The position numbers and the translations under genes were made by a program. This document shows positions 1 through 56,330 of a stretch of DNA of 56,330 nucleotides, in pieces. Under the pieces are notes generated by a model. The model did not search any database, was not told where the DNA came from, and was given only the letters and a program-made list of their open reading frames with translations. This stretch comes from Hallerella porci (GTDB lineage: Bacteria > Fibrobacterota > Fibrobacteria > Fibrobacterales > Fibrobacteraceae), in NCBI RefSeq assembly GCF_003148885.1, contig NZ_QGHD01000014.1, positions 1 through 56,330 on the forward strand. Reading direction: 5' to 3'. Every line of letters begins with the position of its first letter. Within the stretch, counting starts at the first letter, position 1.

Positions 1-43
1 ATCATATTTTAGAAAACCTTGCAATATTTTCACAGGGTAGAAA

Positions 44-700
44 TCAGTTTTTCCCAATAGTTATGCGGGCTGGGCGGGATTTTAAGGGACGACTAAATAC
101 TATTTGATATTCTGGAGATGGTTCATAATAGGCATTTTCTTCATTGCCAACATCAATATGCCAATTAGGTATATCTTCTAAAATTTTTTCAAATTTTTCT
201 TTTGGTGGTAAATCCAAATTAAATCGTTGCCGCCACATTCTCTCTACAACCCCAAAATCCGCAGATTTGTCTTTTGGAGTATTAGAATCTAGTGTTCTTG
301 TATAAATATGATAGGGAAGAACCTTTTCATACTGCTTTGTAAGGTAAAAAGGTTTCAAAGAACATTCATAAACAATAAGTACATCAATCTCTTTTTCACC
401 AAAAATAAATGTTCTCAGTTCAATTTCAGGACGGGCATCGGCAAACTGAAGGTTACGCAACAAATCAATATAATCAGCCTGAGTCTTCCTTTCTTTAGGC
501 AACCCTTTTATTTCGCAACCACTTTTTGGATCAGAAACGCCCATAATGATGTACTTGTCACAACCGCTTAGGGAATTTGCCATGCATAAGACATCGTGCA
601 CAAAATCACCATTAATAGAATAGGCACATTCCTTAAAATCCCAATAAAGACCTTCCCGGCATGATTGTATCAATTGAAATACTTTATCTAACAAAGACAT
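44..700 (-). CDS. AlbA/Schlafen-type putative DNA-binding protein, accessory gene of the hsd island
   Basis: A 218-residue protein whose first 70 residues fit the AlbA_2 (Schlafen AlbA) fold: the WDFKE segment near residue 20, then a helix with CMANSLSG and the strand YIIMGVSD. In this family the domain is thought to bind nucleic acid or nucleotide. The second half (about 110-218) is not recognised; it contains a VYECSLKPFYL segment and a charged C-terminus. It is the last gene of the minus-strand hsd operon, starting 2 bases after the stop of the two-TM gene, so it is very likely co-transcribed. No strong Shine-Dalgarno is visible before the ATG, which fits translational coupling. The gene is clearly more AT-rich than hsdM or hsdR. 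It is not a standard type I restriction subunit, and a regulatory or accessory defence role is inference. Confidence 0.7.
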   Translation of the reverse strand: MSLLDKVFQLIQSCREGLYWDFKECAYSINGDFVHDVLCMANSLSGCDKYIIMGVSDPKSGCEIKGLPKERKTQADYIDLLRNLQFADARPEIELRTFIFGEKEIDVLIVYECSLKPFYLTKQYEKVLPYHIYTRTLDSNTPKDKSADFGVVERMWRQRFNLDLPPKEKFEKILEDIPNWHIDVGNEENAYYEPSPEYQIVFSRPLKSRPARITIGKN

Positions 701-702
701 TT

Positions 703-1248
703 TTAAGCATCCGAATTACCATCTTCCAAGGCAACATCATAAAACTTTCTTTCAATTATGTTCAGATAAGCATTAACATCTATTTTTGTACTCTCATCAG
801 TTTTTTCCATTTTTTTTGCAAAAAATCTTAAAACAAAACCAGATATTAAACCTATCGCCATAACAACTATTGTTATTACCAACTCGAATATTTTATCTTT
901 TTGACAAAAAGAAATTAGAGTGACGAAAGCAGATCCTGCCACACTAAACGCAGCAAATGACCAATTTTGGAGATCATTGCAACTGCATGAAATTTTCTTT
1001 ATTTTATTTTTCATATAATGGAATTCGTCTAAAGACATTGTCAATCCATCAATACTTCTATTTTTGGGAATGTTTATTGTTGTTCCCAAACTATATACGC
1101 TAGCCTTATCCTTAGGATTTGTTTTTGAGACCTCTTCCGTTTTAGGCGGTATTTCCTGCGCTTTATCTGGTTCTGGGGGTTGAATGCTTTTTGTGCCTTG
1201 ATCCAAGGTGTTTTCAGCTTGCGGAGTCGGGTTATACGGTTTGTTCAT
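703..1248 (-). CDS. Two-TM membrane protein with proline-rich N-terminus, accessory gene of the hsd island
   Basis: A 181-residue protein of unknown function. I chose the ATG at 1248 over the upstream ATGs because AAGGAG lies 6 bases before it. Residues 1-60 are polar and rich in Pro, Lys and Glu and are probably disordered. A helix around residues 85-105 contains two close cysteines. It is followed by a transmembrane hairpin (about 100-120 and 126-148) and a charged C-terminal helix. This order (helix, two TM, cytosolic helix) resembles the topology of SLATT-type two-TM effector proteins, but I see no diagnostic motif, so this is only a comparison. The start overlaps the preceding zinc-ribbon gene by 17 bases and the stop is 2 bases from the next gene, so it belongs to the same operon. 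AT-rich. Confidence 0.65.
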   Translation of the reverse strand: MNKPYNPTPQAENTLDQGTKSIQPPEPDKAQEIPPKTEEVSKTNPKDKASVYSLGTTINIPKNRSIDGLTMSLDEFHYMKNKIKKISCSCNDLQNWSFAAFSVAGSAFVTLISFCQKDKIFELVITIVVMAIGLISGFVLRFFAKKMEKTDESTKIDVNAYLNIIERKFYDVALEDGNSDA

Positions 1249-1519
1249 TTCCGTCTCCTTTTTCATCATTCTGTTTGTTTTTTACCAAGCCATTTACAAT
1301 AGCATTGAATAATATCGTATAGCCACAATTGCGACACATTATTGGCACAACGGGAATTATAGATCCATTTCCTAGAACTAAGTTTCCACCTTGAAATTCT
1401 CTCAATTCATAGGCACCCTCTTCAATTTGCCAATTTTTTGCACGACAAATAGGGCACGTTTTATCCTGCCATTGGGCATTCATTTTTTTCAAAAAATCAT
1501 CCAAATTGTTCAACTTCAT
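1232..1519 (-). CDS. Small zinc-ribbon protein, accessory gene of the hsd island
   Basis: A 95-residue protein with two cysteine knuckles, CPIC at about residues 22-25 and CRNCG at about 62-66, in a typical zinc-ribbon arrangement. The strand between them is hydrophobic, and the second knuckle is followed by YTILFNA. Translation is well supported: GGAGG sits 8 bases before the ATG, inside the end of hsdS. It starts 3 bases after the hsdS stop and overlaps the following membrane-protein gene by 17 bases, so the three are probably translated together. Small zinc ribbons of this kind often bind nucleic acid or act as protein adaptors. No specific function can be read from the sequence. Confidence 0.65.
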   Translation of the reverse strand: MKLNNLDDFLKKMNAQWQDKTCPICRAKNWQIEEGAYELREFQGGNLVLGNGSIIPVVPIMCRNCGYTILFNAIVNGLVKNKQNDEKGDGNEQTV

Positions 1520-1522
1520 ATT

Positions 1523-2674
1523 TTATACCTCCATTTTTTTGGACATTAATTTAGGAAGCAAGCGATCGCGAGCGTCCTTTGACTTTTCAATAACATTTTG
1601 GCATTTGCCAATTTTATCAAAAAGCGGTTTTACACTTTTTTCAAACTTCACAAGTAAATCCTTAGGCGGGCAGTTCAGTTTCAACGCATTAATGTCTTTT
1701 GCGTATACATGCGGTTGTGCAGCACCTTTTTGCAAACTATCCAAAGACTTTTTATTTTCCTTTAGGAAGGAATATACGAAATAAATAAAAATAGTTGCAG
1801 ACGAATCTACATATGAACAATCAGAAGCCCAAATTTTCTGAAAATACATCCTTGCAAAACCCGCATTGGCACCCGAACCAGATACAGTTATAACAGGTGA
1901 TTCCGTAAATGACGCATTATGATAATATGCGGGTTCCAAACCGCCAGCAACCACAGGCACGTTTCCTTCAACAACATCGCCCTTGGTGATTACTTTCCCT
2001 CGTTTAAACTCCGCAATATCACCGATTGATCCTTTTCTCCACCCCTCTGGTAAACCATCTACGATTTTGGTGGTTTCGTGACCGGGGAAGCGGAGGTCGA
2101 TGAACCATTGTTTGTAGAGGCGCTGAGCGGCTTCTTCGAGGAGTTTTATTTGCTTCTGGTTGTTTTCTATCAGGTTGTCGTAGGCGGAAAGGATGTCTGC
2201 AATGCGTTTTTGCGTTGATAATGGAGGTAAGGAAATTTCAAGATTTTTTATCAAACCGGCATTTAGGTTAGGTTGCGCTCCGCCATTTTTCAAAGACACC
2301 AATTTATCATATAACGTGCACAAATTATAATATACAAATTCATAATCAGCTTTATTTTCATCAATAACTAAATTACAACACGCCTGATTCGTGCAAAGGG
2401 GAATTTTGTTTATCGCAACTCTTCCCGCCGTATCGCCTTGACCATACATTGCAACAATAACAGCATTTGCTGGTATCAATTTAGCACTAGAATTCTCAAG
2501 TCCCTTTTTTGAGATTTGATTATTTGTTTCATAAATACGACAGTAGTTTACTTCTTGAGTTTTCAACCATGGAATTTCTTTAGGTGAATAATAATCAGCC
2601 TTGGATGTCAACGGAGTTCCACCTGATGCAACCCATGCACATATATCGCCTAATTTCACTTTTTCCCAAGCCAT
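1523..2674 (-). CDS. hsdS: Type I restriction-modification specificity subunit HsdS
   Basis: The 383-residue specificity subunit recognises the two halves of the target site and docks HsdM and HsdR. It shows the usual layout: a first target-recognition domain (WEKVKLGDIC, then GGTPL), a conserved central helix (LPPLSTQKRIADILS to YKQWFIDLRFP, about residues 150-200), a second recognition domain starting near LPEGWRKGSIGD, and a C-terminal helix ending in RDRLLPKLMS. The ATG at 2674 is preceded by AAGG at 10 bases; a TTG at 2680 is an alternative start. The central conserved part (about 2070-2210) is visibly GC-richer than both recognition domains, as expected if those domains are exchanged by recombination. 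It follows hsdM by about 50 bases. Confidence 0.93.
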   Translation of the reverse strand: MAWEKVKLGDICAWVASGGTPLTSKADYYSPKEIPWLKTQEVNYCRIYETNNQISKKGLENSSAKLIPANAVIVAMYGQGDTAGRVAINKIPLCTNQACCNLVIDENKADYEFVYYNLCTLYDKLVSLKNGGAQPNLNAGLIKNLEISLPPLSTQKRIADILSAYDNLIENNQKQIKLLEEAAQRLYKQWFIDLRFPGHETTKIVDGLPEGWRKGSIGDIAEFKRGKVITKGDVVEGNVPVVAGGLEPAYYHNASFTESPVITVSGSGANAGFARMYFQKIWASDCSYVDSSATIFIYFVYSFLKENKKSLDSLQKGAAQPHVYAKDINALKLNCPPKDLLVKFEKSVKPLFDKIGKCQNVIEKSKDARDRLLPKLMSKKMEV

Positions 2675-2723
2675 TAGCAAACACCCTTCCTAGCTACTAA
2701 CCACCAATCACTAACCACTCCTA

Positions 2724-4598
2724 TCACAGTCCCATCTCCTTCATGTTCTTCGAGATGGTTTTCATGAGGGCGTTGCTTTCGTCCTGGAGTTTCAGGAGTT
2801 CCTGGTGGATTTCGGTCATGCGTTCGGCAAAATCCACGCCGTCGTCTTCTACGGGGGCGACACCTACATAGGCGCCGGGGGTCAGGCTGTAATTCTTTTC
2901 GGCGATTTCGGCACGGGTGGCAATCTTGCAGAGCCCAAGAATATCCTTGTACTTACCGTCACCGAATTTTTCGTAGAGCCAGTCGGCTTCCTTGGCGACT
3001 CCGATGATTTCGTCGAGTTCCGCGAGGCGGGCATCCCATCCTTCCTGGCTTTTCTTCTTGCTCTTTTTGTCGGCGGATTCTACGGCGGTTTTCGCCTGTG
3101 CGCGGAGCGTTTCGCGGTGTTCCTTGAGTTCCGCGAATATTTTTGCAATCTTTGCGGACTTGCGGAGAATCTTTTCGAGTTGTTTGTCTTCGGTGGTGTC
3201 GGCGTAGGCAAGCAAGGCGTTGCGGTATTCCACAAGCAAGTATTCATACTTGTCCGTTTCGCCGCGGTAGAGCCAAACGATGGCGTTCAAGTTCTTGAGT
3301 TGCCATTCGTTCCATTCGTTCAAGGTGCGGTCCACAACGGTGTAATAGTTGCGGGCATCGATGAACAGGACCTTGTCCTGAATTTTCTTCTTTTTGCCCT
3401 TGTCAAAGAACCACAGGGTGCACGGCAGGCTCTTGGTATAAAAGAAGTTGTTGCCCACGCTTATCATGCAATCCACATGCCCCGTAGCCACCAGCTTTTC
3501 GCGGATGTCCTTGTCCTTGCTCTGGCTGTCTGTCGCAGAGGCTGCCATCACAAAGCCCGCACGGCCCTTTTCGTTCAGGTAGCTGTAGAAGTAAGAAATC
3601 CAGAGGTAGTTGCCGTTGCCGATTTCCTTGTCCTTGTTTACCGCAGGGAGCCCGAAGGGGAGTCGCCCGGCATTCTGGCAGCTTTCCGCCTTTACCTTGT
3701 CCACGTTAAAGGGAGGGTTCGCCATCACGTAATCGCACTGGCCTTCCAGATTATGGGCGTCGTGATAAAAAGAGTTCGCCTCGTCGCCCGATTTTACAAC
3801 TCCGGTAAGCCCGTGCACCGCCATATTCATCTGGCAAAGCTGGGCGTTGTATTCCACCTTTTCTTGACCATAAAAGGTCATGGTTTCGTTGCTCGCCATG
3901 CCGGCGGCATTCACAAAGTCGCCCGTCTGCACGAACATTCCGCCCGATCCGCAAGCGGGGTCCAGCAAAACACCATGCGTGGGTTCCAACACGTTCACAA
4001 TCATTTTCACCAGGGACTTTGGCGTAAAGAAAACGCCGTCGTCGCTAGCGATGTTCTTGGCAAACTTGCTGAGGAAGTATTCGTAGATGCGACCCATCAC
4101 ATCGCCGCCCACATCATCGAGGGCATTGTTGTTGAAGGTGCGCAAAAGTTCGGCAAGCAGTTCGTCCTTGAAATCGGTGTAGGTCTTGGGCAATACGCCT
4201 TTCAGCTTTTCACTCTGGGCTTCGACAAGTTCCATGGCGTTGTTCACGACTTCGCCAAGGCTGTTGAGGGGCTGGCCGTGCACGTTCTTGAGTTTTGCCG
4301 ATGCAATATTTGCAGGCAAGTTCACGAGGTAATCAAATTGCGCTTCTTTCGGGAGGAACAACGCACTCTTGGACGCAAAATCGCTAGGTTCAACAGGAAG
4401 CACGCGGCCACCGCGGCTCGGGCGGTTCTTGAGAATTTCGGTTTCGACTCTCTTGAAGCGGCCATAGGCGTAACGCAGGAACAAAAGCCCCAAAACAGGC
4501 ATGCAATACTGATTCGATGTCAACTTGGAATCGGCACGGAGCAAGTCCGCAGATTCCCACAAATCGGCTTCAAGTTTCTTTAAGCTCTTGTTATCCAT
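2724..4598 (-). CDS. hsdM: Type I restriction-modification DNA methyltransferase subunit HsdM
   Basis: An N6-adenine methyltransferase subunit of 624 residues. It has the HsdM N-terminal helical domain (LEADLWESADLLR, then YCMPVLGLLFLRYA), the S-adenosylmethionine loop DPACGSGGMF at about 213-222, and the catalytic NPPF at about 294-297. A C-terminal charged coiled coil (about 460-620) probably contacts HsdS. I chose the start at 4598 because AAGGA lies 5 bases upstream and homology begins there; an upstream ATG at 4646 would add 16 unrelated residues. This start lies inside the 3' end of the AlbA/ATPase-like gene (8-base overlap), so the two are probably translationally coupled. Complete and apparently intact. 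Confidence 0.96.
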   Translation of the reverse strand: MDNKSLKKLEADLWESADLLRADSKLTSNQYCMPVLGLLFLRYAYGRFKRVETEILKNRPSRGGRVLPVEPSDFASKSALFLPKEAQFDYLVNLPANIASAKLKNVHGQPLNSLGEVVNNAMELVEAQSEKLKGVLPKTYTDFKDELLAELLRTFNNNALDDVGGDVMGRIYEYFLSKFAKNIASDDGVFFTPKSLVKMIVNVLEPTHGVLLDPACGSGGMFVQTGDFVNAAGMASNETMTFYGQEKVEYNAQLCQMNMAVHGLTGVVKSGDEANSFYHDAHNLEGQCDYVMANPPFNVDKVKAESCQNAGRLPFGLPAVNKDKEIGNGNYLWISYFYSYLNEKGRAGFVMAASATDSQSKDKDIREKLVATGHVDCMISVGNNFFYTKSLPCTLWFFDKGKKKKIQDKVLFIDARNYYTVVDRTLNEWNEWQLKNLNAIVWLYRGETDKYEYLLVEYRNALLAYADTTEDKQLEKILRKSAKIAKIFAELKEHRETLRAQAKTAVESADKKSKKKSQEGWDARLAELDEIIGVAKEADWLYEKFGDGKYKDILGLCKIATRAEIAEKNYSLTPGAYVGVAPVEDDGVDFAERMTEIHQELLKLQDESNALMKTISKNMKEMGL

Positions 4599-6111
4599 TT
4601 TGGTCCTTGCTAGTTTCTTGATTGAGCATGTATTTCCCTTTGCCATTTCCTTGCACGGGCTTTATAACACCCAAACTAAACATTTTCTTTATAATTCCGA
4701 TTGCGGCAGTTTTGCTAACCTTAAGGGAATTGGCAACATACTTGGCTCCAAAAACCTGTTGCAACCCAACTTCGGTAATCATTGCCTTCATGTGCCTTTT
4801 CATCGTTATATTGTACGTTGAAGCGTCTACAATTTTTTCAAAGTTAAGTTTTTGCAGGTCAAAGTCAACTTTTTTCGGAGAAAAGTCACTCTTTTTGGGG
4901 TTAAAGTCAACCTTTTCCGAAGCAAAGTCAGCTTTTTTTAAAACATAACCCGAATTTCGGATAATGGCCTTCAAAATAAAGGAGTCCTGTTTGTATTCCG
5001 GCTTGGGCAGCCCCTGCGCTTCCATTTCCCGGCACATACGATCCACACCTTCGCCAAAATCCTTCACGTACTTGTAATCCTTCAAGTATTCCGCGATATG
5101 GGAATTGCGGGCAAAGTGGGAATTACGAATCTTGTTGATTTTCACTTGGCTTGGCAAATTCCCCGGAGATTCCACCACCAAATGATCATCGAACATCTTG
5201 ATTTGGATTTCGGTTCCGCGAATGGAATAATCCCTATGGGTTACCGCATTTACGACCAGTTCTGTACGCACAAATTCCGGATATTCTAGTTCGGTGGTAA
5301 AGATTCCGCCCGCAGTCAAATAGGTACGTTCCTTGATCTGCGTTTGGATGTAGGCAACCGCCTGGCGAATCTGCTCCAGAATGCGACCTTCAAAAGTCAC
5401 ATCCTTGATAACATTCATCTCGGCGCCGAACTTTTCTTCTGTACCTTCGTAACGGATAAACCTGACTCGGGCCCTCGGGAAAAACGACTGGGGTTTCTTG
5501 CCGAACAGCAAAATTGCAGCAACGCTGAGTTGCAATTCGCCCTCTTTCTCTTTTGCGAAGTTCTTATTCTGTAGCAAATATTCTCGTGGGGATTTAGAAT
5601 ATCCGATTAAGCTCAAGTATTCTTTAAGATAAGATTCCTCTATATCTTCGTAGCAGGAGTCTGGAACAAGAAAATCTTCAAAGGAACGCAACCCTTTGTC
5701 GAGGGTCAACGTCAAACGGTCATCGTAAGAAAGTAGTTTGGATTTGTCACCCACACGCATATAAACATCATGCGCCTGGTTTTCGTGAACAAAGGGGCTT
5801 GCCTCTATGTGGAATACCAGCACATGGTTCGGCTTACCTTTGGCATCAACGCATTCCACAAGTTCGTGAGCAAAAGGAACCGTCGGCGAACAAAAATCCA
5901 TCGGAACACGCAAGAGTTCATTGACATCTTTTTCACGATGGTCAACACCCTCGATGCGGCGATTTTTATCAGAAATGCCGACAACGATGATTCCCCCGTC
6001 GGCATTTGCAAAAGCGCACACATGGTTAGAAAAATCCTTCGGAGCAATGTTTACGCTCTTGCGGTCAAAAGTCTGGGATTCTTCCATAGCGAGAATATCT
6101 TCTATACGCAC
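4591..6111 (-). CDS. AlbA/Schlafen domain plus GHKL-ATPase-like regulator inside the hsd operon
   Basis: A 506-residue protein of the RecG-like or divergent-AAA_4 type (COG2865-like). Order: AlbA_2 domain (about 8-120: E11, FDRKS, then FANADGGIIVVGISD), a middle domain, a GHKL-type ATP-binding segment (about 284-320: ELVVNAVTHRDYS with the Asn of the N box, then VVESPGNLP), and a C-terminal winged helix (about 445-497). Five heptad units link the last two domains. The start is GTG at 6111, with GGAGG about 5 bases upstream. It lies between hsdR and hsdM: 13 bases after the hsdR stop, and overlapping the hsdM start by 8 bases. Such proteins recur beside restriction systems and are thought to regulate or modulate them; that role here is inference. 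Confidence 0.85.
   Translation of the reverse strand: MRIEDILAMEESQTFDRKSVNIAPKDFSNHVCAFANADGGIIVVGISDKNRRIEGVDHREKDVNELLRVPMDFCSPTVPFAHELVECVDAKGKPNHVLVFHIEASPFVHENQAHDVYMRVGDKSKLLSYDDRLTLTLDKGLRSFEDFLVPDSCYEDIEESYLKEYLSLIGYSKSPREYLLQNKNFAKEKEGELQLSVAAILLFGKKPQSFFPRARVRFIRYEGTEEKFGAEMNVIKDVTFEGRILEQIRQAVAYIQTQIKERTYLTAGGIFTTELEYPEFVRTELVVNAVTHRDYSIRGTEIQIKMFDDHLVVESPGNLPSQVKINKIRNSHFARNSHIAEYLKDYKYVKDFGEGVDRMCREMEAQGLPKPEYKQDSFILKAIIRNSGYVLKKADFASEKVDFNPKKSDFSPKKVDFDLQKLNFEKIVDASTYNITMKRHMKAMITEVGLQQVFGAKYVANSLKVSKTAAIGIIKKMFSLGVIKPVQGNGKGKYMLNQETSKDQNG
4831..4935 (-). repeat. Five tandem 21-bp (heptad) repeats in the AlbA/ATPase-like gene
   Basis: Residues 393-427 of the encoded protein form five consecutive seven-residue units with the pattern K-x-D-F-x-x-K/E (KADFASE, KVDFNPK, KSDFSPK, KVDFDLQ, KLNFEKI). 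The DNA shows a matching 21-bp period. The units join the ATP-binding region to the winged-helix end. Because the period is a multiple of three, gain or loss of units would change linker length without breaking the frame. Confidence 0.8.
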
Positions 6112-6124
6112 TGGGCCTCCAGAT

Positions 6125-9100
6125 TTATGCTACTCTATAATGGGTGTAAACGTATTCGTAAACGCGGGCGCGATACATGTTGATGGCCACGTCGTCGTAA
6201 CTTTCGGGCAGCTCTTTCCAGAGCGTGTCGCGAATGAGGGTGTCCACAGCGGCCTTGGTTTCTTGCTTGTCGGTCCAGTGATCCAGACTGACAATTTTCG
6301 CCTTTATCTTTTCGAGCAATTCTACGGCAACAGATTTTAACTTCTTGATGTCCTGCTTGCTCAAGTTGTCCTTGAAAAGCAAGTCATACATGGAGAGTTC
6401 TTCGTCGTTCTTGAAACCTTCACGGACAAAGCGCTGTTGCTCGGAATCCATGGACGACGCCAAATCCATCAAGTCCATAAAGGTCTTTTCGATGGTCGCA
6501 CGGTCCTGTTCGCTATTGTAGGCGTTGATGATTTCTTGATAACGCTCGTAAAAATTGATTCTACCAGCGTTGGTCGCCAACAGCAAAGAAAGTCGCTCCT
6601 TTAACAGTTCTTCCAAATCGCGGAGCAAAAGGTTTTTATGCTTTGCCTTGGCAAATTCCCGACCGAGCAATTCAAAATCAATCTTGCTGATGTCGAACTG
6701 CTTGGGGTTCTTTTTACCGCCTACGTCCATCTGAACGTATTCGTTCACAATCTTGTTCAGTTCCACCATCAAATCCACATTGGTCACATGACGGCGTTTT
6801 GCCTTCAGGTTGCGGGCGACCGCGTCAATCGCGTTTATCTTGGCGCGATTCTCGGCTGTGACGTCTTCGCGGTTCGTGTAGCGTACCAGGCGAGAAAGTT
6901 CGGCGGCGTATGTGGAGAAGGTCTTCTTGTTTTCTGCCGAAGAACAGACTGCATTTGCCGTGTCTTGAATCGCGGCAATCTTATCAAAGCCCTTGGATTC
7001 AACAACCTTTGCAAGGGGAGCGTTGAGGCCACCCAAAAATGCTTCCGTTTTTGCAATAATTTCGATAATGCGATTCAGCAATTCCGACTTGTCGATTGTC
7101 GGGTCGGCACGCCCGCCGCTCACATTGTTCGTATAATCGGCGAGAGCCTTGCGCAATGCCTTCACGATGCCCGCATAATCTACAATCAGGCCGTTGCTCT
7201 TGCCCTCGTTCACACGGTTCGCACGGGCAATCGTCTGCATCAGCGTGTGAGCCTTCAACAGTTTATCCAAGTAAAGGCAACTGAGGCACTTGACATCGAA
7301 ACCGGTGAGCCACATGGCACAAACGAACACAACGCGGAATTTATTTTTGGGGTCCTTGAATTCCTTGTCCAGTTCCCGCTTTTCCATCTTGGTGCGGTGC
7401 GGAGTAATGTCCAAGCCCCACTTGGCAAAAGTCTGCTGTTCGTTCTGTTCTTGGCTTACGACGACCGCCATTTCCGTTTCGCGCATCCACTGGATTTTGC
7501 GCTCCAGTTCCTGGGCTTCTTGCTGGGTTGCAATTTTCAACTGCTTTTCGAGAGCTACGATTTCTTCGGCCCAATATTCCTGAACGAAATTGTACATGCG
7601 GACGCAAGTCACCTTGTTCAGGCAAACAAACATCGCCTTGCCGCTAGTCCAAAGGTCTGAATAATGATGTGCAAAATCTTTTGCAACCAAGCGCAATCGC
7701 GGCTCTGCCGTAAGCAGGTGGTATTCCTTGGCAAAATCCTTTTCCAATTTTTCTTGCTGTTCCGGGTCAAGGTCTGCGGCTTCAATCGCATTGAGAATCT
7801 TGTCCGTAATTTCAGGATTCTTGAGTTCCTTGATTTTGTCGGCACGATTTTCGTAATAGAGCGGAACTGTCGCACCATCTTCTACGGCTCGCTTGAAATC
7901 GTAAATAGAAATGTAGCCGCCGAAAGTTCTTTCGGTAATGTTGTCATCTTTCAAGAGCGGAGTGCCCGTAAAGCCGATACGCGAAGCCGTCGGAAGCAAG
8001 GCACACATGTTGTCTGCAAAAATTCCGTTCTGGCTACGGTGCGCTTCGTCGGACATCACTAAAATATCGTGATCCGGATAAATCGGGGTCAAATCTTTCT
8101 TGTTGAACTTTTGAATCAGCGTAAAGATGAAACTCGGGTTGCCCTTGAGTTTTGCGACAAGGTCGTTCCCGCTCGTGGCAATGAACTTGGATGCTTTTAC
8201 CTTGCCGAGCATTCCGCAATTTTCAAACGTATCGCTAATCTGCTTGTTCAGTTCGTCACGGTCCGTAAGGATGACGATTGTGGGCGAACCTTTTGCACAA
8301 CGGCGAATCTTCTGCGATAAGAATAACATTGAGTAGCTTTTGCCGCTCCCTTGCGTATGCCAGAAAACGCCCAGCTTGCCATTGCGAAGTTTGCGGTCTT
8401 CGTATGCTTTGAATGCCTCGTTTACGCCCAAATACTGGTGGTTGCGGGCGAGAATCTTGACCGTATTTCCATCGGAATGATCGTAAAGAATGAAATTCGC
8501 CAACAGGTCAAGGAATGTTTCTTTTTTGCAAATCCCGCGAAGCATCGTCTGGAGCGCAACGGAACCCGCATCGGATTCCTTGAGGCGTTTCCATTCGTGG
8601 AAAAAGTCATACTTACTGCCAAGCGTGCCGACTTTCGCTTCTACCCCATTAGAAAGCATCAAAAATGCGTTGTAATAGAAAAGTTGCGGAATCGTCGAAA
8701 GGTAATCCGTGTAGTTGTCATCGTAGGCGTTTTGCACAGCGACATCGTTACGCTTGAGTTCCACAAACAAAAGCGGGATGCCATTGACAAAGCCGACTAT
8801 ATCGGTACGGCGGCGATAAATTTCGCCGTGAATTTTCATCTCCTTGACGGCGAGAAAATCGTTATTCTCCAGATTCAAAAAATCAATGACGAGAGCCCGC
8901 TTGACATCCGAAGTTCCATCAGGTTTCTTGTAAGAGACAGGAATGCCATCGCGAATAAAGCCGTACTTTTCTTCGTTGATTTGAAGCAGCGAAGACGTGC
9001 TGAGGGTTGCCGTGAACTTTTGTACGGCTTCGTCAATTTGCGTAGGCGTTATCCACGGATTCAGCTTCTGAAGTGCTTCGCGAAAATACCGATGCAACAA

Positions 9101-9250
9101 AACTTCTCTGTAAGAGGTGCGCCCGAATGTTCCGTTTTCGCCTAATTTTTCTTCATTATACGCAAATACAACACGCCAGCCCAACTCATGCTGGAGCAGG
9201 TTGCCGGCGCTCTCTTGAACGAGAATATTTTCGCTGTATTCGTAGGACAT
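6125..9250 (-). CDS. hsdR: Type I restriction endonuclease subunit HsdR
   Basis: The ATP-dependent translocase and nuclease subunit, 1041 residues from the chosen ATG at 9250 (MSYEYS). The N-terminal nuclease core is visible as D150 followed by E164-x-K166 in FVELKR. The SF2 motor has Walker A GSGKS at about 301-305, the DEAH box in MSDEAHRSQ, motif III FTGTP, and the motif VI region QTIARANRVNEGK. The C-terminal helical domain, which binds the methylase core, fills the last 300 residues. The ORF is open to 9307, but the extra 19 residues upstream are unlike the family. No strong Shine-Dalgarno is seen. It is the first gene of the seven-gene minus-strand operon and is followed after 13 bases by the AlbA/ATPase-like gene. 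Apparently intact. Confidence 0.96.
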   Translation of the reverse strand: MSYEYSENILVQESAGNLLQHELGWRVVFAYNEEKLGENGTFGRTSYREVLLHRYFREALQKLNPWITPTQIDEAVQKFTATLSTSSLLQINEEKYGFIRDGIPVSYKKPDGTSDVKRALVIDFLNLENNDFLAVKEMKIHGEIYRRRTDIVGFVNGIPLLFVELKRNDVAVQNAYDDNYTDYLSTIPQLFYYNAFLMLSNGVEAKVGTLGSKYDFFHEWKRLKESDAGSVALQTMLRGICKKETFLDLLANFILYDHSDGNTVKILARNHQYLGVNEAFKAYEDRKLRNGKLGVFWHTQGSGKSYSMLFLSQKIRRCAKGSPTIVILTDRDELNKQISDTFENCGMLGKVKASKFIATSGNDLVAKLKGNPSFIFTLIQKFNKKDLTPIYPDHDILVMSDEAHRSQNGIFADNMCALLPTASRIGFTGTPLLKDDNITERTFGGYISIYDFKRAVEDGATVPLYYENRADKIKELKNPEITDKILNAIEAADLDPEQQEKLEKDFAKEYHLLTAEPRLRLVAKDFAHHYSDLWTSGKAMFVCLNKVTCVRMYNFVQEYWAEEIVALEKQLKIATQQEAQELERKIQWMRETEMAVVVSQEQNEQQTFAKWGLDITPHRTKMEKRELDKEFKDPKNKFRVVFVCAMWLTGFDVKCLSCLYLDKLLKAHTLMQTIARANRVNEGKSNGLIVDYAGIVKALRKALADYTNNVSGGRADPTIDKSELLNRIIEIIAKTEAFLGGLNAPLAKVVESKGFDKIAAIQDTANAVCSSAENKKTFSTYAAELSRLVRYTNREDVTAENRAKINAIDAVARNLKAKRRHVTNVDLMVELNKIVNEYVQMDVGGKKNPKQFDISKIDFELLGREFAKAKHKNLLLRDLEELLKERLSLLLATNAGRINFYERYQEIINAYNSEQDRATIEKTFMDLMDLASSMDSEQQRFVREGFKNDEELSMYDLLFKDNLSKQDIKKLKSVAVELLEKIKAKIVSLDHWTDKQETKAAVDTLIRDTLWKELPESYDDVAINMYRARVYEYVYTHYRVA

Positions 9251-9267
9251 AAAAGCCAAACTATTCC

Positions 9268-9297
9268 AATGTAAATATAAACAAAATAGGTTGTCAT
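9268..9297 (-). promoter_or_regulatory. Possible promoter of the hsd operon
   Basis: On the minus strand, ATGACA (-35-like) is followed after about 18 bases by TACATT (-10-like), ending some 20 bases before the hsdR start codon. The same TACATT -10 occurs in the better-supported promoter at 50231. The match is modest and the flanks are AT-rich, so this is weak evidence. Confidence 0.3.
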
Positions 9298-9376
9298 AAT
9301 ATGCCAAAAACGTTCGGGCCTATTGACAAGGGGATTTTTTGAGATTAGATATTAGTAAATATTTGTTCAGTCAAAC

Positions 9377-9402
9377 AAAAGGCAACTAACTTTCTGCCTT
9401 TT
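9377..9402. terminator. Hairpin between the hsd island and the toxin-antitoxin-like pair
   Basis: AAAAGGCA and TGCCTTTT form an 8-bp stem around a 10-base loop. A/T runs flank the stem on both sides, so it could act weakly in either direction. It lies in the divergent region between hsdR and the small ORF at 9485, and might insulate them. Confidence 0.4.
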
Positions 9403-9434
9403 CGCATGTAGGCAGATGGAAGTATATAACTGGC

Positions 9435-9463
9435 TTGATGTTCCTTTTTTAATAATGTATATT
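9435..9463 (+). promoter_or_regulatory. Sigma-70-like promoter of the antitoxin-like/GNAT pair
   Basis: TTGATG (9435-9440) and TATATT (9458-9463) are separated by exactly 17 bases. A start near 9470 would leave a short leader carrying the GGAGG Shine-Dalgarno of the ORF at 9485. Confidence 0.6.
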
Positions 9464-9484
9464 AGACTGGAGGAGATACGTAGA

Positions 9485-9670
9485 ATGGCTACATCGAGCA
9501 TAAAAAATAACTTTACCGTGGCAGGGACCAAGCAACTTGAGTCCTTCATCAAAGCCGTGGATCACTCGCTAAAGGCCCCCGCTCTCAAGAGCCAGATCAA
9601 ATCAGACTTTCTAAGCGGAGTTTCCGGTTTAAGAAAACTTTCTCGCCTTAGAAAAAAAAATGGTTTCTAA
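9485..9670 (+). CDS. Small antitoxin-like protein preceding a GNAT gene
   Basis: A 61-residue basic protein starting MATSSIKNNF and ending RLRKKNGF. I chose the ATG at 9485 because GGAGG lies 11 bases upstream, just downstream of a good promoter. The sequence before it in the same frame overlaps the promoter and does not look coding. The 3' end overlaps the start of the GNAT-like reading frame by 11 bases, the layout usual for antitoxin followed by acetyltransferase toxin. No fold is recognised with certainty; the SxxxNF...GTKQLESFIKAV stretch could be a short helical DNA- or toxin-binding region. The antitoxin role is inferred from size, charge, order and overlap. Confidence 0.55.
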   Translation: MATSSIKNNFTVAGTKQLESFIKAVDHSLKAPALKSQIKSDFLSGVSGLRKLSRLRKKNGF

Positions 9671-10250
9671 ATCCTATTTTGTTGTTAACATCATGGAGTA
9701 TCTAGACAAAGCTCCTATGGAAGAGGACTTTTCCCGTCTTCGAAATTTTTACGAATGTCCCCAGAACAAAGATGTCGAGTGCTTCTTGAAAAAGTCGTCT
9801 GTAGATTTCGCCAAAAAACATTAAGCTGTAAGTTACCTGGTCTTTTCGCAAGCGAACGGAGCGTTCTTGGGATACTTCTCGTTAGCTATAAAAACTATTT
9901 CTGTGAAAGCGCAAAATGTTTCCAAAACCATTCAAAAAAAGCTCTCGCGTTTGAGTGCATTAGATGACAACGGTGTGTACAACATCCCCGCATACCTGAT
10001 TGCACAACTTGGCAAAAATTTTCAGGCAGGGTTAAACGACACCATTTCTGGAAATGAACTATTGTCCCTTGCAATGGAGCAGATTTTACTTATGCAGCAC
10101 AGCGTCGGCGGGGTTCTTTGTGTTTTGGAATGTGAAAACAACGAAAAGCTTTTGAATTTTTATTGCACACAGAACCATTTTGTCGAATTCGGAACAAGAA
10201 AAACAAAATCTTCCGACAAGAATCTTTTACAACTGCTAAAGACAATCTAG
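9660..10250 (+). pseudogene. GNAT-family acetyltransferase (toxin-like) with an in-frame TAA
   Basis: Reading from ATG 9660 gives 54 residues (MVSKSYFVV...DFAKKH), then TAA at 9822-9824, then 141 more sense codons in the same frame to the stop at 10250. Together they make one continuous protein of about 196 residues. It resembles the GNAT-type acetyltransferases found with small antitoxins, with segments such as YNIPAYLIAQLGKNF, GNELLSLAMEQILL and FYCTQNHFVEFGTR. The downstream part has only TTG-type starts near its beginning (9867), so independent expression is doubtful. The change could be a single-base mutation (for example AAA or GAA to TAA), a sequencing error, or a mutation tolerated because it inactivates a toxin. 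The antitoxin-like ORF upstream appears intact. Confidence 0.7.
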
Positions 10251-10428
10251 TTGCAGCTTGATAATTACGGTTTATAGATAACGAGAATAAGAGCTAACTC
10301 AATGTTAAACTCGCGCCCCAAACCGCGAGGAAAGGGGCTATGTCTGTGGGGAATATAGATAAAAAGAGGATGGAGATTTTGGCGTGCGTGGCTGGAAAAA
10401 GACAGAAGAGTTCTTTCCGAACGGTTTT

Positions 10429-11661
10429 CTATCCGAAAATGCGGTTCACGCGGAGCAAACCTTCGACAAGCCTATCGATTTCCCATTTTTCTGTGTAAGC
10501 GCCGAAGCTTGCGCGGATAGTCGCTGGAACGCCGAAGCGTTGCATGACCGGTTGGGCGCAGTGATGTCCGCTGCGAACGGCGATACCGTCTTCGTCTAAA
10601 AGGGTTGCCGCATCGTGCGGATGCGCAGCATCTAATGTAAAACTCAAAAGAGAACCGCGATGTTTTGGATTTCCCAAAATATGCAAGCCCGGAATTTCTT
10701 TTAATTTCGATTCTGCGTAATGCAAAATTTCTTGTTCGTAATCCGAAATCGCTTCGATGCCTGTGCGGTTAATCCAATCGACAGCAGCGCCGAGGCCAAT
10801 CACTTCGGCGATCGGAGGCGTTCCCGCTTCAAAGCGATCCGGTGGAAGTGCAAATGTCGTTTTTTCAAATGTGACTTGGTCGATCATTTCGCCGCCACCT
10901 TGGAGCGGTGGCATCGATTCTAAAATTTCATATTTTCCGTAGAGCACGCCGATTCCGGTTGGACCGTACATCTTGTGTCCCGAAAAAGCGAGAAAGTCGC
11001 AGTCTAAATCTTGCACGTCAATTTTTTTGTGCGGTGCGCTTTGCGCGGCATCGACGAGAATTTTAATTTCTGGATCAATTCCGCGGACGATTTTAACGAT
11101 TTCTTTTACCGGATTTTCGGTTCCAATCGTATTGCTGATTTGCGCAAAAGCGACGATTTTCGTTTTGCCTTTGACGATGAGCTCCGGAATTTTTTCGAGA
11201 ATCAGGTCTCCGTCATCGGCTACGGGAATCACTTTGAGCTTTGCTCTGCGCTCTTCGGCGATGAGCTGCCACGAGACGATGTTGGCGTGATGTTCGAGTG
11301 CGCTGATGACGATTTCGTCACCATCCTTCAAAAATTTCCTGCCGTAGCTCCAGGCGCAGAGATTGATGCTTGCCGTGGTGCCGCGCGTAAAGACGATTTC
11401 GTTTTCGCTTTGGGCGTTGATGAATTTGGCAACTTTCTTGCGGGCGGATTCGTAAGCGTCTGTCGTTTGTGCTGTCATGGAGTAAACGCCGCGTTTAATG
11501 GAGCTGTAATGTTTGCGGTAAAAATTATCCATCGCATCGATGACGAATTCCGGTTTTTGCGTGGTCGCAGTACTGTCTAAAAATGCAAAAGGCTTTGCAT
11601 CGTGATCGTGGAGCGCTAAAACAGGAAATTGACTACGGATTTCATCAATAGGATAATTCAT
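10429..11661 (-). CDS. sufS: SufS-type cysteine desulfurase
   Basis: A PLP enzyme of 410 residues that takes sulfur from cysteine for iron-sulfur cluster assembly. The PLP lysine is K230 in SGHKMYGPTG. The histidine stacking on PLP lies in SALEHHANIVSW, and the persulfide cysteine is C368 in RSGHHCAQP, the group II (SufS) signature. Length and start (MNYPIDEIR) match the family. The gene stands alone: no sufB, sufC, sufD or sufU is adjacent. It is divergent from the EAL gene at 11794, with a 132-base AT-rich gap holding the promoters, none of which I can place firmly. Confidence 0.95.
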   Translation of the reverse strand: MNYPIDEIRSQFPVLALHDHDAKPFAFLDSTATTQKPEFVIDAMDNFYRKHYSSIKRGVYSMTAQTTDAYESARKKVAKFINAQSENEIVFTRGTTASINLCAWSYGRKFLKDGDEIVISALEHHANIVSWQLIAEERRAKLKVIPVADDGDLILEKIPELIVKGKTKIVAFAQISNTIGTENPVKEIVKIVRGIDPEIKILVDAAQSAPHKKIDVQDLDCDFLAFSGHKMYGPTGIGVLYGKYEILESMPPLQGGGEMIDQVTFEKTTFALPPDRFEAGTPPIAEVIGLGAAVDWINRTGIEAISDYEQEILHYAESKLKEIPGLHILGNPKHRGSLLSFTLDAAHPHDAATLLDEDGIAVRSGHHCAQPVMQRFGVPATIRASFGAYTEKWEIDRLVEGLLRVNRIFG

Positions 11662-11793
11662 GCGCAGAAAATAGAAAAGTTTATGAGCTCAATTTTTCGG
11701 GAGTAAAATTTTTTTGCAAAAACAATTAAATTCTAGTTTGAAAATGTTATATTCCGTAATATGCTGCCTTGGAGTAGCTTTTAGGATTGGAAT

Positions 11794-13683
11794 ATGTTCA
11801 ATATTAAAATACAATGCTGTGCCCTCATCTTGCTTGTCGTATTGCATTTGTTATTCCGTCCTTATCGCAAATTAAATACGCTGCCGAATCGCGTTTTTCA
11901 AGTTACCTATTATATAATTCTTGCGGGACTTATTGCGGATATTCTTTCCGTTTTCTTGATTACTTATCAAGATCGATTGCCAAAAATTCTCGTCGAAGTC
12001 GAAGCGAAAACTTATTTGATTAGCTTAGAATTGACAGCACTTCTCGGGCTTTTGTATCTCATTTCAAGCGTGACGAGTAAAATGGAAAAAATCCGAAAAT
12101 GGATTCGAATCAATTTTGGCGTCGCAGCATTTTTTGTGATTTTAATTTACGTGCTCCCGATTCATCTCGTCGGCGAAAATAACGGTGAAATCGTTTACAG
12201 CAGTGGACCTTCTGCACTTGCTACTTATATTTCTGCCGCTTATTTTTCCATTTTCGTCGTCCTTGCTTTGGTGACGAAACGGAAACTTCTCCCCACAAGA
12301 CAGCACCGCGCGATTCTTATGTGGTTTTGTCTTTGGATGGTCGCTTCCATTATTCAATTTTTCAATCCGGAACTTTTGCTCGTCGGTTATGCGGGCGCGC
12401 TCGGCATTATCATAATCTTTTTCCAATCCGAAAATCCCGAACTTTATTTGGATCGGTATACAGGTCTTTTTAATTCGATGGGATTTTTCCGTTATATGGA
12501 TGAAAATTATAATGCCAATCAAAAATTATCGGTGATTTCGATTCGCTTTGAACAGACTGTGGGACATGAACATTCGAGCGATTATTCGAATAATATCGTC
12601 ACCTCTGCAGCCAATCAATTCTTGTCTTTGCGCAGTGCAAAAGTTTTTAAAATGCTCGAAGACGAAGTGCTCATGATTTTCCGCGATGCCGAAGAAGCGC
12701 GCCGAATTTTGGAACTTCTCAAACGCGATTTGCCGGTAAAGATGACGATTCGAAATATCGTAACGGTCGTCTTTGTCGAAGATACGCGTTATGTCAAATC
12801 GTCGCAAGAACTTTTGGATTTGATTACTTATGCGCGGGCATCGAAAACGGATTTGTCCACGCGGAATTTTATCACGGCGGATGAATCGCTTACGCAAAGA
12901 ATGTTTGCAGAAAAATTGATGAATCAGCAAATTCAAGAAGCGATTGCTGAAGACCGCATCAAAGTTTTTTATCAGCCGATTTTTTCTATCTGCGAAAATC
13001 GTTTTGTGAGCGCCGAAGCGCTCGTGCGCATTGAAGATGAAAATGGAAAAATTATTTCACCGGTGGACTTTATTCCCATCGCCGAAAAGAACGGCTTAAT
13101 TATGGACATCGGACGCCGTGTTTTTGAAAAAGTTTGCCATTTCTTTGTGGACAAAAAATTGGAATCTTTTGGCATTCAATATATCGAAGTGAATTTGTCT
13201 GTCATTCAATGTGCCGATGAATTTTTGGCGCACGAATACGGACGCATTATGGAAAAATTCCGCATTAAACCATCGTGCATCAATTTGGAAATTACAGAAT
13301 CCGCATCGCTTCATGCCAAGCAAATTTTGATAAAAAATATGCAGCAACTTTTGGATTATGGTACATCATTTTCTCTCGATGATTTTGGTACGGGAAATTC
13401 GAATTTGAATTATATTGTCGATATGCCTGTGCAAATTGTCAAATTTGATCGCAGCATGATTCAGTCGTATTTTACAAGTCAAAAAGCAAAGTATGTCATG
13501 GACGCTGCCATGCAAATGATTCACGGTATGGAATTGGCGATTGTCGCCGAAGGCATTGAAACCGAAGAACAATACAATGCGATGAAAGAAATTAAAATTA
13601 GTTACATTCAAGGTTATTATTTTTCAAAGCCGCTTCCCGAAGAAGAATTCTTGGATTTTTTGCGCGAAAAACAGCCCGCTTAA
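11794..13683 (+). CDS. Seven-TM protein with degenerate GGDEF and intact EAL domain (c-di-GMP phosphodiesterase)
   Basis: A 629-residue membrane protein. Seven hydrophobic helices fill residues 5-210. A GGDEF-like region follows (about 217-352, starting LDRYTGLFNSMGFF); its signature position reads LEDEVLMIF, so it cannot be an active cyclase and may only sense GTP or dimerise. The EAL domain (about 372-625) keeps the catalytic set: E408 in EAL, N467 in NLS, E499 in EITES, D529-D530 in DDFGTG, K550 in KFD, E586 in AEGIE and Q606 in QGYYF. It should therefore hydrolyse c-di-GMP at the membrane, controlling motility or adhesion. AGGA lies about 7 bases before the ATG. The N-terminal sensor signal is unknown. 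Confidence 0.9.
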   Translation: MFNIKIQCCALILLVVLHLLFRPYRKLNTLPNRVFQVTYYIILAGLIADILSVFLITYQDRLPKILVEVEAKTYLISLELTALLGLLYLISSVTSKMEKIRKWIRINFGVAAFFVILIYVLPIHLVGENNGEIVYSSGPSALATYISAAYFSIFVVLALVTKRKLLPTRQHRAILMWFCLWMVASIIQFFNPELLLVGYAGALGIIIIFFQSENPELYLDRYTGLFNSMGFFRYMDENYNANQKLSVISIRFEQTVGHEHSSDYSNNIVTSAANQFLSLRSAKVFKMLEDEVLMIFRDAEEARRILELLKRDLPVKMTIRNIVTVVFVEDTRYVKSSQELLDLITYARASKTDLSTRNFITADESLTQRMFAEKLMNQQIQEAIAEDRIKVFYQPIFSICENRFVSAEALVRIEDENGKIISPVDFIPIAEKNGLIMDIGRRVFEKVCHFFVDKKLESFGIQYIEVNLSVIQCADEFLAHEYGRIMEKFRIKPSCINLEITESASLHAKQILIKNMQQLLDYGTSFSLDDFGTGNSNLNYIVDMPVQIVKFDRSMIQSYFTSQKAKYVMDAAMQMIHGMELAIVAEGIETEEQYNAMKEIKISYIQGYYFSKPLPEEEFLDFLREKQPA

Positions 13684-13754
13684 ATTGCAGAAAACGATAC
13701 GGAAAATTGGAAAATTGCACGGCGAAAAAGGGTGCGATTTTTTATATTGTGAAT

Positions 13755-14867
13755 ATGAAAAAAATTATTTTGATTCTTCTTTTTATTGCGGCATTTGTTC
13801 AAGCGGCTGCACCGAAAATTTCAAAAGCTTGCTCCAAATCAAAAGGCGAAAAAGCTTGTTCGGAATCTCTCATTCAGTTAGCAGAACAAGGAAAAGCGGG
13901 CGATACCGCAGCGATTGATTTATTCGGAAAAACATTGACTGCGGTGCGGAAAAATAAAGCGTTCATGAAACCGGTCATGATTAAAGTCGATACTTTTCTT
14001 TGGGAAAATTGCAAAAAGAAAGAACGCGACGCTTGCTTAGAAGCGTGCACTGTTCGCACCGATTCTTCTTTTACTCGCGAAGATGCTCCGGATTCGGCGA
14101 CTTGTGCTGCGAACCCGCAAAAGTTAGTTGCTAAAAAAGTAAGCGTTCCGACGCCATCGCCGATGAAAATTTTCATCGATTCGCTTTCGACGGATGTCTT
14201 TTGGAATTCTTCTTTTGAACTCGCAAAAAATTGGCGCATAGCGATTGCGGATTCGATTATTCCGAGTTTAGATTCGGCGCAAGCGTTTTTGCTTTCGGCG
14301 GATCCCGCAGATTTTATCAGCGCCCGTCGGAAATTTCATTTCTGCGCTGCTTATGGCGATTCGCTCAATGCCCGCTTGGATTCGTTGCAGGCACCTGTTC
14401 GTTGCCCTGTCATCGGAAGCGTTGTAGATTCGCGGGATAATCAAAGTTATCGCATCGAACGATTCGGTGAAAAAATTTGGATGATCGATAATTTGAATTT
14501 TGACATTCCCGATTCTTCGGCTTGCTATGATGGCGATTCTTTAAATTGCGAAAAATATGGAAAATTATACACATTTGCTGCGGCACAAAATGCGTGCCCC
14601 GAAGGATTTCATTTAGCGACGGACGAAGATTTTGATGCGTTAACGCCGATTGATGTTGCAGAATTTGCGGTGACGATTGTCTTTGGCGGTTACTTTAATC
14701 AAAACGGAATTTGCGCGCTTTCGGGCGAAGGCACTTATTTGTGGACGGCAACCGAAGAAGATGCGTCTCGCGGATTTGTGCGCAATCTTTTCTCCGATGC
14801 GACAGCACTTGACAAAGCTTCTGTCGATAAACGTTACGGCCTTTCTGTCCGCTGCGTTCAAGAATAA
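13755..14867 (+). CDS. Secreted protein with Fibrobacter succinogenes major paralogous domain
   Basis: A 370-residue exported protein. I chose the ATG at 13755 because it begins a clear signal peptide (MKKIILILLFIAAFVQAAA); the upstream ATG at 13707 would spoil it. The middle region (about 20-215) is helical, cysteine-containing and not recognised. The C-terminal part (about 217-370) has the Fib_succ_major pattern: DSRDNQSYRIERFG, WMIDNLN, ACYDG with a later NCEKYGKLYT, CPEGFHLAT, YLWTATEED and LSVRCV. This domain is amplified in Fibrobacter surface and secreted proteins and is thought to serve cell-surface attachment or assembly. It lies 71 bases after the EAL gene and 17 bases before epmA, perhaps in one transcript. 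Confidence 0.85.
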   Translation: MKKIILILLFIAAFVQAAAPKISKACSKSKGEKACSESLIQLAEQGKAGDTAAIDLFGKTLTAVRKNKAFMKPVMIKVDTFLWENCKKKERDACLEACTVRTDSSFTREDAPDSATCAANPQKLVAKKVSVPTPSPMKIFIDSLSTDVFWNSSFELAKNWRIAIADSIIPSLDSAQAFLLSADPADFISARRKFHFCAAYGDSLNARLDSLQAPVRCPVIGSVVDSRDNQSYRIERFGEKIWMIDNLNFDIPDSSACYDGDSLNCEKYGKLYTFAAAQNACPEGFHLATDEDFDALTPIDVAEFAVTIVFGGYFNQNGICALSGEGTYLWTATEEDASRGFVRNLFSDATALDKASVDKRYGLSVRCVQE

Positions 14868-14884
14868 TTTTCGCCGAGAAGAAA

Positions 14885-15841
14885 ATGGAATTTCGTCCGA
14901 GTTGTTCCCGAGAAACGTGGAAAAATCGTTTAGCGCTCACGCAAAAAGTGCGCGCTTTTTTTCAAAAGAGAAATGTACTTGAAGTCGAAACGCCTGTGCT
15001 TTCGCGGGCGAGCGGAACCGATGCGCATTTGGATTATTTTGAAACTATCGGAAAGCCTTCGCGTTATTTGATGACGAGTCCGGAATTTCATTTGAAGCGT
15101 TTACTCGCCGCCGATTTCGGGGACATTTTTGAAATCGCACACGCATTCCGTTTAGACGAAGTCGGGCGCAAACACAATTCGGAATTTGAACTTGTGGAAT
15201 GGTACCGCGTCGGAATGCATTACGAAGAATTGATGTGCGAAGTCGAAGATTTAGCGAGTGAAATTTTAGGGAAAATGGTGAAGGCGGAACGGCTTTCTTT
15301 CCGCGAAGCGTATCGGCGTTATGCGCAAGTGGATCCGTTTACGGCAACGCGAGAAGATTTTCGTCAAGCATTAAAAGCAAATCAAGTTCCCGATGTCGAA
15401 GGTTCTGATTCATTTTCCCGCGAAGATTTTTGGGATTACTTAATGGTCACCGTAATCGAACCGCATTTGGGAAAGGATTCTCCACAATTTTTAATGGATT
15501 ATCCCGAAAGCGAAGCAGCGTTAGCGCAGACCTATTTGAACGCAAACGGCGATCGTGTGGCAAAACGTTTTGAACTTTATATTCAAAATATGGAGCTCTG
15601 CAACGGTTACGAAGAACTCACCGATCCTCAAGAACAGAGACGGCGATTTGAAGCGGACATCGCTTGGCGCAAAGCGAATGGAAAACCGATTCCCGCAATC
15701 GATGAACGATTCTTGGCGGCGTTAGAACACGGAATGCCCGCGGCTTCGGGAGTCGCCATGGGACTCGATCGTTTGTTTATGCTTGCACTTGGAAAATCAA
15801 AAATCGAAGATGTCGTCTTGTTTATGGACGACAATTCGTAG
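14885..15841 (+). CDS. epmA: EF-P lysine lysyltransferase EpmA (PoxA/GenX)
   Basis: A 318-residue paralogue of class II lysyl-tRNA synthetase that lacks the anticodon-binding domain. It starts directly with the catalytic core (ETPVLSRASGTDAHLDYF). Motif 2 is in FEIAHAFRLDEVGRKHNSEFELVEWYR, with the usual Arg and Glu, and motif 3 is in GVAMGLDRLFML near the C-terminus. Enzymes of this length add beta-lysine (or lysine) to elongation factor P to relieve ribosome stalling at polyproline. The partners efp and epmB are not in the window. The 3' end overlaps the convergent thioredoxin-like gene by 20 bases. Confidence 0.9.
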   Translation: MEFRPSCSRETWKNRLALTQKVRAFFQKRNVLEVETPVLSRASGTDAHLDYFETIGKPSRYLMTSPEFHLKRLLAADFGDIFEIAHAFRLDEVGRKHNSEFELVEWYRVGMHYEELMCEVEDLASEILGKMVKAERLSFREAYRRYAQVDPFTATREDFRQALKANQVPDVEGSDSFSREDFWDYLMVTVIEPHLGKDSPQFLMDYPESEAALAQTYLNANGDRVAKRFELYIQNMELCNGYEELTDPQEQRRRFEADIAWRKANGKPIPAIDERFLAALEHGMPAASGVAMGLDRLFMLALGKSKIEDVVLFMDDNS

Positions 15842-16298
15842 CCGCATTTCCAAGCGCCCGCTCAATTTGAACGCGGATAATTTCTTCGTGGAGCGGACCG
15901 ACTTCGCGGAGTTTAATGGCACCGGTACTGTCGATTAAGAAATGCGTCGGGATGGCGCGCGGGTGTCCGAATTTCTTCATCAGCTGAAAATCCCAATAGA
16001 CGACGGGATACGGAATTTGTTTTTCGCGGACAAATTCTTTCATTATTTTTTCGTCGTCATCTTCGTTGATTCCGATGACATGTAAACCGCACGGAGAATA
16101 GTCAGCATAAATTTTTTTGACGAGAGGAAGTTCTGCGTTGCAGTAGCTGCACCACGATGTGTGAAATACAAAAAGGGTGACGCCTTCGTAACCTTCAATG
16201 CGTTCGGGAATGCGGTCGTAGGCGGCGTCGCTGCAAGCCGCACAGAAAAGCGCCGAAATGAGGGATGCGCCTAAAAGGATTTTTTGAAAGTTGAGCAT
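15822..16298 (-). CDS. TlpA/ResA-like thioredoxin-fold protein, probably envelope-anchored
   Basis: A 158-residue protein. An N-terminal hydrophobic segment ending FCAACSDA could be a signal peptide or a lipoprotein signal with Cys at residue 22, although the -3 residue is unusual. The thioredoxin fold has the active site WCSYC, preceded by VFHTS, and a cis-proline region AIPTHFLIDSTG. TlpA/ResA-type proteins reduce disulfides in the periplasm, for instance in cytochrome maturation. It is convergent with epmA (20-base overlap) and divergent from pilT, whose start is 30 bases away. No other thiol-redox partner is adjacent. Confidence 0.85.
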   Translation of the reverse strand: MLNFQKILLGASLISALFCAACSDAAYDRIPERIEGYEGVTLFVFHTSWCSYCNAELPLVKKIYADYSPCGLHVIGINEDDDEKIMKEFVREKQIPYPVVYWDFQLMKKFGHPRAIPTHFLIDSTGAIKLREVGPLHEEIIRVQIERALGNAATNCRP

Positions 16299-16327
16299 TG
16301 TATAAACAATTTAGTTATATTCAAAAC

Positions 16328-17395
16328 ATGGCTTACAATATTCAAGATCTTCTTTCTGAAATGGTGAAACGCGGCGCTTCGGACTTGCACATTACGGCGG
16401 GAATTCCTCCGATGCTCCGCTTGGCGGGAAAGCTTGCTCCGATGGGAACGGAAACCCTGAAACCGGACGAGACGATGCGCATGACTTACAGTCTGATGAA
16501 CGAACTCCAAAAAAAAGCGTTTGAACAGAACAAGGAATGCGATTTTTCTTTTGGCATTGCGAATCTTGCCCGCTTCCGGGCGAACGCCTATCTGCAGCGC
16601 GGTTGCGTCGCCTTGGCTCTTCGAATTATTCCTCTTGAAATCAAGACGTTTAAGGATTTGGATTTGCCGCCGATTATTGCGGAATTTACCACGCGTCCGT
16701 CGGGACTTGTGCTCGTGACAGGTTCTACAGGTAGCGGTAAATCGACGACTCTTGCGGCGATGATTGATAAAATCAACAAAGAACGCCACGAACATATTTT
16801 GACGATTGAAGACCCGATTGAATTTTTGCACAAACATCAGAATTGTATGGTGAACCAGCGCGAAGTGGGAAACGATACGAAGAGTTTTTCGCAGGCGCTC
16901 AAAATGGCTTTGCGCCAAGACCCCGATATTGTGCTCATCGGCGAAATGCGTGACTTGGAAACGATTCGCGCAGCGTTAACGATTGCAGAAACCGGTCACT
17001 TGACTCTCGCAACACTTCATACAAACTCAGCAGTGCAAACGATTAACCGTATCGTCGATGCCTTCCCGCAAGGAGAACAACAAACGGTGCGAACGCAACT
17101 TTCGTTTGTGCTTCAAGGCGTTGTGTGTCAGATGCTTTTGCCGAAAATCGGCGGCGGTCGCGTCATGTGTTACGAAATCATGAATGTGACTCCGGCAATT
17201 CGCGCTCTTATCCGCGACAATAAATCGCATCAAATCGGATCGATGATTGAAATCGGTCAGAAGTTCGGGATGAACACGATGAATATGCGTCTTGCAGAAC
17301 TCGTGCGCCAAGGAAAGCTCGAACACTTTGAAGCGGTCGCCAAATCTCCGGATCCGAATCAGCTCGAAAAAGAACTTGAGAAATTGGGAGTTTAA
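16328..17395 (+). CDS. pilT: Type IV pilus retraction ATPase PilT
   Basis: A hexameric ATPase of 355 residues that powers pilus retraction. It has an N-terminal PAS-like domain (GASDLHITAGIPPMLR), Walker A GSTGSGKST at 132-140, the Asp box TIEDPIEFLH, Walker B DIVLIGEMRD, and the His box HLTLATLHTNSA. I chose the ATG at 16328 because the PilT family starts with MAYNIQDLL-like sequence; the ORF is open 10 codons further. It is followed after 3 bases by pilC. No pilB or pilin gene is present. Confidence 0.95.
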   Translation: MAYNIQDLLSEMVKRGASDLHITAGIPPMLRLAGKLAPMGTETLKPDETMRMTYSLMNELQKKAFEQNKECDFSFGIANLARFRANAYLQRGCVALALRIIPLEIKTFKDLDLPPIIAEFTTRPSGLVLVTGSTGSGKSTTLAAMIDKINKERHEHILTIEDPIEFLHKHQNCMVNQREVGNDTKSFSQALKMALRQDPDIVLIGEMRDLETIRAALTIAETGHLTLATLHTNSAVQTINRIVDAFPQGEQQTVRTQLSFVLQGVVCQMLLPKIGGGRVMCYEIMNVTPAIRALIRDNKSHQIGSMIEIGQKFGMNTMNMRLAELVRQGKLEHFEAVAKSPDPNQLEKELEKLGV

Positions 17396-17398
17396 TCC

Positions 17399-18601
17399 AT
17401 GCCTGTTTTCCTTTATAAGGCGCAGAATACTCAAGGGAACCAGTTTAATGGGAAAATTGAGGCGAAGGATAAAAACGAAGCGGAATCGCTTTTACGTCGC
17501 AAGCATTTAGTGGTCGAAAGCGTTAAGCGGAAACCGCTCGAACTCAAAATTCAAATCGGTTCGGGCATTAAGTCAAAAGACATTTCCCGCTTTACGCGTA
17601 TGTTCAGCTCGATGACTTCGGCGGGCCTTCCGATGTTACAATGCTTGACGATTCTCGAAGAGCAAATGGATAATCCTGCGATGCGCGATGTGGTGCATAA
17701 ACTCACGATGTCGATTAGCGGCGGTTCTAGCCTTGCCGATGCATTAACGCAGCATCCGAAAGTCTTCGATAAATTGTATTGTAACATGGTCGCAGCCGGT
17801 GAAGCGGGCGGTATTCTCGATGGCATTTTAATGCGTCTCGCTGACTATCAAGAATCCAATGAACGCTTGGTGCGCAAAGTGAAAAAAGCGCTTACGTATC
17901 CGGTGATGGTCGCAGTCGTCGCCGTGGTCGTCGTGATTTTGATGCTTTCGTTCGTGGTGCCTACATTTGCCGCTTCGTTTACAGAACTCGGCGGTGAACT
18001 TCCGGGTCCGACGCAATTCGTGATGGACCTTTCGGATATTATCCGCGATTACGCTGCCTTCTGGATTTTGGGTGCGGTTTCGATTATCGTCGCCTTTAAA
18101 GTCGTGATGAAAGTGCCCAAGCTCCATTTTGCGTTTGACCGCTTTTTGTTAAAAGTGCCGAAAGTGGGCGACTTGCAAATCAAAAGTGCGGTGGCTCGTT
18201 TTAGCCGCACTCTTGGAACTCTTTTGAATGCGGGCGTTTCGGTGACAGAAGCGTTGCAGGTAACAGCGAAAACTTCGGGTAACTCGGTTGTTGAAGCGGC
18301 GATTATGAAAATTGCCGTGGGACTTGCCGGCGGTAAAAGTATCGTAGAACCGATGAAAGAAACCGGAATTTTCCCTGCGATGGTGATTCAAATGGTCGGC
18401 GTGGGCGAAAAGACTGGTCAGTTGGGCTCAATGCTTTTGAAAGTTGCGGACTTCTATGACGAAGAAGTGGATGCGGCAATTGACGCTTTGACTTCGATGA
18501 TGGAACCTCTTATCATGGTGGTGCTCGGCGGCGCAGTCGGCTTCCTCATGATTGCAATGTACATGCCGATGTTCAGTATGTCCGATGCGATTAAAGGCTG
18601 A
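17399..18601 (+). CDS. pilC: Type IV pilus/type II secretion inner-membrane platform protein PilC
   Basis: A 400-residue polytopic protein of the PilC/GspF family. It starts with MPVFLYKAQNTQG, has the two cytoplasmic T2SSF repeats (about 70-190 and 270-395), and TM segments around 170-195, 220-240 and 370-395. TSAGLPMLQCL in the first repeat and LLNAGVSVTEAL in the second are the matching repeat motifs. It couples the PilB/PilT motors to the pilus. It forms an operon with pilT and is closed by the terminator at 18644. Confidence 0.94.
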   Translation: MPVFLYKAQNTQGNQFNGKIEAKDKNEAESLLRRKHLVVESVKRKPLELKIQIGSGIKSKDISRFTRMFSSMTSAGLPMLQCLTILEEQMDNPAMRDVVHKLTMSISGGSSLADALTQHPKVFDKLYCNMVAAGEAGGILDGILMRLADYQESNERLVRKVKKALTYPVMVAVVAVVVVILMLSFVVPTFAASFTELGGELPGPTQFVMDLSDIIRDYAAFWILGAVSIIVAFKVVMKVPKLHFAFDRFLLKVPKVGDLQIKSAVARFSRTLGTLLNAGVSVTEALQVTAKTSGNSVVEAAIMKIAVGLAGGKSIVEPMKETGIFPAMVIQMVGVGEKTGQLGSMLLKVADFYDEEVDAAIDALTSMMEPLIMVVLGGAVGFLMIAMYMPMFSMSDAIKG

Positions 18602-18643
18602 TTAATCGCTTAAATTGATCGATTAAAATCATTTCAATTTTTC

Positions 18644-18684
18644 AAAACGGCTCGTTTTTTCAAAAAACGGGCTGTTTTCTTTTT
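18644..18684 (+). terminator. Rho-independent terminator after pilC
   Basis: AAAACGGCTCGTTTTTT (18644-18660) pairs with AAAAAACGGGCTGTTTT across a single-base turn, with two G-U pairs, and is followed by CTTTTT. It separates the pilT-pilC transcript from the sigma-54 promoter immediately downstream. Confidence 0.75.
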
Positions 18685-18699
18685 GGCACGCATTTTGCA
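18684..18699 (+). promoter_or_regulatory. Sigma-54 (-24/-12) promoter of spoVG
   Basis: TGGCACG-CATT-TTGCA matches the sigma-54 consensus TGGCACG-N4-TTGCA at every stated position, with exactly 10 bases between the GG and GC cores. Transcription would start near 18710. That leaves about 34 bases of leader containing the AAGGAG of spoVG. I did not identify an enhancer-binding site upstream, where the pilC terminator lies. Confidence 0.8.
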
Positions 18700-18743
18700 T
18701 TTATGCGATTGCCCTAATGTTGGGGTTTTTAAGGAGTGCATTT

Positions 18744-19094
18744 ATGCAAATGAAAAAGAACGTCACCGAAAAACAGACCGCAGTCAAGTCTTTGCCGAAG
18801 ACTTCGGAATTTGATTGTTTGGTCGTCACCAATGTCCGCGTATTTCCGTTTAAGGAAGGCGTCAATATGGGACATATCAAAGCCTTGGCAAAGGTTGTGC
18901 TGAACGATCAAATGCAGTTGACAGGTCTCCGCGTCGTCGATGGGGAAAACGGACTTTTCGTCGGTTATCCGAATGATCCCTTTTACAAGGGCGATGAATA
19001 TCGCAGCATTTTCTTTCCGATTACCAAAGAATGCCGCGAACACATCGAAAATTGCATCTTGGAAAAGTACCAGGAAATGATCGCAGCAGCTTAA
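18744..19094 (+). CDS. spoVG: SpoVG-family regulator
   Basis: A 116-residue protein with the SpoVG fold: VTNVRVFPF, then LKALAKVVL-like (IKALAKVVLNDQMQLTGLRVVDG), then FVGYPNDPF and the C-terminal helix ITKECREHIENCILEKY. Family members bind nucleic acids and act as global or division regulators. The start at 18744 has AAGGAG 7 bases upstream; the ORF is open 9 codons further. The gene follows the sigma-54 promoter and is followed after 11 bases by comM, so the two probably share the transcript. The C-terminal basic extension seen in some homologues is short here. Confidence 0.9.
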   Translation: MQMKKNVTEKQTAVKSLPKTSEFDCLVVTNVRVFPFKEGVNMGHIKALAKVVLNDQMQLTGLRVVDGENGLFVGYPNDPFYKGDEYRSIFFPITKECREHIENCILEKYQEMIAAA

Positions 19095-19105
19095 GGAATT
19101 GCAAC

Positions 19106-20647
19106 GTGTTTCAGAGAATTCGCACAAGTTGTCTTTTGGGTATTCAAGCAATCCCAGTAAATGTCGAAGTGGATTCTTCGGCGGGTCTTCCCGGATTCAC
19201 TTTGGTAGGTTTACCGGATAATGCTGTTCGCGAATCTCGGGAACGCGTTGTTTCTAGTATTCGAAGTTCAGGTTATGCGGCTGCAGGCAGCCGGATGACG
19301 GTGAATTTATCGCCCGCAGATTTGAAGAAAGAGGGGACTTCTTTAGATTTGCCGTTAGCGATGGGAATGTTAATTGTGAGTGGAGAAATCCCCGCAGACA
19401 ATCCCGAAAAATTTGTGTTTATGGGGGAACTTTCTTTAGATGGAAAAGTCAAAGCGGTCCGCGGTGTTTTATCGGTCGCGATGAGCCTTTCTAAAGAGAA
19501 TGATATTTTTGTGGTGCCGAGGGAAAATGTAGCCGAAGCGAGTTTGGTGGAAGGACTTGCGGTGATTGGCGTCTCCACACTTTCGGAGTGTATCGAGGCG
19601 GTTGCGCCCGAGTCTGGGGTGACTCCGTTACGGTCGCAAGGAATTTCACATCGAAATTCTGTTGTGGATTCCTCGGCACCGGATTTTCGTTCTGTGGTGG
19701 GAATGGAAGGGGTAAAACGTGCGTTAGAAATTGCGGCGGCGGGCGCGCATAATTTTTTATTAGTGGGTTCACCGGGTTCGGGGAAGACTTTTAGCGCGCG
19801 ATGTCTCCCGGGAATTTTACCGCCGATGACGGATGAAGAAATTTTGGAATGTACGCAGATTTATTCATCGATGCGGGTTTTAGGGGCTGCAGGAACAGAA
19901 CGCTTTTTGAATCGTCGGCCGTTTCGTTCTCCGCATCATTCTTCATCGATGGTCGCACTCGTGGGGGGAGGAGCGCATTTGCGCCCAGGGGAAGCGAGTT
20001 TAGCGCACAATGGCGTCTTATTTTTGGATGAATTGCCGGAATTTAATCGCAACGTATTGGAAGCTTTGCGGGAACCGATGGAAGAAGGAATTATCCGCAT
20101 TAGTCGTGCTTGCGGAACGGTTTCGTGGCCTGCGCGATTTATGATGGGGGCTGCGATGAATCCGTGTCCATGCGGTTATTCGATGGATCCGAAACGCGAT
20201 TGCACTTGTTTGCCCGATGCCGTTCGCCGTTATCGTCAACGGATTTCGGGACCGATGCTCGATCGCATTGATATTCAGGTGGCGGTGCCTTCTACCGATC
20301 CGCAGAGTTTGATGCAAAAGAAAGCGGGGGAATCTTCGGCAGAAATTCGGGAGCGGGTAATTGCCGCAAGAAATTTGCAGCGGCGACGTTTTGGGAAAAA
20401 AATTCGTGCGAATGCTGAAATGTCTAGCGATGCGACGAAAGCTTTTGCGCAGATGAGTACCGCGACAGAACATTTTGCAGTAGCCGCCGCCGATAAAATG
20501 CAGTTAAGTGCCCGCGGCTATTATCGGATGTTAAAAGTTGCCCGCAGCATCGCTGACTTGCGCATTGCGAAAGACGGTGAAAACGCAGTCGATGCTCCCG
20601 TAGAAAATGGCGATGTTGCAGAAGCTTTGCGATACCGAGCTTTTTAA
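19106..20647 (+). CDS. comM: YifB/ComM-type Mg-chelatase-like AAA+ ATPase
   Basis: A 513-residue protein starting at GTG 19106, with AAGGA 8 bases upstream. The N-terminal ChlI-like domain (VNVEVDSSAGLPGFTLVGLPDNAVRESRERV) precedes an AAA+ module with Walker A GSPGSGKT, Walker B LFLDELPEF, and the helix-2 insert RPFRSPHHSSS. A C-terminal Mg-chelatase domain contains LSARGYYRMLKVARSIADL and a zinc-type CPCGYSMDPKRDCTC segment. ComM is a branch-migration helicase that extends D-loops during natural transformation. Its position behind pilT, pilC and spoVG is consistent with a DNA-uptake link, but that is inference. Confidence 0.92.
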   Translation: MFQRIRTSCLLGIQAIPVNVEVDSSAGLPGFTLVGLPDNAVRESRERVVSSIRSSGYAAAGSRMTVNLSPADLKKEGTSLDLPLAMGMLIVSGEIPADNPEKFVFMGELSLDGKVKAVRGVLSVAMSLSKENDIFVVPRENVAEASLVEGLAVIGVSTLSECIEAVAPESGVTPLRSQGISHRNSVVDSSAPDFRSVVGMEGVKRALEIAAAGAHNFLLVGSPGSGKTFSARCLPGILPPMTDEEILECTQIYSSMRVLGAAGTERFLNRRPFRSPHHSSSMVALVGGGAHLRPGEASLAHNGVLFLDELPEFNRNVLEALREPMEEGIIRISRACGTVSWPARFMMGAAMNPCPCGYSMDPKRDCTCLPDAVRRYRQRISGPMLDRIDIQVAVPSTDPQSLMQKKAGESSAEIRERVIAARNLQRRRFGKKIRANAEMSSDATKAFAQMSTATEHFAVAAADKMQLSARGYYRMLKVARSIADLRIAKDGENAVDAPVENGDVAEALRYRAF

Positions 20648-20654
20648 TAAAATG

Positions 20655-20681
20655 GATGGCGCCCGCAGAGCGCCATCTTTT
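20655..20681 (+). terminator. Terminator after comM
   Basis: GATGGCGC (20655-20662), a 7-base loop and GCGCCATC (20670-20677) are followed by TTTT. It lies in the 40-base gap between the convergent comM and folB genes. Confidence 0.75.
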
Positions 20682-20687
20682 CCATTT

Positions 20688-21059
20688 CTAATTCTTTTCA
20701 TTTCTCGTTATTTTTATTTCGGCTTCCGAAACAGCGCTTCCGGGGAGAGCTTCGGGCTTTTCCACTTTGACCCAAGCCGCTTGAATTTTCTCGGATTGAG
20801 CGAGAAGAAATTCCGCAGATTTCGAGACGAGAGTTTCGATGAGAATGAATTTGGATTCTTGAATGTAGCGTTTTAACGCTTCGGAGAGAGCTGCATAATC
20901 TACGGTGGCGTTCAAGTCATCGGAGGCGGCAATCGGGGCAAAATCAAGCCATAACGAAAAGTGCAAACGGATGGGCTGTGGCTTTTCGCGCTCAAAAGAA
21001 AGGGCTCCGAGAATTGTCTCAAAGCCCATATCTCTAACTGTAATTTTTCCGGTAGCCAT
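20688..21059 (-). CDS. folB: Dihydroneopterin aldolase FolB
   Basis: A 123-residue enzyme converting dihydroneopterin to 6-hydroxymethyldihydropterin in folate synthesis. Seen: the start ITVRDMGFETILGALSFER, with the conserved Glu near position 20, then LDFAPIAASDDLNATVDYAAL, then FILIETLVSKSAEFLL and VKVEKPEALPGSAVSEAEIKI. The ATG at 21059 overlaps the stop of the upstream secreted-protein gene by one base (TAATG), so translation is probably coupled. Other folate genes are not adjacent. Confidence 0.9.
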   Translation of the reverse strand: MATGKITVRDMGFETILGALSFEREKPQPIRLHFSLWLDFAPIAASDDLNATVDYAALSEALKRYIQESKFILIETLVSKSAEFLLAQSEKIQAAWVKVEKPEALPGSAVSEAEIKITRNEKN

Positions 21060-22171
21060 TACCAAGTGAAGAGAACGATAGAACCCGCAATAGAAAGTGC
21101 GGCGATACCGAACCAGATATTACGAGCAGTGGAATAAGAATCCATCGTATCTTTGTTCTTGCTCTTTTTCTTCTTCAAAGTGTAAAGAGCAGCGTGTTCT
21201 TGCTTAGTGCCGTTTTGGTATGCAATGTCATTGGATTCGTACCAGACGACGGATTCGTAGCAAGAATTCTTGCCACCGCAAGCGGCTGCGATACTTTCTT
21301 TGTGCTTATCCATCAAATCGCTGACATCGTCGTGAGCCGATTTTGCATCGCTGTATTGCATTTGATCGTAGATACCGACGCCGATACCGAGAGCGGCGAC
21401 ACCGACAAGACCCCAAGCGCTCCATTTGCGAACTTCATCTGCGATACCGAAACGGTTTGTGACATCGTTCGAAGCTTCATCGGCTGCATAACTTTCATCG
21501 TTGGCGCGGTTAGCGGTTTCGCTGACATCGCCTTTCACATCGTAATTGTAATCGTCTTCGGTTTCGCAATCCGGATCGTCATCGTCGCAGTATTCATCGT
21601 CATCGGAGGAAGAAGAACTTTCGGGGACGGCGGCTGCGGCTGCATACATTTCATCGCTCGACGAAGAAACATCCCCTTCGGAGCTGCTCGATTCCACATT
21701 TACCGGAACGAGTGCAATGGTCTTCACCCCGCGGTGCACGAACATCGCCGAAACGCCTTCGGCAAAAACGGACTTGCCGTCGAAGTAAACTTTTTCGAGG
21801 TCGCTGTTCGCATCAGCAGATTCGCTCGAATACGCTTTTGCTTTGACGACGAAACCGTAAGCGATTCCATCGGGAAGAGAAAATTCGGCGAGTTCCGACT
21901 TTCTCGAACCTTCGCGTCCTTCGTAAAGTTGATAAGTCGTCGGCGATTCGCCAAACGGATCTTCGAACTTTTGACGAACATAAAAGCGTCCGCTTTGCAC
22001 ATTTTCTACGGTTCCAGAAGAGGAAATTTTTAACGATCCACCAAATTCTGCGTCGATAAATTCGTCGGGAGTTCCCGCTTCTTCACCGGAAAAGCTTTGA
22101 ATCGTATAGTTGTCGGCAGCAAAAGCCGTCATAGCAAGGATGCCGATAAATGCGAATAGCGTAGACTTCAT
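21059..22171 (-). CDS. Exported serine/aspartate-rich protein with two C-terminal membrane helices
   Basis: A 370-residue protein of unknown function. It has a signal peptide (MKSTLFAFIGILAMTAFAA), a beta-rich extracytoplasmic region (about 20-165), and a low-complexity stretch (about 167-230) with repeated SSSS runs and a very acidic SDDDEYCDDDDPDCETEDD-like block. A first membrane helix lies near 253-268 (WGLVGVAALGIGVGIYD), then a cysteine-containing loop with CGGKNSC, a lysine-rich KKKKSKNKD segment and a last helix at the extreme C-terminus. Poly-serine linkers are common in Fibrobacter exported proteins. GGAG lies 8 bases before the ATG. It shares a TAATG junction with folB, though no functional link is evident. 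Confidence 0.8.
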   Translation of the reverse strand: MKSTLFAFIGILAMTAFAADNYTIQSFSGEEAGTPDEFIDAEFGGSLKISSSGTVENVQSGRFYVRQKFEDPFGESPTTYQLYEGREGSRKSELAEFSLPDGIAYGFVVKAKAYSSESADANSDLEKVYFDGKSVFAEGVSAMFVHRGVKTIALVPVNVESSSSEGDVSSSSDEMYAAAAAVPESSSSSDDDEYCDDDDPDCETEDDYNYDVKGDVSETANRANDESYAADEASNDVTNRFGIADEVRKWSAWGLVGVAALGIGVGIYDQMQYSDAKSAHDDVSDLMDKHKESIAAACGGKNSCYESVVWYESNDIAYQNGTKQEHAALYTLKKKKSKNKDTMDSYSTARNIWFGIAALSIAGSIVLFTW

Positions 22172-22268
22172 TCGTACACTCCGAAAAATATTCTGCCCTA
22201 AATATATATAATCATTTTTTGAATGGTATCGTCCGAAAAATTTTCTAGCTTAGATACTCGAAAAAGTG

Positions 22269-23543
22269 ATGAAAAACAAAGAAAATACCCATTGCGTCGT
22301 GCTCGGCGCAAGTCATAAAACGTGCCCCGTCGCCTTGCGGGATAAGCTCGGTTTTTCGGGGGAACAGCTCGAAAAAGGGCTTTTGAGCTTGAAAAATCTT
22401 CCTGGACTCTCGGAAGCGGTCATCGTTTCGACGTGTAATCGCACCGAAATTTACGCAGCGACTCTTTATCCCGAAGATTTACGCGATACTTTGGTAAATT
22501 GGTGGGCGGAATTTTCGCATTTGGATGCCGCAGAACTCGTTCCGCATTGCTTTTATTTGGCTCATACCGAAGCGATTGCACATTTATATTCGGTCGTTTC
22601 GTCCCTCGATAGCCTCGTCCTCGGGGAAAATCAAATTATGGGGCAAGTCAAAGATGCGTTTCAAAAAGCGCAAAAAACGGGAAGCGCAGGATTTTTCCTC
22701 AGTCATCTTTTTCAGACGGCGTTGAGCGTCGGGAAAAAAGTCCGCGAAGATACTGCGATTGGCGACGGAACTGTTTCGATTCCGTTTGCTGCGGTGCAGC
22801 TCGCTTTGCGAGAATTTGGTCAACTCGCCGCGTTGAATGTCGGCGTTCTCGGCATGGGCGAAATGGGAAATATCGCTTCGGTGGAACTTTCGGCAGCGGG
22901 AGTCACGCGATTTTCTTTTTTCAATCGGACTCTTTCGCGGGCAGAAAATTTTGCAGCGCGTTTTGGCGGCGAAGCTTTTGAATTGAATCAAATTTCGCAG
23001 ATTTTACCGAAATTAGATTTACTCATCGCAGCGGCATCGACTCCGGAATATTTAATTACCGCCGAAATGATTCCTGCGGAGAAGAAAAATAAACTCGTTT
23101 TAATCGACATCGGAGCGCCGCGGAATATCGATCCCGCCGCAAAAGACATTAAAGACGTTTCGCTTTTTTGCATTGACGATCTCACAAAAGTCGTCGAAGA
23201 AAATCGCAGCAAGCGAAGACATTCAGCGGAACGCGCCCGCGAAATTATCGGCGACGCTGTGGATGAATTTGCCGAATGGTATGCGACTCTCGGCGTGATT
23301 CCGCTCGTCCTTTCTTTGCGAAATCATCATCTTAAAATTGAACAAGAAGTTCTCGCCAAATGGGAACATCGCGTTTCGCCCGAAGACTTTGAACGGCTGC
23401 GGCGATTTGCTGACGAACTCATCGCAAAAATTTTGCACACGCCTTCTGCAGAACTCAAACATTTGGGCGCAGCAGGACTCGGGCTCGAAAGCCGTTTGAT
23501 TTTAGAAAAATTATTCGATTTGCAAGAAGACGAAAAAGGGTAA
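22269..23543 (+). CDS. hemA: Glutamyl-tRNA reductase HemA
   Basis: The first enzyme of C5-pathway tetrapyrrole synthesis, reducing glutamyl-tRNA to glutamate-1-semialdehyde; 424 residues. The catalytic cysteine is C56 in STCNRTE. GASHKTCPVALRDKL, SLDSLVLGENQIMGQVKDAF and the NADPH-binding LNVGVLGMGEMGNIA are conserved. The C-terminal dimerisation helix is present. An in-frame GTG precedes the ATG by one codon. It starts the hemA-hemC-hemD cluster, with a 2-base gap to hemC. Confidence 0.95.
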   Translation: MKNKENTHCVVLGASHKTCPVALRDKLGFSGEQLEKGLLSLKNLPGLSEAVIVSTCNRTEIYAATLYPEDLRDTLVNWWAEFSHLDAAELVPHCFYLAHTEAIAHLYSVVSSLDSLVLGENQIMGQVKDAFQKAQKTGSAGFFLSHLFQTALSVGKKVREDTAIGDGTVSIPFAAVQLALREFGQLAALNVGVLGMGEMGNIASVELSAAGVTRFSFFNRTLSRAENFAARFGGEAFELNQISQILPKLDLLIAAASTPEYLITAEMIPAEKKNKLVLIDIGAPRNIDPAAKDIKDVSLFCIDDLTKVVEENRSKRRHSAERAREIIGDAVDEFAEWYATLGVIPLVLSLRNHHLKIEQEVLAKWEHRVSPEDFERLRRFADELIAKILHTPSAELKHLGAAGLGLESRLILEKLFDLQEDEKG

Positions 23544-23545
23544 AT

Positions 23546-24523
23546 ATGGAAACGGTGAGAATCGGAACGCGCGGAAGTGCTCTAGCTTTGGCGCAAGCTC
23601 ATTTAACGCAAGATTTGATTCAACGAGAATTTCCGCAGTTGAAGGCAGAAATTTGCGTCATCAAAACGAGCGGTGATAAAGATCATGTGCGCTCTCTAGT
23701 TTCGTTCGGCGGGCAAGGCGTTTTTGTCAAAGAAATTGAAGAAGCGCTTTTGGAAAATCGAATTGACATCGCGGTGCATTCTCTCAAAGATGTTCCCGAT
23801 TCGATGGATGCGCGACTTGAACTTTCGGGATTTTTAAAACGCGAAAATCCGCGGGATGTTTTGGTTTCAAATGGTGTGCGTTTTGACGATTTAAAACCGA
23901 ATGCGAAAATTGGAACGGGTTCACCGCGGCGCGTGCTGCAATTAAAAAAGATGCGGCCCGATGTGCATTGCGTCAATTTGCGCGGGAATTTACCGTCGCG
24001 AATTGAAAAAGTCAAAACGGGAGAATTGGATGCAATTCTTCTCGGCGCTGCGGGATTAAATCGCTTGGGACTTGCGAAATCGATTTCCGAAATTTTTGCG
24101 GTGGAAAATGTTACGCCGGCGATTGGACAAGGAATTATCGCAATTCAAAGCTGCGTGAACAATTTGCGCGCCAAAGAAATTGCGAAAAAAATTTCCGACG
24201 AAACGACGGTGATTGCTGCGCGCGCAGAACGTTTATGGATGAATCTTCTCGGCGGCGGATGCCGTGTTCCGATGGGCGCTATTTTAGAACCGCAGAATAA
24301 AAATTTTTTGTTTACGGCTTACCTTTCGGATCCGGCGAATGGAAATTTTTTACGGCTTGCGCAGAAATTTTCTGCAGAAGATTTAGCGGAAAATATTTGC
24401 GAAAAAAGTCTGAAAAATTTTGCGGAAAAATTTATCGCCGAATGCCGCAAAAAAAATATTCGTTTACCGTCGGATGTCGCAGGAACCGAAGCGATTGCCG
24501 CATTTTGGAACGCGGAACATTAA
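23546..24523 (+). CDS. hemC: Hydroxymethylbilane synthase (porphobilinogen deaminase) HemC
   Basis: A 325-residue enzyme that polymerises four porphobilinogens. It starts RIGTRGSALALAQA and has the catalytic aspartate D82 in HSLKDVPD and the arginine-rich GTGSPRR. C239 in LGGGCRVPMGA carries the dipyrromethane cofactor. It sits between hemA and hemD in the same transcript. hemB, hemL and hemE are not in the window. Confidence 0.95.
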   Translation: METVRIGTRGSALALAQAHLTQDLIQREFPQLKAEICVIKTSGDKDHVRSLVSFGGQGVFVKEIEEALLENRIDIAVHSLKDVPDSMDARLELSGFLKRENPRDVLVSNGVRFDDLKPNAKIGTGSPRRVLQLKKMRPDVHCVNLRGNLPSRIEKVKTGELDAILLGAAGLNRLGLAKSISEIFAVENVTPAIGQGIIAIQSCVNNLRAKEIAKKISDETTVIAARAERLWMNLLGGGCRVPMGAILEPQNKNFLFTAYLSDPANGNFLRLAQKFSAEDLAENICEKSLKNFAEKFIAECRKKNIRLPSDVAGTEAIAAFWNAEH

Positions 24524-24524
24524 C

Positions 24525-25127
24525 GTGAATTTGATTTTTACAAAAATCGATGCGCCTTCGAAAGAATTTGTCGAAAGTGAAAAGGCAAAAGGAAATGTTG
24601 TCTTGCATATTCCCGCATTAAAATTTTCGAAGACGGAAATTTCGTTAGAAATTTTTGAATGCGATGCGGCATTTGTCGGAAGCCCGCGGGCTGCGATGAT
24701 CGCTTGCGATGCGCTTAAAAATTTTAATGGCTCGATTTTTACGGCGGGCGAAAAAACGGCGCAGTTCCTTTTGCAGCAAGGAATTTCGGTTGCGGCAGCG
24801 GGAACATTAGAAGGTGCCTCAAAAAATTTCCCTGAATTTTTGCGCATTCGAAAAACGAAAAAAATCGCGTGGATTTCGGCGCAAGAAACGGCTGCGGATT
24901 TGACAAAAATTGCAGAAGAAAATCATGTTGCAATTCAACATTTCCCCGTTTACAAAACGAATGCTGCAGAAATCGATGAAGAAAAAATGCAAGCGTTAAC
25001 GCATCCGCTGATTTGGAATTTTTATTCGGGAAAAGCGGTGAAAGCAATGCTTCGCTTTGTGCAAAAAAATGATGCAGTGAATTTATTTGGAGCAAGCGCC
25101 AAAAAAGCGTTTGAAGAAAATTTCTAA
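24525..25127 (+). CDS. hemD: Uroporphyrinogen-III synthase HemD (short)
   Basis: A 200-residue protein, shorter than the usual 240-260. HemD diverges quickly; support comes from position (GTG start 1 base after the hemC stop), the Rossmann-like two-domain pattern and conserved-type segments: FVGSPRAAMIACDAL (the FTSxxAV region), IFTAGEKTAQFLLQQGI (the AVGxxTA region), and IAWISAQETAADL followed by HFPVYKT. The second-domain end is compact (WNFYSGKAVKAMLRF, then LFGASAKKAF). The last codon overlaps the following ATG (TAATG). Confidence 0.75.
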   Translation: MNLIFTKIDAPSKEFVESEKAKGNVVLHIPALKFSKTEISLEIFECDAAFVGSPRAAMIACDALKNFNGSIFTAGEKTAQFLLQQGISVAAAGTLEGASKNFPEFLRIRKTKKIAWISAQETAADLTKIAEENHVAIQHFPVYKTNAAEIDEEKMQALTHPLIWNFYSGKAVKAMLRFVQKNDAVNLFGASAKKAFEENF

Positions 25128-26026
25128 TGAGTGCGCAAAAATTTTACACGACTTACAAAGAATTTTTAGCAAAAGTTTTTCCGGATTTTAAACGCGTGCG
25201 GAAGCTTCCGCTTTCGGGCGGGATGTCGTGTCCGAATTTAGACGGTTCTAATGGAAAAGGCGGCTGCAGTTATTGCAACAATAAATCGTTCAGTCCGGTT
25301 TGGGATAAAGCGAGCGTCAGCGTGCAAGAACAAATTGCAGAATTTTTGCCGCGGATTCGAAGGAAATATAAAGACGCAGGAATCCTCGCATACTTTCAAC
25401 CTTATACAAATACTTATGCGCCTGTGGAAAGATTGCGCGAAATTTACGAGCCCGCATTTGCGTCAAATGAAATTGCTGGCGTTGCGATTGGAACGCGTCC
25501 AGACTGCGTTCCCGATGATGTCTTGGAACTTCTCGCTTATGAAAATTCGCGGAAGCCGGTGATTTTGGAATTGGGATTGCAAACGGCGAATGAGGAAACT
25601 TTAAAAGTGATTGGGCGCGGCCATTCGGTTTCAGATTTTTGTGAAGCCTCTTCGCGGGCGCATGCTGCGGGGCTTCTCGTTTCGTCGCATGTGATTCTCG
25701 GACTTCCCGGAGAAAATTTTCGCGATTTTGAAAGGACGGCAGAAGTCATTCGGGAAACGAAAATGTCTGCGGTGAAAATTCACCCGCTTCATATTGTCCG
25801 CGGCACAAGACTTGCAGAATCTTTTGCGCGGAAAGAATTTGAATTGCTTTCTTTTGACGATTATTGCAAAGCTGTTGCGCGTTTCATTCAAATTGTCGGG
25901 AAAGATGTGGCGATTGAACGCTTTAGCGGCGAAGCGCAAAATGAAACTTTAATCGCTCCCGATTGGTGTGGCGACCGCAATCAAATCGTTTCGAAAGTTG
26001 AAGAAATTTTAAGCACTTCGCTTTAA
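25127..26026 (+). CDS. YhcC-family radical SAM protein (TIGR01212-like)
   Basis: A 299-residue radical SAM protein. The iron-sulfur cysteines are in the family's variant motif: CPN followed nine residues later by CSYC (residues about 37-51). GCSYCNNKSFSP, YFQPYTNTYAP, IGTRPDCVPDDVLELL, ELGLQTANEETLKVIGRGH and HVILGLPGE are typical of the YhcC/TIGR01212 group, whose biochemical role is unsettled (an RNA or cofactor modification role is suspected). It is coupled to hemD by TAATG and ends 1 base from the convergent MATE gene. Confidence 0.88.
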   Translation: MSAQKFYTTYKEFLAKVFPDFKRVRKLPLSGGMSCPNLDGSNGKGGCSYCNNKSFSPVWDKASVSVQEQIAEFLPRIRRKYKDAGILAYFQPYTNTYAPVERLREIYEPAFASNEIAGVAIGTRPDCVPDDVLELLAYENSRKPVILELGLQTANEETLKVIGRGHSVSDFCEASSRAHAAGLLVSSHVILGLPGENFRDFERTAEVIRETKMSAVKIHPLHIVRGTRLAESFARKEFELLSFDDYCKAVARFIQIVGKDVAIERFSGEAQNETLIAPDWCGDRNQIVSKVEEILSTSL

Positions 26027-26027
26027 T

Positions 26028-27359
26028 TTAGACGACGGTTGCGTTTTTCCAACGTCCGCTTTTCCAACGCCAAAGGTTTGCGCAAGAACGGTAAAATTCA
26101 TCGCTTGCCATGCCGAGCCAAAGCCCTATCAAACCGAGATCCAAAACGAAAGCGAGGAAAAGTGCGGTGCCCGCGCCGAGAGTCCACATCATTAAGCTTC
26201 CGAAAATGGCGGGGAATTTTGAATCGCCCGCTGCGCGGAGTGATCCGGTTAAAATCACATTTGCCGATTTAAACGGCTGAAGAATTACATCGCACCAAAG
26301 GCAAGCGCTGCCGAGTTCAATGACTTCGGGATTATTCGTGTAAAAACTCATCAAGTGCGGTCCTAAAAGGGCGACGATTAACGCGACGAGAAATCCTAAA
26401 CTGCTGCTAGCGATGAGTGATTGAAACGTGCGGCGATTTGCTTTTTGATAATCGTGTGCACCGACGAGATGGGCGACGAGAATTTGATTTCCGTTTCCGA
26501 GTCCGACGCCTAAGATAATGGCGAACATTGCAAAGTTTGCGCTAAAGACGCGGGCGGTTACTGCTAAGGTTCCTAAGTGCACGACCATCGCAGTGATGAA
26601 AACTTGGAAAAGTTGAAAGCTGACCGGTTCTGCGGCAGCGGGAAGCCCGATGCGAATCCAATCGCCGAGGACAACGCGCGAACGTTTAATGTCCACTTTT
26701 TTTGTTTTGTGATGCACTTTAAATCGCAGAACGAGCCAAAGAATTCCGCTGGAAAATGCCCACGAAAGCGCGGTCGCGAGAGCGACTCCTTCGACATGCA
26801 TTTTCGGAATTCCGAAAATTCCATTTAAAAAGATGATGTTGAGCCCGATGTTCAGCGCAATCGTAATTGAATTGCCGATGAGATTCCAAATGGTGAGCCC
26901 ATGAGTCGCAATCATCGCGGTGAGCGTTGTTTGAAGCGCGCGGAAGACAAATCCAAAGCAGACGATTTGCAAAAATTGAATGCCGAATTTTGCGGTATCG
27001 CCATCGAGTCCGAGAGCGTGGACAATCCACTTGGACGAAGGAAATACGAGAAGAGTCATCGCAACGCCCAAAAGTAAACTGCCGACAAGGACCATCGAAA
27101 TCGTGGAACGCGCATGGCTCGAAGAATTGGCTCCCATAAATTGCGAAGCGATGCTTGCTCCCGCTTGCGAAAAAGCTTGGATCGCCATAAAGATGGTGCC
27201 TAAAATCGGCATGAGAGCGCCGACGCCAGCGGCTGCGCTTTCGCTTGTCCGCGAAAGAAACCAACTGTCCATCATCGGCTGAAAAACGCCAATGCCAAAT
27301 GTGATGATGAGTGGCCACGAAAGGCTAATAATGCTGCGGTCTTTGACGTTGTCTGCCAT
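26028..27359 (-). CDS. MATE-family efflux transporter
   Basis: A 443-residue membrane protein with about 12 hydrophobic helices in two similar halves. ISLSWPLIITFGIGVFQPMMDSWFLSR at the N-terminus and GLPAAAEPVSFQLFQVFI at the start of the second half are the matching MATE repeats. GNGNQILVAHLVGAHDY is the family signature of the second half. MATE pumps exchange drugs or metabolites for Na+ or H+; the substrate cannot be told from sequence. The gene starts just downstream of the proS terminator and should have its own promoter or depend on read-through. Confidence 0.9.
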   Translation of the reverse strand: MADNVKDRSIISLSWPLIITFGIGVFQPMMDSWFLSRTSESAAAGVGALMPILGTIFMAIQAFSQAGASIASQFMGANSSSHARSTISMVLVGSLLLGVAMTLLVFPSSKWIVHALGLDGDTAKFGIQFLQIVCFGFVFRALQTTLTAMIATHGLTIWNLIGNSITIALNIGLNIIFLNGIFGIPKMHVEGVALATALSWAFSSGILWLVLRFKVHHKTKKVDIKRSRVVLGDWIRIGLPAAAEPVSFQLFQVFITAMVVHLGTLAVTARVFSANFAMFAIILGVGLGNGNQILVAHLVGAHDYQKANRRTFQSLIASSSLGFLVALIVALLGPHLMSFYTNNPEVIELGSACLWCDVILQPFKSANVILTGSLRAAGDSKFPAIFGSLMMWTLGAGTALFLAFVLDLGLIGLWLGMASDEFYRSCANLWRWKSGRWKNATVV

Positions 27360-27398
27360 GATTAAAAATTAGAAATTCAGCGTGAATTTGTGCGCATA

Positions 27399-27427
27399 AA
27401 AAAAGCGTCCCGAATGGGACGCTTTTT
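27399..27427 (-). terminator. Terminator after proS
   Basis: AAGCGTCCC, the loop GAAT and GGGACGCTT form a tight stem flanked by A-runs on one side and T-runs on the other. It could work on both strands. It lies 12 bases after proS and before the MATE gene on the minus strand. Confidence 0.85.
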
Positions 27428-27438
27428 GCAAGAATTTT

Positions 27439-29121
27439 TTATTTGTAAAATTCTTTGACTTTCTCGACGACATCGGAAAGGTTGACCATCGTCATATCCT
27501 TTTCGGAACGGAGCTTCCATTCGACTTGTCCGTTGGCGAGGCCTTTTTTGCCGAGCGCAATGCGGATTGGAATTCCCCACAAGTCAGCGTCTTTGAATTT
27601 CACGCCAGCGCGTTCATCGCGGTCATCGACTAAGACTTCAAAGCCAGCGGCTTCCAATTCTTTTTCGAGTTTGTCGGCAACATCGGATTCTTTGACGATG
27701 TTCACGATTTCAACTTGGAAAGGTGCGATGGTTTTTGGCCAAATCGGTCCGAATTCATCGTGACTGTTTTCGACGACAGAAGCCATCAAACGGCCGACGC
27801 CAATTCCGTAGCAACCCATGACGATAGGTTCTTCTTTTCTGTCGGCGGTGAGGAATTTCGCGTTCATGCTGCTCGAGAATTTTGTGCCGAGCTTGAAAAT
27901 ATTTCCGAGTTCAATGCCGCGGGTTTCTGAAAGAGGTTCTCCGCATTTCGGGCATTTGCAGCCTTCTTCGGCTTCGGCGATGTCGGCGACTTGGTAACCG
28001 CTCATATCGCGCTTCGGATTGCAGTGCAAATAATGGAAGCCTTTTTCGTTAGCGCCGACGACGAGATCGTAGGAATTTTCGAGGGCGGTATCAACGATGA
28101 CGATGGAATCGTGAGCGCCGATCGGACTTGCAAATCCCGGAACCATACCGCATTTTTCAATGAGAGAATCTTCGGCGGGGTAAAGTTCTTTTGCTTTTAA
28201 CAAATTGTGCAATTTGATTTCCGAAACATCCAAATTTCCGGGGACGAGGCATGTGACGAGTTTTCCGTTAAAGTCAAAGAAAACGCACTTCGCAGTCGCT
28301 TCCGGTTTGACATTTAAGAATTTGCAAAGATCGTCGATGGTCGCTGCATGCGGCGTCGGAACTTTTTCAAGAGGAGCGTTGGCATCGCCTTGATACGGAA
28401 CGCGTTCGAAGGTCGCAATTTCACGGTTTGCTTGGTAACCGCAATGTTTGCAGAGAATCAAATAATCTTCGCCGTTCGGCGTATCGAGCATAAATTCGTG
28501 CGCCACTTTTCCGCCCATGATGCCGGTATCGCTTTGCACGATGACGGGTTCAATTCCCACTTTGCGGAAAATATTTTGATACGCTTTGTATTCGAGTTCG
28601 TAATGCTTGTCCAAATCTTCTTGCGAAGTGTGGAAACTGTAAGCATCTTTCATCAAAAATTCGCGGACGCGGATAAGACCGCCGCGGGCACGTGCTTCAT
28701 CGCGGTATTTCGTTTGAAATTGATAAAGCATCACCGGAAGTTGTTTATAGCTTGAAACGACATAGCGGACGAGATCGGTAATCGCTTCTTCGTGCGTCAT
28801 CGCAAGAACCATATTGTGATTGTTGCGATCTTTGAAACGCAAAAGTTCTTCGCCGATAGCGGTATAACGTCCGGATTCGCTCCAAAGTTCTGCGGTTTGC
28901 ACAACCGGCAAATTGACTTCGAGTCCGTCGATCGCATTCATTTCTTCGCGAATCAAATTTTCGATTTTTTTGAGAACGCGGAAACCCATCGGCAGATAGC
29001 TATAAATTCCCGTGGAAAGTGGCTTGATATAACCGCCGCGCATCAAAAAGATGTGGCTCGGCATAGTCGCATCGCTCGGCGTTTCGCGGAGCGTAGTATA
29101 AAAGAACTTAGAAAGCTTCAT
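27439..29121 (-). CDS. proS: Prolyl-tRNA synthetase ProS
   Basis: A class II synthetase of 560 residues, the bacterial form with the inserted editing domain (about 230-390). Seen: MKLSKFFYTTLRE, LMRGGYIKPLSTGIYSYLPMG, motif 2 in FQTKYRDEARARGGLIRVREFLMKDAYSFH, the GRYTAIGEELLRF region, and motif 3 in MGCYGIGVGRLMASVVE. A CKHCGYQANREIA segment and a CKCPKCGEPL segment give a two-part zinc-type cysteine set near the editing domain, as in many bacterial ProS. Divergent from the lipoprotein gene at 29189. Confidence 0.96.
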   Translation of the reverse strand: MKLSKFFYTTLRETPSDATMPSHIFLMRGGYIKPLSTGIYSYLPMGFRVLKKIENLIREEMNAIDGLEVNLPVVQTAELWSESGRYTAIGEELLRFKDRNNHNMVLAMTHEEAITDLVRYVVSSYKQLPVMLYQFQTKYRDEARARGGLIRVREFLMKDAYSFHTSQEDLDKHYELEYKAYQNIFRKVGIEPVIVQSDTGIMGGKVAHEFMLDTPNGEDYLILCKHCGYQANREIATFERVPYQGDANAPLEKVPTPHAATIDDLCKFLNVKPEATAKCVFFDFNGKLVTCLVPGNLDVSEIKLHNLLKAKELYPAEDSLIEKCGMVPGFASPIGAHDSIVIVDTALENSYDLVVGANEKGFHYLHCNPKRDMSGYQVADIAEAEEGCKCPKCGEPLSETRGIELGNIFKLGTKFSSSMNAKFLTADRKEEPIVMGCYGIGVGRLMASVVENSHDEFGPIWPKTIAPFQVEIVNIVKESDVADKLEKELEAAGFEVLVDDRDERAGVKFKDADLWGIPIRIALGKKGLANGQVEWKLRSEKDMTMVNLSDVVEKVKEFYK

Positions 29122-29188
29122 AGTGGACTAGAATTTAGAAAATTTACTACTTTATGCTAGACTAAAAATATGCCAAGGAGGCATTGAA

Positions 29189-30334
29189 ATGAAATTACGT
29201 ACTCTTGCGTTTGCAGCGTCGGCAGCCGCTTTGTCGGTTTCGCTTTCGGCTTGCAACTCGGGAAAGTCTGAATCGGTAAAAGTGGATTCAAATGCTGCAG
29301 ACGATGTGAAAATGGCTTATATGCTCGGTTCACAATTCGGCGCGCAAACTTATACCGTCGAAACGGAACAACTCGAATTTAAAATGGATGAAGCGGAATT
29401 TTACGCAGCTCTCGAAGATGGATTTAAAATGGTGACGGACACCGCTTTTAAAATCAAGCATCCGGATTCGGTGATGGCTTCCATTGCGCAGAGTATGAAT
29501 ACGCGTGCGCGTTCCATTATGATGGCGAAAATGCCGCAGTTCAAGCAGGATTCGACGGATACCGTGACGGTGAAAGCGCCGAAAAAACCGGGTCCGATGC
29601 CATCAGAAATGATCAAAGATGCGTCGTATCTTTTGGGCGTTCAATTCGGTGCACAATTTGCTTCGATTAAGCAGCAATCGGGCGCAGAAATGAATTTGGA
29701 AGCTTACAAACAAGGCGTCCGTGATGCCCGCGCTCGCGCTGCGGATACGACGATTCAGTTAAAACTTTTGCCGGATACACTTCAAGCGGTAAGCCAACGT
29801 CTTCGCGATAAAATTATGGAAGAACGCAAAGCGTTGATGGAAAAGCAAAAAGCAGAAGAAGAAGCGGTGAAGAAAGCGATTGAACCGCTCAAGGGCGATA
29901 CTCTTGCTGACGGAACTCAAGCGAAATTAAATTTTGCGGTGAAGGCAACGGGCATTTCGGTTTCCGCAGAAAATTTACAAGCTTACGCTGGAAAGCCGCT
30001 CTTCGTTTTCTACTTCTCGACGACTTGCGGTCACTGCCGCCACGCGACTCCCGAAGTGAAAGAAATCGCATCGCAATTTAAGGAAATTAAATCCATCGCT
30101 ATCGCAAGCGGTGGCAATTCCAAGCGCGATGTGCGCAGTTATATCGATGAATTCAAATTGGATGAAGCGGGAATTGATGTCTTCTTTGACGAATCCCGCG
30201 AATTCGGTGAACTTTACAGCGATGGCTACGTTCCGAAAGTTTACGTCGTCAAAGCGGACGGTTCTTTGATGACTTTCAAAAACTTTGAAGCGCAGAAGGA
30301 TTCCATTAAAGCGGAACTTGGCAAGTTGAAGTAA
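29189..30334 (+). CDS. Lipoprotein with FKBP_N-like helices and a C-terminal thioredoxin domain
   Basis: A 381-residue exported protein. The signal peptide ends LSAC (lipoprotein site at residue 22). Two similar helical segments, around 40-105 (VKMAYMLGSQFGAQ) and 145-220 (ASYLLGVQFGAQ), look like a duplicated FKBP-type N-terminal dimerisation domain. A long charged helix (MEERKALMEKQKAEEEAVKKA) leads to a thioredoxin fold (about 250-381) with active site CGHC in FYFSTTCGHCRHATPEV. Expected role: periplasmic thiol-disulfide exchange or folding. AAGGAGG lies about 8 bases before the ATG. No peptidyl-prolyl isomerase catalytic domain is present. It is a single-gene transcript ended by a strong terminator. 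Confidence 0.85.
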   Translation: MKLRTLAFAASAAALSVSLSACNSGKSESVKVDSNAADDVKMAYMLGSQFGAQTYTVETEQLEFKMDEAEFYAALEDGFKMVTDTAFKIKHPDSVMASIAQSMNTRARSIMMAKMPQFKQDSTDTVTVKAPKKPGPMPSEMIKDASYLLGVQFGAQFASIKQQSGAEMNLEAYKQGVRDARARAADTTIQLKLLPDTLQAVSQRLRDKIMEERKALMEKQKAEEEAVKKAIEPLKGDTLADGTQAKLNFAVKATGISVSAENLQAYAGKPLFVFYFSTTCGHCRHATPEVKEIASQFKEIKSIAIASGGNSKRDVRSYIDEFKLDEAGIDVFFDESREFGELYSDGYVPKVYVVKADGSLMTFKNFEAQKDSIKAELGKLK

Positions 30335-30373
30335 TTGTAAAAAGTTAACGCAGACATTTTGGAAAAGTGCGCA

Positions 30374-30440
30374 CCCGCCCGCAGGGCGGGCGCGGAAGTA
30401 ACACCCCCGCGAAGCTCCGCTTCGCGGGGGTGTTTTTTTG
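30374..30440 (+). terminator. GC-rich double hairpin terminator after the thioredoxin lipoprotein
   Basis: A first hairpin (CCCGCCC, GCA, GGGCGGG; about 30374-30390) is followed by a second with a 14-bp stem, 30401-30414 against 30420-30433, and then a run of seven T. It stands out from the AT-rich surroundings. It isolates the dcw cluster from upstream transcription. The rest of the 350-base gap (30441-30620) shows no convincing gene. Confidence 0.9.
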
Positions 30441-30620
30441 AAAAAGCAATTTTCATTCTAAATCAAAAATTTTTCAAAAAATTTCTCGGGAAAATAATTT
30501 ACCTGCTCATTTGTTTGTCAAATTTGCAAGTTTCTTGGCATTTTCTGTTATGAAAAAGGTGAGTATCATCGCTTTGAACTCTTATTCACTTCCAAATCAC
30601 CGCTAAATTCGGCGATACTA

Positions 30621-30650
30621 TTGAAGAAAGTGGGTAAATGTGGTTATATT
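30621..30650 (+). promoter_or_regulatory. Promoter of the mraZ/dcw cluster
   Basis: TTGAAG (30621-30626) and TTATAT/TATATT (30644-30650) are 17-18 bases apart, in the position expected for the main dcw promoter. The -10 lies inside the first two MraZ-box-like units, so MraZ binding would block it. Confidence 0.6.
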
Positions 30651-30680
30651 TGTATTGTTGTGGATTAAAATGGGTAATTT
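30631..30680 (+). promoter_or_regulatory. MraZ-box array: five in-phase 10-bp units
   Basis: The units are TGGGTAAATG, TGGTTATATT, TGTATTGTTG, TGGATTAAAA and TGGGTAATTT. Four of five begin TGG and all are spaced exactly 10 bp. MraZ is known to bind TGGG-type direct repeats with 10-bp spacing upstream of its own gene. The array ends 4 bases before the mraZ ATG, so autoregulation is likely. Confidence 0.75.
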
Positions 30681-30684
30681 CTAA

Positions 30685-31167
30685 ATGGAATTGAACGAAT
30701 TCATAGGGCAAGCCAAAACGGCTCTCGACGAAAAGGGACGGACTCCCGTTCCTAGGGAATTTCGTCGTGTACTCTCGGATGAAGAGTGCGAGTCATTGAT
30801 TGTGTCCTTTGGAGAAGCGGATTCTTTGATCTTGTGGACGATTGAAGAATATCGTAAGTTCACCGCTCATTTAGAAGCGCGCCCAGCGACCAAGAAGAAC
30901 ATTGATTTTCGCCGTCGTTTCAAGGCAAATTCGCATTTGGTGGTTTTAGACAAACAAAACCGCATTTTGCTTTCGAAAGACGACAAAGTCCGAGCCAAAC
31001 TAGAAGGCGAAGTCCTCTATGTGGCGCGTTCGGGCAAGTCGGCGGAACTTTGGAATCCGGTAATCTACAACTCGAAGTTTGGCTTCAATTCAGAAGAAGA
31101 CTTGAAGGAGTTCGACGACGGATTCTTTGACGATGTGTCTTCGGGGTCGGCAGATGAAAATCGCTGA
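30685..31167 (+). CDS. mraZ: Transcriptional regulator MraZ
   Basis: A 160-residue AbrB-fold DNA-binding protein and first gene of the dcw cluster. Two half-repeats carry the DxxGR-type motif: the first is LDEKGRTPVPREFRRVL (DEKGR), the second LDKQNRILLSKD, with Q-N replacing the usual K-G. MraZ represses or tunes the dcw cluster by binding the box array directly upstream. The C-terminal 20 residues are acidic (EEDLKEFDDGFFDD), longer than in E. coli. The 3' end overlaps rsmH by 14 bases. Confidence 0.93.
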   Translation: MELNEFIGQAKTALDEKGRTPVPREFRRVLSDEECESLIVSFGEADSLILWTIEEYRKFTAHLEARPATKKNIDFRRRFKANSHLVVLDKQNRILLSKDDKVRAKLEGEVLYVARSGKSAELWNPVIYNSKFGFNSEEDLKEFDDGFFDDVSSGSADENR

Positions 31168-32089
31168 ATATCATTCCCCAGTTCTGTTTGAAGAATGCAT
31201 GAAGGCTCTAATTTGGGACCCGAATGGCGTTTATGCGGATTGCACTCTCGGCGGAGGCGGCCATTCCGAAGGCATTTTAAAACGCCTCTCGGCTGCGGGA
31301 CATTTGCATTCCTTTGACCGCGATCCCGAAGCAATCGCGTACGCAACGCAAAGACTTTCGCCGTTTTCTTCTCAAGTAACATTTCATCCGGTGCCGTTTG
31401 GCAGACTAGCAGATGAAGTTCAACCGAATTCGCTTTCGGGGATTTTATATGACTTGGGAATCAGCAGTCATCAGGTCGATGACGATGCGCGCGGCTTTAC
31501 TTTCCAAGGGACAAATCCGATTGATTTGCGGATGGATTCGCGTTCGGATTTTAGCGCACAAGAATGGTTACGCACAAATTCACCTGAAGCGATGACGAAA
31601 GCGTTTAAAGAAAATGCGGATTTGGATCGTGCGTACAAATTAACTTTGAATATTCAAAGCGTTATAGCAGATTTGAAAACGCCGATTTTGCCGCAGCATA
31701 TCAAGTCTGCGGTGGAAAAAACTTATCCGGATCGAATGCGCGATGTCAACAGCATTCTCGCCCGCGTTTTCCAAGCGATTCGCATGGAAGTGAATTCGGA
31801 ATTGGACGAAATCCGTTCGAGTATGCGGGCAGCCGTCGATGCGTTAATTCCGGGCGGGCGTCTTGTCGTCATCACTTATCATTCGGTGGAAGATCGCACG
31901 GTGAAGCTCACTTGCGCCGAATTTGAACGTGCTTGCATTTGTCCGCCGCAATCTCCCGTATGCCTTTGCGGGGGAAATCATCAAAAATTAAAGAAAGTTT
32001 TGCGGAAACCGGGACTTCCGAGTGCAGAAGAAATTGCGCGGAATCCGCGGGCTCGTTCTGCGAAATTGAGGGTGTACGAAAAAGTATGA
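31154..32089 (+). CDS. rsmH: 16S rRNA m4C1402 methyltransferase RsmH (MraW)
   Basis: A 311-residue enzyme that methylates N4 of C1402 in 16S rRNA. Conserved: YHSPVLFEECM, the SAM loop DCTLGGGGHSEGIL, YDLGISSHQVDDDARGFTFQ, DLRMD, VFQAIRMEVNSELDEI and GGRLVVITYHSVEDR. The ATG at 31154 lies within the end of mraZ; the ORF is open 9 codons upstream, but homology begins at MKIAEYHSP. The stop overlaps the ftsL start (ATGA). Confidence 0.95.
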   Translation: MKIAEYHSPVLFEECMKALIWDPNGVYADCTLGGGGHSEGILKRLSAAGHLHSFDRDPEAIAYATQRLSPFSSQVTFHPVPFGRLADEVQPNSLSGILYDLGISSHQVDDDARGFTFQGTNPIDLRMDSRSDFSAQEWLRTNSPEAMTKAFKENADLDRAYKLTLNIQSVIADLKTPILPQHIKSAVEKTYPDRMRDVNSILARVFQAIRMEVNSELDEIRSSMRAAVDALIPGGRLVVITYHSVEDRTVKLTCAEFERACICPPQSPVCLCGGNHQKLKKVLRKPGLPSAEEIARNPRARSAKLRVYEKV

Positions 32090-32373
32090 CAAGACTCTTC
32101 TACGCCCATAAATTCTTGACGACGGTTTTCGTCTTAATCTGCTTAGGAATTATCCTTTGCGGGTATCTTTGGATGCAAAATCGCTACGAAGCAATCGCGA
32201 CCGAAAAAGCTGCGCTCGTGCGCCAAATTTCAGATCTCCGCGGACAAGTTGTGCTTCGCGAACTTGAAAATAAAGAGCTTTCTTCTTTGGATCGCATTGC
32301 AAAAGTCGCTCCGCTTTTGGGATTGGATTATGCGCAGGTTCCTCGTAAAATCAAAAAAGTGGGGGATCGTTAA
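32086..32373 (+). CDS. ftsL: FtsL-like cell division protein
   Basis: A 95-residue bitopic protein: a short cytoplasmic start (MTRLFYAHKF), one TM helix (about 11-30), and a periplasmic coiled coil (RYEAIATEKAALVRQISDLRGQVVLRELENKEL). This topology, size and position between rsmH and ftsI identify it as FtsL, which forms the divisome FtsQLB subcomplex; FtsL sequences are poorly conserved. The ATG overlaps the rsmH stop by four bases, and its own stop abuts the ftsI start. Confidence 0.8.
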   Translation: MTRLFYAHKFLTTVFVLICLGIILCGYLWMQNRYEAIATEKAALVRQISDLRGQVVLRELENKELSSLDRIAKVAPLLGLDYAQVPRKIKKVGDR

Positions 32374-34254
32374 ATGCGTTTAAGTCGGATGTCTTGGGTG
32401 ATTTTATTGACGATTGCGATTTGGTTTGTGATGTTAGGACGCACATTCCAAATTCAAGTTATCGATAGCGATAAGTACACGAAAATTGCGAATATGCATG
32501 CGCGCGACCGCGCTATTCGAAAGGCTCCGCGTGGACGCATTCTCGACCGTAACGGAAGAATTTTTGCGCAGAGCATTCAAGAACGCGTGGGCGAATCGAA
32601 TCGCACCGAAGACCGTCGCATTTTCCCGCAAGGCGTTTTAGCGTCGCAATTAATCGGGCAAGTGGGCCGCGACGGACAAGGACTTTTTGGACTCGAATTT
32701 TTGTTTGAAGATAAATTCCGCGGAACGGACGGTTGGCAAATGCGCATTTTAAATAGCAAGCGTCATGTGCAAGCGGGACGCATCCAAGATGGCGCTGATC
32801 CGATTCCGGGAAAAGATTTGGTGTTGACGATTGACCGCGATATTCAAGAAATCGTGGAAAAAGCTTTGAAAGATGGCGTGGAAACTTATCACGCCGAAAG
32901 CGGAAGCGCTGTCGTCGTCGATCCTTATACCGGCGAAATTTTAGCGATGGCGAGTTATCCGACTTTTGATCCGAATGCGCCGATTAGCGCAGCATCGCGG
33001 GCGAAGCGCAATGACATCGTCACTCTTGCTTACGAACCGGGTTCGACATTTAAAGCGATTACGGCAGCGACTGCAATTGAAACGCATTCTGTAAATCCAG
33101 AAACGATTTTTAGCGGAGAAAAGGGCGCGTGGAATGCGGGCAACGGCATTATTATTCACGATGACGGCAGACGCGATCACGGCGATCACAATATGACGGG
33201 CGCGATGGCGGTTTCGTCGAATATCATTTTTGCAAAAATCGCAGATAGTATCGGCGATAAAAAATTCTACAGCTATGTGCGCGATTTTGGATTTGGCTCG
33301 AAGACGGCGATTGAACTCCCCGGCGAAGAAAGCGGACTCTTAAAACCGCCGCATACGTGGAGTGGTCGCACGGGAAAAACGATGGGCTACGGCCACGAAA
33401 TTTTGGTGACGCCGATTCAAATGGTGATGAGCTATTGTGCGATTGCAAATGGCGGCATTTTGTATCAGCCGACGATTGTGAAAGCGTGGCGTTCATTAGA
33501 AGGCGATACTTTGGAACTTCAAAAACCGATTCAAGTGCGCCGAGTCATTTCGGAAAAAACTGCAGCGCGTGTGCGTTCAATGCTTCGCGAAGTGGTGGAA
33601 ATTGGAACGGGTAAACGCGTCAATTCGCAGAAACTTTCGGGAATTGCGTTCGGCGGGAAAACGGGAACGGCAGAAAAGTACAATAAAGAATTGCGCCGTT
33701 ACGATCATACGCGGCAAGTGGCTTCTTTTATCGGGCTTGCGCCTGCAGAAAATCCGCGTTACGTTTGCATGGTTTTAATGGATGATCCGAAAGGGCAAAC
33801 TTCGGGCGGTGCGACTTCGGGTCCGATTTTCCGAAAAATTATGGAAGGCATTTATTACGGGCCATCGATTTCACCGTTGCCGTATAATTTGGCGAATGTT
33901 TCGGTTCACGAAAATTGCAATGTCGAATTTGTCGGGCTCCCGAGAACGGAAGCGAAAAATCAAGCGGAAAGCCGGAAATGCCCAGTCACATTTGAAGGCG
34001 AAGGCTCAACGGTAATCGCTTCGGAATATGATTTTGAAAATAGCGGGCGGAAGCTGCGTCTTGGCACATTGAATGTGCAAAAGATGCCGAATTTAGCGGG
34101 GCTTACGTTACGCGATGCGTTGGAACAAATCGGAGAACTTTCGGGTTCAATTGAATACGAAGGCGTGGGACGCGTGAAGAAACAATATCCTGCTCCCGAT
34201 GCGGTCATTAAACGCGGTGAAAAATTTAAGCTCATTCTTTCTGAGAAAGGTTAG
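32374..34254 (+). CDS. ftsI: Division-specific transpeptidase FtsI (class B PBP) with C-terminal PASTA-like domain
   Basis: A 626-residue septal peptidoglycan transpeptidase. One TM helix lies at about 8-30, then RGRILDRNG at about 53-61. The transpeptidase domain has S214 in GSTFK, SSN at 271-273 and KTG at 419-421. A PASTA-like domain (about 563-624: KMPNLAGLTLRDALEQIG, then GEKFKLIL) ends the protein. The catalytic serine comes about 90 residues earlier than in E. coli FtsI (Ser307), because the pedestal between RGRILDRNG and GLEFLFE is very short (about 50 residues). All catalytic motifs are intact, so it should be active. Confidence 0.93.
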   Translation: MRLSRMSWVILLTIAIWFVMLGRTFQIQVIDSDKYTKIANMHARDRAIRKAPRGRILDRNGRIFAQSIQERVGESNRTEDRRIFPQGVLASQLIGQVGRDGQGLFGLEFLFEDKFRGTDGWQMRILNSKRHVQAGRIQDGADPIPGKDLVLTIDRDIQEIVEKALKDGVETYHAESGSAVVVDPYTGEILAMASYPTFDPNAPISAASRAKRNDIVTLAYEPGSTFKAITAATAIETHSVNPETIFSGEKGAWNAGNGIIIHDDGRRDHGDHNMTGAMAVSSNIIFAKIADSIGDKKFYSYVRDFGFGSKTAIELPGEESGLLKPPHTWSGRTGKTMGYGHEILVTPIQMVMSYCAIANGGILYQPTIVKAWRSLEGDTLELQKPIQVRRVISEKTAARVRSMLREVVEIGTGKRVNSQKLSGIAFGGKTGTAEKYNKELRRYDHTRQVASFIGLAPAENPRYVCMVLMDDPKGQTSGGATSGPIFRKIMEGIYYGPSISPLPYNLANVSVHENCNVEFVGLPRTEAKNQAESRKCPVTFEGEGSTVIASEYDFENSGRKLRLGTLNVQKMPNLAGLTLRDALEQIGELSGSIEYEGVGRVKKQYPAPDAVIKRGEKFKLILSEKG

Positions 34255-34259
34255 GTGAT

Positions 34260-35666
34260 ATGCTTTCTGAAACCATTCTGAAGAATTTGAAAATTCAAGG
34301 ACTTTGCGATGATTCTCGCAAGGTAAAACCGGGCGATTTGTTTTTTGCAATGCCTGGAGAACAGTCTGTCGATTTTGCACGAAACGCTTTGAGTCAAGGC
34401 GCGGTAGCTGTTGTCGGCGAATGCGAAGCGCCGCAAGATCTCGCAAGCAAATGGATTTTAGTTCCGAGCGTCAAAGAAGAACGCGCATCGGTTGCAAAAA
34501 TTTTCTATCACGATCCGTTTTCAAAACTTTCGGCGCATGCGGTCACAGGAACAAACGGAAAAACGACGAGCGCATTTTTAATGGAATCGATGCTTTCGAG
34601 CGATGGCAGAAAAACCGCTCTCGTTGGAACGATTTGCAAAAAAATTGGCGACAAAGTAATCGCTTCGAATTTGACGACTCCCGGCATTTTGGAATTGTAT
34701 GCGTTTGCAGCAGATGCTGTCGCTGCGGGCTGCACCGATTTTGTGATGGAAGCTTCTTCGCATTCTCTGCATCAAGGACGCGTTCAAGGCATTCGTTATC
34801 GGAGTGCGCTTTTCTCCAATTTGACCGAAGATCATTTGGATTATCACAAGACGATGGAAAATTATTTCCAAGCGAAAAAACTTTTGTTCACCAAGTACTT
34901 GGCGGAAGATGGCGTCGCGGTAATCAATGTGGACGATGAATATGGAGAACGTCTTTTCCAAGAAATTGCGACGAAAAAAATTTCGGTTTCGCGTCTTGGA
35001 AAATCGGGTGCGATGATTGCGCCTACTGCAATTCAAAGTTCCGAAGACGGTTTGATTTTGACGGTGCCTGCGATTGCAGAAACGCCGATTGAAACAGCAC
35101 TTGTCGGCGAATTTAATGCGGACAATGTTCTCTTGGTCATGAGTTGGGCAAAAGCGATTGGCATTTCGGAAGCGTCAATTCGCAAGGCGCTCAAAACGGT
35201 AAAAGTGCCGGGGCGTTTTGAAATGACATTTAACGATGGAAATCGCCGCGTCATCGTGGACTATGCGCATACTCCCGATGCGTTGGAACGCGTTCTGCGC
35301 GTTGCGCGCTCGCTTACGAAAGGAAAACTTTCTGTCGTCTTTGGTTGCGGCGGAGACCGCGATCGCAATAAGCGTCACATCATGGGCGCCATCGCCGAAA
35401 ACGGAGCTGATTTTGCTTGGGTCACTTCGGATAATCCGCGGACCGAAAAGCCCGAAGCGATTATCGAAGACATTGTGAGCGGTATGCATTCGGATCATTT
35501 TAAAGTCATCGTTTCGAGAGAAGAAGCGATTCGCGAAGCGTGCCACGCAATGCAATCGGGAGATTTTCTCGTCGTCGCGGGCAAAGGCCACGAAAATTAT
35601 CAAATCATCGGAAAGACGAAACATCATTTTGATGATCACGAAATTATTCTGCGGGAGATGCACTAA
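34260..35666 (+). CDS. murE: UDP-MurNAc-tripeptide ligase MurE (meso-DAP type)
   Basis: A 468-residue ATP-dependent ligase adding the third stem-peptide residue. The P-loop GTNGKTT is at 97-103; EASSHSLHQGRV, NLTEDHLDYH and DYAHTPDALERVL are conserved. The substrate motif DNPRTEKP (near residue 390) is the DNPR type associated with meso-diaminopimelate, predicting a Gram-negative-type wall. AGGTGAT precedes the ATG. The stop overlaps the murF start (TAATG). Confidence 0.96.
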   Translation: MLSETILKNLKIQGLCDDSRKVKPGDLFFAMPGEQSVDFARNALSQGAVAVVGECEAPQDLASKWILVPSVKEERASVAKIFYHDPFSKLSAHAVTGTNGKTTSAFLMESMLSSDGRKTALVGTICKKIGDKVIASNLTTPGILELYAFAADAVAAGCTDFVMEASSHSLHQGRVQGIRYRSALFSNLTEDHLDYHKTMENYFQAKKLLFTKYLAEDGVAVINVDDEYGERLFQEIATKKISVSRLGKSGAMIAPTAIQSSEDGLILTVPAIAETPIETALVGEFNADNVLLVMSWAKAIGISEASIRKALKTVKVPGRFEMTFNDGNRRVIVDYAHTPDALERVLRVARSLTKGKLSVVFGCGGDRDRNKRHIMGAIAENGADFAWVTSDNPRTEKPEAIIEDIVSGMHSDHFKVIVSREEAIREACHAMQSGDFLVVAGKGHENYQIIGKTKHHFDDHEIILREMH

Positions 35667-37066
35667 TGCAAAATTTGGATTTGACAATCGCAGAACTTTG
35701 CGAAATTCTAGAAAGCGAACCGGTCGGTGTTTCGCCGCGAATGGCAAAGCGCAAAGTCAAACTTTGCTTGGATAGCCGCGAAGCGGGTCCGGGTGTTGTC
35801 TTTTGGCCGTTAAAAGGCGGCCGCTTTGATGGTCACGATTTTATTTCGGATGTGATGAAGAAAGGAGCATTGATGAGTGTGATGGATGCAGACCGCGCAG
35901 GAGATTCTTTGTCGGATGTTTATGTTCCCGTGGACGATTCGAATAAAGCGCTCCTCAAGCTTGCGAAAGGTTATCAGCGTAAATTCAAATTGAAAAAAAT
36001 CGCCGTCACCGGTTCGAATGGAAAAACGACGACGAAGGAAATGCTCAAAGCAATTCTTTCTTCGGAATTTAAAACGATTGCAACCGAAGGAAATTTCAAC
36101 AATCAAATCGGCGTGCCGAAAACAATTTTCCGTTTTAAGCATAGCGATGAAGTCGCTGTCGTCGAAATGGGAACGAGCGCACCGGGAGAAATTCATCCGC
36201 TGTCGATGACTGTGGAACCTGACATCGCTGTGATTACAAATGTCGGCGCAAGTCATTTGGAACATCTCGGCAATTTGGATAATGTCTTTAAAGAAAAAGT
36301 GACGATTGCAGATGGCTTAAAGAAAGGCGGCCTTTTGGTGGTAAACGCAGACGATTCTCGCCTTTCAAAATTGCGCACAAATAAAAGTTATCGCGTTCTC
36401 ACTTTCGGCATTAAACGCGGCGTCATCAAACCGGAAAATCTCACGTGGGATGCGAACGCTTGCGCGAGTTTTAAAATCGGACGGACGGAATTTCATTTGA
36501 ATGTTCCGGGCATTCACAATGTTTACAATGCGCTCGCAGCGATTGCGGTCACCACATCGATGCGGATGTCGAAAGCAAAAGTTTCTGCGGCATTAGAAAA
36601 ATTCCACGCAGCAAATATGCGAATGGAAATTCGAAATGGCGCAGGCATTAAAGTGGTTTCGGATTGTTATAACGCCAATCCGTCTTCGACGAAAATGGCG
36701 CTCCAAACAATCGGCGCACTTTCTAATACAAATCGTAAAATTGCGATTCTCGGCGATATGTTGGAACTTGGCGAAAAGTCCGAAGAATTGCATCGTGAAA
36801 TTGGTGAAATGGTTCCGCAGATGCATTTTGATATGCTTATCTCAGTGGGAAAACTCAGCCAAAATATGCAAGCGGGTGCGCTCGCCGCAGGAATGGATGC
36901 CAAGTCCGCTTTGCATTTTGACACGGTGCAAAAAGCCATTGAATTTTTGGAAGGTAATGTGCACTTCGGTGACATTCTTCTTGTCAAAGGTTCGCGCGGC
37001 ATGAAGATGGAACAAATCGTCGATAAATTACTTCGCTTAGAGCCGGCTGCAGTTACCAAAGGTTAA
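35666..37066 (+). CDS. murF: UDP-MurNAc-pentapeptide synthetase MurF
   Basis: A 466-residue ligase adding D-Ala-D-Ala to the UDP-MurNAc-tripeptide. Seen: P-loop GSNGKTTTK at 116-124, EGNFNNQIGVPKTIF, EMGTSAPGEIHPLS, NVGASHLEHLG, DCYNANPSSTKMAL and ILGDMLELGEKSEELH. Here murF is followed after only 3 bases by ftsW; the mraY and murD genes that usually lie between them are absent. Confidence 0.95.
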   Translation: MQNLDLTIAELCEILESEPVGVSPRMAKRKVKLCLDSREAGPGVVFWPLKGGRFDGHDFISDVMKKGALMSVMDADRAGDSLSDVYVPVDDSNKALLKLAKGYQRKFKLKKIAVTGSNGKTTTKEMLKAILSSEFKTIATEGNFNNQIGVPKTIFRFKHSDEVAVVEMGTSAPGEIHPLSMTVEPDIAVITNVGASHLEHLGNLDNVFKEKVTIADGLKKGGLLVVNADDSRLSKLRTNKSYRVLTFGIKRGVIKPENLTWDANACASFKIGRTEFHLNVPGIHNVYNALAAIAVTTSMRMSKAKVSAALEKFHAANMRMEIRNGAGIKVVSDCYNANPSSTKMALQTIGALSNTNRKIAILGDMLELGEKSEELHREIGEMVPQMHFDMLISVGKLSQNMQAGALAAGMDAKSALHFDTVQKAIEFLEGNVHFGDILLVKGSRGMKMEQIVDKLLRLEPAAVTKG

Positions 37067-37069
37067 TGC

Positions 37070-38221
37070 ATGAAAAAGTGGCTTGCGTCCTATTTGAGTT
37101 TTGATAAACCGATGCTTTTAGCAATGGTCGCATTGCTTGCGCTCGGTGTTTACGTCATTTACAGTGGAAGTAATTTCCATGCGACAGAACTCGGGCGCCC
37201 CTCTTATTATTATGCGATGAATCATTTGAAAGTCATCGCTCTCGGTTTTGTGGCGATGGGAATTGTGACAGCAATCGATCATAAATTGTGGCACGATATT
37301 GCGCGTCCCGTATTTATTCTTTGCTTAGTCGGACTCATTCTCGTAATCATTATGGGCGCTGTGACAAAAGGAGCTGCTCGCTGGTTAACGATTGCGGGTT
37401 TTTCCATTCAGCCCGCAGAACTCATGAAAGTTGCGATGTTTGCTTATATGGCGCGGCGGCTCTCGGAATTGGGCGATGCCATCGTGGATTTAAAACGCGG
37501 CATGATTCAACCGCTAGTAACTCTTGGCATCGTCGCCGTTTTGATTCTTTTGCAACCGAATTTTTCGATGACGTTGATGATTGGCGTTTCGACATTTGTG
37601 CTTTTATTTGTCGCAGGCGCACGGCTAAAATATCTGGGTGGCGCATTAGCACTCTGCGGAATCCTTGTGCTCGGCGTTGGACTTTCGGCTTCGTATCGCT
37701 TGAAACGTTTAACCGTCTTTTTGCATCCGGAAGAGCATTTGAGCGGCGGCGGATATCAGTTGTATAATGCGCTCGTAAGTCTTGGACACGGCGGCATCAC
37801 CGGCACAGGAATCGGACAAGGAACGCAAAAATTGGGATTCCTTCCAGAGTCGTATAAAGACGTTGCCTTTAGCCTTCTCGGCGAAGAACTCGGATTTTTA
37901 GGAACGAGTTTTGTGCTTATCCTTTTTGGCCTTATTGTTTATCGCGGATTTGTCATCGCTCAAAATGCGAAGACGCGCTTTGCCAAATATTTTGCGACGG
38001 GTTTAACTTGTGCGCTTGGGCTCAATGTCATCTTGCATGTTTTTGTGAATACCGGACTCATGCCGACGACAGGACAACCGCTCCCGTTTATCAGTTACGG
38101 CGGAACCAATTTGCTGGTTTCGATGATTTCTGTGGGAATTCTTTTAAATATTTCGCGGCCGAATACGGGCTTAAATATCGATGAACCGCGGAGTATTGTA
38201 CAAACGATGAAGGTGGCATAA
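37070..38221 (+). CDS. ftsW: Septal peptidoglycan glycosyltransferase FtsW
   Basis: A SEDS-family polymerase of 383 residues with about 10 TM helices. Conserved: GVYVIYSGS at the first helix, GAARWLTIAGFSIQPAELMKVA, LQPNFSM, SYRLKRLTVFLHPEEHLSGGGYQLYNALVSLGHGGITGTGIGQG-type loop segments, KDVAFSLLGEELGFLG with its catalytic-region acidic residues, and MPTTGQPLPFISYGGTNLLVSM. It works with FtsI. The stop overlaps the murG start (TAATG). Confidence 0.95.
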   Translation: MKKWLASYLSFDKPMLLAMVALLALGVYVIYSGSNFHATELGRPSYYYAMNHLKVIALGFVAMGIVTAIDHKLWHDIARPVFILCLVGLILVIIMGAVTKGAARWLTIAGFSIQPAELMKVAMFAYMARRLSELGDAIVDLKRGMIQPLVTLGIVAVLILLQPNFSMTLMIGVSTFVLLFVAGARLKYLGGALALCGILVLGVGLSASYRLKRLTVFLHPEEHLSGGGYQLYNALVSLGHGGITGTGIGQGTQKLGFLPESYKDVAFSLLGEELGFLGTSFVLILFGLIVYRGFVIAQNAKTRFAKYFATGLTCALGLNVILHVFVNTGLMPTTGQPLPFISYGGTNLLVSMISVGILLNISRPNTGLNIDEPRSIVQTMKVA

Positions 38222-39294
38222 TGAAACAGAAGAAATTTTTATTTGCATGTGGCGGAACCGGTGGGCACGTTTTCCCGGCGGTAGCGATTGCCGAAAGTTT
38301 GAAAAAAGCGGGAATTGAAAATATCTCGTTTGCAGGCCGCAAAGATTCGATGGAATCGCGACTTGTAAAACCGTATTTTGAATTTGACGAAATCTCGGCA
38401 GTTCCTCTTCACCGTGGTTCGTTTATGCAAAATTTAGGGCTGCCTTATAAATTATTGAAAGCAGTGCAAAGCGCAAAAGTCGTTTTGAAAAAACGGAAGC
38501 CCGATGTTATCGTTGCGACGGGCGGTTATGTTTCGCTCCCCGTTGTCATTGCTGCAGGCCGCGCAAAAATTCCGGTTTATATTCAAGAGCAAAATGCAGT
38601 CGCTGGCGTGGCGAATAAAATTGGCTCTCATTATGCGAAGAAAATTTTTGTCACTTCAAAAGATGCGCAGAAATTTTTCCCGTCGACCGAAACGATGGTC
38701 TTCGGAAATCCAGTTCGCGAATTGCCGAAAATTGAAAATCTTCCGCGTCCAAAAGAATATCGCGACGGCACAAAAACTTTGCTCATCGTCGGCGGCTCGC
38801 AAGGAGCCCGCGGCATTAACGTCAAAATGGAAGAAGCGCTTTCGCAAATCGCCGAAAGAAAAGACATTTCGGTGGTGTGGCAAGTCGGTGCAAAAAATTT
38901 CGATGAAATTTGCGCACGCATTCAGATTCCAGAAAATGTTTCGGTGAAAGCATTCCTCGATAACATTTACGCTTACATGGGTCATGCGGATTTAATCGTG
39001 AGCCGCGCAGGCGCTTCAACTCTTGCAGAAATTCTCGCATTCGGAAAACCGTCGATTCTTTTCCCGTTCCCATTTGCGACTGCAAACCATCAAGAATTTA
39101 ACGCACGCGTTGTTGAGAAAGCGGGCGCTGCTCTCGTTGAACTCGATAACGATCCCAATGATTTGTGGAACAAAGTACAAAGTCTTCTTTCGAATGCAGA
39201 AAAATTAAATCAGATGGCGTCAGCAGCAAAATCCATCGGCATGCCCGACGCAGCCGATCAAATCGCCAAAGTCATTTTGGAAGCGGAGTGCTAA
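38221..39294 (+). CDS. murG: Lipid II synthase MurG
   Basis: A 357-residue GT-B glycosyltransferase that adds GlcNAc to lipid I. N-terminal GGTGGHVFPA (residues 11-20), GGYVSLPVVIAA, IQEQNAVAGVAN, GGSQGARGIN and SRAGASTLAEILAFGKPSILFPFPFATANHQEFNA are all diagnostic. The next gene, murC, begins 2 bases after the stop. Confidence 0.96.
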   Translation: MKQKKFLFACGGTGGHVFPAVAIAESLKKAGIENISFAGRKDSMESRLVKPYFEFDEISAVPLHRGSFMQNLGLPYKLLKAVQSAKVVLKKRKPDVIVATGGYVSLPVVIAAGRAKIPVYIQEQNAVAGVANKIGSHYAKKIFVTSKDAQKFFPSTETMVFGNPVRELPKIENLPRPKEYRDGTKTLLIVGGSQGARGINVKMEEALSQIAERKDISVVWQVGAKNFDEICARIQIPENVSVKAFLDNIYAYMGHADLIVSRAGASTLAEILAFGKPSILFPFPFATANHQEFNARVVEKAGAALVELDNDPNDLWNKVQSLLSNAEKLNQMASAAKSIGMPDAADQIAKVILEAEC

Positions 39295-39295
39295 T

Positions 39296-40681
39296 ATGAA
39301 TTTGATTCCGAGCAGTCGCGTAAAAAGGTTGCATTTTGTGGGCATTGGCGGAGCTGGAATGTCTGGCATTGCCGAAGTGCTTTTTGAAAATGGTTTTGTG
39401 GTTACAGGAAGCGATACCGGCGACGGTCCTGCCATTGAATATTTGAAAAATTTAGGCATTGAAATTTTCCCGACTCACGATGCGAAGAATGTGGAAAACG
39501 CAGACCTTCTCGTTTATTCGTCGGCGGTGAAAATGGACAATCCTGAAATTGTCGAAGCGAAAACTCGCCGCATTCCGGTAATTCGCCGCGCAGAAATGCT
39601 CGGAGAATTGATGCGTTTAAAATACACTCTCGCAGTTTCGGGAACGCATGGAAAGACGACGACCACATCGATGCTCGGCGCCATTTGGGAAGCCGCAGGC
39701 GAAGATCCCACTGTGATTGTCGGCGGCGTGGTGAAAGGAAAGGGCAGTGGCGCAAAAGTCGGCCGTGGACGTTACTTGATCGCCGAAAGCGATGAATTCG
39801 ATCGCAGCTTCCTTTCGATGATGCCTTCGTCGGCAATTATCACCAACATCGACCGCGAACATTTGGATACTTACGGCACTTTAGATGCGATTAAAGATGC
39901 TTTCGTCGCCTTTGCGAATAAAGTTCCGTTCTACGGACAAGTCGTCGTTTGCATCGATAATCCCAATATTCAATCGGTGCTCACGCGTTTTACAAAGCCC
40001 GTGGTGACTTATGGATTTAGCCGCCAAGCGATGTATCGCGCGGATAATGTCCACATGGAAAATGGCATTTCGCGATTTGAAGTTTTCAAAAACAACGAAA
40101 GCTTAGGGGAATTTACTCTGAAAATTCCGGGCAAACATAATGTGCTCAATGCGACGGCGACGATTGCGCTTTCGCACGAAGAAAATATCGCACTTGAAAT
40201 TGTTCGGAAAGCGCTTTCGGAATTTACAGGAGTTAAACGCCGCTTCGAATTCATCGGCGAAGAAAACGGCATTCTCGTCTACGATGATTATGCGCATCAT
40301 CCGACGGAAACGGCTGCGACTTTGCAAGGCGCCCGCGATACGTTCCCCGATAAACGCATTGTCGTCGTTTTTCAACCGCATCTTTACACGCGGACTCGTG
40401 ATCAATACGAAGCCTTCGCCGAAGTCTTTGCAAACTGCGACGAACTCATCACTCTCGAAATTTACAAGGCGCGGGAACAACCGATTCCGGGCGTTTCGGG
40501 AAAATTGATTACGGACACAGCAATTGCCCGCGGACATCAAAACGCCAAATTTGTGAAGACAAAAGAAGAAGCGATTGAAGTTTTAAAGCAAGACGCGAAG
40601 CCAGGAGATCTCGTGCTTTTCATGGGCGCAGGTGATATCTGGAAAGCGGAACGTCCGTTCTTGGAGGCTTTGAAAAAGTAA
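39296..40681 (+). CDS. murC: UDP-MurNAc:L-alanine ligase MurC
   Basis: A 461-residue ligase that adds the first amino acid of the stem peptide. HFVGIGGAGMSGIAEVL is the N-terminal nucleotide fold, GTHGKTTTT (about 116-124) the P-loop, and AESDEFDRSFL, NIDREHLD, DDYAHHPTE and VVFQPHLYTRTRD are conserved. The usual downstream murB and ddl genes are missing; the murC stop overlaps ftsQ directly (TAATG). Confidence 0.96.
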   Translation: MNLIPSSRVKRLHFVGIGGAGMSGIAEVLFENGFVVTGSDTGDGPAIEYLKNLGIEIFPTHDAKNVENADLLVYSSAVKMDNPEIVEAKTRRIPVIRRAEMLGELMRLKYTLAVSGTHGKTTTTSMLGAIWEAAGEDPTVIVGGVVKGKGSGAKVGRGRYLIAESDEFDRSFLSMMPSSAIITNIDREHLDTYGTLDAIKDAFVAFANKVPFYGQVVVCIDNPNIQSVLTRFTKPVVTYGFSRQAMYRADNVHMENGISRFEVFKNNESLGEFTLKIPGKHNVLNATATIALSHEENIALEIVRKALSEFTGVKRRFEFIGEENGILVYDDYAHHPTETAATLQGARDTFPDKRIVVVFQPHLYTRTRDQYEAFAEVFANCDELITLEIYKAREQPIPGVSGKLITDTAIARGHQNAKFVKTKEEAIEVLKQDAKPGDLVLFMGAGDIWKAERPFLEALKK

Positions 40682-41490
40682 TGGCGCGTTTAGGCTACAA
40701 CGCTATCCGGAAAAAGGAAATGCGTCGCGAAAAACGTCATCAGACGATCGCGGGTATTTTCGGCTGGATGAAAAAGAAAGGCTGGAAGCTTTTTCTTGTC
40801 TTTGCGATTGTAGCCGTTGCGATTTGGCAAGGTTGGAGTTTCATTCGAAAACTGAATCCGGCAGAATTGCGCACGTTGAAAACGGTTGAAATTAACGGCA
40901 ATCGAATGCTCACATGGGAAGAAATCCTGCAAACTGCAGGATTAGAAACCGGAATGCCGATGTCCGAAATCAACGCGGACAGTGTGAAAATTCGATTGCT
41001 TGCGTTACCGTTATTGCACGACGCAACGGTGGATGTTGGAATTTTCCGCAAGGTTACGATTACCGTGAGCGAAACGACGCCTCTCATGCAAACTCTCGAA
41101 AAGGGTCAGTGGAAAGCGTATTCCGAACGCGGACAACAACTGCCGATTGCGACAGGTGCGCGCTTGGATTATCCGGTTGCAACCATTCAACGCAGCCGCG
41201 AAATCAAACCGATTGCGAGTTTCTTAGCAGCGATGCGCTCTGCCGATGAATCGCTTTACCGCGAAGTTTCGCAAGTTGCGCTCGACGAAAAATTGCATGC
41301 GATTGAAGTATTCTTTCGCAACGTCCGTTTTAAAGTTCTTTTCCCGATGGATAGCGTTTCGGGAAATGCGTTTGCCCATTACCGTTTATTGGTCGATGGA
41401 CTTTCCTCAGAAATGGAAAAAGTGAAGTCATTGGATATGCGTTTTGAAGGTTTTGCTTATGCGTATCCGTCTGCTCAAGAGGTCAAATAA
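40681..41490 (+). CDS. ftsQ: Cell division protein FtsQ
   Basis: A 269-residue bitopic protein. It has a basic cytoplasmic tail (RKKEMRREKRHQ), one TM helix at about 38-57 (LFLVFAIVAVAIWQGWSFI), then a POTRA domain (about 68-135: LKTVEINGNRMLTWEEILQTAGL). The beta domain ends with KVKSLDMRFEGFAYAY. FtsQ links the early and late divisome. It is coupled to murC and ftsA by one-base TAATG overlaps. Confidence 0.9.
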   Translation: MARLGYNAIRKKEMRREKRHQTIAGIFGWMKKKGWKLFLVFAIVAVAIWQGWSFIRKLNPAELRTLKTVEINGNRMLTWEEILQTAGLETGMPMSEINADSVKIRLLALPLLHDATVDVGIFRKVTITVSETTPLMQTLEKGQWKAYSERGQQLPIATGARLDYPVATIQRSREIKPIASFLAAMRSADESLYREVSQVALDEKLHAIEVFFRNVRFKVLFPMDSVSGNAFAHYRLLVDGLSSEMEKVKSLDMRFEGFAYAYPSAQEVK

Positions 41491-42830
41491 TGGCTAAAGA
41501 AGAAAAATCCGGAAACGAAACGAACAAGAAAATTGTCTCCTTAGACATTGGCAGTTCGAAGATCGGAGTCTTTATCGGCGAAATCTTGGAAAATGGCAAA
41601 GTCCGAATTTTGGGCTTTGGAAATCCTGTGATGAAGAAAGGCGACGATAATGAACTTGAAGCCACCGTGAATGCGCTCAAGAAAGCGGTAGTAGACGCAG
41701 AACTTTCGAGCGGCGTCGATGTCAAAGAAGTTTACGTCGGAATCGCGGGCAGCAGCGTGCGTTCTCTTGTCAGTCGTGCGAGAATTCCTTTGCGCGACTT
41801 TGAAGGCGTTGTGACCAAAGAAGCGATGAATCGAGTCGTTGAGCAGACGAGTCAAATGGTGCAATATCCCGCCGACTTAGATATTATTCATGTGCTTCCG
41901 GGCGATTATTCTATCGATGATCGCGAAGGCATTAAAAATCCGTTAGGCATGGAAGGCGCAAGTTTAAGTGTCGAAACGCTCTTGGTAATGGCTCCGCGCG
42001 GAATTATTCGCACGATTCATAAAGCGGTAGAAAGCGCAGGTCTTGTTGTGAAAGGACTCGTCTTGGAACAACTCGCCGACGCTTGCTGCGTTTTGTACAA
42101 AGATGAAAAAGAATTGGGCGTTGCCATCGTTGATATCGGAGCGACCTCTACCGATATTGCGGTTTTCAAAGATGACAAAGTCGTTTACACTTCGTCGTTT
42201 AATGAAGCGGGAAATTCAATTACCAATGACATCGCTTACGGTTTAACGACGCCGATTGAAAGCGCCGAAGAAATCAAAAAAGAACACGGCACTTGCTTCC
42301 GCTCCAATCTTTTGGACGACAGCAAATTTACGGTCCCGGGAATCGGTGGACGCTCGGGCAAAGAATGCAGCACAAAACATTTGGCTTATATTATTTACTG
42401 CCAAATTTATAACATCTTAATGAAAGTCCGCGCCGATTTGGAAGCGCAGAATTTCTTGAACAAAAAGAAAAAAACGGAAAATGAAAATCCCGAAGAAAAG
42501 GGAGTTTTCAATGGAAAAGATGATGTTGTCAAAAATTTAGGCGCAGGCATCGTCATCACCGGAGGAACTGCACAGTTGAAAGGCATCTTAGAACTTGCCG
42601 AACAGATTTTCGACGATGTAGAAGTGCGTCTCGGCGCTCCGCAAAAGAATGAATCGGGCTTTAGTGAAATTTTAAGTATGCCGCTTTATTCAACGGGTGT
42701 TGGACTTTTGAACTATGCCGCTCAAAATGAACAACCGCGCGGAAAACGTGAAACGCAGACGACAAAAATTGTCAGCGCTGTTGGCAGCAAATGGAAGCGT
42801 TTCAGCTCTTGGATTGGACAATACATTTAA
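41490..42830 (+). CDS. ftsA: Cell division protein FtsA
   Basis: A 446-residue actin-like ATPase that tethers FtsZ to the membrane. Phosphate-1 region SLDIGSSKIGVFIGE, the 1C domain region VYVGIAGSSVRSLVSR, phosphate-2 VAIVDIGATSTDIAVF, and the adenosine motif VITGGTAQLKGI are visible. An insertion rich in Lys and Glu (NKKKKTENENPEEKG, about 325-345) interrupts the last third. The C-terminus SKWKRFSSWIGQYI is an amphipathic membrane-targeting helix. ftsZ follows after 30 bases. Confidence 0.95.
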   Translation: MAKEEKSGNETNKKIVSLDIGSSKIGVFIGEILENGKVRILGFGNPVMKKGDDNELEATVNALKKAVVDAELSSGVDVKEVYVGIAGSSVRSLVSRARIPLRDFEGVVTKEAMNRVVEQTSQMVQYPADLDIIHVLPGDYSIDDREGIKNPLGMEGASLSVETLLVMAPRGIIRTIHKAVESAGLVVKGLVLEQLADACCVLYKDEKELGVAIVDIGATSTDIAVFKDDKVVYTSSFNEAGNSITNDIAYGLTTPIESAEEIKKEHGTCFRSNLLDDSKFTVPGIGGRSGKECSTKHLAYIIYCQIYNILMKVRADLEAQNFLNKKKKTENENPEEKGVFNGKDDVVKNLGAGIVITGGTAQLKGILELAEQIFDDVEVRLGAPQKNESGFSEILSMPLYSTGVGLLNYAAQNEQPRGKRETQTTKIVSAVGSKWKRFSSWIGQYI

Positions 42831-42860
42831 AAGTTTAAACATAAAAACAGGGAGAAACAA

Positions 42861-44396
42861 ATGAACGAAGAACTCAACAACATGATTCCGGAAGATTCCG
42901 AAGTCAGACACATTATCGACGCGAGTGGTGCAGATCACAAGGCGAAGATTAAAATCATCGGTGTCGGTGGCGCTGGCGGAAACGCGGTGAACCGCATGGT
43001 GAAAATGAATATCAAAGATGTTGAATTCATTTCCATCAACACGGATGCTCTTGCGCTCGACAATAATCTTGCCGACGAAAAAATCGCCATCGGTCAGAAG
43101 ACCACAAAAACTCTTGGCGCTGGCGCAAAGCCCGAAATCGGCCGTCAAGCTTTGATGGAAGATAAGGATCTCGTCGAAAAGAAATTAGAAGGCGCCGATA
43201 TGATTTTCATCTCGGCAGGAATGGGCGGCGGAACGGGAACGGGTGCAGCTCCCGTTGTCGCTGAAATCGCTCACAAGCTCGGCATCTTGACCGTGGCCGT
43301 GGTGACAATGCCTTTCAAATGGGAAGGTCCGATTCGTCGTCGCAACGCCGAAAAAGGTCTTGCAGCTCTTCGTAAAAATGTTGATTCGATTATCGTCATC
43401 AACAATCAGCGCATTTTGGATGTCATCGAAAAGACGACTTCTATTGCCGACGCTTACCTCAAAGTGGATGAAGTTCTCGGAAACGCTGTCCGCAGCATTT
43501 GCGACATTATGTTCATTCACGGAACGATTAACGTGGACTTTAACGACGCCCGCACAATTATGTCGAACGGCGGCGCTGCTTTGATGGGAACAGGAACTGC
43601 ATCGGGCGAAGGCCGCGCATTGAAAGCCGCGCAAGATGCAATTACTTGCCCGCTTTTGGACAACATCAAAGTCTGCGGTGCATCGGGCGCTCTCATCAAT
43701 GTTTCCCACGGCGAAAATTTCTCGATGGTGGAATACAGCGAAGCGTTGGATTACTTGTATCAGCAAATCGGCGAAGACAATGAACCGAATATTGTCGCAG
43801 GCGATGTAACGATTCCAGAACTCGGTGACCGCGTAAGCATCACCGTGATTGCAACCGGCTTTGAAAAAGAAAGCTACGGCGAAGCTACAGCAACTTCTGC
43901 GCAAACTGCTTCGGCTCCTGTGCAAGCTGGCCCGCATATTGAAAAATCCATTCCGCGTACAAACCGTATGGATTTTGCAAAAATGGCAACCGAAGAAATG
44001 GAAGAAGTGCAAAAGCCCGCGCCGGTGCAAGCTGCTCTTGTGCAACCGCAGCCTGTCCGCGTAGAACAACCTGCGATGGAAACCGCTTCGGAAACGGCTC
44101 GCATGTCGGTGATTCGCCCTGTCGAAGAAACGCGCGCCGAAACTTCTTCTGTTCCGGTCTTTACTTCGCATTTTGTAAGCTCAAATTTCGAAGCGACAAA
44201 GCCCGCTGTTCGTGAAGAAGAACGCACTCTTGCGCAGACAATGCCGATGCCGAAAATGACGATGCAAACTGCAACTATTAAGTCTGCAAAAGTAGAATCG
44301 CCGGAATACGCTTCGGAATCAAAGATGAGCGAAGGCGGAAGACTTCCTGCCTACATGCAAAGCTTACCCGGAATTATGTCGGAAAATGAATTCTAA
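42861..44396 (+). CDS. ftsZ: Cell division GTPase FtsZ with a long Ala/Pro/Gln/Thr-rich C-terminal linker
   Basis: The tubulin-like division GTPase, 511 residues. Conserved: IKIIGVGGAGGNAVNRM, INTDALALDNN, the GTP loop GGGTGTGAAPV (122-131), PFKWEGPIRRRNAE, and the T7-type NVDFNDARTIM. The GTPase core ends near residue 335. A linker of about 150 residues follows, rich in Ala, Pro, Gln, Thr and Glu. The last residues (GRLPAYMQSLPGI, then MSENEF) contain a conserved-peptide-like LPAYMQ segment for FtsA binding. GGGAG lies 7-8 bases before the ATG. The terminator at 44415 closes the cluster. Confidence 0.97.
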   Translation: MNEELNNMIPEDSEVRHIIDASGADHKAKIKIIGVGGAGGNAVNRMVKMNIKDVEFISINTDALALDNNLADEKIAIGQKTTKTLGAGAKPEIGRQALMEDKDLVEKKLEGADMIFISAGMGGGTGTGAAPVVAEIAHKLGILTVAVVTMPFKWEGPIRRRNAEKGLAALRKNVDSIIVINNQRILDVIEKTTSIADAYLKVDEVLGNAVRSICDIMFIHGTINVDFNDARTIMSNGGAALMGTGTASGEGRALKAAQDAITCPLLDNIKVCGASGALINVSHGENFSMVEYSEALDYLYQQIGEDNEPNIVAGDVTIPELGDRVSITVIATGFEKESYGEATATSAQTASAPVQAGPHIEKSIPRTNRMDFAKMATEEMEEVQKPAPVQAALVQPQPVRVEQPAMETASETARMSVIRPVEETRAETSSVPVFTSHFVSSNFEATKPAVREEERTLAQTMPMPKMTMQTATIKSAKVESPEYASESKMSEGGRLPAYMQSLPGIMSENEF

Positions 44397-44414
44397 ATAA
44401 GTCTCCACAACAAC

Positions 44415-44454
44415 AAAAGACTGGTGCGGTTTCCCTGCTGTGCCAGTCTTTTTT
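44415..44454 (+). terminator. Terminator of the dcw cluster
   Basis: AAAAGACTGG (44415-44424) and CCAGTCTTTT (44443-44452) form a 10-bp stem around an 18-base loop and lead into six T. It follows ftsZ by about 20 bases, in the gap before the convergent yicC gene. Confidence 0.8.
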
Positions 44455-44476
44455 GATGGAAAAAAATAAAAAAAAA

Positions 44477-45355
44477 TTATTCGATATTCATCGTTTGTTC
44501 GCGAATCGTTTCCACGCTATCTTTCAAACGAATGGCGAGTGCCGCAATTTTTGCACTCTGACATTTTGTTGCGAGGGTATTTGCTTCGCGGCCCATTTCT
44601 TGTAAAATGAATGTGAGTTTTTTCCCTTGATTTGCGCCGAGTTCCAAAGTCGAAAGGAAAAGTTTATTGTGACTTTTGAATCGCGTAATTTCTTCGTTAA
44701 TATCTAAACGGTCTGCGATGACGCTCGCTTCTTGCGTGACGCGGACGGGATCTAAACCCGCTTCGCCGACCAAAGCCTTCAACCGTTCTTCAAATTTCTG
44801 CTTCCATTCGACAATGCGTTCCGGATCTAAAACGCGGACTTCGTCGAGAACTTTATCCATTTCATACACGCGGGCTTCGAGATCTTTTTTCAAATTCAGC
44901 CCTTCTTTTTCGCGCATTTGCATAAGCGATTGCAGCGCACGATTTAAAGAAGCGTGAATTAAATCTTCCATTTCTTTTTGATCGGCTTCGGAATTGTAAA
45001 CGAGCACATTCGGCAGCGAAAGCACTTGTTCCAAAGTCGGTTCCCCCGAAAGACCGTATTTCGTTTTAATGTCTTTCGCAATTTTCAAATAGGCTTCGAC
45101 CGTTTCCGTCGAATATCCTGTCGGAACCGAAGCTCCATCGTTATCGCCCAAAGAAATGGTCAAATTGACAGAACCGCGAGCGAGAATTTTTTTAACATCT
45201 TCTTTCAAACTAAATTCTAAATAAGAAAGCGCTTTCGGAAGGTGACAAGAAATTTCTAAAAAGCGATTATTCACCGAACGCACTTCAACAGAACACAATG
45301 CGTTGTGAAACTTAAATTCATCTTTACCGTAACCGGTCATCGAAATAATAGCCAT
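44477..45355 (-). CDS. yicC: YicC/YloC-family endoribonuclease
   Basis: A 292-residue protein. N-terminal ISMTGYGKDEF, then SVEVRSVNNRFLEIS; C-terminal EITRFKSHNKLFLSTLELGANQGKKLTFILQEMGREANTLATKCQ and VETIREQTMNIE are the family hallmarks. Members are reported to be RNA endonucleases in the RNase YicC group; the exact target here is unknown. Last gene of the greA-holA-metXW-yicC run on the minus strand, 32 bases after metXW. Confidence 0.92.
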   Translation of the reverse strand: MAIISMTGYGKDEFKFHNALCSVEVRSVNNRFLEISCHLPKALSYLEFSLKEDVKKILARGSVNLTISLGDNDGASVPTGYSTETVEAYLKIAKDIKTKYGLSGEPTLEQVLSLPNVLVYNSEADQKEMEDLIHASLNRALQSLMQMREKEGLNLKKDLEARVYEMDKVLDEVRVLDPERIVEWKQKFEERLKALVGEAGLDPVRVTQEASVIADRLDINEEITRFKSHNKLFLSTLELGANQGKKLTFILQEMGREANTLATKCQSAKIAALAIRLKDSVETIREQTMNIE

Positions 45356-45387
45356 AAAAAAAATATAGCAAATAAAGACGATGCTGT

Positions 45388-47166
45388 TTATTCTTTGCGT
45401 TTCACCATCGCGATGACGCGTTCTGCGCCCAAATTGACGAAGCCAATTTTTGTCAAAAGTTGACTAAGAGTGTGATCGTTCACGGTGACGATTTTTTCAA
45501 TTTCCAAATGTTCTGCTTCGGCGAGGCGAACAAAATCGCGGTAAGTGAAGCAATGAATATTAGGAGTTTCGTACCATTCATACGGAAATTCGGGCGACTT
45601 CGGCATGCGTCCGTGATAGCAAAGCGCCCAACGCATTTCCCACGAACCAAAATTGGGGAAAGTGATAATTGCGTGTTTTGCAATGCGCATAATTTCGCGG
45701 AGCATTAAACGCTGATTTCTCACTTCGGGCAAAGTGCGATTGAAAACGGCGTAATCAAAACTGTTGTCTGCAAACGATTGCAGCGCTTCCAAGTTCAACT
45801 TCTTTTCGATCACAGGAACGTCGCGTTCTATGCAGCCGAGAATATTGGCAAAATTTTTTTCGACGCCGACGCCGGTGACTTTTTTCTTTTGCCAAAGCGA
45901 ATCGATTAAAAGTCCATCGCCTGCGCCTAAATCCAAAATGCGCGCTTTCGCAGGAATCAAAGAATCGATAATTGAAATATCTTTTTCGCTGTGGAACGCC
46001 GGAGTTCCAGTCGATTTTGCATTGCCGATTTGACCGCCGAGAAAACGCGAAACCGCCATGCCGAGGGCGCCGCATTCGATTAAAAATCCATCGTGACCAA
46101 AATTCGTGTCGAGTTCCAAACTGGTGACGACTTTGCCATCGTTTAAAAGCGCTTCGGTAATTTTCCGCGATTCGTTGGGCGGGAAAAGCCAATCCGACGA
46201 AAGATTCACATTGAGGAATGTCGATTGCACATTCTGAAATGCTTTTTCTAACGAACCGTATTCTGTCGCAAGGTCAAATGTATCCGTTGCGTGTGCAATA
46301 TGAAGATAACTATTCGCGTCAAATCTTTCGACAAATTTTGTCCCTTGATGATCCAGATAAGTTTCAAGAGATGAACCCGAATAAAATTTTTCGGGATGTT
46401 CAATGCGAATATCCGAACGGGTGAAACGCGTCTCCATGCCTTTTGCCGAAAGGTATGTAATGTGGGCGAGTTTCCGCGCATTCGCAAGTCCTATCGCCGG
46501 AATTTGCTTGTCGTAATAATCGCCGTTATTGTAATTCGGATCTTGCGTAATCACATCGCGTCCGACGATTTCAAAACCGAGAGCTTGCGCCGAGAATCCG
46601 GGAGACGTTGCGATTAAAATGACGCGGTCGATGATTTCGGGATAATAAATTGCCCACTTCATCGCTTGGAAGCCGCCCATCGAGCCGCCGATGACGCAAT
46701 AAAAACTTTGAATGCCGAGAGCGTCGGCGAGTAACTTTTGTGCGTGAACCATATCGCCGATGGTAATCGTTGGGAAACTAGAACCGTAAGGCTTTCCCGT
46801 GCGCGGGTCAATACTTGCGGGCCCCGTAGAACCTTTGCAGCCGCCGAGAACATTCGAACAGACGACGTAAAATTTATCGGTATCGACCGCTTTGCCTTTG
46901 CCGATGAGCGCATCCCACCAACCGACGTGCTTGTCATCGGGTTTGTAAAATCCTGCGACATGAGCGTCGGCGGTAAGCGGGGAACAAATCCAGATAGCGT
47001 TGGATTTATCTGCGTTCAATTTGCCGTAAGCTTCGTAACGGAGCGAAACTTCGGGGAGAGATTTTCCGCTTTCGAGGATAAAACCGTCTGGACCGAGGGG
47101 CAGTTTTTGATCGTGATATTCAACGGGTCCAATGCTATCTTTATGCAAATATTCACTCATACGCAT
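45388..47166 (-). CDS. metXW: MetX-MetW fusion: homoserine O-acetyltransferase plus MetW methyltransferase-like domain
   Basis: One 592-residue reading frame joins two proteins usually encoded by adjacent genes. Residues 1 to about 380 are MetX: an alpha/beta-hydrolase with S162 in GGSMGG, D325 in LSSDWLFP and H358 in NFGHDGFL as the triad, plus the substrate segment AHVAGFY. It makes O-acetylhomoserine for methionine synthesis. Residues from about 395 (DNA about 45388-45981) are MetW: SAM-type loop ILDLGAGDG at 410-418, FNRTLPEVRN, ITFPNFGSWEMR and WYETPNIHCFTYRDF. MetW often accompanies MetX and may activate it. There is no frameshift or stop at the junction. A second ATG at 47160 is an alternative start. 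It follows holA by 51 bases. Confidence 0.93.
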   Translation of the reverse strand: MRMSEYLHKDSIGPVEYHDQKLPLGPDGFILESGKSLPEVSLRYEAYGKLNADKSNAIWICSPLTADAHVAGFYKPDDKHVGWWDALIGKGKAVDTDKFYVVCSNVLGGCKGSTGPASIDPRTGKPYGSSFPTITIGDMVHAQKLLADALGIQSFYCVIGGSMGGFQAMKWAIYYPEIIDRVILIATSPGFSAQALGFEIVGRDVITQDPNYNNGDYYDKQIPAIGLANARKLAHITYLSAKGMETRFTRSDIRIEHPEKFYSGSSLETYLDHQGTKFVERFDANSYLHIAHATDTFDLATEYGSLEKAFQNVQSTFLNVNLSSDWLFPPNESRKITEALLNDGKVVTSLELDTNFGHDGFLIECGALGMAVSRFLGGQIGNAKSTGTPAFHSEKDISIIDSLIPAKARILDLGAGDGLLIDSLWQKKKVTGVGVEKNFANILGCIERDVPVIEKKLNLEALQSFADNSFDYAVFNRTLPEVRNQRLMLREIMRIAKHAIITFPNFGSWEMRWALCYHGRMPKSPEFPYEWYETPNIHCFTYRDFVRLAEAEHLEIEKIVTVNDHTLSQLLTKIGFVNLGAERVIAMVKRKE

Positions 47167-47217
47167 AAATATAGTAAAGTTAGAAGCTAGGAGTTAAAAA
47201 ATGCGTCGCAAAAATTT

Positions 47218-48186
47218 TTAGCGGATGACTAAAGCGGCGAGGGAAAGTTCTAAACCCATCCGGCTGTCGCAAATGCCGTTTTTAATTTCGCAGTCGAGTT
47301 CGCCTAAGCGTTTAATGACGCGGCACAAAAGAGGAATGGGCCAATTTAATGCTTTTCGCGGTTCGTTCAATTTATTTTCAAAAAGCCACGGATTCGCGCC
47401 GAGTTTTGCAGCGATTTCTTTCGCAGAAATTTTTCGGCTGAGCATTGTGTGAATGTGCAAAAGTCGCACTGCGTAAGCTTCGAGAGCGGCGACGATTTGA
47501 ATGCCTTCGACGCCAGAATCCAAAAGTTCGCGGAGTTTTTTGGTGTAAGCAATCGGGTCGCGGTCACCGAAAGATTCGCGAATTTCGAAGGCGGCGATTT
47601 CCCTTTGCGGAGCAATCATCAATTTCGCTTGCTCCAAAGAAATGATTTTTCCTTCGGGATCGAGAAGAAGAATTTTTTTAATTTCGGAATCGATTAACGC
47701 TTGATTTGTTCCGAGAGCGTCGGCGATATATTCAGCGGCAAGCGGTTCTATGCGTCTGCCGAGATCGGTTTCGGTATGGAGCGTCACCCATTTCGCCATT
47801 TCATAATCGCGCGGCGATTTGCATTCTTTAACGGTTGCAATTCCCGAAAGAGCTTTATAAAGTTTGCTCGTCTTTAAAAGCTTTTCAAATTCAAGAAGTA
47901 AATTGGCGTCGGGTTTTGTCTTAAACCAATCTTCTAAGGCTGCAGAATCGCTCGCTTTTAACATTTCTGCATTGCGCAAAACGACGGATTGCTCCGTCGC
48001 AAAAAGCGAGCACGAATCACACGATTCAATAATCGCATCGGAAACCGATTGGACATTGGAATCGTTTGCAAAAATAATTTTGCGGGCAAGAGGATCGTCC
48101 TTGCGGTCGCCCAATGTTTTTTCAAGGAACTGCTCAATTAAGCGTTCCTTTTCAAATTCACTGTCGCCGATGAGGACGATAATCAT
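47218..48186 (-). CDS. holA: DNA polymerase III delta subunit HolA
   Basis: A 322-residue clamp-loader subunit that opens the beta clamp. It starts with MIIVLIGDSEFEKERLIEQFLE, followed by the delta pattern of an acidic N-terminal ATPase-like fold without Walker motifs. FEIRESFGDRDPIAYTKKLRELLDSG and GANPWLFENKLNEPRKALNW match domain 3 of the family, and the C-terminal LGELDCEIKNGICDSRMGLELSLAALV is typical. It directly abuts greA (the greA stop ends 1 base before the holA start codon), so the two are co-transcribed. Confidence 0.9.
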   Translation of the reverse strand: MIIVLIGDSEFEKERLIEQFLEKTLGDRKDDPLARKIIFANDSNVQSVSDAIIESCDSCSLFATEQSVVLRNAEMLKASDSAALEDWFKTKPDANLLLEFEKLLKTSKLYKALSGIATVKECKSPRDYEMAKWVTLHTETDLGRRIEPLAAEYIADALGTNQALIDSEIKKILLLDPEGKIISLEQAKLMIAPQREIAAFEIRESFGDRDPIAYTKKLRELLDSGVEGIQIVAALEAYAVRLLHIHTMLSRKISAKEIAAKLGANPWLFENKLNEPRKALNWPIPLLCRVIKRLGELDCEIKNGICDSRMGLELSLAALVIR

Positions 48187-48654
48187 TTATTGCACGTCCA
48201 AAATTTCAAAAAGATTTTTGCCTTTGGGCGTAATGACTTCTGCGATATCGCCTTTCTTTTTGCCGAGAAGCGCTTTTCCAATCGGACTTGTAAAACTGAT
48301 TTTTCCGTTAATCGCGTCAACGCCTTCCGGAGAAACAATCATATAAGTGATTTGACGATTCGTCTTTTTATTCAAAAGTTTTACCGTCGCGCCGAATTTA
48401 ATTTCGCCGCTTTTGCTCGCATCGTACTTGATGATGACAGCGCGTGCGACGCGGTCTTCCAAGTAGTTAATGCGGGATTCGATTTCGCCTTGGCGGTCTT
48501 TGGCTGCGTGATAAGCAAAGTTTTCGCTCAAATCACCTTGTGCGCGCGCTTCAGCGATTTCGTCGATGATTTTTGGACGTTCCACTTTTTTCAGTTGGTC
48601 CAATTCTTGTTTCAGTTGATCGTAGGTTTCTTGTGTTACAGGTATATTATCCAT
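48187..48654 (-). CDS. greA: Transcription elongation factor GreA
   Basis: A 155-residue factor that rescues backtracked RNA polymerase. It has an N-terminal coiled coil (VTQETYDQLKQELDQLKK, then EIAEARAQGDLSENFAYHAAKDRQGEIESRI), whose tip has the acidic D-x-x-E pair in GDLSENFAY. The C-terminal FKBP-like domain has SPIGKALLGKKKGDIAEV. The start at 48654 (MDNIPVT) matches the family; the ORF is open for 36 more codons, which I reject. It begins the minus-strand run with holA. Confidence 0.95.
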   Translation of the reverse strand: MDNIPVTQETYDQLKQELDQLKKVERPKIIDEIAEARAQGDLSENFAYHAAKDRQGEIESRINYLEDRVARAVIIKYDASKSGEIKFGATVKLLNKKTNRQITYMIVSPEGVDAINGKISFTSPIGKALLGKKKGDIAEVITPKGKNLFEILDVQ

Positions 48655-48812
48655 ACCCAAAAAAGTATAAAATTTCAAAAAGAAACGCAGCGCTTTCTTC
48701 GAAAACTTTTGCGAAAAGCGGGAAAGTTTTGAAATGCGGAAAACGGATAACAAAAAATGCAAAACTTTCTACATTTTGAATGCCCGCGGAATTGGGTAAA
48801 GGAAGTTCAAAT

Positions 48813-50021
48813 ATGTTGACGATGCTGAAAGACGGTGGCGTTTGCTCGCCGAAAGGATTTACGGCTTGCGGTTTTACAGCTGGCATTAAAGCGAGCGGAA
48901 AACCGGATATGGCGCTTCTCAAAAGCGAACAAGCTGCGCGTTGCTTTGCAGTATTCACCACAAATAAAGTGAAAGCTGCGCCCGTTCTTTACGATAAATC
49001 GGTTTTGGAACATGCGCATTTTGCGTCGGCAGTTATCGTGAACAGCGGCAATGCAAATGCATGCACCGGCGAAAAAGGTTTTCGTGATAGTGCGCGTACC
49101 GCAGAACTTGTCGAAGATCAACTCGGGCTTGCGCCGAAGAGCGTTTTAGTTTGCAGCACCGGAGTCATCGGACATTTAATGCCGATGGACAAAGTGGAAA
49201 AAGCGATTCCGCATTTGATTCAAGGTTTGCACGAAAACGCTTCCGAAGAATTTGCGACAGCGATTCTTACAACAGACCGCGTCAAAAAATCTCTCGCCAT
49301 TGAAATTGAAACGGCGAAAGGAAAAGTTACGGTGGGCGGTTGCTGCAAAGGCAGCGGCATGATTCATCCGAATATGGCGACGATGCTTGCGTTCATCACC
49401 ACGGATCTCGGACTTCCGTTGGATTTCTTTGCCGAATTCCGCGCAGACATTTCGGATTCGTTTAATGCGATTACTGTCGATGGCGATATGAGTACAAATG
49501 ATACATGCATTTTACTCGCCAACGGCGTCTCGGGAATTAAATATGAAGATCTTTCCATTAGCGAAAAAAGTGAATTCCGCGCTGCGTTAATGACTGTGAT
49601 GAAAGAACTCGCAAAGAATATCGCCCGCGACGGCGAAGGCGCAACCAAGTTCATCGAAATTCGCATTGAAAAAGCAGAAAGTCATGCAGAATCCCTTAAA
49701 ATGGCGCGCTTTATCGGAACAAGTAATTTGGCAAAGTGCGCGATGTTTGGCGAAGATCCAAACTGGGGGCGTATTCTTTCAAGCGCAGGATCGAGTGGCG
49801 TCAACATGATTGCAGACCAAACCGATCTTTACTTCGGCGATGTTCAAGTTCTCGCGGGCGGTCGTCCCTTAGAATGCGATCAGAAAAAATTGGAAGCCGT
49901 CGTGAAGCAACGCGAATACAAAGTCACTCTCGTTCTCAACATCGGCGAAGCCAGCGCTTCGGCATATACCTGCGATTTGAGTTACGAATACGTGAAAATC
50001 AACGCAGAATACACGACCTGA
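48813..50021 (+). CDS. argJ: Bifunctional ornithine acetyltransferase / N-acetylglutamate synthase ArgJ
   Basis: A 402-residue enzyme of the cyclic arginine pathway. The self-cleavage site is the Ala-Thr bond in HPNMATMLAF, followed by the nucleophile Thr. Conserved: PKGFTACGFTAGIK, VVNSGNANACTG-type (IVNSGNANACTGEKG), STGVIGHLMPMDK and DGDMSTNDTC; the end EPxWGRI-type segment appears as FGEDPNWGRILSSAG. I chose the ATG at 48813, preceded by AAAGGA at 9 bases; the ORF is open 11 codons upstream. It is alone, divergent from greA. Confidence 0.94.
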   Translation: MLTMLKDGGVCSPKGFTACGFTAGIKASGKPDMALLKSEQAARCFAVFTTNKVKAAPVLYDKSVLEHAHFASAVIVNSGNANACTGEKGFRDSARTAELVEDQLGLAPKSVLVCSTGVIGHLMPMDKVEKAIPHLIQGLHENASEEFATAILTTDRVKKSLAIEIETAKGKVTVGGCCKGSGMIHPNMATMLAFITTDLGLPLDFFAEFRADISDSFNAITVDGDMSTNDTCILLANGVSGIKYEDLSISEKSEFRAALMTVMKELAKNIARDGEGATKFIEIRIEKAESHAESLKMARFIGTSNLAKCAMFGEDPNWGRILSSAGSSGVNMIADQTDLYFGDVQVLAGGRPLECDQKKLEAVVKQREYKVTLVLNIGEASASAYTCDLSYEYVKINAEYTT

Positions 50022-50034
50022 TGTTCAATTTTTT

Positions 50035-50060
50035 GATTAGTGCGACTTGTCGCACTAATC
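50035..50060. repeat. Perfect 12-bp inverted repeat after argJ
   Basis: GATTAGTGCGAC and GTCGCACTAATC are separated by TT. It begins 13 bases after the argJ stop. T-runs precede it at 50029-50034 and follow only from about 50073, so as a plus-strand terminator it is imperfect; an operator or processing hairpin is also possible. Confidence 0.7.
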
Positions 50061-50230
50061 ATCTATGTCATATTTTTTTCAATTTCCCAGAATTTTTTTC
50101 ATCGATAAAGGGAGCGTTAAAAATTTTTCTTCGAAATTTTTTTTGTTAAATCAATAATTTATGAGAAAAGACTTTTGTAGAATTTGATGAATAAAAAATG
50201 AAATTTTACAAACAAATTACATTCTAAACC

Positions 50231-50258
50231 TTGACACTTTTTCTGAATCAACTACATT
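50231..50258 (+). promoter_or_regulatory. Sigma-70-like promoter of the Rpn-type gene
   Basis: TTGACA (50231-50236, consensus) is followed after 16 bases by TACATT (50253-50258). A start near 50265 gives a 73-base leader containing a terminator hairpin. The rest of the 316-base gap (50061-50230) is AT-rich and holds no gene I can support. Confidence 0.65.
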
Positions 50259-50284
50259 ACCGCCCGAACCTCCGAATAGGTGCG

Positions 50285-50316
50285 CATCCAAAAATTTTTT
50301 GGATGTGTTTTTTTTT
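50285..50316 (+). terminator. Leader terminator (attenuator-like) before the Rpn-type gene
   Basis: CATCCAAAAA and TTTTTTGGATG form a stem of about 10 bp with almost no loop, followed by GTG and a run of nine T. It ends 22 bases before the ATG at 50338 and lies between the promoter and the gene, so it should abort most transcripts unless countered. Confidence 0.7.
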
Positions 50317-50337
50317 CTAATCCTAAATGGAGGTCTC

Positions 50338-51318
50338 ATGAATCAGTCTCAATCCAATCGCGATCACGACGGACTTTTTCGCTACGAATATAGCGAGCCG
50401 AAAAACGCAAAAGCTCTGCTGGACATTTGCCGGACAAGCAATCGAAATCTCGATGTGATGCTTGCGGATGTCAATCTCGACACACTGGAGCGCATTCCCG
50501 AAGGTTACAACGAGGTCGGAGAGCGCGGCGAAGCGGACGTCTGCTTCAAGGCAAAAATTTTCGGCGGAAAAGAAATCAACGTCGGAATCCTCATGGAACA
50601 TAAGTCCAAAAGCGACAAAAAGGTTCTTGAGCAGATTGGAAGATACGCTATCAGGTTGATGAGAGACCGTGGTGCCGATATTTTTAGTTGGTTTCCGACC
50701 AAGGCGATTATCATTTATAACGGCCGTACAAGCTGGGATCCGCTTGCCGAATACCGCAAGAAGGAACGTGCCAAATTTAATGGCGCAGATCTTCCATACG
50801 AATGCGTTCTGGTAAACTTGGCCGATGTCAACGAAAACGCTTGCCTTTCTTCCAACACGCCCTCCGCAGCAATTGTCGCCATCGCTATGAAGTACGCCTT
50901 TAACCCAGAGGGATTTAAAGCGGCAATTCCAAAAGTTGAAGAATTGCTTCACCGTCTCCCAAACGATGAACAGGCAATTCTCATCGAAAAAATTGTATTA
51001 TATTTAGGGGAGTACATCGGTGAGAAAACCGTGGAGGATCTTCAAATGGCATGGCAAAGTATTGGACAAAAATATGGCTTTGTAAGCGCCGGCGATGCAC
51101 GTCGCGCCGCTGAAAAAGAAGGTCGCGCGAAAGGTCATCAAGAAGGCCGTGCTGAAGGACTTGCAGAAGGCCGTGCAGAAGGTCGCGCAGAAGGCCGTGC
51201 AGAAGGCATTCGGCAAGAAAAGTTTTCTCTTGCTAAAGGTTTCCGGGATGAAGGCGTACCTTTAAACATTATCGCCAAGCAAACGGGCCTCACTATTAAT
51301 GAAATCAAAGCTTTGTAG
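50338..51318 (+). CDS. Rpn-family PD-(D/E)XK nuclease / putative transposase
   Basis: A 326-residue protein of the Rpn (recombination-promoting nuclease, transposase_31-like) group. The nuclease core lies at about 20-150: YSEPKNAKALLDICR, GEADVCFKAKIFGG with the Asp, then VGILMEHKSK giving E-x-K, and YGRYAIRLM-like RYAIRLMRDR. The middle part (VLVNLADVNENAC, FNPEGFKAAIPKVEELL) matches the family. It ends with a basic EGRA-repeat tail and a helix-turn-helix-like segment (GVPLNIIAKQTGLTINEIKAL). I chose the ATG at 50338 because GGAGG is 5 bases upstream; the ORF is open 13 codons earlier through the leader hairpin. E. coli Rpn proteins promote RecA-independent recombination; the role here is inferred. 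Confidence 0.85.
   Translation: MNQSQSNRDHDGLFRYEYSEPKNAKALLDICRTSNRNLDVMLADVNLDTLERIPEGYNEVGERGEADVCFKAKIFGGKEINVGILMEHKSKSDKKVLEQIGRYAIRLMRDRGADIFSWFPTKAIIIYNGRTSWDPLAEYRKKERAKFNGADLPYECVLVNLADVNENACLSSNTPSAAIVAIAMKYAFNPEGFKAAIPKVEELLHRLPNDEQAILIEKIVLYLGEYIGEKTVEDLQMAWQSIGQKYGFVSAGDARRAAEKEGRAKGHQEGRAEGLAEGRAEGRAEGRAEGIRQEKFSLAKGFRDEGVPLNIIAKQTGLTINEIKAL
51142..51201 (+). repeat. Five 12-bp tandem repeats encoding EGRA/EGLA units
   Basis: Units GAAGGCCGTGCT, GAAGGACTTGCA, GAAGGCCGTGCA, GAAGGTCGCGCA and GAAGGCCGTGCA encode a tetrapeptide repeat in the tail of the Rpn-type protein. The period is a multiple of three, so copy-number change keeps the frame. Confidence 0.9.
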
Positions 51319-51340
51319 AAAAAGGAACCATTCGTGAAGA

Positions 51341-51378
51341 GAGCTCCAAAAGTTATGTCCAACTTTTGGGGCTCATTT
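51341..51378 (+). terminator. Terminator after the Rpn-type gene
   Basis: GAGCTCCAAAAGTT (51341-51354) pairs with AACTTTTGGGGCTC (51361-51374), 14 bp with one G-U pair and a 6-base loop, followed by ATTTTA. A shorter competing hairpin, GCTCAT-TTT-ATGAGC, overlaps its 3' arm. Confidence 0.75.
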
Positions 51379-51385
51379 TATGAGC

Positions 51386-51570
51386 GTTAGAGAATTTCGA
51401 CTTTAGAACAAATGATGTGTATTATGCTGGTGAAGATGCTGTTTATTGAACCTCAACACCAAAAGCCGATAACGAAAAATTTGCATGCCATTGAATTTTA
51501 TTTTGAATCAGAAAAGATTTAGATGATTATGAAATTGGCCAAAGAGGAAAGCTTGACGGATTCGGATTTT
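51386..51570 (+). pseudogene. Possible degenerate coding remnant
   Basis: In one frame the stretch reads ALENFDFRTNDVYYAGEDAVY, stop, TSTPKADNEKFACH, stop, and later RKDLDDYEIGQRGKLDGFGFLN before TAA. Between these, a shifted frame gives IEFYFESEK. The pieces look protein-like but are broken by several stops and need two frame changes. It may be the relic of a small gene next to the Rpn element, or chance. No family is recognised. Confidence 0.25.
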
Positions 51571-51574
51571 TGAA

Positions 51575-52858
51575 TTAAATGAGCTCGGCGATGAGCGCAA
51601 AAGTTTCTGCGCGGACGATTTTAACGGGAAGAGTTTTACTGGCGGGGAAGTTTCCCGATAGGGCGACGGGACGATAGGCGTTATCGCGGGCGATAGTTGT
51701 ACCCGGACGCTGACCGTTTTTTTCGACGGTGACCATTTCGGTTTTCCCGATGAAACGACTGTTATTTTCTAATGCAATCTGCTGAAAGATGCGGGAGAGT
51801 TCCGCAGAGCGCGCATAGCGCTCCTCTTTCAAAACTCCGTTTTGAAAGGCGAAGGCAGGCGTGCCTTCGCGCGGAACAAAGCGGGTAATGTTACAAATGG
51901 ACGGCCGCGTTCTCTTTACCAATTCGACGCTTGCGAGAAAATCTTCTTTCGTTTCTCCGGGAAAGGCGACGATAATATCGGTGCCAAGAGTCATCTCGGG
52001 AAAGTGCGTTTGAAAAGTTTCGGCGATGTGAAAATATTCTTTGACGGTATGGCGACGGTTCATCGCTTTTAAAATGCGGTCGCTTCCGCTTTGCACAGGA
52101 ATGTGCACAAATTTATATAAATGGTCGTCGGAAAATGTTTCGAGAAGAGCGTCTAAATAACGCAGCACATGCCGCGGGTTTCCCATTCCCAAACGAATTT
52201 TATAATCGCCCGGAACGTGGACGAGAATATTTTGCAAAAGTTCGGCGAGATTTGTTTTCAAATCAAATCCGTAGCAACTCGTATCTTGACCGGTTAAAAA
52301 AATTTGCTTTGCGCCGGCTTCTACTTTGCGTTGCACGCGGCGAACAATGGACTCGGGAGAAGCGCTTCTTAAGATTCCTTTGACTAAATGCGTTGAACAA
52401 TAACTGCACGCATCTAAACAGCCTTCTTCGATATTGACGAGGCCTATGCCAGAATGGCAAAATAAATTTTCGTCGTGTTGAGAAATTTCGGAATTTTCAA
52501 AAGTTAATTTGTCCAGGAATTCACGAAATGCGGATTCATTTTTGTGCGCATCTTTTGGCCCGAAACAAAAATCGGGATATAAACGCAACAGTTCGCGTTT
52601 TAAATCTTCGGTCGCGCAGCCGGTCACCCAAACAGGAATGGTGGGAAATGCGCTTCGAATTTTTTTTGCGAGTTTCGTTGCTGAAGAAATTCCTTTGACG
52701 GTGCACGAATTTAAAACAATCGCATTTGGCGTTTCGGAGGGCATTTCAAATTGGACGGCGAATCCCTCTTGGGCGAAGCGTTCCCCGATCTTTTCTCCGT
52801 CCCCAAAGTTCGCCGCACAGCCTTCGCTGAGAATGGCTACTGTTCGCTGTGAACGCAT
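51575..52858 (-). CDS. CDKAL1/archaeal-type tRNA methylthiotransferase (e-MtaB-like)
   Basis: A 427-residue radical SAM methylthiotransferase. The N-terminal cluster cysteines are C14 (SEGCAANFGDGE), C52 (NSCTVK) and C81 (TGCATED). The radical SAM cluster is C147, C151, C154 in EEGCLDACSYCSTHLVKG. RLGMGNPRHV, FVHIPVQSGSD, GTDIIVAFPGET and a C-terminal TRAM-like region follow. The NSCTVK and DGE combination and the RLGM.NP segment resemble CDKAL1 and archaeal enzymes (making ms2t6A at tRNA position 37) more than bacterial MiaB, RimO or YqeV. I chose the ATG at 52858; the ORF is open to 52987, through the upstream gene. It overlaps that gene by 22 bases. Confidence 0.85.
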   Translation of the reverse strand: MRSQRTVAILSEGCAANFGDGEKIGERFAQEGFAVQFEMPSETPNAIVLNSCTVKGISSATKLAKKIRSAFPTIPVWVTGCATEDLKRELLRLYPDFCFGPKDAHKNESAFREFLDKLTFENSEISQHDENLFCHSGIGLVNIEEGCLDACSYCSTHLVKGILRSASPESIVRRVQRKVEAGAKQIFLTGQDTSCYGFDLKTNLAELLQNILVHVPGDYKIRLGMGNPRHVLRYLDALLETFSDDHLYKFVHIPVQSGSDRILKAMNRRHTVKEYFHIAETFQTHFPEMTLGTDIIVAFPGETKEDFLASVELVKRTRPSICNITRFVPREGTPAFAFQNGVLKEERYARSAELSRIFQQIALENNSRFIGKTEMVTVEKNGQRPGTTIARDNAYRPVALSGNFPASKTLPVKIVRAETFALIAELI

Positions 52859-54240
52859 TGGAGAGATGTCCCCGGGTAGTAGGCTTGCAGAATTTCCTGG
52901 AAACTTTGGCCGGCTTTTGCGCGTGCGCGTGCGCCCATTTGGCACATCCCGATTCCGTGTCCAAAACCCGATCCGTCGAGTACCCAAACTTTTCCATTCT
53001 TTTCGATTTTAAATTTGGAAGACGGTAAAATTTTTGAACCTTCTTTGAAGAGTTGACGAATGCGGTCGCCGTTTGCGGTGAAGATTCCTTTGTCGGTTAA
53101 AACTTCTAATTGATTGACGCGGCGTCCCGGAAATTCCGATTGCACTTCGATTTGTTGAATTTTGCTAAAGTCAGAATTTCCGCTGGCTTTGGCCGCTTTG
53201 AAATTCTTCTTAAACATCGTCACCAATTCTTTTTCGCTGTAAACTTTTTTCCACGAAGAGTATGAACTTGCGCTGCACCAAGCGGAATCGGTGTTTTTCA
53301 TATCGCTTTGACTTTTGAGATAGCTGACGGGAGCAAGTCCCCAAACTTCAACGCCGTCGGTGTAGCCGCCGCAAGTGGAATGATAATACGCTTCGATAAA
53401 TTCGCCGTTATTGGTGAGCACAATTCCTGCGGTCGAATCAATTGCAGCACTTGGTAATTCGGCTTCGCTTGCGCATCCGTTATACACTTGATCTTGTACG
53501 GTGGCAAATACATCGAAACCGAGAGAAATGCGGGAATTAAAATGATGATAAGCGTAAGTGCGCGCTGCAACCGCTTGCACTTTTAATGCTTCAAACATAC
53601 TCGCGTCGAGTTTTCCAATTTCGTTTGGAACGACGCCTTTCAAATAATCTTCAATCGGGAGAATGTTGATGACGTTTAATTTTTTCGCCGAATTGACGAC
53701 GAGAATTTTTCCGCGGTATTCTTTGCCGTCGACAGAAATCCGAGAACTTTCGCCGGGGAAAATCCAAACAGAATCGGCTTTATCCGAGCCCGCTGAAACG
53801 CGGGAACCGTTCGCCGAAATTTTTAATGCGCCCGATTTTTCGGAGCCGTCATCATTTTCATGAAAAGCGATGCGGTAATTTTTGCCCGAAATTTCGGTCT
53901 TTGAAACGCCGACTTGAATGCCGACGCGAAAATCGCGAGAAAGTTCTGCGGCTAACGCCATCGTCGGAATATTTTTGGGAGTACTCGAAAGAACAGGCGC
54001 AGGTTCTACCGGTTTAAAATTGGAAGAATCCGAAACAGAAGAATCCTTCGGAGCCACCGCTGGCGCGACGGCAACAAAGGGAACGCTTGCTGCAGAATCT
54101 TTCGAAAGTGAATCGGCAGAAGCGATTTTTTTTTGTGAATTTTCCGCTGGAGTTTCACTCGGAGGATCGGTTACGAGCGGCGGCAGAGGCGCGCAGCTCA
54201 CAAGACCTGCGGCGAGGAATAGCAGCGGAAAACGCATCAT
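52837..54240 (-). CDS. SpoIID/LytB-domain lipoprotein (putative peptidoglycan lytic transglycosylase)
   Basis: A 467-residue exported protein. The signal ends LVSC (lipoprotein site at about residue 16), followed by a Pro/Ser/Ala-rich linker (about 17-95). The SpoIID domain (about 105-460) has LPIEDYLKGVVPNEIG with the catalytic-type Glu, LKVQAVAARTYAYHHF, YHSTCGGYTDG and GSGFGHGIGMCQMGARARA near the end. SpoIID enzymes cleave denuded glycan strands; in non-sporulating bacteria such proteins act in cell division or wall turnover. The ATG overlaps the stop of def (ATGA), so it belongs to the yajC-def operon. Confidence 0.9.
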   Translation of the reverse strand: MMRFPLLFLAAGLVSCAPLPPLVTDPPSETPAENSQKKIASADSLSKDSAASVPFVAVAPAVAPKDSSVSDSSNFKPVEPAPVLSSTPKNIPTMALAAELSRDFRVGIQVGVSKTEISGKNYRIAFHENDDGSEKSGALKISANGSRVSAGSDKADSVWIFPGESSRISVDGKEYRGKILVVNSAKKLNVINILPIEDYLKGVVPNEIGKLDASMFEALKVQAVAARTYAYHHFNSRISLGFDVFATVQDQVYNGCASEAELPSAAIDSTAGIVLTNNGEFIEAYYHSTCGGYTDGVEVWGLAPVSYLKSQSDMKNTDSAWCSASSYSSWKKVYSEKELVTMFKKNFKAAKASGNSDFSKIQQIEVQSEFPGRRVNQLEVLTDKGIFTANGDRIRQLFKEGSKILPSSKFKIEKNGKVWVLDGSGFGHGIGMCQMGARARAKAGQSFQEILQAYYPGTSLQCVHSEQ

Positions 54241-54776
54241 CTTTTTTTAGCCTTCTTGGATTTTTTCGCCATGTCGCGGAGCTTGGAACGGTTGAGAGCT
54301 CGATCCGCCGTAGAAATCACATCGACAAAAAGTTTTCCGTCGAGGTGATCGGTTTCGTGTTGGAAGCAACGGCAAAGGAGACCTTCGACATTGTGTTCTT
54401 CCACGGTTTCGCCGAGTTCGTTCGTGTAGCGAATCCAAATTTTTCCGGGACGATAAACATTGCAAAAAATATCCGGAACCGAAAGACAGCCTTCGTCATA
54501 CGGGACATCTTCCGAGTCGGGTTCTGCGCCCCATTCGGGATTAAAGATAATCCGCGGCGCGGGCTTTTCATCTTCGTCAGGACGCGTGGGGTCGATGACG
54601 ACAAGACGCATATCTTTTGCAACTTGCGGCGCAGCAAGTCCCACGCCGCCGGCATCGTACATCGTGTCGAGCATATCGTGGGCGAGGGCGACGAGTTCTG
54701 GGGTGATTTCGGTCACCGGCTTGCATTTTACGCGAAGCGCCTGGTCGCCGTAAATGGTAATATCTAAAACTGCCAT
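54237..54776 (-). CDS. def: Peptide deformylase Def
   Basis: A 179-residue metalloenzyme that removes the N-formyl group from nascent proteins. All three motifs are present: GVGLAAPQ (about 44-51), EGCLSVP with the metal-binding Cys, and QHETDHLDG with the metal-binding histidines and the catalytic Glu. A short basic tail (MAKKSKKAKKR) ends the protein. It starts 3 bases after yajC; its TGA lies inside the ATGATG of the SpoIID-like gene. Confidence 0.96.
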   Translation of the reverse strand: MAVLDITIYGDQALRVKCKPVTEITPELVALAHDMLDTMYDAGGVGLAAPQVAKDMRLVVIDPTRPDEDEKPAPRIIFNPEWGAEPDSEDVPYDEGCLSVPDIFCNVYRPGKIWIRYTNELGETVEEHNVEGLLCRCFQHETDHLDGKLFVDVISTADRALNRSKLRDMAKKSKKAKKR

Positions 54777-54779
54777 TTT

Positions 54780-55145
54780 TTACTTTGCCGGCTTGACGTC
54801 TTTCTTGTCTTCGGCGTTCAAAACGCGGACAATTGCCGATTGTTCAAAATCGAGACGCGTATCGTTTCCGGTTTTCACGGTGACGATATTGTTTTCCACA
54901 TTCACCACGGAACCGATGATTCCTGCTGCGGTCAAAACTTGGTCGCCTTTCTTCAACGCTTTACGCATCGCATCGAGCTTCTTCATTTCCTTTTGCTTCG
55001 GCATAATGAAGAAAAGATACATGACGACGAACATCAAGATGAACGGGAGAAATCCCATCAATGCAGAACCTTGTTGTTCCGGAGCTGCTTCTTGTGCAAA
55101 AGCGGAAGCGGCAAACATCAGGGCGATCAGAGCGGAAAATTTCAT
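54780..55145 (-). CDS. yajC: Preprotein translocase accessory subunit YajC
   Basis: A 121-residue Sec-associated membrane protein. The YajC core has one TM helix (about 30-50: LMGFLPFILMFVVMYLFFIMPKQKEMKK) and the cytosolic VLTAAGIIGSVVNVENNIVTVKT-type segment. Before the core there is an extra N-terminal stretch, MKFSALIALMFAASAFAQ, that looks like a cleavable signal peptide with an AFA-Q site. First gene of the yajC-def-spoIID-methylthiotransferase operon. Its promoter must lie in 55146-55210 but I cannot place it. Confidence 0.92.
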   Translation of the reverse strand: MKFSALIALMFAASAFAQEAAPEQQGSALMGFLPFILMFVVMYLFFIMPKQKEMKKLDAMRKALKKGDQVLTAAGIIGSVVNVENNIVTVKTGNDTRLDFEQSAIVRVLNAEDKKDVKPAK

Positions 55146-55211
55146 AAAATATCCTTTTGAAAAATGAACGGGGAAAATTTAGTAAATTAAAAAGGCTTAA
55201 AAATTAGGAAT

Positions 55212-55332
55212 GGGGCAGTATGCTCTTAACACTAAAAATCGCTAAAGCGATTTGTGTTAAGGCATATTGCATTAGTCGACGATCAAGCGAACAGGGGAAT
55301 GAAAGCTCTTAGAGAAATGCTGTTATTGCCCC
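55212..55332 (+). ncRNA. Candidate structured non-coding RNA with mutually exclusive helices
   Basis: A long hairpin spans 55215-55270: GCAGTATGC with GCATATTGC, CTTAACAC with GTGTTAAG, and AAATCGCT with AGCGATTT, 25 bp in all with small bulges. The same 5' strand, GGGGCAGTA (55212-55220), can instead pair with TATTGCCCC (55324-55332), closing the whole region; GCATT and AATGC inside can also pair. No known RNA family is recognised, and 6S, SRP and tmRNA signatures are absent. The strand and ends are guesses. The rest of the 412-base gap (55333-55557) is AT-rich with no supported gene. Confidence 0.4.
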
Positions 55333-55557
55333 GAAAACGGCTAAAATTTCATTTCTAATGGGTGCATTTTCTTGGGAGAGATCTTTATAGAGCGCATTTT
55401 GCACTCAAGAGATTCTAGAATTTTTTATCTCAAATTAAAAGCTTAAAAAATTGCGAAAAGGGAAATAATGCCATCTTTTTTTTACAAAATTTAAAATTTT
55501 TCAAAACACCCTTGAAAATCTTTTTTTTTTCTTACTTTTGTAAAAAATAAAAAATAT

Positions 55558-56235
55558 ATGAAATCTACAAAAGAGAAAGATAAAGAACAATCAAAGAGTA
55601 AAATGTCTGTTTGCATTTTCGTATTTCCTGTGTTGTTTCTTTTGTTTTCATTTTTTGCTCCGGCAATATTTACTCGCAATATTCCGCTTCTTTCATATAT
55701 TCCTTGGGTAAATGAAGTTTGTTTTAATGAAAAAACAGGAGTTATTGGCGATACTTTTGGGATTATGAACCCATTTATTGCTATTGCTGCGGCAGTCATT
55801 ACGGGGCTTGCGTTTTGGGAGCAATATAAAGCAAATCAGCAATTAAAAGATGACAATGCAAAACAGCAAGTAGAGCGACAATTTTATGAAATGTTAAAAA
55901 TCCATCGGGATAATGTAGCAGAGTTTATTACAAGAAGAGAAGATAAAGAAATAAGAGGTCAAAGAGCTGTAAAATATTTTCTGAAAGATTTTCTTAAAAT
56001 CTATGATAAGGTGTCAACTGTAATAGATGCGAATCAAAAAGACTTAGATGACAATTCAAAACTTTCGCAAGATAAAATCGAATTGGCGTATCTTATATTT
56101 TTTGAAGCAGAAGATTGTGAAAGTGTTATTAAGGACTCTCATATAAAAGAGTTATTAAAAAAGTTCAAAGAGAGTGATGAGTATAAAAATTTAGAACTCA
56201 TCAATCGGTTCTGTCAAATAAACTGTGTCATTTAG
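55558..56235 (+). CDS. Putative phage abortive infection protein (putAbiC-like), C-terminus probably shortened
   Basis: A 225-residue membrane protein. It has a basic start, then two TM helices (about 17-38 and 67-86) around an extracytoplasmic loop. The segment FGIMNPFIAIAAAVITGLAFWEQYKANQQL, then RQFYEMLKIHRDNVAEF, fits the putAbiC family (FG..NP, two TM, then a cytosolic helical domain). Members usually run about 80-100 residues further, with a conserved YFR-like C-terminal block. Here a TAG stops the frame at 56233-56235, and no matching continuation is evident up to the window end. The gene is more AT-rich than its neighbours and stands alone, which suggests recent acquisition. Function is inferred from family resemblance only. 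Confidence 0.6.
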   Translation: MKSTKEKDKEQSKSKMSVCIFVFPVLFLLFSFFAPAIFTRNIPLLSYIPWVNEVCFNEKTGVIGDTFGIMNPFIAIAAAVITGLAFWEQYKANQQLKDDNAKQQVERQFYEMLKIHRDNVAEFITRREDKEIRGQRAVKYFLKDFLKIYDKVSTVIDANQKDLDDNSKLSQDKIELAYLIFFEAEDCESVIKDSHIKELLKKFKESDEYKNLELINRFCQINCVI

Positions 56236-56330
56236 TTTTGTTAGCTAAAAAAAGAGCTTTGAAATTTCAAAATTGAAGAAGCGAAAAGCAAAATCAAAGC
56301 GATGTTTTTTCAACTCGATTTTGTCTTTGC

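Follow-up and report, generated by a model that had tools for sequence, protein, structure and literature searches.

Gene content and promoter of the spoVG locus

The window, by which we mean the whole 56,330-nucleotide stretch of Hallerella porci contig NZ_QGHD01000014.1 that was analysed, contains a pilT-like ATPase gene (16298..17395) and a gene for a pilC-like T2SSF protein (17399..18601), followed by spoVG (18744..19094, 116 aa) and comM/yifB (19106..20647, GTG start), all on the + strand. The spoVG product belongs to the SpoVG family by the curated cut-off of Pfam PF04026 (71.1 bits against 29.6), while its score with the NCBIfam SpoVG equivalog model is below the cut-off (61.7 against 108). 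Its likely start codon is the ATG at 18744, which stands behind a ribosome-binding site, AAGGAG (18731..18736, + strand), read directly from the sequence. For the downstream gene, the TIGR00368 score (547 bits against a cut-off of 362) together with the Pfam domains Mg_chelatase, ChlI and Mg_chelatase_C identifies the product as ComM/YifB, which is a widespread protein. The comM start at 19106 lies 11 nt past the spoVG stop, the same gap as in the original prediction.

Between pilC and spoVG there is a terminator-like hairpin (18644..18678, + strand) with a folding energy of -17.8 kcal/mol (z -5.7), and its T tail extends into the -24 box of a sigma-54 promoter, TGGCACGCATTTTGCA (18684..18699, + strand). 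The hairpin is genuine, and the box does lie directly after the pilC terminator as had been proposed. Read directly, the box has GG at 18685-18686 and GC at 18697-18698, i.e. the core GG-N10-GC within TGGCAC-N5-TTGCW, and the predicted TGGCACG-N4-TTGCA is present ahead of spoVG and conserved across relatives. Transcription is expected to start at about 18709-18711 (near 18710). The distance of 34 bases that had been given from the box to spoVG does not hold for the box itself, since the ATG is 44 nt past it, and about 34 nt is the distance from the expected start point. No sigma-70-like promoter was found in the pilC-spoVG intergenic stretch.

For the motif TGGCACNNNNNTTGCW, the spoVG box (18684-18699) is the one match with zero mismatches in the 56-kb window. 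Matches with 2 mismatches number 27, against 27.3 by chance, so the sequence match by itself is little proof, and it is the conservation of the site that decides whether the promoter is taken as genuine.

Conservation of the promoter with spoVG and comM

The spoVG gene was found in 59 of 60 related genomes, and we retrieved its flanking DNA and searched up to 250 nt upstream for sigma-54 sites with at most one mismatch, with shuffled sequences as control. It turned out that 47 of the 49 comM-linked spoVG loci carry such a site (0.6 of 49 expected from the shuffles), and 37 of them carry an exact one, while none of the 12 spoVG paralogues without comM linkage has a site. The site occurs in families f1, f2 and f3, whatever gene is located upstream; the two comM-linked loci of family f4 have none. 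Among the named Fibrobacter genomes, the exact site precedes 14 of 15 spoVG loci. Conservation upstream of spoVG in relatives, one of the checks suggested with the original prediction, thus bears out a sigma-54 promoter driving spoVG, and by this conservation the box is a functional sigma-54 promoter. The comM gene is very probably under it together with spoVG, as had been supposed from the 11-nt gap, since both the linkage and the promoter are conserved in families f1-f3.

The suggested link to pilT-pilC did not survive the comparison. The pilT-like gene is upstream of spoVG in some genera only and is a neighbour outside the module, and pilC is upstream in the H. porci genus and a few others only, while the promoter stays with spoVG-comM. 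Most relatives have other genes upstream of spoVG, so the pilT-pilC connection is incidental and was dropped.

A helically phased repeat array upstream of the promoter

Upstream of the promoter, a helically phased array (18589..18630, + strand) contains GATTAA at 18589, 18600 and 18621, i.e. copies 11 and 21 nt apart, which stand 95, 84 and 63 nt before the -24 box and overlap the last codons and the stop of pilC. The repeats resemble activator sites, are spaced by a helical turn and lie about 60-95 nt ahead of the spoVG promoter. The H. porci array is more degenerate than those of its relatives, with one 3-mismatch match to the two-unit consensus, and no GATTAA array was found at the other exact sigma-54 sites of its genome.

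When the loci were aligned by their promoters, three types of array appeared: a TGATTAATCAC-type in genera g1-g5 and others, a GTTTAAACACT-type in genus g6 and a TTCAC-type in family f3. In the autocorrelation of the arrays, a lag of 10 or 11 was the best or second best in every lineage tested (z 2.1-12.2), with lag 10 best in a small mixed group (z 3.0); a periodicity of 10-11 nt was absent at grpE promoters. The distances from repeat to -24 box rise in steps of about 11 nt (58-63, 69-73, 79-85 and 93-95), and the last repeat is located 58-63 or 69-73 nt from the box across genera, two positions about one helical turn apart.

RpoN and a candidate activator

The H. porci genome (2.85 Mb) encodes one rpoN and five full sigma-54 activators (enhancer-binding proteins, EBPs) with GAFTGA. 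Both had been named as things to look for, and the finding that would have spoken against the promoter, a genome lacking rpoN, does not apply. Orthologues in nearly all genera of family f1 were found for just two of the five, L004 and L006. L006 (contig C4 of the genome, about 107.9 kb) consists of an AAA+ domain and a Fis-type HTH, with neither a receiver nor a GAF domain. In the g6 genome G030 (90% complete), only orthologues of L006 and of L004, the chaperone activator discussed below, were detected, and both types of promoter are present.

The recognition helix of L006 is SRGSLCYQ in genera with GATTAATC-type arrays, SRS[GS]LYYK (SRSGLYYK or SRSSLYYK) in g6 and SRRGLQYR in genome G043 of f3, while in the L004 orthologues the helix is nearly constant, likewise their enhancer. 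L006, whose recognition helix differs between the array types, a covariation that amounts to one or two evolutionary changes among few sequences, is the best candidate for a putative activator reading the spoVG-comM array. In G010 (g6, 94% complete) and G041 (f3, 100% complete), array and promoter are present and no L006 was detected, and no conserved neighbour or partner gene that would hint at a signal was found beside L006. The other activators considered for spoVG rank below L006: L002 adjoins a gltD-like gene and probably serves nitrogen functions, and L003 and L005 are patchy in the family.

Array and sigma-54 site at other genes

We searched the 15 genomes with a GATTAATC-type array (genera g1-g5 and g7) for exact two-unit matches. 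Generally these belong to spoVG, and two further modules were found in which array and sigma-54 site precede another gene, namely a Gp49/HTH toxin-antitoxin-like pair in G029 (g2) and a PDDEXK_2 gene of the PD-(D/E)XK transposase family in G002.

In g6, the GTTTAAACACT-type array occurs at at least two loci in most genomes and at up to about nine in G036, and in 24 of the 25 distinct modules with a sigma-54 site, the distance between array and site is 62-64 nt, a fixed spacing which may in some copies be owed to recent duplication. The targets include spoVG-comM, Rpn-like nuclease genes, a ParE-like toxin and GNAT proteins, and besides these an ORF6N protein, a shikimate-kinase-like protein, an HU-domain protein and a RecQ helicase. 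PADLOC names few of them, ORF6N as candidate PDC-S05 and RecQ as DpdF-like, and the latter label may reflect just shared helicase domains. According to PMC10327210, Rpn proteins form toxin-antitoxin systems directed against phage, and the types of the g6 module genes suggest a role in recombination or defence. The recurrence of array and sigma-54 site in this one genus points to an undescribed regulon. In G036, near-identical modules precede Rpn-like genes at L341, L359 and L340, two of them in tandem on one contig, and these modules may be duplicated or mobile.

A separate sigma-54 branch for chaperones

Exact sigma-54 sites also precede dnaK, grpE, groES, hsp20, clp and htpG in the H. porci genome (L092, L093, L094, L096, L091 and L086). 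At dnaK, grpE, groES, clp and hsp20, the palindrome GTTTCAnnnTGAAAC is found 56-78 nt upstream, with 10-12 of 12 positions matched. At htpG, a perfect GTTTCAnnnTGAAAC palindrome was seen 115 nt downstream of the sigma-54 site (L240:3507, contig C3). In the f1 relatives, sigma-54 sites with the palindrome are found before groES and grpE at all loci examined. HrcA is absent from families f1, f2, f7 and f9 and present in most genomes of f3-f6 and f8, several of which have groES with CIRCE. This indicates that control of the Fibrobacteraceae chaperones passed from HrcA/CIRCE to sigma-54, which may thus serve as the heat-shock sigma factor of the family.

NtrC-like activators orthologous to L004 (L004:1027-2526 in H. 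porci) directly follow dnaJ in G011 and G043 (L215:3462-4928 and L219:10955-12373) and are near dnaJ in others, which makes the L004 type a candidate activator of the chaperone regulon. Their receiver-like domain is degenerate and lacks the conserved phospho-acceptor aspartate, so a chaperone-sensing input is plausible rather than phosphorylation.

The palindrome was not found at spoVG-comM, where the best match among 47 loci is 9 of 12, and the 159 kb of spoVG loci contain no match of 11 or more. In the absence of this chaperone enhancer, spoVG-comM is placed on a separate sigma-54 branch, and its assignment to the heat-shock regulon was abandoned.

Proposed mechanism and alternatives

The reading that we prefer, with a probability of about 0.62, is that spoVG and comM form an operon transcribed from the sigma-54 promoter through an AAA+ activator bound to the array, most likely L006, and that they are the core of a regulon for DNA handling or defence. 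The two genes would share one mRNA from the promoter at 18684-18699, which would be opened by a hexameric AAA+ activator on the tandem array (18589-18630), about 60-95 nt upstream. L006, a sensorless EBP, is the protein presumed to bind there, and as it lacks both a receiver and a GAF domain, the switch would depend on how much of it is present or on a partner protein, not on phosphorylation. In g6, the same module would control further recombination, nuclease and toxin-type genes, which would make spoVG-comM the conserved core of such a regulon and suggests its physiological role. Compared with the original prediction, the sigma-54 promoter and the operon stand, the connection with pili falls away, a part in natural transformation, suggested by the homology of ComM, is possible, and the array, the g6 regulon and the chaperone branch were not part of it.

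It is also conceivable, though unlikely, that the promoter depends on sigma-54 and the array is read by another protein, either a different EBP or SpoVG regulating its own gene, and the EBP would then act in solution or at a site elsewhere. In favour of it, DNA binding with diverged consensus sequences is described for SpoVG homologues (PMC3688583), which would allow an array specific to a lineage to follow its SpoVG, and L006 was not detected in some genomes having the array. Against this, array and sigma-54 site are also found together before genes that have nothing to do with spoVG, with spacing and helical phase nearly constant, as expected of an enhancer, and the recognition helix of L006 differs where the array differs.

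That spoVG-comM is a plain member of the chaperone regulon is very improbable: the exact sites before the chaperone genes of H. porci would fit such membership, but the GTTTCAnnnTGAAAC palindrome is never found at spoVG-comM, and in f3 the sigma-54 site is retained at spoVG, whereas groES has CIRCE or HrcA in place of one. Hardly credible is a chance, non-functional box, with spoVG transcribed by sigma-70 or from pilC. The chance-level count of 2-mismatch matches in the window would agree with it, and read-through into spoVG could also occur, but the contrast of 47 of 49 against 0 of 12 loci, the terminator separating pilC from spoVG and the lack of a sigma-70-like promoter in the intergenic stretch all argue for the sigma-54 promoter.

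Extended to the phylum, our preferred reading would give a Fibrobacterota sigma-54 regulon for DNA recombination and defence against phage or foreign DNA. Its conserved core would be spoVG-comM, and Rpn-like nucleases, toxin-type genes, RecQ and ORF6N proteins would be lineage-specific members; a single sensorless activator would switch the regulon, with its site code rewritten in g6. We put this forward tentatively, at somewhat below even odds.

Relation to known systems

The functions usually associated with sigma-54 are nitrogen, motility, pili and the cell exterior. The system described here is like the sigma-54 promoters with AAA+ EBPs of the NtrC, PspF and NorR types in its -24/-12 boxes, upstream enhancer array, rpoN and GAFTGA activators. 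It differs from them in its target, spoVG-comM, and in its array of three to four short, helically phased direct repeats. With its AAA+ domain and Fis-type HTH and without an N-terminal sensor domain, L006 is like the sensorless activators of the PspF type. However, it reaches 200 bits with the NCBIfam PspF model, below the cut-off of 444, no psp genes occur in the flanks examined, and the regulon is different.

In Bacillus and Staphylococcus, spoVG is under sigma-H and sigma-B, as cited in PMC3688583. An alternative sigma factor is thus used likewise, whereas here it is sigma-54 with an enhancer, in an operon with comM. Single heat-shock genes are known under a two-component activator, HsfA/HsfB in the case of lonD of Myxococcus xanthus (Ueki and Inouye 2002, as cited in PMC9548883), or under sigma-54, in the case of ibpB of E. 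coli with its sigma-54 promoter (PMC4316790). In the chaperone branch described here, sigma-54 sites with a common enhancer extend to the whole set of chaperone genes. A literature search with few subscription papers in its scope returned no report of sigma-54 control of spoVG, in agreement with the remark that spoVG is not usually known as a sigma-54 target, and none for Fibrobacter chaperones. The parts are known, and the regulon, the enhancer and the proposed activator appear to be new as far as the literature was searched.

By its conservation, sigma-54 appears to switch the SpoVG-ComM operon across a bacterial class, and in g6 it appears to switch mobile nuclease and toxin-type genes too. 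The signal and the role of SpoVG and ComM beyond Bacillus and Vibrio become testable.

Other sigma-54 sites of the genome

Sigma-54 sites also precede glnB (L083) and a glutamine-synthetase-like gene (L089), and the GAF-domain activator L002 follows the gltD-like gene; this group is probably a nitrogen branch. Besides, a sigma-54 site is located 58 nt before a gene for a sigma-70-family factor (L098, from 32926 on contig C21), where a sigma cascade is possible.
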